21,663 nt of DNA from a virus. Position 1 is the stretch's first letter, and each line of letters starts with the position of its first letter. The notes under the pieces were generated by a model, which did no database searches, was not told the DNA's origin, and saw only the letters and a list, made by a program, of their open reading frames with translations. This document shows, in pieces, positions 1 through 21,663 of this stretch. The position numbers and the translations under genes were made by a program. The stretch spans positions 1 through 21,663 of the IMG/VR virus record IMGVR_UViG_3300042540_000763, one strand, 5' to 3'.

Positions 1-1
1 G

Positions 2-130
2 GTGACGTTCCCAATGGTGCGGCTTTACCCCTTTCCCTGCCGCCTGCAAATCGTGAACAACGCGGGCGTCAGCACGGCGGCAAGCGGGAATGAGCTTTAC
101 GTTCGCCCGTATAATGAAGATGTGACCTAA
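2..130 (+). CDS. C-terminal end of a phage structural protein (5' truncated)
   Basis: Reading from base 2 gives 42 codons without a stop, ending in TAA at 128-130, and this stop overlaps the ATG of the next gene (TAATG). The visible tail (…GNELYVRPYNEDVT) is rich in beta-forming residues and has no motif I can name. Its place immediately before a lectin gene and two genes before the head-tail connector suggests a capsid or capsid-decoration protein, but that is inference from gene order only. The start lies outside the window. Confidence 0.6.
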   Translation: MTFPMVRLYPFPCRLQIVNNAGVSTAASGNELYVRPYNEDVT

Positions 131-972
131 TGCCGCGCGGGGTTTCGCCGCTGGACGAGGCGCGGTTGCAGGGGCGGCTGTGGACGCCTGATACAGTTAG
201 GCCGCGCCTTTGGTTCGATGCTGCAGATATTGCGACCATAAGCAACGCCACGGGCGTTAGCGAGTGGCGTGACAAGAGCGGAAGGGGCCTGCATCTGTCG
301 CAGGCGACTGGCGGCGATCAGCCGCTTTTTGTTGCAAATCAGCAGAACGGGCTCTCAATTATCCGTAATGTGTCCGCAGACACTTTGTCCCGTTCGAGTG
401 TCCCGATTTTCAACAATGTGGGACAAGGCTGGATTTTCCTTGTCGTCAGGTGGCCTACCGCAGCAGATGCGACGACCGGACACCCTGTAGTCTTATTCGG
501 AACGGGCTCAGGCGCGACCAGAGCCAATATCACCGCGTTTCCGACCAACGGCACAAATACCCTAGCCATCAGTGGCAGGCGGTTAGATACCGACGGCTTT
601 CGGCAGTTTACCACCTCGACAACACGAGCGTCTGTCCAAGACAGATTTATCATTCAGACGGCGCATTTTAATTGGGCTGCCGGTCAGGCTAACCACTGGA
701 CGAACGGAACGCAGGATTTAACAGCAGGAGCTTTCCTGACAGCAGGCAACACGTCGCCGACAGACAGTTTTTCAATCAGCGCACTCGGCCTTGCGTCTTT
801 TTCGTTTTTTACGCCTAACGGCACAGAGATTGCCGAGTATTTGGTGTTTGAGAATAACCTGCCAGCGAACCGGCAAGTCATTGAGGGCTATCTGGCCTGG
901 AAGTGGGGTCTGCGAAGCGACCTGCCCGCCGCGCACCCGTTCAAGAACCGTCCGCCGCTGATCGGAGACTGA
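130..972 (+). CDS. LamG/ConA-like lectin domain protein, phage structural
   Basis: This 280-residue protein has the layout of phage LamG/concanavalin-A-like proteins. An entry segment (RLWFDAAD near residue 26, then EWRDKSGRG near 45) leads into a beta-sandwich, and it closes with IAEYLVFENNLPANRQ followed by a GYLAWKWGL…LPAAHPF motif around residues 233-272. That ending is characteristic of the family. Such domains bind sugars or proteins on surfaces. The ATG overlaps the preceding TAA, so translation is probably coupled. It lies upstream of the connector gene rather than with the tail-tip genes, so it may decorate the head. Its base composition is lower in GC than its neighbours (line 361-420 counts 29/60), which suits an exchanged module. 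Family assignment is fairly sure; attachment site on the virion is inference. Confidence 0.75.
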   Translation: MPRGVSPLDEARLQGRLWTPDTVRPRLWFDAADIATISNATGVSEWRDKSGRGLHLSQATGGDQPLFVANQQNGLSIIRNVSADTLSRSSVPIFNNVGQGWIFLVVRWPTAADATTGHPVVLFGTGSGATRANITAFPTNGTNTLAISGRRLDTDGFRQFTTSTTRASVQDRFIIQTAHFNWAAGQANHWTNGTQDLTAGAFLTAGNTSPTDSFSISALGLASFSFFTPNGTEIAEYLVFENNLPANRQVIEGYLAWKWGLRSDLPAAHPFKNRPPLIGD

Positions 973-973
973 T

Positions 974-1783
974 ATGGCCTTGCGCGTTCGTGTCCCGCGC
1001 ATCGCCTCTCTTGCTGGCGGCGCAGCTACAGCACTGGGCGCAACGCTTACGGCCAATGCCAGCCTTATCGCCGGGCAGGCTACGGGCGCCGCTCAAGCCG
1101 ATGGAGGGACGCTTACCGCCAATGCCAGCCTAATCGCTGGCGCAGCCTCTGGCGCGGCTCTGGCAGGCGGCCAAACGCTATCTGTCACCGCGTCATTTAT
1201 CGCGGGCACGGCAAGCGCTGGCACCGTTGTAAGCGCGCCGGGCGTCACACTATCCGCCACCGCGTCTTTGAATGCTGGCGCTGCTACTGGCGCTGCAACC
1301 GTTGCTGGTGTTGCGATAACCGCAACCGCTTCGCTTATCGCGGGCGCTGCTACCGGGGCGGCTGTATCAGGCGGCGTCACGCTTTCGGCAACTGCCTCGC
1401 TTATCGCGGGCGGCGCTTCAACTGCGCCGATGGCAAACGGCGTTACGCTTTCGGCTACCGTTTCTTTCTCTCCCGGCTCTGCGATTGGCCAGGGCATCGC
1501 ACAAGGCTTTATTCTCTCTGCCGGATCGGTTTTCGATCCAGGCGCGGCAATCGGTGGCGCGTCTGCAACGGCGGCGGGCGCTGTGTGGCAGGCAGCGGCG
1601 GCAATCCTGCCTGGTGCGGCCAGCGTCGGCGCGCAAGGGCCTAGCGTCACGCTAACCAGCGTGGCGACCTTCACGCCCGGAACCACTCGGGTTCGAGTTT
1701 ATGCCATGCCGCGCGGCGCTTTCACGCCAGCCGCGTCGCGCGGCGCGCTTACCGGCGCCATACCAAGAACCGATTTCGATTGA
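974..1783 (+). CDS. Ala/Gly-rich 22-residue repeat protein, probable structural protein
   Basis: A 269-residue protein whose residues 22-243 are about ten tandem copies of a 22-residue unit with consensus GVTLSATASLIAGAATGAA followed by three variable residues. Copies 1-6 are close to consensus, the last four degenerate, and one copy has a two-residue insertion (residues 66-89). Alternating small and hydrophobic residues ending in a turn at AG look like repeated beta strands, for example a solenoid or trimeric fibre shaft; this is inference. The short C-terminal segment (VRVYAMPRGAFTPAA…) is outside the repeat. The ATG lies one base after the stop of the lectin gene, so the two are surely co-expressed and may form one appendage. 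I do not recognise a named family. Confidence 0.7.
   Translation: MALRVRVPRIASLAGGAATALGATLTANASLIAGQATGAAQADGGTLTANASLIAGAASGAALAGGQTLSVTASFIAGTASAGTVVSAPGVTLSATASLNAGAATGAATVAGVAITATASLIAGAATGAAVSGGVTLSATASLIAGGASTAPMANGVTLSATVSFSPGSAIGQGIAQGFILSAGSVFDPGAAIGGASATAAGAVWQAAAAILPGAASVGAQGPSVTLTSVATFTPGTTRVRVYAMPRGAFTPAASRGALTGAIPRTDFD
1037..1702 (+). repeat. Ten tandem 66-bp coding repeats
   Basis: The DNA repeats with a 66-bp period inside the repeat protein. Units begin at residues 22, 44, 66, 90, 112, 134, 156, 178, 200 and 222 of the protein. Blocks such as cgcttatcgcgggcg recur almost exactly in several units, whereas the third-base positions differ elsewhere. The array is therefore old enough to have diverged, with some copies perhaps homogenised recently. 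Confidence 0.8.
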
Positions 1784-1790
1784 GGCGCGC

Positions 1791-2381
1791 ATGATCATCG
1801 TCACAACCCCGCCCGCCACGAACATGCTGACTGTGCTGGCCACGGCGGCGCGCGAATTGGCAATCTCGGACGCGACCACGGGCTTGCAGGAACTCATCGG
1901 CCAGGCGTCGGACGTATGCGCGCGGTATTGCGGGCGACCGGAAGGCTTTGGTCGCGCAACCGTGCGGCAGACGGAGCGCAGCGTTGATCTGCCGTGCATC
2001 ATTCTCGACCGGGACATTGCACCGGCCATCACGTCAGTCATTGAAGATGGCACCACGCTTGCCGCGACTGACTACGAACTCGACGGCTCCCTGCTTTACC
2101 GCCTCTCGGGCGACTATCGCATTCAATGGCGCGCGGCGGTGGTGCAGGTCACCTATGCGGCAGGCTACACGCTCTTGACCGATCTGCCGCAAGACATTGA
2201 ACGTGCCTGCCTTATCGTCTTGCAGGCCATCCATTCCAGCCGGGGCCGTGATCCGCACATTCGCAGCGAGAGCGCCGATGGCGTGGGCACGGTATCTTAT
2301 CTCGACCCTCGCTCAAACTCGGACGCGCTGCCAGCGCAGGCCATCACGCTCTTGCAGCCGTGGCGGAAAATGAGCGCATGA
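1791..2381 (+). CDS. Head-tail connector protein, gp6-like
   Basis: This 196-residue protein resembles the gp6-like head-tail connector (adaptor) family, which forms a ring below the portal. Visible features are an N-terminal helical part (residues about 15-45, LQELIGQASDVCARYCGR), a central beta part (PAITSVIEDGTTLAATDYEL, VQVTYAAGYTL) and a helical C-terminal part (LPQDIERACLIVLQAIHSS). The pattern of 'VTYAAGY…LP.DI..A' is typical. I chose the ATG at 1791 rather than an upstream in-frame ATG at 1701 because GAGG (1782-1785) precedes it and the longer version would overlap the repeat gene by 80 bases. The stop overlaps the next ATG (ATGA). Placement before head-closure and terminator genes supports the call. 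Confidence 0.8.
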   Translation: MIIVTTPPATNMLTVLATAARELAISDATTGLQELIGQASDVCARYCGRPEGFGRATVRQTERSVDLPCIILDRDIAPAITSVIEDGTTLAATDYELDGSLLYRLSGDYRIQWRAAVVQVTYAAGYTLLTDLPQDIERACLIVLQAIHSSRGRDPHIRSESADGVGTVSYLDPRSNSDALPAQAITLLQPWRKMSA

Positions 2382-2701
2382 GCATCGTCAATGCCGTGCC
2401 GCGCATCTTGGAACGGTTCGGGCGTCCCGTGACGCTTAGGCGGCGCATCGGCACCGGAAGCACGTTCACCGAGGCGACGGCGAACGGCTACCTTCGGCAG
2501 TTTTCGCCAGAGGAAATCGCAGGCGGCGTGATGAACGGCGATGCGCGGCTGATTATTGACGCTGAACCGCTTTCAAACTTGGCGCCGGTCAAAGGCGATT
2601 TTGTGCTGATAGACGGGCGAAGCTGGGCAGTCCTTGGCGCCCATGCGCGCATGACCAGCGATAACCTGACTTCCTATGAACTTTGGGTGCGTGGCGGATG
2701 A
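2378..2701 (+). CDS. Head-closure / head-tail joining protein
   Basis: A 107-residue protein in the size range of head-closure proteins that join connector to tail. It has the usual small beta-barrel appearance: RPVTLRRRIGTGS near residue 15, a strand-turn region GYLRQFSPEE, then LAPVKGDFVLIDGRSWAVLG and a final SYELWVRGG strand. The segment 'V..GD.v.idGr.w.V' is common in this family. Start chosen at the ATG that overlaps the upstream stop by ATGA (2378-2381); a GTG six codons earlier is possible but less likely. The downstream gene again overlaps by ATGA, so three genes are translationally coupled. The role is supported mainly by fold-like pattern and position. Confidence 0.7.
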   Translation: MSIVNAVPRILERFGRPVTLRRRIGTGSTFTEATANGYLRQFSPEEIAGGVMNGDARLIIDAEPLSNLAPVKGDFVLIDGRSWAVLGAHARMTSDNLTSYELWVRGG

Positions 2702-3090
2702 CCCCAACACCTTGGACTGATGCGCGTGATCGGCTTGTATCCGCCGCGCTGCCATATCCTATTGAGTGGCCGAATGAGGCGTTCACCACGCCTGACCTGG
2801 CGCCTTGGCTTTCGGTGGAAGCCGATGGCGACATTCTGGAGCCAATCGAACTCGGCAACGGCGCGTGGGAAGAACGCGGGACGTTTATCGTGCATGTCAT
2901 TGTGCCGCTTGGCACGGGCAGCGCAGATGCGCGCCAGATCGCCAAAGACATAGCAAACATCTATCGCGGCGTGGTGGGTTACACCGTCTATCGCCGTGCA
3001 AGCGTCGGCTCGGGCGTTCCGTCCGAGGATGGCAAATGGTGGGTCCTCACTGTCACGATTGAGTGGGTTTACACCGACCGGCCTGCATAA
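2698..3090 (+). CDS. Tail terminator protein (DUF4128-like)
   Basis: A 130-residue protein in the slot of the tail terminator, which caps the tail tube and fixes its length with the tape measure. It matches the general pattern of DUF4128/terminator proteins: an N-terminal helix, a strand with 'WLSVEADGDILEPIELG', the phrase 'WEERGTFIVHVIVPLGTG' around residues 60-78, a helix 'DARQIAKDIANIYRG', and a last strand pair ending 'WWVLTVTIEWVYTDR'. The ATG overlaps the previous TGA (ATGA). The 3' end, including the stop codon, lies in a small hairpin. Confidence 0.72.
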   Translation: MTPTPWTDARDRLVSAALPYPIEWPNEAFTTPDLAPWLSVEADGDILEPIELGNGAWEERGTFIVHVIVPLGTGSADARQIAKDIANIYRGVVGYTVYRRASVGSGVPSEDGKWWVLTVTIEWVYTDRPA

Positions 3091-3116
3091 CGCAGGCTAT
3101 CACGCGGCCTAGCCGC
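3081..3116 (+). other. Two small hairpins ahead of the tail tube gene
   Basis: gcctgc (3081-3086) pairs with gcaggc (3092-3097) around a 5-base loop and covers the terminator gene's stop. gcggc (3104-3108) pairs with gccgc (3112-3116) around a 3-base loop. There is no T-tract, so this is not a classic terminator; RNA processing or stabilisation of the tube message is possible. Stems this short also arise by chance in GC-rich DNA. Confidence 0.3.
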
Positions 3117-3138
3117 AGAACCTGAAAAGGAATTTATC

Positions 3139-4341
3139 ATGAGCGGTTCTGTCACCGGCTATCAGGCCGGCATTGAAACGACTGAAACGACGCTATCCTA
3201 TGTGCCGGAGAGCGCATGGGGCACGGCGCCAGCGAGCGCCTTCACCGCGCTTCGCATCACCAGCGAAAGCCTATCGGGCAGCAAGGCGCGCACTCGTCCG
3301 AATGAAATCACGGGCAGCCGCCGCGTGTCGCCAGCCGTTACACAAAGCGAACAGGCCAGCGGCGCTATCAATTTCAACCTGTCCTATGGCACGTTTGATG
3401 ATTTTTTTGCGGGCGCGCTTGGTGGCGATTGGACGACGGCGCAAACCATCGCTGGCGTTGGGGCTGACATTACCGTGACCACCGGCACGAATGTTCTCTC
3501 ATCCACCACCTCCAACAAGTTTCAAAACTTGGTCGAGGGCCAGTGGATTGAATTGCGCGGCTTTACGGCTGGCAGCGGTGCGAACAATGGCTATTATCGC
3601 ATTGCCACGAAAAGCAGCAACACAAGCCTCATTCTTGCCGGGCGCCTTATCGCAAGCACCGAAACCCCGGCTGGCACGGCGGCTTCTGTCCGCAATGCCG
3701 GGATGCTTCGCAATGGCGACCTGGTGAAAAGCTACCACCTACAAAATCGCTTTGCCGCTGCGCTTTGGTTGCGCTACGCTGGCGCCATGGTGGGCTCGCT
3801 TTCGCTATCCGGCGGCACCGGCCAATTTTTTACTGGCAGCCTAAACATGGTGGCGCGTGATGAAGTGAGCGCGATTGCCGCCGCTGGTAACGGCACGGTG
3901 AACGCGGCACCCACGGGCGGATTTTTTGACAGCGTGGCCGCCTTTGGTGGCGTTCAAATTGATGACACGGCGCTTACCGCCGCCGTCAATTCCGTGTCTT
4001 TGACGGTCTCCCGCGAAGGCGCTGGCATGGATTACGGGATGGGCAGCGCCGCCGCTCAGGGCGCGCGGTGGGGCCAGGTGCAAGTGGCCGGGCAGATTGA
4101 GCTTTATTTCAAGAGCCTGACGGAATACGCGCTTTTCAAAGCCGAGACGCGCTCGCGCGTGTCTTGGCGCAAGCGTGACCCTGCCGGCAATAGCTATATT
4201 TTCACGCTGCCTGGCGCCAATCTGATGAACCCGAACATTCAGGTTGGCGGGCCAAACCAAGCCATTCTGGCGCGTTTCGACATTGAAGGCGGCAATGATC
4301 TCGCACTGCCAGCCATTCAGATTGATCGTTTCGCCGCCTAA
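3139..4341 (+). CDS. Major tail protein (tail tube)
   Basis: This 400-residue protein is the tail tube subunit that polymerises around the tape measure. The N-terminus, with 'YVPESAWGTAPASAFTALR' near residue 22, 'ITSESLSGSKARTRPNEI' and 'SGAINFNLSYGTFDDFFAGALGG', is typical of the Phage_tube_2 type. Residues about 125-185 look like an inserted beta domain ('NNGYYRIATKSSNTSLIL'). The C-terminal half has 'VSLTVSREGAGMDYGMGS' and 'YALFKAETRSRVSWRKRDPAGN'. AAGGA at 3126-3130 gives a good ribosome-binding site before the ATG. The gene is free-standing, with 48 bases before and 119 bases after, both holding hairpins, which suggests separate control of this high-copy protein. Confidence 0.87.
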   Translation: MSGSVTGYQAGIETTETTLSYVPESAWGTAPASAFTALRITSESLSGSKARTRPNEITGSRRVSPAVTQSEQASGAINFNLSYGTFDDFFAGALGGDWTTAQTIAGVGADITVTTGTNVLSSTTSNKFQNLVEGQWIELRGFTAGSGANNGYYRIATKSSNTSLILAGRLIASTETPAGTAASVRNAGMLRNGDLVKSYHLQNRFAAALWLRYAGAMVGSLSLSGGTGQFFTGSLNMVARDEVSAIAAAGNGTVNAAPTGGFFDSVAAFGGVQIDDTALTAAVNSVSLTVSREGAGMDYGMGSAAAQGARWGQVQVAGQIELYFKSLTEYALFKAETRSRVSWRKRDPAGNSYIFTLPGANLMNPNIQVGGPNQAILARFDIEGGNDLALPAIQIDRFAA

Positions 4342-4345
4342 CAAG

Positions 4346-4418
4346 ATCGCGGCGTAACTGCCGCGATGCTCCCGCGCGGAGCAGGGGCGCCCGGCACGGC
4401 GGGTCGTTGGGCGCCCCT
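4346..4418 (+). other. Three consecutive perfect hairpins after the tail tube gene
   Basis: In the 119-bp gap between tube and chaperone genes: atcgcggc (4346-4353) with gccgcgat (4360-4367), loop 6; tgctcc (4367-4372) with ggagca (4378-4383), loop 5; and aggggcgccc (4383-4392) with gggcgcccct (4409-4418), loop 16. They abut one another almost without spacer and fill most of the gap. No T-run follows, so a simple intrinsic terminator is not shown. A processing site, 3'-end stabiliser for the tube message, or leaky/Rho-assisted terminator are plausible. Confidence 0.55.
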
Positions 4419-4460
4419 ACCATCCCGCAACCCGCCAATCCCGCAAAAGGTTAACCAAAC

Positions 4461-4943
4461 ATGGCTACTAAGCTGAACATGCTCGAGCGCGACGTTGAAG
4501 CGCTTACCGATGGCGTCTGGATCAGGCCAGACGAAACGCTTGACATTGAATTGCTGGTGAAGGCGAAGGATGCCGCCTTCTTTGACGCCGAAAGCGCCGC
4601 TTACCGCAAGCTGCTGCGCCGCGCCAAAGAAGAAGGCGTGATCAAGAATAATAAGCAGGGCTTTGATGGCTTGCCGCCTTCCATGGTGCAGCGCGCGCAA
4701 GATGAACTTGTGCTTTCGCGATTGGTCCTTGGCGTCAAGAACCTGGAAGGCGACAAGGGGCCTATCTCAATTCAGGAATACCGCGAGATGGCGCTTACCG
4801 AGCGCTTCCGCCCGTTGCTGGACATGGCGCGTGAGGCGGTTGCGCTGGCCACTGAGCGTCGCGCATCTGACCGCGAGGAAGCCTTGGGAAACTCCGCACC
4901 TTCGCGGCCTATCAATTCCGATGGAGCCGCGCTGCAAGCGTAG
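4461..4943 (+). CDS. Tail assembly chaperone, G-like
   Basis: A 160-residue, mostly helical and charged protein directly between tail tube and tape measure, the fixed position of the tail assembly chaperone (lambda G analogue). It begins 'ATKLNMLERDVEALTDGVWI', then has an alternating helical region with 'FFDAESAAYRKLLRRAKEEG' and 'SIQEYREMALTERFRPLLDM'. These proteins coat the tape measure and recruit tube subunits. AAAGG about ten bases upstream of the ATG is the likely ribosome-binding site. Its last 17 codons follow a GGGAAAC slippery heptamer (4886-4892) from which a -1 shift enters a long downstream frame, as in the lambda G/GT system. Identification rests on position, composition and the shift site. 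Confidence 0.8.
   Translation: MATKLNMLERDVEALTDGVWIRPDETLDIELLVKAKDAAFFDAESAAYRKLLRRAKEEGVIKNNKQGFDGLPPSMVQRAQDELVLSRLVLGVKNLEGDKGPISIQEYREMALTERFRPLLDMAREAVALATERRASDREEALGNSAPSRPINSDGAALQA
4886..4892 (+). promoter_or_regulatory. -1 programmed frameshift slippery site GGGAAAC
   Basis: In the chaperone reading frame the bases read G-GGA-AAC, an exact X-XXY-YYZ heptamer (codons Gly-Asn). A -1 slip gives GGG-AAA and continues in a frame that is open from 4871 to the TAA at 5216-5218. Ten bases further on, cgcggc (4903-4908) can pair with gccgcg (4926-4931), a possible stimulatory stem, and a second stem gcgctt/aagcgc lies at 4949-4970. Lambda uses GGGAAAG at the same place. Confidence 0.75.
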
Positions 4944-5218
4944 CCGAAGCGCTTGGCGATGGCGAAGCGCAACCTACCCTCGGCGCTGATCTGCTTTGGC
5001 TTTGGACCGCGTGGCAGGGGCTTTCAAGTGAGCGACCTTGGATTGCCGCCGGCATGGGGCCAATGATGCCAAGCGAGACGCCATTTCGCGCCGCGCTGGC
5101 ATGGGCCGACCATCGGGGCATTTATGGCGCTGACCGTGAATTACTGCTAGATGGGCTTCGCATCATCGATGCGGAGTTTTTTGCTGTCCATGCGGAAAAG
5201 GTGAAGGCTGCCAAGTAA
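4892..5218 (+). CDS. T-like part of tail assembly chaperone, made as a -1 fusion
   Basis: This frame has no convincing start of its own. It is open from 4871, entered from the G-like gene by a -1 shift at 4886-4892, and ends at TAA 5216-5218 overlapping the next ATG. It adds 108 residues to 144 from the G-like part, giving a 252-residue GT-like product. The sequence is clearly coding: tryptophan-rich 'ADLLWLWTAWQGLSSERPW', then 'AAGMGPMMPSETPFRAALAW', and 'ADRELLLDGLRIIDAEFF'. In lambda the T domain binds tail tube subunits while G binds the tape measure; the same division is inferred here. The alternative is an independently started gene from one of the internal ATGs near 5054-5068, but those lack a clear ribosome-binding site and would discard half the conserved-looking frame. 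Confidence 0.75.
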   Translation, partial: LRTFAAYQFRWSRAASVAEALGDGEAQPTLGADLLWLWTAWQGLSSERPWIAAGMGPMMPSETPFRAALAWADHRGIYGADRELLLDGLRIIDAEFFAVHAEKVKAAK

Positions 5219-5898
5219 TGTCCTACGCGCGCCAGATTGATGTCTTTATTGATAAGAACCTGTCTGGCGCGGCGCAGTCTGCCGCATTGGCGCGTTTCGC
5301 GCGCAAAGATGTTGCGCGGCGTCAAGCGCAGGGTCGCGCGTCAAAAAATTACACCACTATCGTCGATGGCCGCAAAGGCGCAGCACCTGAAACGGTAAAG
5401 CCTGGCGGCGTTATCGTTTATCAATTCAGCCCTTTAAGAGATGCGGCTGCTTTTGCTTTTGGCTTTCTTGTCGGACGTTCTCCGGTCGGCACAGATAGTA
5501 AATCGCCGGGGCGGTATCGCAAGAGTTGGGTGATTTTTGTGAACTGGCAATTATGGCGCGGTGATCTTGCAAAAATGCCCCGCGATGCTGAAGTAATGAT
5601 TGTCAATCCCCAGCCTTACCACCGCAAGCTGGAAATGACGCGCGGCGGCACGAAGGCAACGCTCACCTATCTTTGCAAGTTGGCAGTAGAGCGGAAATAC
5701 AAAAATGTTCGCGCCAGTCATGTTTTTGTGGAACTGCCGCAAGGTCCGGCGCCCGCGCCATACACCATGAAAGGCGGCTTTGTTTCGCGCCCGCAGTTTT
5801 TTAATTCACGCGGGCGGGCGGTTAAGTTTGGTAAGCCAAAGTTTTCCAATAAGGGTGACGCCATGAATTATCCGGCTGTCATTCTGCGCGCGACTTGA
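5218..5898 (+). CDS. Unidentified minor tail protein between chaperone and tape measure
   Basis: A 226-residue basic protein whose ATG overlaps the stop of the T-like frame (TAATG), so it belongs to the tail-assembly cassette. I do not recognise the family. The central part has 'FAFGFLVGRSPVGTDSKSPG' and then 'YRKSWVIFVN', which loosely recalls the 'aPv.TG.lr.Sw' pattern of HK97 gp10-type tail proteins, although here it follows rather than precedes the tube gene. The C-terminal third is rich in Lys/Arg and aromatic residues (YHRKLEMTRGGTKATLTYL; NVRASHVFVELPQG). Codon use is less GC-rich than that of neighbours. A role in tail initiation or tube-tape joining is plausible only from position. 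Confidence 0.6.
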   Translation: MSYARQIDVFIDKNLSGAAQSAALARFARKDVARRQAQGRASKNYTTIVDGRKGAAPETVKPGGVIVYQFSPLRDAAAFAFGFLVGRSPVGTDSKSPGRYRKSWVIFVNWQLWRGDLAKMPRDAEVMIVNPQPYHRKLEMTRGGTKATLTYLCKLAVERKYKNVRASHVFVELPQGPAPAPYTMKGGFVSRPQFFNSRGRAVKFGKPKFSNKGDAMNYPAVILRAT

Positions 5899-5910
5899 AG
5901 GGGGTCTATC

Positions 5911-8900
5911 ATGGCGACCACTGAAGAAGTCGATCTCGCATATCGAACTCGTTTCCAGGATCAGATGAGCGCTGGCGTAAAGGCGGCGACAGATCAATTG
6001 AAAAACATGGGCGCCGCTATGGACGCCACAGAGGTTAAGGCGCAGAAGGCGGAAAAGAGTTTTACGACACTTGTAACAAAGATTGACGCCAGCGCGAAAG
6101 TGGCGCTTGCCAAGGCGCGTGCGGATGAGCAACTGGCATTAAGTATCGCCAGGATCAATGCAGAAATCGGAACAAAATTTGTTCCAAACCAAACCCGAGC
6201 CAATGAACTCATCCAAAAGGCAACGCGCGACCGCGAGGTTTATATTGCGCGGCTAGAACGCAGCATCGCGCTTGAACAACGCAATAATCAGGCTGCTCTA
6301 GATTTCGCCAAGAACGGCGGCGCGGCTATGACTAGCCTTTCCGCATCTTCAAGCGCGGCGGCTCGCAGCATTGGCTTGATTGGCGCGAATTTTGGCACGG
6401 CTGGCAATACGCTGATGTCTTTCGCCAGTGGCGCAGGCGGCGTGGCTGTTGCGCTTGCTGCGATTGGCGCCAGCGCCATTGCGGCGGGCAGTGGCATAGC
6501 ACGCGCCGGGGATCAGGCGACGGCTTCCTTGGCGCGCCTAGGGGCCGCGACAGGATCAATCGGCGCGGCGGAAAAGGCTTATCAAAGCCTGTTTGAGTTG
6601 TCGCAAAAGACTGGCGTTGCGGTATCCGAAAGCGCCGGAGCTTTTGGACGTTTCGCTGTCGCAGCGCGCGACATCGGCGCCACTCAGGCGCAAGTCCTTA
6701 GCCTTGTGCAGACGATTCAGCAAGCGGGGATTGTTGCGGGCACTAGCACACAAGAAACAGCATCTGCCACAATGCAGTTGGGCCAGGCTCTTGCATCCGG
6801 AAAATTTCAAGGCGATGAACTACGCTCAGTTATGGAAAACATGCCGCCGCTTGCTGCCGGATTGGCTCGCGAATTGGGCGTAGGAGTTGGCGAACTTCGC
6901 AAGCTTGGTTCCGAGGGCAAGTTAACCACAGATGTAGTTTTCCCTGCATTGTTGCGCTTGGGTCAATCCATCAATGTCGAGTTTGAGAAAATGCCGGTCA
7001 CTATGGCGCGGTCATTTTCAATTCTTGGCGAGGCAATGACGCGCTTTGCGGCGGACTTGGACCGCGCGCTTGGATTGTCGCAGGGCATTGCGCGGGCGGC
7101 GCAAACGGCGGCAGCGGCGGTAAATGCGGGGCGCCAGACTTTGGGCCTTGGCACTCCTTTGGAAATGGCAACATCCGGTTATGACCGTAGCCGTGAGCGC
7201 GTGACTAATCTGGATCAGCAGATTGCCAATGCTGAAGGCGCGCTTGGTGGCGCCATGCCAGGGGGCACACGCGGCATTATGCGCCGCAATCTTGACGCAT
7301 TGAGGCAAGAGCGCGTTCTCGCCATTCAGGAGCTTGAAAGGTTCATCGCGCAACGGAACCAGTTGGAGAGTGAAGCGCAACAGGCTGGCGAGGCGGAGGA
7401 ATACACTGCCGGGCAGCGCGCCATTCAATCGCAGCGGAATAGGGATCAGGCGCGGCTAGAGGAACTCTACAAGGCGCTGGATAAGGACCGCACTATTCGC
7501 GCCGAACATGCCGAGCGTGTAAGGCAGATTGACGAATTGGCAGCGCGCGGCACGCTCAATCAAGAAGAGGCAACGCGCCTTCGCACCATTGCCGAACGCG
7601 ACCGCGATGCATCCTTGTCGCGCCTTGTCGAGCGCAGCGATAGGGCGCGCGATGCGACTGACCGTTTGACGGATGCCCAGCGCGACAATCAAAGGCTTGT
7701 GCAACAGGGCGTGTCATTGGCGGAAAGCGCCGCAACGGAAAATGAAAAATACGAGGCGCAAGTGCGCGCTTTGGCGGCGGCTTTGAGCGCCGGGCAAATA
7801 TCTCAGGAACGCTATAACAGGGCTGTCGCGCAATTAAGCCCTGCCATGCGTGAAGCGCGGCAGGCTGAAGAACGCGCCTTGCAGGAGCGCGAGCGCCTTA
7901 ATCGGCAGATTACCGATGACATAGTGCGGTATTCGGCGGATAGCTTCGCTACGCTTTGGAGCAATACCGGGCGCGGCTTTGCCGGCCTGATGGAGAGCAT
8001 GTTGCAGATGGTGCGCCGCACTTTCGCGCGCATCGCGGCAGAGGCGGTAATCCGGCCAATCGTGACGCCTATCGTGTCGAGTTTCGTGACGCCGATCATG
8101 GGCGCGCTGGGCTTTGGCGGTGGCATGGCGCCGGGCGGTGTAAGCGCAGGCGGCGGCGGCGGTATTGGCGCGGGCCAGATATTGCAGGCAGGGCAGGCGA
8201 TTTCTGGCATGGCGGGCGGTGGTGGTAGCCTGATGAATATGCTCGGGCTGGGCGGTGCTGGTGCGGGCATCAGTAGCTTTTTGGCGCAGCCGATCTTTGG
8301 GGCCGCAGCGCAAGCAAGCGCCACAAACAGCGCGCTTGCGGCTATGCCTGGCGGCATGATGGGGCCGGCTACACCAGCCGCAGTAGGTGTCCCCGGCATG
8401 AGCATCGGCGCCGTCGCTGGTTCTGCCGCCGCAGGCTTCGGCGCTGGCATGCTGGGCGGCACGATTAGCGGCGGTATTCGTGGCACGGCTGATCCTACAG
8501 CTGGCAGCGCGATTGGCGCGGCTATTGGCACCGCTATCGGCTTTGCGCTTATTCCTGTTCTAGGCCCGCTTGGCCCGATCATCGGCGGTTTTGTCGGCGG
8601 CACGGCAGGCGGCCTGTTCGGCCCGACGCGCAAAGGTATGGCTGCGCGCGCGGGCGGCGATGTGTTCCTGGGCGTCAATGACGCTGGCCTTCTGAACATC
8701 ACAAACGCCGCCGGCAAGCGTTGGGATCAGGGCGGCGCCACGGCGGCGGTGCAACAGCAGCTTGACGCCATCAACCAGCAGGCAGCGGCGCGCGGCCTGA
8801 CCTTTGCCGCGCCTGGGCAACACGCGGTCGGCTTTGGGCAGGCGTCATCATCGCCGCGCGAATTGCAGCAGGCGGCGTTTATCGCTCAGCTTCGCAGCGG

Positions 8901-9861
8901 TAATGTCAATCAGATGACCGCCTTCTCCACGCTGGCGGGGCGGCAATCTTCCACGCTGGAACAAGCCTTTCAGGCGGCGGATTTTGTCACGCAAATTTAT
9001 GATCCGCTGACCCGCGCGGCGGAACAAACCAGCGCCTTCACGGCGGCGATGGAAGCCTTAACCAAGGCTTACGATGACGCCATAACCAAGGCGCGCGACT
9101 TGGGCTTGTCTGAGGCTGATCTGGCAGCGCAGCGCGCGGAACGCATCGCAAAGCTTGAAGCCGACCGCGCCCGCGATCTGGACATCATAGACCGCACCAT
9201 TGCATCGCGCCGCATGATTGCGGCGGGCGATACGCGCGGCGCGAACCTGACGCAATTTGACCTTCGGGCGGAAGCGGAATTGCGCGCCTTCGGGGATCAG
9301 CTTTTCGCGCTTGGGTTTGAGCGCACCGGCGATGAATACCGCCGCCGCGTGGTGGAATTGGAGCAGGTCATCGCCGATGAACGGCTGGCCGTGATGCGCC
9401 AATTTGACAACCAGATGCGCGGCATTACGCAAGGCTTGCTGGAAGGCCTGACGCTTGGCGATTTGGGCGGCCTGCCGCTTGAAGCGCGCTACGGCGCGGC
9501 CTTGTCCAGCCTATCGGCGGCGCAGCAGCCTTTGTTGGACGGCGCGACGCCAGAAGAATTGGCCGAGTTTGCGCGCGTGGCACAGATTGCGCTGCCTGTC
9601 GCGCGGGAGTTTCTCGGCATTTCCGGCAGCTTTGCGGAATTGGTGGCGGATGTTTCCCGCACGCTCCGCACCGCTGCGCCGGGCACTGATCCGGCCAATC
9701 TGGGCGCGCTTTTGGAAGCCCAGGTGGCGGGCGCTGATCGGCTGGAATTGGCCGTGATCGGCACCGGCCAGGCGCAAACGCAAGTCTTGAATAGCCTGCT
9801 GACCGAACTGCGGCGATTGACAGCGCAGAATGAAGCGCTGTTGGCGCGCGCTACTGTTTAA
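5911..9861 (+). CDS. Tape measure protein
   Basis: A 1316-residue protein, the longest in the window, in the expected place after the chaperone. Residues about 200-350 carry the tape-measure N-terminal domain, with the signature 'GDELRSVMENMPPLAAGLAR' near 301 followed by 'LRKLGSEGKLTTDVVFPAL'. A hydrophobic Ala/Gly segment lies at about 171-197. Residues about 430-680 are charged coiled coil. About 735-910 is Gly/Ala/Met-rich and hydrophobic, suited to membrane interaction during DNA ejection, and about 1055-1170 is a second coiled coil. The start has AAGGGGG at 5897-5903 in front. With the usual rule of about 0.15 nm per residue, the tail would be close to 200 nm, an estimate only. No lytic transglycosylase or peptidase motif is apparent. 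Confidence 0.93.
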   Translation: MATTEEVDLAYRTRFQDQMSAGVKAATDQLKNMGAAMDATEVKAQKAEKSFTTLVTKIDASAKVALAKARADEQLALSIARINAEIGTKFVPNQTRANELIQKATRDREVYIARLERSIALEQRNNQAALDFAKNGGAAMTSLSASSSAAARSIGLIGANFGTAGNTLMSFASGAGGVAVALAAIGASAIAAGSGIARAGDQATASLARLGAATGSIGAAEKAYQSLFELSQKTGVAVSESAGAFGRFAVAARDIGATQAQVLSLVQTIQQAGIVAGTSTQETASATMQLGQALASGKFQGDELRSVMENMPPLAAGLARELGVGVGELRKLGSEGKLTTDVVFPALLRLGQSINVEFEKMPVTMARSFSILGEAMTRFAADLDRALGLSQGIARAAQTAAAAVNAGRQTLGLGTPLEMATSGYDRSRERVTNLDQQIANAEGALGGAMPGGTRGIMRRNLDALRQERVLAIQELERFIAQRNQLESEAQQAGEAEEYTAGQRAIQSQRNRDQARLEELYKALDKDRTIRAEHAERVRQIDELAARGTLNQEEATRLRTIAERDRDASLSRLVERSDRARDATDRLTDAQRDNQRLVQQGVSLAESAATENEKYEAQVRALAAALSAGQISQERYNRAVAQLSPAMREARQAEERALQERERLNRQITDDIVRYSADSFATLWSNTGRGFAGLMESMLQMVRRTFARIAAEAVIRPIVTPIVSSFVTPIMGALGFGGGMAPGGVSAGGGGGIGAGQILQAGQAISGMAGGGGSLMNMLGLGGAGAGISSFLAQPIFGAAAQASATNSALAAMPGGMMGPATPAAVGVPGMSIGAVAGSAAAGFGAGMLGGTISGGIRGTADPTAGSAIGAAIGTAIGFALIPVLGPLGPIIGGFVGGTAGGLFGPTRKGMAARAGGDVFLGVNDAGLLNITNAAGKRWDQGGATAAVQQQLDAINQQAAARGLTFAAPGQHAVGFGQASSSPRELQQAAFIAQLRSGNVNQMTAFSTLAGRQSSTLEQAFQAADFVTQIYDPLTRAAEQTSAFTAAMEALTKAYDDAITKARDLGLSEADLAAQRAERIAKLEADRARDLDIIDRTIASRRMIAAGDTRGANLTQFDLRAEAELRAFGDQLFALGFERTGDEYRRRVVELEQVIADERLAVMRQFDNQMRGITQGLLEGLTLGDLGGLPLEARYGAALSSLSAAQQPLLDGATPEELAEFARVAQIALPVAREFLGISGSFAELVADVSRTLRTAAPGTDPANLGALLEAQVAGADRLELAVIGTGQAQTQVLNSLLTELRRLTAQNEALLARATV

Positions 9862-9872
9862 GGACGGAACCC

Positions 9873-11396
9873 ATGCCCCTTCCCGCTTACCGCGCGAAAC
9901 AATCTACCGATACCGCAGGCACCGGAACGATTGTGCTGAATGCCGCGGCTTCCAATGCGCGTAGCTTCGCCGCTGCCTTCGGCGCATCATCGCGGCGCGT
10001 CATGTATGCCATTTCCTGGTCCACCGGGTATGAGATTGGCCTGGGCGATTTCAATGGCGGCACGCCCGGCAGTTTGACGCGCGCGACGGTGCTGGCGTCT
10101 TCTAATGCGGGCGCCTTGGTTGCCCTGCCTGCTGGCACTAAGGATGTCTTTGCCGTATTCGCCCCGGCAGCGCGGGAAGTGGTGTCATTTTCCGCGACCG
10201 CCACGCTGGCACTTGCGGACCTTGGCAATGCGGCGATTTTTACCGGCGCCAGCGCTGCCACGCTTAATCTGCCAGCGATTGCGACTGCGCCGATCGGCGC
10301 GGGATGGCTGATCCTGAATAACGGCACGGCGGCACTGACGATTGATCCGAACGGTGCGGAACTGGTGAACGGCGCGGCGACTTTGGTGTTGCAGCCGGGG
10401 CAATCTGCCCAGGTGTTGCGTGAGGCCAGCGCCTGGCGCGCGGCGGTGATGATGGGGCCGATAGTCACCGGCAACCTGTCTGTGAGTGGCGAGGTCCAAT
10501 CCACCGGCCCGATACGGATGCCGGCGGGGACTGCGCTGCTGCCTGCCATTACGCCAACGGGTGATCCTGATACTGGCCTTTACACGCCTGGCGCGAATAT
10601 CTTGGCGGTGTCGCTTGGCGGTTTGGAAGTCGCGCGCTGGGAAGGCGGGCGGTATCAAATGGCCGGGTCGGATGGCGCGACGTTGCATCGGATTGCCGGC
10701 GCATCTTTCGCGCTGCGCCTGCAATCCCTGGCCGCCACTGGCATGAATGTGGAAGCCGTAAACCCGACAGAAGCGAGCTTTCAGCCTTTGCTTTTGGGTG
10801 GTTCTACTGTCACGCTTCGCACCAGCGGCACGGCGCGCGTTACGGTGCCGGCCTCGGGGGCGGTGGATGTTGTGGGGCCTTTTTCGATTGACGGCAATAA
10901 TGTCGGTATCAATCGCGGAACGGAACAGGCGACCACAAGCGGCGTGTCGATTGATTTCACCGGCATTCCGGCTGGCGTGCGGCGGGTGACCGTTTTGTTT
11001 GATCGTGTTTCAACTAATGGCACGTCACCGATTATGGTTCAGCTTGGCATTTCCACTGGCATTGAAGCAACCGGATACACGGTGGGTGGAACGCGCGCTG
11101 GATCAAGTAATTTTGCGTCGCACTCGGCATATACAACTGGATTTGCCTTTAGCGACTCATCCGGTATGGTGGCATCGCAGCTTTTTACAGGTAGCTTACA
11201 GCTTGATCTTTTCAATGTGACCAACAATAGCTTTGTTGGAAACGGGTTTATTTCATCTAACACAGCAGGCGGATATGCTCTGTTTACTTCTGGTCGTAAA
11301 GCGCTTGCGGGCGTTTTGGACAGGCTGAGAATAACCACAGTAAACGGCACAGACACTTTTGATAATGGCGCAGCTATCATCATGTGGGAGTTCTGA
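9873..11396 (+). CDS. Tail fibre / receptor-binding protein
   Basis: A 507-residue protein immediately after the tape measure. The N-terminus (PLPAYRAKQSTDTAGTGTIV…, 'RVMYAISWSTGYEIGLGDF', 'SLTRATVLASSNAGALVALP') resembles N-terminal attachment domains of phage fibres. About residue 230 there is 'GDPDTGLYTPGANILAVSLG' followed by 'GLEVARWEGGRYQM', the recurring module ('DTGiy…g…vs.gg.e..r') of tail fibres. Residues about 350-507 are a separate beta-rich domain that probably binds the receptor. That last part is markedly AT-richer than the rest (79/180 G+C over 11101-11280 against 39/60 over 10201-10260), suggesting domain exchange. AAGGA at 9860-9864 precedes the ATG. It is followed by a likely fibre-assembly protein. 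Confidence 0.75.
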   Translation: MPLPAYRAKQSTDTAGTGTIVLNAAASNARSFAAAFGASSRRVMYAISWSTGYEIGLGDFNGGTPGSLTRATVLASSNAGALVALPAGTKDVFAVFAPAAREVVSFSATATLALADLGNAAIFTGASAATLNLPAIATAPIGAGWLILNNGTAALTIDPNGAELVNGAATLVLQPGQSAQVLREASAWRAAVMMGPIVTGNLSVSGEVQSTGPIRMPAGTALLPAITPTGDPDTGLYTPGANILAVSLGGLEVARWEGGRYQMAGSDGATLHRIAGASFALRLQSLAATGMNVEAVNPTEASFQPLLLGGSTVTLRTSGTARVTVPASGAVDVVGPFSIDGNNVGINRGTEQATTSGVSIDFTGIPAGVRRVTVLFDRVSTNGTSPIMVQLGISTGIEATGYTVGGTRAGSSNFASHSAYTTGFAFSDSSGMVASQLFTGSLQLDLFNVTNNSFVGNGFISSNTAGGYALFTSGRKALAGVLDRLRITTVNGTDTFDNGAAIIMWEF

Positions 11397-11398
11397 TC

Positions 11399-11758
11399 AT
11401 GACCCCGACACGCATTGAAGTGAACGTGCTTACCGGCGAATCAATCGAAGTCGAATTGACGCCAGAAGAAATCGCGGCGCTGCCGCCCCCGGAAGCGCCA
11501 GCCGTCCCGCAAGAGGTGACGAACTTCCAGGCGCGCGCCCTGCTGATGAATATGCCGGGCAGCGCGCCAGGCCGCAGCCTGTTTCAAGACGTGAACGACA
11601 CACTTCAAGCCATGGGCGGCGTGGAATTTCAGGCCTGGGAATACACGACAGTATTCCCGCGCCAGTCCGCATTGATTGCGGCGATCGCGGCGCAACTGAA
11701 CCTGACCGAAGCGCAGCTTGACCAGATGTTCATCGCGGCGGCGGCGATTAGCGTTTAA
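11399..11758 (+). CDS. Tail fibre-associated protein (assembly/chaperone type)
   Basis: A 119-residue protein directly after the fibre. Its first half carries an acidic/proline linker ('VELTPEEIAALPPPEAPAVP'). The second half is a pattern I associate with short C-terminal domains of phage fibre-linked proteins: 'NFQARALLMNMPG', then 'DVNDTLQAMGGVEFQAWEYT', 'VFPRQSALIAAIAAQLNLTE' and 'QLDQMFIAAAAI'. Such domains are found in XkdW-like or fibre-assembly proteins. Start at the ATG 3 bases after the fibre stop, with GGGAG nine bases upstream; an in-frame GTG at 11384 is less likely. Function by association only. Confidence 0.6.
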   Translation: MTPTRIEVNVLTGESIEVELTPEEIAALPPPEAPAVPQEVTNFQARALLMNMPGSAPGRSLFQDVNDTLQAMGGVEFQAWEYTTVFPRQSALIAAIAAQLNLTEAQLDQMFIAAAAISV

Positions 11759-12153
11759 TGAAAACGCTCCGCCTTATCCTGGCCGAACTCAATACGCCAT
11801 CGGCGCAGCGTGACCATTGGTTTCTCTGGTGCGCGGCGCAGATGGCCCATGCCCTGATCGGCGCGGCCTTGGCGGGGGGCTTCCTGTTTTGGCTTTCGCC
11901 TGCCGAGGCTTTTGCGGCGGCGGCGCTTGGCTATGCGCTGGCAAAGGAAGTGCCGGATTTTCTGAGCGCGCCTTCATGGGCCAATGCGCGGGATTGCGTG
12001 CAGGATGCTCTTTTCGTGACGGCTGGCGCAGCCTTGGCCGTAGCCATCGCGGGCGGACACGCCGCCTTGTTTGCGGTGGCAGTTGTGGGATGCGCGGTAG
12101 GGCTGTTCTGGGGTGCGGCGGTGCGGCTGAAAGGGGCGGGCGATGTTCGGTGA
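11758..12153 (+). CDS. Small multi-pass membrane protein
   Basis: A 131-residue protein with three or four predicted membrane segments at about residues 25-47 ('MAHALIGAALAGGFLFWL'), 48-65, 85-103 ('LFVTAGAALAVAIAGG') and 103-122 ('AALFAVAVVGCAVGLFWGA'). A polar stretch 'GYALAKEVPDFL' with a later 'DCVQDALFV' gives a KE…D…D pattern between helices, which recalls small phage or envelope proteins such as the YfiM-like group, but I cannot assign it. Its ATG overlaps the preceding stop (TAATG), and its 3' end overlaps the next small gene. It lies in the tail-fibre block, away from the holin-endolysin pair. It might be a second holin-like or entry-related membrane protein; that is speculation. Confidence 0.65.
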   Translation: MKTLRLILAELNTPSAQRDHWFLWCAAQMAHALIGAALAGGFLFWLSPAEAFAAAALGYALAKEVPDFLSAPSWANARDCVQDALFVTAGAALAVAIAGGHAALFAVAVVGCAVGLFWGAAVRLKGAGDVR

Positions 12154-12301
12154 TGACGCCCCGGCCATGGACGCGCCTGCCATCTTGGCGGAAAGCATGT
12201 CAAACGCGGGCCTTGCCTTTCGCCCCATGCTGACCATCGGGGATCAGCCGCGCGCCGTGATCCTGGCGCTGGAAATCCAGGTAAAGGCGGTGGCGGCATG
12301 A
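12143..12301 (+). CDS. 52-residue protein of unknown function
   Basis: A short frame from ATG 12143 to TGA 12299-12301, overlapping the end of the membrane-protein gene by 11 bases and the start of the baseplate gene by ATGA. The product begins MFGDDAPAMDAPAILAESMS and ends 'LALEIQVKAVAA'. It is acidic at the front and amphipathic at the back. GGGGCGGG at 12132-12139 could serve as a weak ribosome-binding site. The tight fit between two coupled genes and the absence of any other use for these 150 bases support it as real. No family recognised. Confidence 0.6.
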   Translation: MFGDDAPAMDAPAILAESMSNAGLAFRPMLTIGDQPRAVILALEIQVKAVAA

Positions 12302-13857
12302 TCGCGCTTGACGCGCCGGGGATGCTGGCACCGGCCTTCCTGCCGGATGCGTTTATATCGCCGCAGAGCATCACGGCGCTGCGCTTTGCCTCGGCTGGTT
12401 TTTACTCCGCCACTACTGACACGCCCGCGCTGGAGTTTTTCGAACCGCGCATTTTGGGCGATATTGAAATCGGGCAATCCGCCGCCGATGCGGTGGCGGT
12501 TGGCGGCAGGGTGGCGCTAACCGTGTCAGAAATCGCGATTGCTGATGCTGATGGCTTCGCCGCCGATCTGGCGCGGTATGGCATTGCGGATGGCCGGCAG
12601 GCTTGGGTTTTTTCAATTCCGGTGAACGATGCCAGCGCCAGCGATTTCGGCACAAGCCTTGCCAGCGCTGCCGTGCCGTTTTCGGGCATTGTGCGGCAGG
12701 TGGACCGCACCGGCGCCTTCGCGGCGCGGCTGGCCCTGAATGACATTACGGAACGTCTATCCACCCCCTTGCAGCCGACGCTCTATCAGGGCACCGGCGG
12801 CACGGAAGGCGGCACGGATTTGAAAGGAAAGCCCAAGCCGGTGGCGCTTGGGCAGGTTTTCAATGTGGCGCCGGTATTTCTGGGCAATGTAAACCTAGGC
12901 GCCGGCAGCCTGCCAACTTATCAATCGCATTGGCGCGACATCGCCGGGCATGACGCCATCCGCATTCGCGGCGTGGCGCAAACCATCATCACAACCGGCA
13001 CGCCAACCGTTGGGCAGGCGCGCGATTATCCGGCGCAGGGCCTGTTTCAACTCGGCGCATCGCCGGATGGCGACGTAACCGCCGATCTGCGCGGCGATGC
13101 GGTGCCGATCTACATAAACACGCTGCCCACCATCCTGCGCCGGATGCTGGAAAGCCTTGGCGGCGCTTACGGCGCCAGCGAATTTGATAGCACCGCCTGG
13201 GCCTTTGCCGAGGTGGATTTGCCGGGCATTGTGGGCTTCTACCAGGGCGCAACGTCCATCAGCGCGCTATCTGCGGTGGAAGATATGCTGGCAGGCTCAG
13301 GCGCCATCCTGGCAGGGGGCAGGGCAGGGCGCTTGATCCTGGCGGACCCGCTGGCGACGGATGCGCCGCAGTTTGACGTGACGGCTGCCACCATTCTGGA
13401 ATGTGAACCCTTGCCGTTGCCGGCCAGCCTTCGCCCCCTGCCGCGCGCGGTGGCGGTGCGGTGGGATCGGAACCACGCGCCGCTGTCCAACATCGCGGGC
13501 GCGGTATCGGCGGCGGATCGGCAGCGGCTTTCGCAGGAAGGCAGCTTTGCGCGGGCGGAAAGCGCCATCATCACATCGCAGGTGGCGCAGCAGCGCGACA
13601 TCAGCTTCCGGGCCAGCTACGCCCTGGAAGCCGATGCGCTGGCGCGGGCGAATAAATGGCGCGCGGTGCTGGAAGCCGGGCCGCGCATGGTGCGGGTGGT
13701 GACAGATCGTTACCTGGGTCAGATCGAGATCGGGCAGATCGGCCGCGTCACCTATCCCGCCTTCGGCCTGCAAAACGGCTTCATTGGCGTAGTGGTGGGC
13801 TGGCGCGAAAACCTGAGCGCGCGGCGGGTGGAAATCACACTTTGGGGGGCAGGCTGA
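12298..13857 (+). CDS. Baseplate/tail hub-like protein
   Basis: A 519-residue protein with the features of phage tail-tip or baseplate hub proteins. The N-terminal part has 'FYSATTDTPALEFFEPRILG' near residue 39. The middle carries 'GKPKPVALGQVFNVAPVFLG' near residues 177-196, a frequent motif of this group. The C-terminal 50 residues ('DRYLGQIEIGQIGRVTYPAF', then 'GWRENLSARRVEITLWG') match the usual 'l.iGdv.rvt.prfGl…vvg…..vtltLwg' ending. It probably sits at the tail tip and holds the receptor-binding proteins encoded on both sides. The ATG overlaps the stop of the 52-residue gene, and its own stop overlaps the next ATG, so it is translationally coupled both ways. Confidence 0.75.
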   Translation: MIALDAPGMLAPAFLPDAFISPQSITALRFASAGFYSATTDTPALEFFEPRILGDIEIGQSAADAVAVGGRVALTVSEIAIADADGFAADLARYGIADGRQAWVFSIPVNDASASDFGTSLASAAVPFSGIVRQVDRTGAFAARLALNDITERLSTPLQPTLYQGTGGTEGGTDLKGKPKPVALGQVFNVAPVFLGNVNLGAGSLPTYQSHWRDIAGHDAIRIRGVAQTIITTGTPTVGQARDYPAQGLFQLGASPDGDVTADLRGDAVPIYINTLPTILRRMLESLGGAYGASEFDSTAWAFAEVDLPGIVGFYQGATSISALSAVEDMLAGSGAILAGGRAGRLILADPLATDAPQFDVTAATILECEPLPLPASLRPLPRAVAVRWDRNHAPLSNIAGAVSAADRQRLSQEGSFARAESAIITSQVAQQRDISFRASYALEADALARANKWRAVLEAGPRMVRVVTDRYLGQIEIGQIGRVTYPAFGLQNGFIGVVVGWRENLSARRVEITLWGAG

Positions 13858-15821
13858 TGCCAGGCGCTTTTCTATACGATAACGCGATCACAGCCGCTTC
13901 CCTTTCCAGCCCTATCATCGGCGGATCCATCGGCGGTGGCATCGGCGGCATTTTGGGGCCTGCCGGTGATCAGGCCAATGTGCCGACCATGCCGCTGCAA
14001 AATCTGCAAGACGCGCAACCGCGCCGCCGCGCGCGGCTGAATGCTTCCAGCGCGACAATCTATGCCGATTTCAATTCGGAGCGATCTGTGGATTGTGTGG
14101 CGCTGATTTCCACCACGCTTGGCGCGGGCGCTACCGTGCGGGCGCGCGTGGGTTCTCAGGAGGCGCTGGTGGAAGCCGCGCCGGTGGTGGCGCTGGATTT
14201 CATGCAGGCCGTTCCTTCCAGCATGGCGGCCTGGTCCGCCGCGCGTGGCGGTGGCGGCGGCGCGGGTGAGGCGACGTATTTTGGCAGCGATGGCTTGCTG
14301 AAAATCGCCACGGCTGGCGAGTGGCGCATAGACCACGCGCCCGGCACGGGCGAACGGCGCGGCCTGCTGCTGGAACCAAGCCGCACCAATGCCGCCTTGC
14401 AGGCGCAGGATTTTACGCAGGCGGCTTGGGTGAAAACCAATATCACTGCCGCGCGCGACGTGGTTGACCTTCGCGGCCTTGCCAATAGCGCATCGCGGCT
14501 GACCGCCACGGCGAATAACGCGACGGTGCTGCAAAGCATCACGGCGGCAAGTGCCGCGCGCATCACGTCCTTTTATCTGCGCCGCATCACTGGCACCGGC
14601 ACGGTGGAAATCACGCAAAACGGCGGCACGAATTGGACCGCCGTGACGCTGACTGGCGACTGGCAGCGCTTTTCCATTCCTTTCGCAACTATCACCAATC
14701 CGCAGATTGGTATTCGCATCGGCACCAGCGGCGATGTAATAGCGGTGGACGCGGCGCAATGTGAAATCGGCACTTTCCCAACCAGCCCGATATTGTCCGA
14801 AGGCACGGCGCTTACGCGGCAGGCGGATGGCGGAACAATTGCCATCAGCGCCACAGACCGCGCGACGTTATTCACTGAGTGTTTTCATGAAGCGCATCGC
14901 AGCGATGGTGTGGTAAGTGCAGGGTCAAACATCCAGATTGACGATGGCGGAACCAGCGTTATTCGAAATCGCCTTATCGCGCCGCCGAATACTACGGATG
15001 GTTTAATTAACAATTCAGGTAGCGCGGTTGCAGATTTCACTGGTGGATTGATTTCTCTGCCCGCCGCTGCATTGCAGGCGGTCGCCTATGCGGCGAACGA
15101 CATGGCGTATTCCCAAAACGGTGGTGCGGCGGAAACAGATACCTCTGGCGTCCTTCCTGACCTGACGCGCGTGGCGATTATTCAGGGCGAAGCCATCACA
15201 TATCTGCGCCGCCTGCGCGCGTATTCAGACCGCCTTTCAAACGCGCAACTTGTGGCACTAACCGCCACCGGATCAAGCCTTGTCGCCAGCCAGGTCACCG
15301 GCGACACCGGCACCATCGCGGCGGAAGCGGAGGCGGCGAACCAGGGCAATGTGATCCTGACACTGCCGGCGCCGACAGTGGGGCGCATCCTTCGCATTGA
15401 TATTGAAAACCCGACCGCGACCTTCACTGATATTGGCGTCTTGGCGGCGGGGCAGCTTTGGAAAACAGAGCGCAGCATCGCATACGGAATTGACGAGGGG
15501 CGGCTAATGCTTGATCGGCGCGACCGCAACGCCTTCACCGGGGCAGAGTTTCCAGTCCCGGCAGTAATCAATCCACGATATGCGCGGTTCACCTTGCCGG
15601 TTCTCTCCGATAACGAGGTCCGCACACAACACCGGGAACTTGTGCGCCAGCTTGGCGCGGCAGGCGATGGGCTTGTGATCCCTGACATTGCCGATGGCCT
15701 AGCCGAGCGCAACCGCCGCGCCTTGTGGGGCGGATTGAACGAGCCGGGCACAAACGCCGGAACGGTATTGGCCTCGTTCAATGTGAACGAGCGAAGCTTC
15801 ACAGTGACGGAGCGCGTGTAA
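13857..15821 (+). CDS. Lectin/discoidin-like tail protein with large inserted module
   Basis: Start at the ATG overlapping the upstream TGA (13857), giving 654 residues. Residues 1-100 ('PGAFLYDNAITAASLSS', 'SATIYADFNSERSVDCVALI', 'ATVRARVGS') and about 475-654 ('GRILRIDIENPTATFTDIGV', 'LAAGQLWKTERSIAYGID', 'ALWGGLNEPG') look like the two halves of a beta-sandwich tail protein common beside baseplate genes. Between them is a module starting 'LDFMQAVPSSMAAW', with 'GTGERRGLLLEPSRTNAALQ' near 160, a CBM-like beta region, and a LamG-type end 'YLRRLRAYSDRLSNAQLVAL' near 445-465. Such modules bind carbohydrates. The insert contains an AT-rich stretch (25/60 G+C at 15001-15060). It probably acts in host recognition. 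Its TAA overlaps the next ATG. Confidence 0.75.
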   Translation: MPGAFLYDNAITAASLSSPIIGGSIGGGIGGILGPAGDQANVPTMPLQNLQDAQPRRRARLNASSATIYADFNSERSVDCVALISTTLGAGATVRARVGSQEALVEAAPVVALDFMQAVPSSMAAWSAARGGGGGAGEATYFGSDGLLKIATAGEWRIDHAPGTGERRGLLLEPSRTNAALQAQDFTQAAWVKTNITAARDVVDLRGLANSASRLTATANNATVLQSITAASAARITSFYLRRITGTGTVEITQNGGTNWTAVTLTGDWQRFSIPFATITNPQIGIRIGTSGDVIAVDAAQCEIGTFPTSPILSEGTALTRQADGGTIAISATDRATLFTECFHEAHRSDGVVSAGSNIQIDDGGTSVIRNRLIAPPNTTDGLINNSGSAVADFTGGLISLPAAALQAVAYAANDMAYSQNGGAAETDTSGVLPDLTRVAIIQGEAITYLRRLRAYSDRLSNAQLVALTATGSSLVASQVTGDTGTIAAEAEAANQGNVILTLPAPTVGRILRIDIENPTATFTDIGVLAAGQLWKTERSIAYGIDEGRLMLDRRDRNAFTGAEFPVPAVINPRYARFTLPVLSDNEVRTQHRELVRQLGAAGDGLVIPDIADGLAERNRRALWGGLNEPGTNAGTVLASFNVNERSFTVTERV

Positions 15822-16837
15822 TGCACGATGCGGTTAAAGAAAAACTTGTTCGCGCGCATGAAGCGGTCAAAGAGCATGGCGCAATTCAGATCGCGGCCAA
15901 AAAAACCGGCACTCCCTTAACCACAATGCGAAAACGTTACAGTGAGGCGCTGGCATTACTTGGCCTGCCAGATGTGCGGCACCATCCAAAAAGCCTCGCT
16001 CACACGCCACTAATGGAGGCGCCGCAGTCGCCCAAAAGCGAATTGATTTCGCATTTGCCAGCAATCCAAAACGCCACGGCTTTGGCCTTTTCCGATTGCC
16101 ATTGGACAAGCCTCGTGCAGCCTCTATCGCTGGCGCATGAAGCCCTACTTATCATGGCGCGGTATATCAAGCCTGACTATCTTTTTTGTGTAGGTGACGC
16201 CCTAGACATGGGCGCAACATCACGCCACGCGCCGGTAATGTGGTCCGACGTATCGAAGCCCAAAGTCAAAGACGAACTCGCCGCCGGTCAAACACATTTG
16301 CGCGAATTGCGCGAGGCGGCGAGCAATCCATCATGTTACTGGATACGCGGTAACCATGATGATCGGTTTGACAAATATCTCGCAGCACACGCGGCGGCGT
16401 TTGAAGGCATGGGCGCCTTCACGCTTGCCGATTGGTTTCCGGACTGGCAAATGTGCTGGCGTCTCGACGTTGGCGATAACGTGTCTTTCGTGCATCGCTT
16501 TCACAATGGCGTCCATGCGGGATACAACAACGCCATGAAATCCGCCCGCACGGTTATCTCAGGCGACACACACGCGCTTGAGGTGAAGCCCTGGAATAAT
16601 TGGACGCGGCGCCTATGGGGCGTGCAATGCGGCATGATTGGCGATCCGGCTTGGCCCTGTTTTAATTACCGCCTGGCGCAACCTGGGCAGCAACAGCCGG
16701 GCTTCATTGTGCTGACATGGAAAGACGGGGAATTAATGACGCCAGAACCTTGCGAGGTTATTAACGGCGCGGCATGGTTCCGAGGTGAACCCGTCGCAGG
16801 GCGCGTGCGGGTGAAGGCGGGAAGGGCTACCGCATGA
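15821..16837 (+). CDS. HTH plus calcineurin-like metallophosphoesterase
   Basis: A 338-residue protein with an N-terminal helix-turn-helix-like segment (residues about 14-42, 'AIQIAAKKTGTPLTTMRKRY') and a metallophosphoesterase domain from about residue 85. The metal-site motifs are SDCH (91-94, the D-x-H), VGDALD (GD at 125-126), RGNHDD (GNHD at 177-180) and HNGVHAG (228-234). The final motif, normally GHxH, reads GDTH (248-251): the first histidine is aspartate. Enzymes of this family cleave phosphodiesters or phosphomonoesters with two metal ions. HTH plus phosphoesterase proteins occur in many phage late regions; their role is unknown to me. Start is the ATG overlapping the upstream TAA (15821); a longer start at 15725 would lie inside the tail gene. 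The 3' end overlaps the next gene by ATGA. Confidence 0.85.
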   Translation: MHDAVKEKLVRAHEAVKEHGAIQIAAKKTGTPLTTMRKRYSEALALLGLPDVRHHPKSLAHTPLMEAPQSPKSELISHLPAIQNATALAFSDCHWTSLVQPLSLAHEALLIMARYIKPDYLFCVGDALDMGATSRHAPVMWSDVSKPKVKDELAAGQTHLRELREAASNPSCYWIRGNHDDRFDKYLAAHAAAFEGMGAFTLADWFPDWQMCWRLDVGDNVSFVHRFHNGVHAGYNNAMKSARTVISGDTHALEVKPWNNWTRRLWGVQCGMIGDPAWPCFNYRLAQPGQQQPGFIVLTWKDGELMTPEPCEVINGAAWFRGEPVAGRVRVKAGRATA

Positions 16838-17076
16838 GCGCCGATATTGATGCGATTGTGCATGATGCGGAAACCTGGCGCGAGCAGCGCGACGCCATTG
16901 TGCGGGCGGCGTTGCAGTCGCTGGCGCAGTCTGGCGCGGGACTGGATTTTCTGGCGATGCAATTTGCGCTGGCAGCCGCCTTTGATGAAGCGGCGCGCCA
17001 TGAAATGACGCGGCAGGGATCGAGCATCGCTTGGGCCGTGCTGAAACGCAATTCGGAACGATTAAGCGCGCCTTAA
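16834..17076 (+). CDS. 80-residue helical protein of unknown function
   Basis: An 80-residue, largely alpha-helical protein beginning 'SADIDAIVHDAETWREQRDA' and containing 'LDFLAMQFALAAAFDEAARH'. It has no membrane segment. Its ATG overlaps the stop of the phosphoesterase gene (ATGA), indicating coupled translation with that enzyme. No family recognised. It lies between the tail-tip block and the lysis genes, where small variable phage proteins are common. Confidence 0.65.
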   Translation: MSADIDAIVHDAETWREQRDAIVRAALQSLAQSGAGLDFLAMQFALAAAFDEAARHEMTRQGSSIAWAVLKRNSERLSAP

Positions 17077-17094
17077 TGGTTGGAAGGTGAACCC

Positions 17095-17322
17095 ATGACC
17101 GCAAGCCGCCGCCCGCCCGAGAATAACCCCTTCGCCGCCGCGCTGCGCTTTCATGTGGAGGAAGCCATCGCCAATGGCGCGCGGGTGGCGGTGCTGATTT
17201 ACGAAGGCGACAAAGGCATTGAGGTCGCCACCGTGCCGCAAAGCCGCGCGCTTGCGGTGGGGCTAATAGCCTTGGCTGATGACGTTCTTTTACCGGATGA
17301 ACCCGATACCGAGGGAGATTGA
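17095..17322 (+). CDS. 75-residue protein of unknown function
   Basis: A 75-residue acidic protein. GGAAGG at 17082-17087 is a strong ribosome-binding site for the ATG at 17095, which is preferred over an in-frame TTG at 17080. The sequence ('NPFAAALRFHVEEAIANGAR', 'VAVLIYEGDKGIEVATVP', ending 'LLPDEPDTEGD') suggests one small alpha/beta domain. It lies 3 bases before the holin gene and is therefore in the lysis transcript, but nothing shows a lysis role. Confidence 0.65.
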   Translation: MTASRRPPENNPFAAALRFHVEEAIANGARVAVLIYEGDKGIEVATVPQSRALAVGLIALADDVLLPDEPDTEGD

Positions 17323-17325
17323 CAC

Positions 17326-17727
17326 ATGATCCCGATTGTGACCGCATTACTGCCCGCGCTGGGCACGTTGATAGATCGCCTAATCCCTGACCGCGCGGCG
17401 GCGGAGAAGGCCAAGGCTGAAATGGAGCTGCAGCTTGTGACGGCGGCTAATCAAGCCGCACTGGCACAAGTCGAGGTCAATAAGGTTGAGGCCGGGCATT
17501 CCAGCGTGTTCGTTGCCGGGTGGCGTCCGTCTATCGGATGGGTATGTGCCGCCGGGCTGGCATGGGCTTTCGTGGTCGCGCCAATCGCGTCTTGGGCGCT
17601 GCTGGTGTTGGGTATCAAGGCGGAATTGCCGGCCATCCAGTTTGATCACCTTTTCGAGCTGGTGTTGGCCATGCTTGGCATTGGCGGCTTGCGGACGTTC
17701 GAGAAACTGCGCGGGGTGGCCCGATGA
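17326..17727 (+). CDS. Holin of the 3-TM (GTA) family
   Basis: A 133-residue protein matching the three-TM holin family known from alphaproteobacterial phages and gene-transfer agents. There is a hydrophobic N-terminal segment ('IPIVTALLPALGTLIDRLIP', residues 2-21), a charged helical region (22-58), the conserved 'VAGWRPSIGWVCAAGLAW' leading into a membrane helix (about 69-97), and a last hydrophobic helix (about 108-122, 'HLFELVLAMLGIGG') followed by the basic tail 'LRTFEKLRGVAR'. Holins make the inner-membrane holes that release endolysin. The stop overlaps the endolysin ATG (ATGA), the usual lysis-cassette arrangement. Confidence 0.88.
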   Translation: MIPIVTALLPALGTLIDRLIPDRAAAEKAKAEMELQLVTAANQAALAQVEVNKVEAGHSSVFVAGWRPSIGWVCAAGLAWAFVVAPIASWALLVLGIKAELPAIQFDHLFELVLAMLGIGGLRTFEKLRGVAR

Positions 17728-18179
17728 TCTCCGCCCGCTGCGAATTGCGCTTGGCAGGCGTGCATCCTGACCTGGTGCGGGTGGTGCGCCGCGCGGCGGA
17801 AGGCGGGGCGTTGTTCCGGGTGGTGGAAGGCGTGCGAAGCCTGGAGCGCCAGCGCGACCTTGTGGCATCCGGCGCCTCGCAGACCATGAATAGCCGCCAC
17901 CTGACAGGTCACGCGATTGATATAGCGCCGATTGCCGATGGCGTTGTGTCCTGGAATTGGACGCACTTCTTTCCGCTTGCCGACGCTGTAGCCGATGCGG
18001 CGGTCACTGAGGGCGTCCCGATCATCTGGGGCGGCGCATGGGGCAGGCTGGTGCAAGACTGGCCCCAGGGCAGCTCTAGGGCGGCGCAGGCGGCATATGT
18101 GGCGGAACGGCGCGCGGCGGTGCGCAAGCCGTTCCTGGACGGACCGCACTTTGAATTGCCGGCGGCGGTTTATTCATAA
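17724..18179 (+). CDS. Endolysin, M15 zinc peptidase (D-Ala-D-Ala / L-Ala-D-Glu type)
   Basis: A 151-residue protein with the M15 peptidase motifs: 'VVEGVRSLERQ' (Arg38 region), 'SRHLTGHAIDI' with zinc ligands His59 and Asp66, and 'GPHFELP' with His142. It cleaves peptide cross-links or stems of peptidoglycan. Length is usual for single-domain phage endolysins of this class and there is no signal peptide, so export depends on the holin encoded directly upstream. It is the last + strand gene. No separate spanin gene (Rz/Rz1) is visible after it. Confidence 0.92.
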   Translation: MISARCELRLAGVHPDLVRVVRRAAEGGALFRVVEGVRSLERQRDLVASGASQTMNSRHLTGHAIDIAPIADGVVSWNWTHFFPLADAVADAAVTEGVPIIWGGAWGRLVQDWPQGSSRAAQAAYVAERRAAVRKPFLDGPHFELPAAVYS

Positions 18180-18184
18180 CGCAA

Positions 18185-18212
18185 ACCATCTTCCTGACAT
18201 CAGGAAAATGGT
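18185..18212. terminator. Hairpin at the convergent junction, possible terminator
   Basis: accat-c-ttcctg (18185-18196) pairs with caggaa-a-atggt (18201-18212): eleven pairs with one mismatch around a 4-base loop, six bases after the endolysin stop and between convergent operons. The place is right for a two-way terminator, but no clear T-run follows on either strand. Confidence 0.4.
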
Positions 18213-18251
18213 CGCGCGGTTGCGATAGCGTTAGACGGCTGGGCTTAGTTG

Positions 18252-18276
18252 AACCTTCACGTATCGCTTGAAGGTT
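18252..18276. terminator. Second hairpin at the end of the minus-strand operon
   Basis: aaccttca (18252-18259) pairs perfectly with tgaaggtt (18269-18276) around a 9-base loop. It covers the stop codon of the last minus-strand gene. No T-run follows. An 8-bp repeat alone can occur by chance in 21 kb, so this is weak. Confidence 0.28.
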
Positions 18277-18535
18277 GATCCTTCGCGGCGGCAAGCACGG
18301 CATCGGCAAGGGTTGCAACTGGAAAGGCTCTGCCGATGGGGCCAAGGCTTGGCAACACAAGGTCAGCATCGTCCAGCAGCGCGCGAAGGAACGTGGTGAC
18401 GGCATTGGCTGCCTTGCCTGTCTGCTTTTCGCATGGCCCGTGCATCATGCCGTGGCGCGTTTCAAAACACTCGCCTTCGCAAAGGCAGATCGCACAAGCC
18501 GCCTTATCCAGCGCGGCGCGGATGGGGTCAGTCAT
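18257..18535 (-). CDS. Cysteine-rich small protein of unknown function
   Basis: A 92-residue protein, last of the minus-strand cluster. Its N-terminal third has a cysteine cluster, 'CAICLCEGECFETRHGM' with Cys14, 17, 19 and 23, then His28, His32 and Cys35 ('HGPCEK'). This could hold zinc or another metal, though the spacing matches no family I can name. The rest is helical and acidic ('TTFLRALLDDADLVLPSLGP'). The ATG overlaps the stop of the preceding gene (ATGA at 18532-18535). Confidence 0.7.
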   Translation of the reverse strand: MTDPIRAALDKAACAICLCEGECFETRHGMMHGPCEKQTGKAANAVTTFLRALLDDADLVLPSLGPIGRAFPVATLADAVLAAAKDQPSSDT

Positions 18536-18720
18536 GGCTTTACCCCGTGCATCGCAACGTGTGTCAGGTATGCAACGATAATGCTGCGAACCATGTTCGG
18601 AACCTCATGCTCAGGCACCGCGCGCCGTCGCCCTGTTACAGATCGCATCCATTGCGCCGCTTCCGTGTCAGCCACGGCAAGGGCTTCCCGATAAATTGAG
18701 GTGTAGATGGGGTCAGCCAT
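18532..18720 (-). CDS. 62-residue protein of unknown function
   Basis: A 62-residue helical protein beginning 'MADPIYTSIYREALAVADTE' and containing 'MVRSIIVAYLTHVA'. The ATG at 18720 is chosen over the GTG directly before it because AAGGGGAAGG lies just upstream on the minus strand. It overlaps the preceding 224-residue gene by 8 bases and the following one by ATGA. No family recognised. Confidence 0.65.
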   Translation of the reverse strand: MADPIYTSIYREALAVADTEAAQWMRSVTGRRRAVPEHEVPNMVRSIIVAYLTHVAMHGVKP

Positions 18721-19387
18721 CACCTTCCCCTTTCAGCGCGCGGATGGCAGCCGGTATGTTTGGCCATGGTCCGCCAGTCGCAATGACCATTTCCGCTTTT
18801 TGTGCGGCTTTTTCCAAGACCTTACGCCGAAAAGCATAACCAGCCTTGCGAATATCTGGATCAATGCCGCTGATGCTGTTGGCAATTTCCATCGCAACCT
18901 GCGCCGCACATTCATGCGGATTAACCGGCAGGCTACCGTGATGATGGGATGTGTTGGCGTAAAGCAACGCGCGCTGATGGGCTTCGAATAAGGCTTCGCG
19001 CCGGACTTTCGCCACCAGATCAACAACGGATTGCGACACGGCAGGATCAAGCGCGGCGTCCACTTCCAGCCGAATCAGCCGCTGCAGCGCATCGGCTGGT
19101 GTTTCATGATCCTCGATTGGGCATAGCCAGTTTGTCAGCGCGTCATTGATTGCATCGCGCCATTTCAGCGCATCCGCCGCACGCGCTTCCACTTCGGCGG
19201 GCGTGAGGACTGGGCCAATAAGTGTGTATTTCGCATAATCTTTTGGGTCGGCAAGCTGGCCGCCGATGCGCCAAATTTCACCATCAAAGTATCTGATCGC
19301 TTGAACGTCGAGTGGAAGCAATATCCACCACCAGCCTTCGTTTGGTGGCACCCCAGGCTTGCCGGGCCATCCGTTATTGTCGTTCAT
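18713..19387 (-). CDS. Phage protein of unknown function with N-terminal 'GWWW…GPVLTPAEV' module
   Basis: A 224-residue protein. Residues 1-70 form a recurring module I associate with small alphaproteobacterial phage proteins: 'GWPGKPGVPPNEGWWWI', 'YFDGEIWRIGG', and 'YTLIGPVLTPAEVEA'. The remainder is helical and rich in Ala/Glu/Arg, with 'TPADALQRLIRLEVDAALDP' and a C-terminal 'YAFRRKVLEKAAQKAEM'. A His-rich patch (SHHHGS) lies near residue 147. No catalytic motif is evident. Start ATG overlaps the stop of the preceding gene (ATGA, 19384-19387). Confidence 0.65.
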   Translation of the reverse strand: MNDNNGWPGKPGVPPNEGWWWILLPLDVQAIRYFDGEIWRIGGQLADPKDYAKYTLIGPVLTPAEVEARAADALKWRDAINDALTNWLCPIEDHETPADALQRLIRLEVDAALDPAVSQSVVDLVAKVRREALFEAHQRALLYANTSHHHGSLPVNPHECAAQVAMEIANSISGIDPDIRKAGYAFRRKVLEKAAQKAEMVIATGGPWPNIPAAIRALKGEGDG

Positions 19388-19581
19388 GGCTTCCTCATTT
19401 CAGCAAGCGCGCGGGTTAGGTCCATGCTGGCACGGCGCAACGATCCGCATTGCTTAGGTGTGTGGTTGTGAAAGGTGTGGCCGTGCGCTTCATAAGTGCC
19501 TTGGGCCTTCTCCCATTCAGACACACGCGCAAGGAACCGCTTGGCCTCAGCCTTGGCGGTGGTGATGTTTTCCTTTCTCAT
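19384..19581 (-). CDS. Small basic phage protein ('SMDLTRAL' type)
   Basis: A 65-residue basic protein beginning 'RKENITTAKAEAKRFLARVS' and ending 'GSLRRASMDLTRALAEMRKP'. The C-terminal 'RRaSMDLTRALa.LRk' phrase recurs in small proteins of phages and plasmids in alphaproteobacteria as I know them; function unknown. Two short helices and charge suggest a nucleic-acid or protein-binding adaptor. AGGA lies directly before the ATG, and GGGAG a little further upstream. Overlaps both neighbours by ATGA. Confidence 0.65.
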   Translation of the reverse strand: MRKENITTAKAEAKRFLARVSEWEKAQGTYEAHGHTFHNHTPKQCGSLRRASMDLTRALAEMRKP

Positions 19582-19901
19582 TCCTTTTCTCCCAGCGCGG
19601 CGCGGGCAGGCGTCATGACGGTTTCCTCAATACGGCGGCGATTTTTCTTCATACTTGTCAGCATCGCATGGCATCGCGCAATGCCGCTAATGCTGACCGC
19701 ATCTGCCGTTTCAGCAAACGCATAAAAAGAACCAATGACCGCAGCCGCGTTGGTCAGCGCCTCCCGCAGCCGGGCGTTCTCGGCTTGCAACTCCGCGATC
19801 CGCTTCTGCAAGGCGTCATAGGTGACTTCATGGGCGGTCATTTCTTCCGCGCCTCCATCACCGCCCCGCGTCCGGTAATACTTGCCTTCTTCGATTTTCA
19901 T
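19578..19901 (-). CDS. Small coiled-coil phage protein
   Basis: A 107-residue protein starting at the ATG at 19901, where it overlaps the stop of the upstream small gene by ATGA; a longer reading to 19988 is possible but would cover that gene. The N-terminus 'KIEEGKYYRTRGGD' is a motif seen at the front of small phage proteins. A short parallel coiled coil follows ('YDALQKRIAELQAENARLRE', residues about 28-47), then a helical domain ending 'MTPARAALGEKE'. Unknown function. Confidence 0.62.
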   Translation of the reverse strand: MKIEEGKYYRTRGGDGGAEEMTAHEVTYDALQKRIAELQAENARLREALTNAAAVIGSFYAFAETADAVSISGIARCHAMLTSMKKNRRRIEETVMTPARAALGEKE

Positions 19902-20029
19902 ATCATCACCCCCAAAACTGCCAGCGCGACAATCGCCGCGCATATTGCCAAAATCGCCAGCGCATCGCTGCGCCTCAGTGGCCGGCACTGCCGATCAGGG
20001 CCAGGGCCGGGATAAAAGCCGCCGGTCAT
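19898..20029 (-). CDS. 43-residue single-pass membrane protein
   Basis: A short frame from the ATG at 20029 to TGA at 19898-19900, overlapping both neighbours by ATGA. Product: a Gly/Pro-rich front (MTGGFYPGPGPDRQCRPLRR), then one hydrophobic helix 'ALAILAICAAIVALAVLGVM'. The basic residues before the helix predict the N-terminus inside. The perfect start/stop overlaps on both sides support a real gene despite its size. Role unknown. Confidence 0.6.
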   Translation of the reverse strand: MTGGFYPGPGPDRQCRPLRRSDALAILAICAAIVALAVLGVMI

Positions 20030-20844
20030 GTGCAAGGCTCCTGATGCAAAAGCTGGCCAGCGTTTTCGCAAAACTGAATGTGACGAGAAAGCCCCAAAGA
20101 CGCTTGATCCAAAGCCCAATCAATCAATCCCGCCCGCATTTTGACGACATTTCGATGGCTTTCAGAAAACATGATGAAAGAGCGGGCTAAAAGATCAAAC
20201 CGATCTTTGCCGGCGCTTGTTTGGCCGCTATCAATTTGGCGGACCAGCGCCATAGCCACAGGCGGCAGGTTATCCCGCAGAGACGAGAAACCGCTCATTA
20301 AGTCCAAAACATACTCTTCCTTTTCTCCCATAAGAATTCTGATAACTGCCGCAAGCTTTACGGGCGAGCTGGTCCTTTTTGTCTTGCCGTTTGCGGCGTC
20401 AGAAACAGCATGCATAGTTAGAAGGCAGGCTTCAAGAACACGCTTTTGATCGGCATGAGTTAAGGTGTTTGCCGATCTACCATTCAATAATCTTGCGCCC
20501 AAATAAGCAATCTGAGCGACTGCGGGGCTAACGCCTTGGTTGTCTGCAAAGCTGCGCCGCCTATGAGTATCCATAACGTCAAAAGACTCGTCAGGCACGT
20601 CAGTAAAAAGCCAAACGGGAACCTTGCCGCCCGTTTCTTTGATCGCCGTCAAACGATGCTGCCCGTCCATAAGGCGCCCCGTAACGGATACCGCTATTCC
20701 TTGGTGAGAAACCTTCCAGGTTCCAAGCAAAATCTCCTTTTTGTAGCTTTCGCAAGCGTGGCGGTTAAAGGGCCGGTTAACCCTGTTTTTTTTCAGCAAC
20801 GCCTCTGCATATTCAGGCGTCATAATGACAAATTCTGCTTTCAT
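20026..20844 (-). CDS. ParB-like (DGQHR) phage protein
   Basis: A 272-residue protein with a ParB/Srx-like N-terminal domain. After 'MTPEYAEALLKKNRVNRPF' it has 'GIAVSVTGRLMDGQHRLTAI' with D60-G-Q-H-R64, then 'VPVWLFTDVPDESFDVMDTH' and 'RRRSFADN'. The DGQHR element is the conserved nucleotide-binding/nuclease-like core of this group. The C-terminal 160 residues are helical and not typical ParB DNA-binding sequence that I can recognise. GAGGAGG upstream of the ATG is the strongest ribosome-binding site in the cluster. Phage members of this family are thought to act in DNA metabolism or gene control; the precise role here is unknown. It is 11 bases from the SSB-like gene. Confidence 0.75.
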   Translation of the reverse strand: MKAEFVIMTPEYAEALLKKNRVNRPFNRHACESYKKEILLGTWKVSHQGIAVSVTGRLMDGQHRLTAIKETGGKVPVWLFTDVPDESFDVMDTHRRRSFADNQGVSPAVAQIAYLGARLLNGRSANTLTHADQKRVLEACLLTMHAVSDAANGKTKRTSSPVKLAAVIRILMGEKEEYVLDLMSGFSSLRDNLPPVAMALVRQIDSGQTSAGKDRFDLLARSFIMFSESHRNVVKMRAGLIDWALDQASLGLSRHIQFCENAGQLLHQEPCT

Positions 20845-20855
20845 GTGCTTCCTCC

Positions 20856-21107
20856 TCAGAACGGAATTTCATCGTCAAGATCAGCCGGCGCCGGGCGTGG
20901 CGCGGCTGGCGCGCTGGCGCCATCCTTCGGCTTGACCGACAGGCTAAAGAACCGCCCGGAACCGTCCTTGCGTTCCTTTACCCAGCCGGAAAGCCAATAG
21001 TCGCGGCCTTCGACGTTGATCGAGCCGGAAAAATCCGGATGCGTGTCTTGGGTCTTCCGGTCATTGCGCCCGAGAATGCCCTTGTTTGTGTTATCGTATC
21101 CACTCAT
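20856..21107 (-). CDS. SSB-like small protein with acidic C-terminal tip
   Basis: An 83-residue protein with a compact beta-rich front, 'HPDFSGSINVEGRDYWLSGW' then 'VKERKDGSGRFFSLSVKPKD' (residues about 23-62), consistent with a small OB-like fold. A flexible Pro/Ala linker follows, and it ends DLDDEIPF. That ending closely resembles the C-terminal tip of bacterial SSB (D-D-x-I-P-F) that recruits replication and repair proteins. It is shorter than canonical SSB. The gene lies beside a RecT-like gene, and its ATG overlaps that stop (ATGA), which fits a recombination pair. The single-strand binding role is inferred. Confidence 0.65.
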   Translation of the reverse strand: MSGYDNTNKGILGRNDRKTQDTHPDFSGSINVEGRDYWLSGWVKERKDGSGRFFSLSVKPKDGASAPAAPRPAPADLDDEIPF

Positions 21108-21663
21108 TCTGCAAGCTCCTGTTCAAGAGTTTTTTCCAGACGATCCGTGATGGCCGCGCCAATTTTTGCAACCGTATCGGGATAGATATCTGCTACAGCG
21201 GCAAAGGCGCCGGCGTTCGCATCGGCCCAGGCGCGCAACGCGACAGGATCGCCCGCAAGCTTTGAAAACGCGCGCCTTGCTTCGGCAAGCCACATTTCAA
21301 TGCTTGTGAAGGCGTGTTCTTTGGCGTCAGCATTAATCAACAACAAGGGCGCGTCAGCGGGCTTTGCGGCGGGCGCTGGGGCGGGTGCAGCGGCGGCGGC
21401 GAGGTTTTCCACATGACGCGGTTCGGGCGGCGTGTCCTCCGCTTCCTCGCGCGTTAAAACGCCACGCAACGCATCCGGGAACACGTCACGAATAGCAAAG
21501 CCGCGCGCCCGAAGCTGCAACATCCGGTCAGGGTATTGCGTCCAGGGGCCGGCCTTGCCCCAAAGCCCGGCGCGCTTGGCGTCGGCAATGGAGAACGTGC
21601 GGCGCTGGGGCTGTTCACCCCGGCGCGTGACTTCGCACCAGCCATGCCGGGGTGAACAGCCCC
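21104..21663 (-). CDS. RecT-like single-strand annealing protein, 5' truncated
   Basis: The frame stays open from the TGA at 21104-21106 to the window edge, giving 185 residues. The start is outside; the in-frame ATG at 21523 is internal. The diagnostic part is 'TFSIADAKRAGLWGKAGPW' followed by 'YPDRMLQLRARGFAIRDVFP' and 'DALRGVLTREEAED'. I know this pattern from phage proteins annotated as RecT-type recombinases, and 'GWCEVTRRG' before it fits. A Pro/Ala linker leads to a C-terminal helical domain ('HAFTSIEMWLAEARRAFSKL'). RecT proteins anneal complementary strands. The neighbouring SSB-like gene supports this. Residues encoded by the last 18 bases fall in an inverted repeat and could be an artefact. 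Confidence 0.65.
   Translation of the reverse strand, partial: GCSPRHGWCEVTRRGEQPQRRTFSIADAKRAGLWGKAGPWTQYPDRMLQLRARGFAIRDVFPDALRGVLTREEAEDTPPEPRHVENLAAAAAPAPAPAAKPADAPLLLINADAKEHAFTSIEMWLAEARRAFSKLAGDPVALRAWADANAGAFAAVADIYPDTVAKIGAAITDRLEKTLEQELAE
21607..21663. repeat. 18-bp perfect inverted repeat at the window end
   Basis: ggggctgttcaccccggc (21607-21624) is the exact reverse complement of 21646-21663, with a 21-base spacer. The second arm finishes on the last base of the window. It falls inside the RecT-like coding frame, which stays open through it. It may be a real stem-loop or a fold-back artefact at a contig end. Confidence 0.85.

Follow-up and report, generated by a model that had tools for sequence, protein, structure and literature searches.

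Probable -1 ribosomal frameshifting at a conserved GGGAAAC heptamer in a viral tail assembly chaperone gene

The gene at positions 4461-5218 of the 21,663-base virus record analysed here by computation (the whole of this stretch is called the window) very probably makes two tail assembly chaperones by -1 slippage at the heptamer G_GGA_AAC. We infer the shifting itself, its rate and the stimulatory role of a downstream hairpin, and the chaperone and assembly roles of the two domains, G and T, would be those of their lambda counterparts. Added here are comparative support from the whole clade of the window, a covarying hairpin, and the finding that the family as a rule uses AAC and not AAG in hosts of different classes. 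Deposited relatives, for example phage Cd, XM05 and MD18, leave T unannotated or assign it a false internal start.

In the proposed mechanism, of a kind known from many long-tailed phages, most ribosomes would keep to the 0 frame, terminate at 4943 and so produce a G-like protein of 160 aa. A minority would slip back one base on G_GGA_AAC (4886-4892), aided by a hairpin 10 nt downstream, and these would read the -1 frame to 5218, giving a GT-like protein of about 252 aa. If the pair works as in lambda, binding of the tape measure protein would fall to the G part and recruitment of the tail tube protein to the T part, and assembly would be sensitive to the G:GT ratio.

Results

The gene and its neighbours

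The features of the region are these:

3139..4341, + strand: tail tube protein gene (Pfam PF18906 Phage_tube_2, E 3.6e-36), directly before the chaperone pair
4461..4943, + strand: G-like 0-frame ORF of 160 aa, short tail assembly chaperone (phrog_19222, E 2.6e-25)
4871..5218, + strand: -1 open frame with the T-like extension (phrog_3817; PF23812 via relatives; dN/dS)
4886..4892, + strand: slippery heptamer, G_GGA_AAC to GGG_AAA_C (sequence; invariant in the clade, same site in distant relatives)
4893..4902, + strand: 10-nt spacer (sequence and fold)
4903..4931, + strand: probable stimulatory hairpin (fold energy, pairing and covariation)
4941..4943, + strand: 0-frame stop TAG (sequence)
5218..5898, + strand: conserved gene between GT and tape measure (phrog_16336, E 3.9e-48, a family given no function)
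5911..9861, + strand: tape measure protein gene (Pfam PF20155 TMP_3, E 3.5e-52)

The pair thus has the position of a G/GT pair, with Phage_tube_2 upstream, TMP_3 downstream and one gene intervening. The start of that gene overlaps the T stop as TAATG, the gene beginning at the A of the overlap. Two further observations were made in the window. The intergenic region that separates G from the tail tube gene holds a strong hairpin at 4374-4428 (-38.3 kcal/mol, z -2.1) without a clear T run, possibly a transcript processing or attenuation element, and positions 974-1783 encode a predicted protein of short Ala/Gly-rich repeats (ATASLIAGAATGAA-like).

The + strand has a single GGGAAAC in its 21.7 kb, at 4886-4892, in the phase G_GGA_AAC of the ORF 4461-4943; the preliminary description had its coordinates and phase, and the stop at 4943, correct. 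The -1 frame opens at 4871 after a TGA at 4868 and ends with the TAA at 5216-5218. Its first ATG, GTG or TTG comes only at 5054, which is codon 56. The T extension is 108 residues beyond Gly-Asn, or 108-110 aa counted from the heptamer (4886-5215), and is followed by the TAA. In-phase X_XXY_YYZ motifs number 17 in 5467 codons, which gives about 0.07 expected per 24-codon overlap, and the heptamer in the overlap exceeds this chance expectation. A Shine-Dalgarno-like GAGGA lies at 4875-4879, 6 nt 5' of the heptamer, and is kept in the clade; its conservation is also accounted for by the Arg-Glu-Glu codons.

Conservation of the junction

Scans of viral contigs gave 25 loci with G as query and 23 with T, and every junction at which both frames could be located carries GGGAAAC. 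As a viral query, the alignment of G yielded little beyond the loci already known, and the broad alignment of T offered no stretch suited to searching, so the neighbouring gene 5218-5898 was taken as an independent query; relatives found in this way are found without using the site, which guards against circularity. It led to prophages of Gluconobacter and of other Alphaproteobacteria and to a contig near phage Cd. Where G and T are recognisable in these relatives, the junction carries GGGAAAC or AAAAAAC, with the exception of one (L130).

Among the phage records from the protein search, GGGAAAC is present in Lacusarx, XM05, L02, RXM, MD18, RcXuper, RpAliso, Gurke, Siara, Mwe-JY26, ctIqW946, CcrColossus, Sulfitobacter M39, RcSimone-Hastad, YuA and CN2. 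AAAAAAC is present in Ccr10, CcrBL9, Cp1R7A-A1, S0112, 83AMN, phage 73, Kmi2C and Langgrundblatt2. The junction of EBPR siphovirus 3 reads GGGAAAG, and a canonical heptamer is lacking in Vibrio PH669 and Limnohabitans DC31. Tabulated G/T junctions number 53 (42 GGGAAAC and 11 AAAAAAC), all with T in the -1 frame, in a table that takes in only heptamers of these forms, many of them from one clade, and omits L130, PH669, DC31 and EBPR siphovirus 3. The conserved in-phase X_XXY_YYZ site of the G/GT class was found with four exceptions, and GGGAAAC or AAAAAAC still marks the junction in relatives whose proteins are as little as about 20-25% identical. The candidate heptamers of L138, L139, L146 and L173 were rejected as lying outside any recognised G/T junction, and a match to the portal gene of Dulem virus 32 was judged spurious.

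The records differ in how the junction is annotated. Siara, CcrColossus and RcSimone-Hastad are annotated by others as having frameshift products. In phage Cd (L002:2358-2725) the T frame is without annotation in the deposited record, in XM05 (L053:1363-1506) an antisense ORF is annotated inside T, and in MD18 (L056:1435-1602) the annotation covers only the end of T. At L028:3001-3100, T and most of G resemble L018 and the G N-terminus differs (RDAPARSGGAWHGGSSG...), through either recombination or chimeric assembly. At L130:2022-2492 (junction 2128-2165), homologous G and T stand in the -1 relation without an X_XXY_YYZ heptamer, the aligned position reading CCCTTCCTC; this relative has possibly switched to reinitiation or to a different slip site.

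Could T instead be a separate protein, made without a frameshift, either from an internal start or through reinitiation once translation has terminated at the G stop? Some relatives have early TTG or ATG codons in T, where annotators often call an internal start, and L130, which lacks the heptamer, has a TTG 5 nt after its G stop. Against this, the first start in the T of the window clade comes no earlier than codons 35-57, and neither the position nor the type of the start codon is conserved. In addition, early T (GKLRxFA...) is conserved as protein though it lies upstream of any start, and the conservation of the heptamer extends to about 20-25% protein identity. We consider a separately initiated T very unlikely.

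Alignment of homologues of both frames had been proposed as one check on frameshifting, and it finds the heptamer and the -1 frame conserved. A downstream frame with a standard start codon and ribosome-binding site was named beforehand as telling against frameshifting, as was loss of the heptamer; the window clade yielded none of the former, and its 16 sampled sequences all have the heptamer unchanged.

Coding in both frames

The variability of codon positions was taken from 16 sampled sequences of the window clade, with G identity down to 54%. Upstream of the heptamer the mean minor-allele frequency is 0.298 at 0-frame third positions versus 0.028 at second positions. All 16 have the same heptamer, and 3' of it the variability shows a dual-coding pattern, with constraint on both frames. 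Past the 0-frame stop, dN/dS in the T frame is 0.06-0.32 (six pairs), versus at least 0.98 in control frames. The extension frame is therefore coding and without a conserved start of its own, and the earlier reading of 4871-5218 as a -1 frame with a 108-residue coding extension and no credible start is borne out by these ratios and by the lack of any start before 5054.

The variability pattern and the dN/dS of T together place the frame change at the heptamer, as a genuine change and not an assembly error. A pseudogene, or an assembly frameshift error within one gene, has nothing in its favour beyond the bare frame change. The identical change is seen in more than 20 independent contigs, as well as in isolate phages and prophages, and both frames are under purifying selection. 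This explanation is already refuted by the independent sequences, and we leave it a negligible probability.

The downstream hairpin

The hairpin at 4903-4931 starts 10 nt 3' of the heptamer and consists of 6 bp, a 1-nt bulge (4925) and 5 bp, closing a 6-nt loop at 4914-4919; the fold of 4893-4943 has -21 kcal/mol and z -2.8. The preliminary description had a 6-bp GC stem 10 bases downstream, of which the distance stands and the size has to be revised to 11 bp. Most reported spacers to 3' stimulators measure 5-9 nt, the extremes being about 3 and 15 (PMC5009743). Across 12 distinct sequences, 97.7% of cells are paired. Two pairs have changed on both sides, U-A to C-G and C-G to G-C, and the covariation score was matched by one of 500 shuffles and is higher than that of every slid version. 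Relatedness is not taken into account in the shuffles, and the double changes are confined to two related sequences (L017 and L029); the covariation support is good, yet it stems from one divergence. In L018 the hairpin is partly broken.

An Rfam scan gave no match, and phage Cd (z +1.4), L126 and YuA yielded no significant fold of a comparable kind. A 13-bp hairpin in the Gluconobacter prophage L167 (z -4.5) was rejected, as it is not kept in its clade (78.8% paired, within the shuffle range). On the pattern of pairing in the window clade, the hairpin at 4903-4931 probably acts as a frameshift stimulator.

Slippage could also occur in transcription and not on the ribosome. The six-A run of the AAAAAAC relatives could in principle permit polymerase slippage, but the homopolymers of GGGAAAC are no longer than three. 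Relatives alternate between GGGAAAC and AAAAAAC, which have the X_XXY_YYZ form in common and no common long run, and the covarying downstream hairpin suits a ribosomal stimulator. Transcriptional slippage is accordingly less probable still than separate initiation of T.

Protein families and folds

The T of the window matches phrog_3817, 'tail chaperonin' (E 1.6e-9). PF23812 Phage_TAC_18 is matched by all 21 of the 21 aligned members of the T family (best 1.4e-23). The window's own T has E 0.06 and 13.9 bits versus a cut-off of 27, so the assignment to PF23812 comes via the relatives. For G, 8/19 family members match phrog_313, 'Tail assembly chaperone' (best 9.5e-12). The AlphaFold model of G has pLDDT 78.8, and its best BFVD matches are tail assembly chaperones, including that of CcrColossus (E 1.4e-4 to 2.9e-4); as modelled, the 0-frame product folds like phage tail chaperones. 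Residues 145-160, which follow Gly-Asn and are encoded past the heptamer, are predicted to be disordered.

Searches of solved structures by sequence and fold found nothing significant for the G or T domain. Neither G nor T has a match to a lambda-type family in Pfam, and homology to lambda gpG/gpT was not recovered by this route; the relation to lambda G/GT is one of 'works like', not 'is'. With that restriction, the earlier proposal of a G/GT-like pair made by -1 slippage is supported by the tail-chaperone family of T, the chaperone fold of G and the conserved heptamer.

Discussion

The slip codon AAC and the rate of shifting

AAC had been described as a less common A-site codon. This does not hold in the present chaperone family, where GGGAAAC or AAAAAAC is the norm: the AAC rule spans alpha-, beta- and gammaproteobacterial hosts, and AAG was seen once, in EBPR siphovirus 3. 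One explanation was that AAC reflects hosts having, as Alphaproteobacteria typically do, a separate tRNA-Lys(CUU). It was dropped because the gammaproteobacterial phages 73, S0112, 83AMN, Kmi2C and Siara use AAC, and AAC therefore looks like a family trait.

In E. coli, slippage is much weaker on A_AAA_AAC than on A_AAA_AAG (PMC5009743), so the shift rate could be low. In lambda the functional G:GT ratio is 30:1 and neither protein stays in the mature virion (PMC5009743); a low rate would therefore still be compatible with function. It is possible, though doubtful, that AAC, the weaker slip codon if the E. coli ranking holds, was selected for low GT, and that the covarying hairpin of the clade tunes GT up. 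This hairpin is housed in the 16-codon tail of G that is predicted to be disordered, and the window clade offers a comparative case for the balance of weak slip codon, hairpin and dual coding.

The absence of lambda G and GT from the mature virion also makes virion mass spectrometry the wrong test if the pair is lambda-like. Moreover, the junction peptide may read Gly-Lys-Leu instead of Gly-Asn-Leu if the slip precedes A-site decoding.

Comparison with known systems

The lambda G/GT slip heptamer is GGGAAAG. In E. coli, G_GGA_AAG is highly shift-prone (PMC5009743). Unlike lambda G/GT, the window has an extra gene before the tape measure.

GGGAAAC has already been proposed for the tail chaperones of CcrColossus (PMC3556154), KL1 (PMC3483164) and HCTV-1 (PMC5009743). 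Caulobacter phage CcrColossus gp116/gp117 (PMC3556154; L067) resembles the window in its GGGAAAC, its -1 frame, a T of the same family, a G that ends in -GN and a matching G fold (E 2.3e-4). It differs in that its slip site is immediately before the stop, without the 16-codon 0-frame tail, and that its GT adjoins the tape measure with no gene between; T identity is about 21%. Burkholderia phage KL1 gp18/gp19, by published prediction (PMC3483164), shares GGGAAAC and a gene that separates GT from the tape measure, but its heptamer is directly followed by a TGA stop.

Azospirillum phage Cd gp41 and its -1 frame (L002) have the same gene order, GGGAAAC at the junction and a homologous next gene, gp42, with local identities to the window of 26% for G and 39% for T. 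Unlike in the window, the heptamer of phage Cd abuts a TAA and is followed by no significant hairpin. The pair of the window is thus of a familiar kind, for which GGGAAAC tail-chaperone shifts have already been published.
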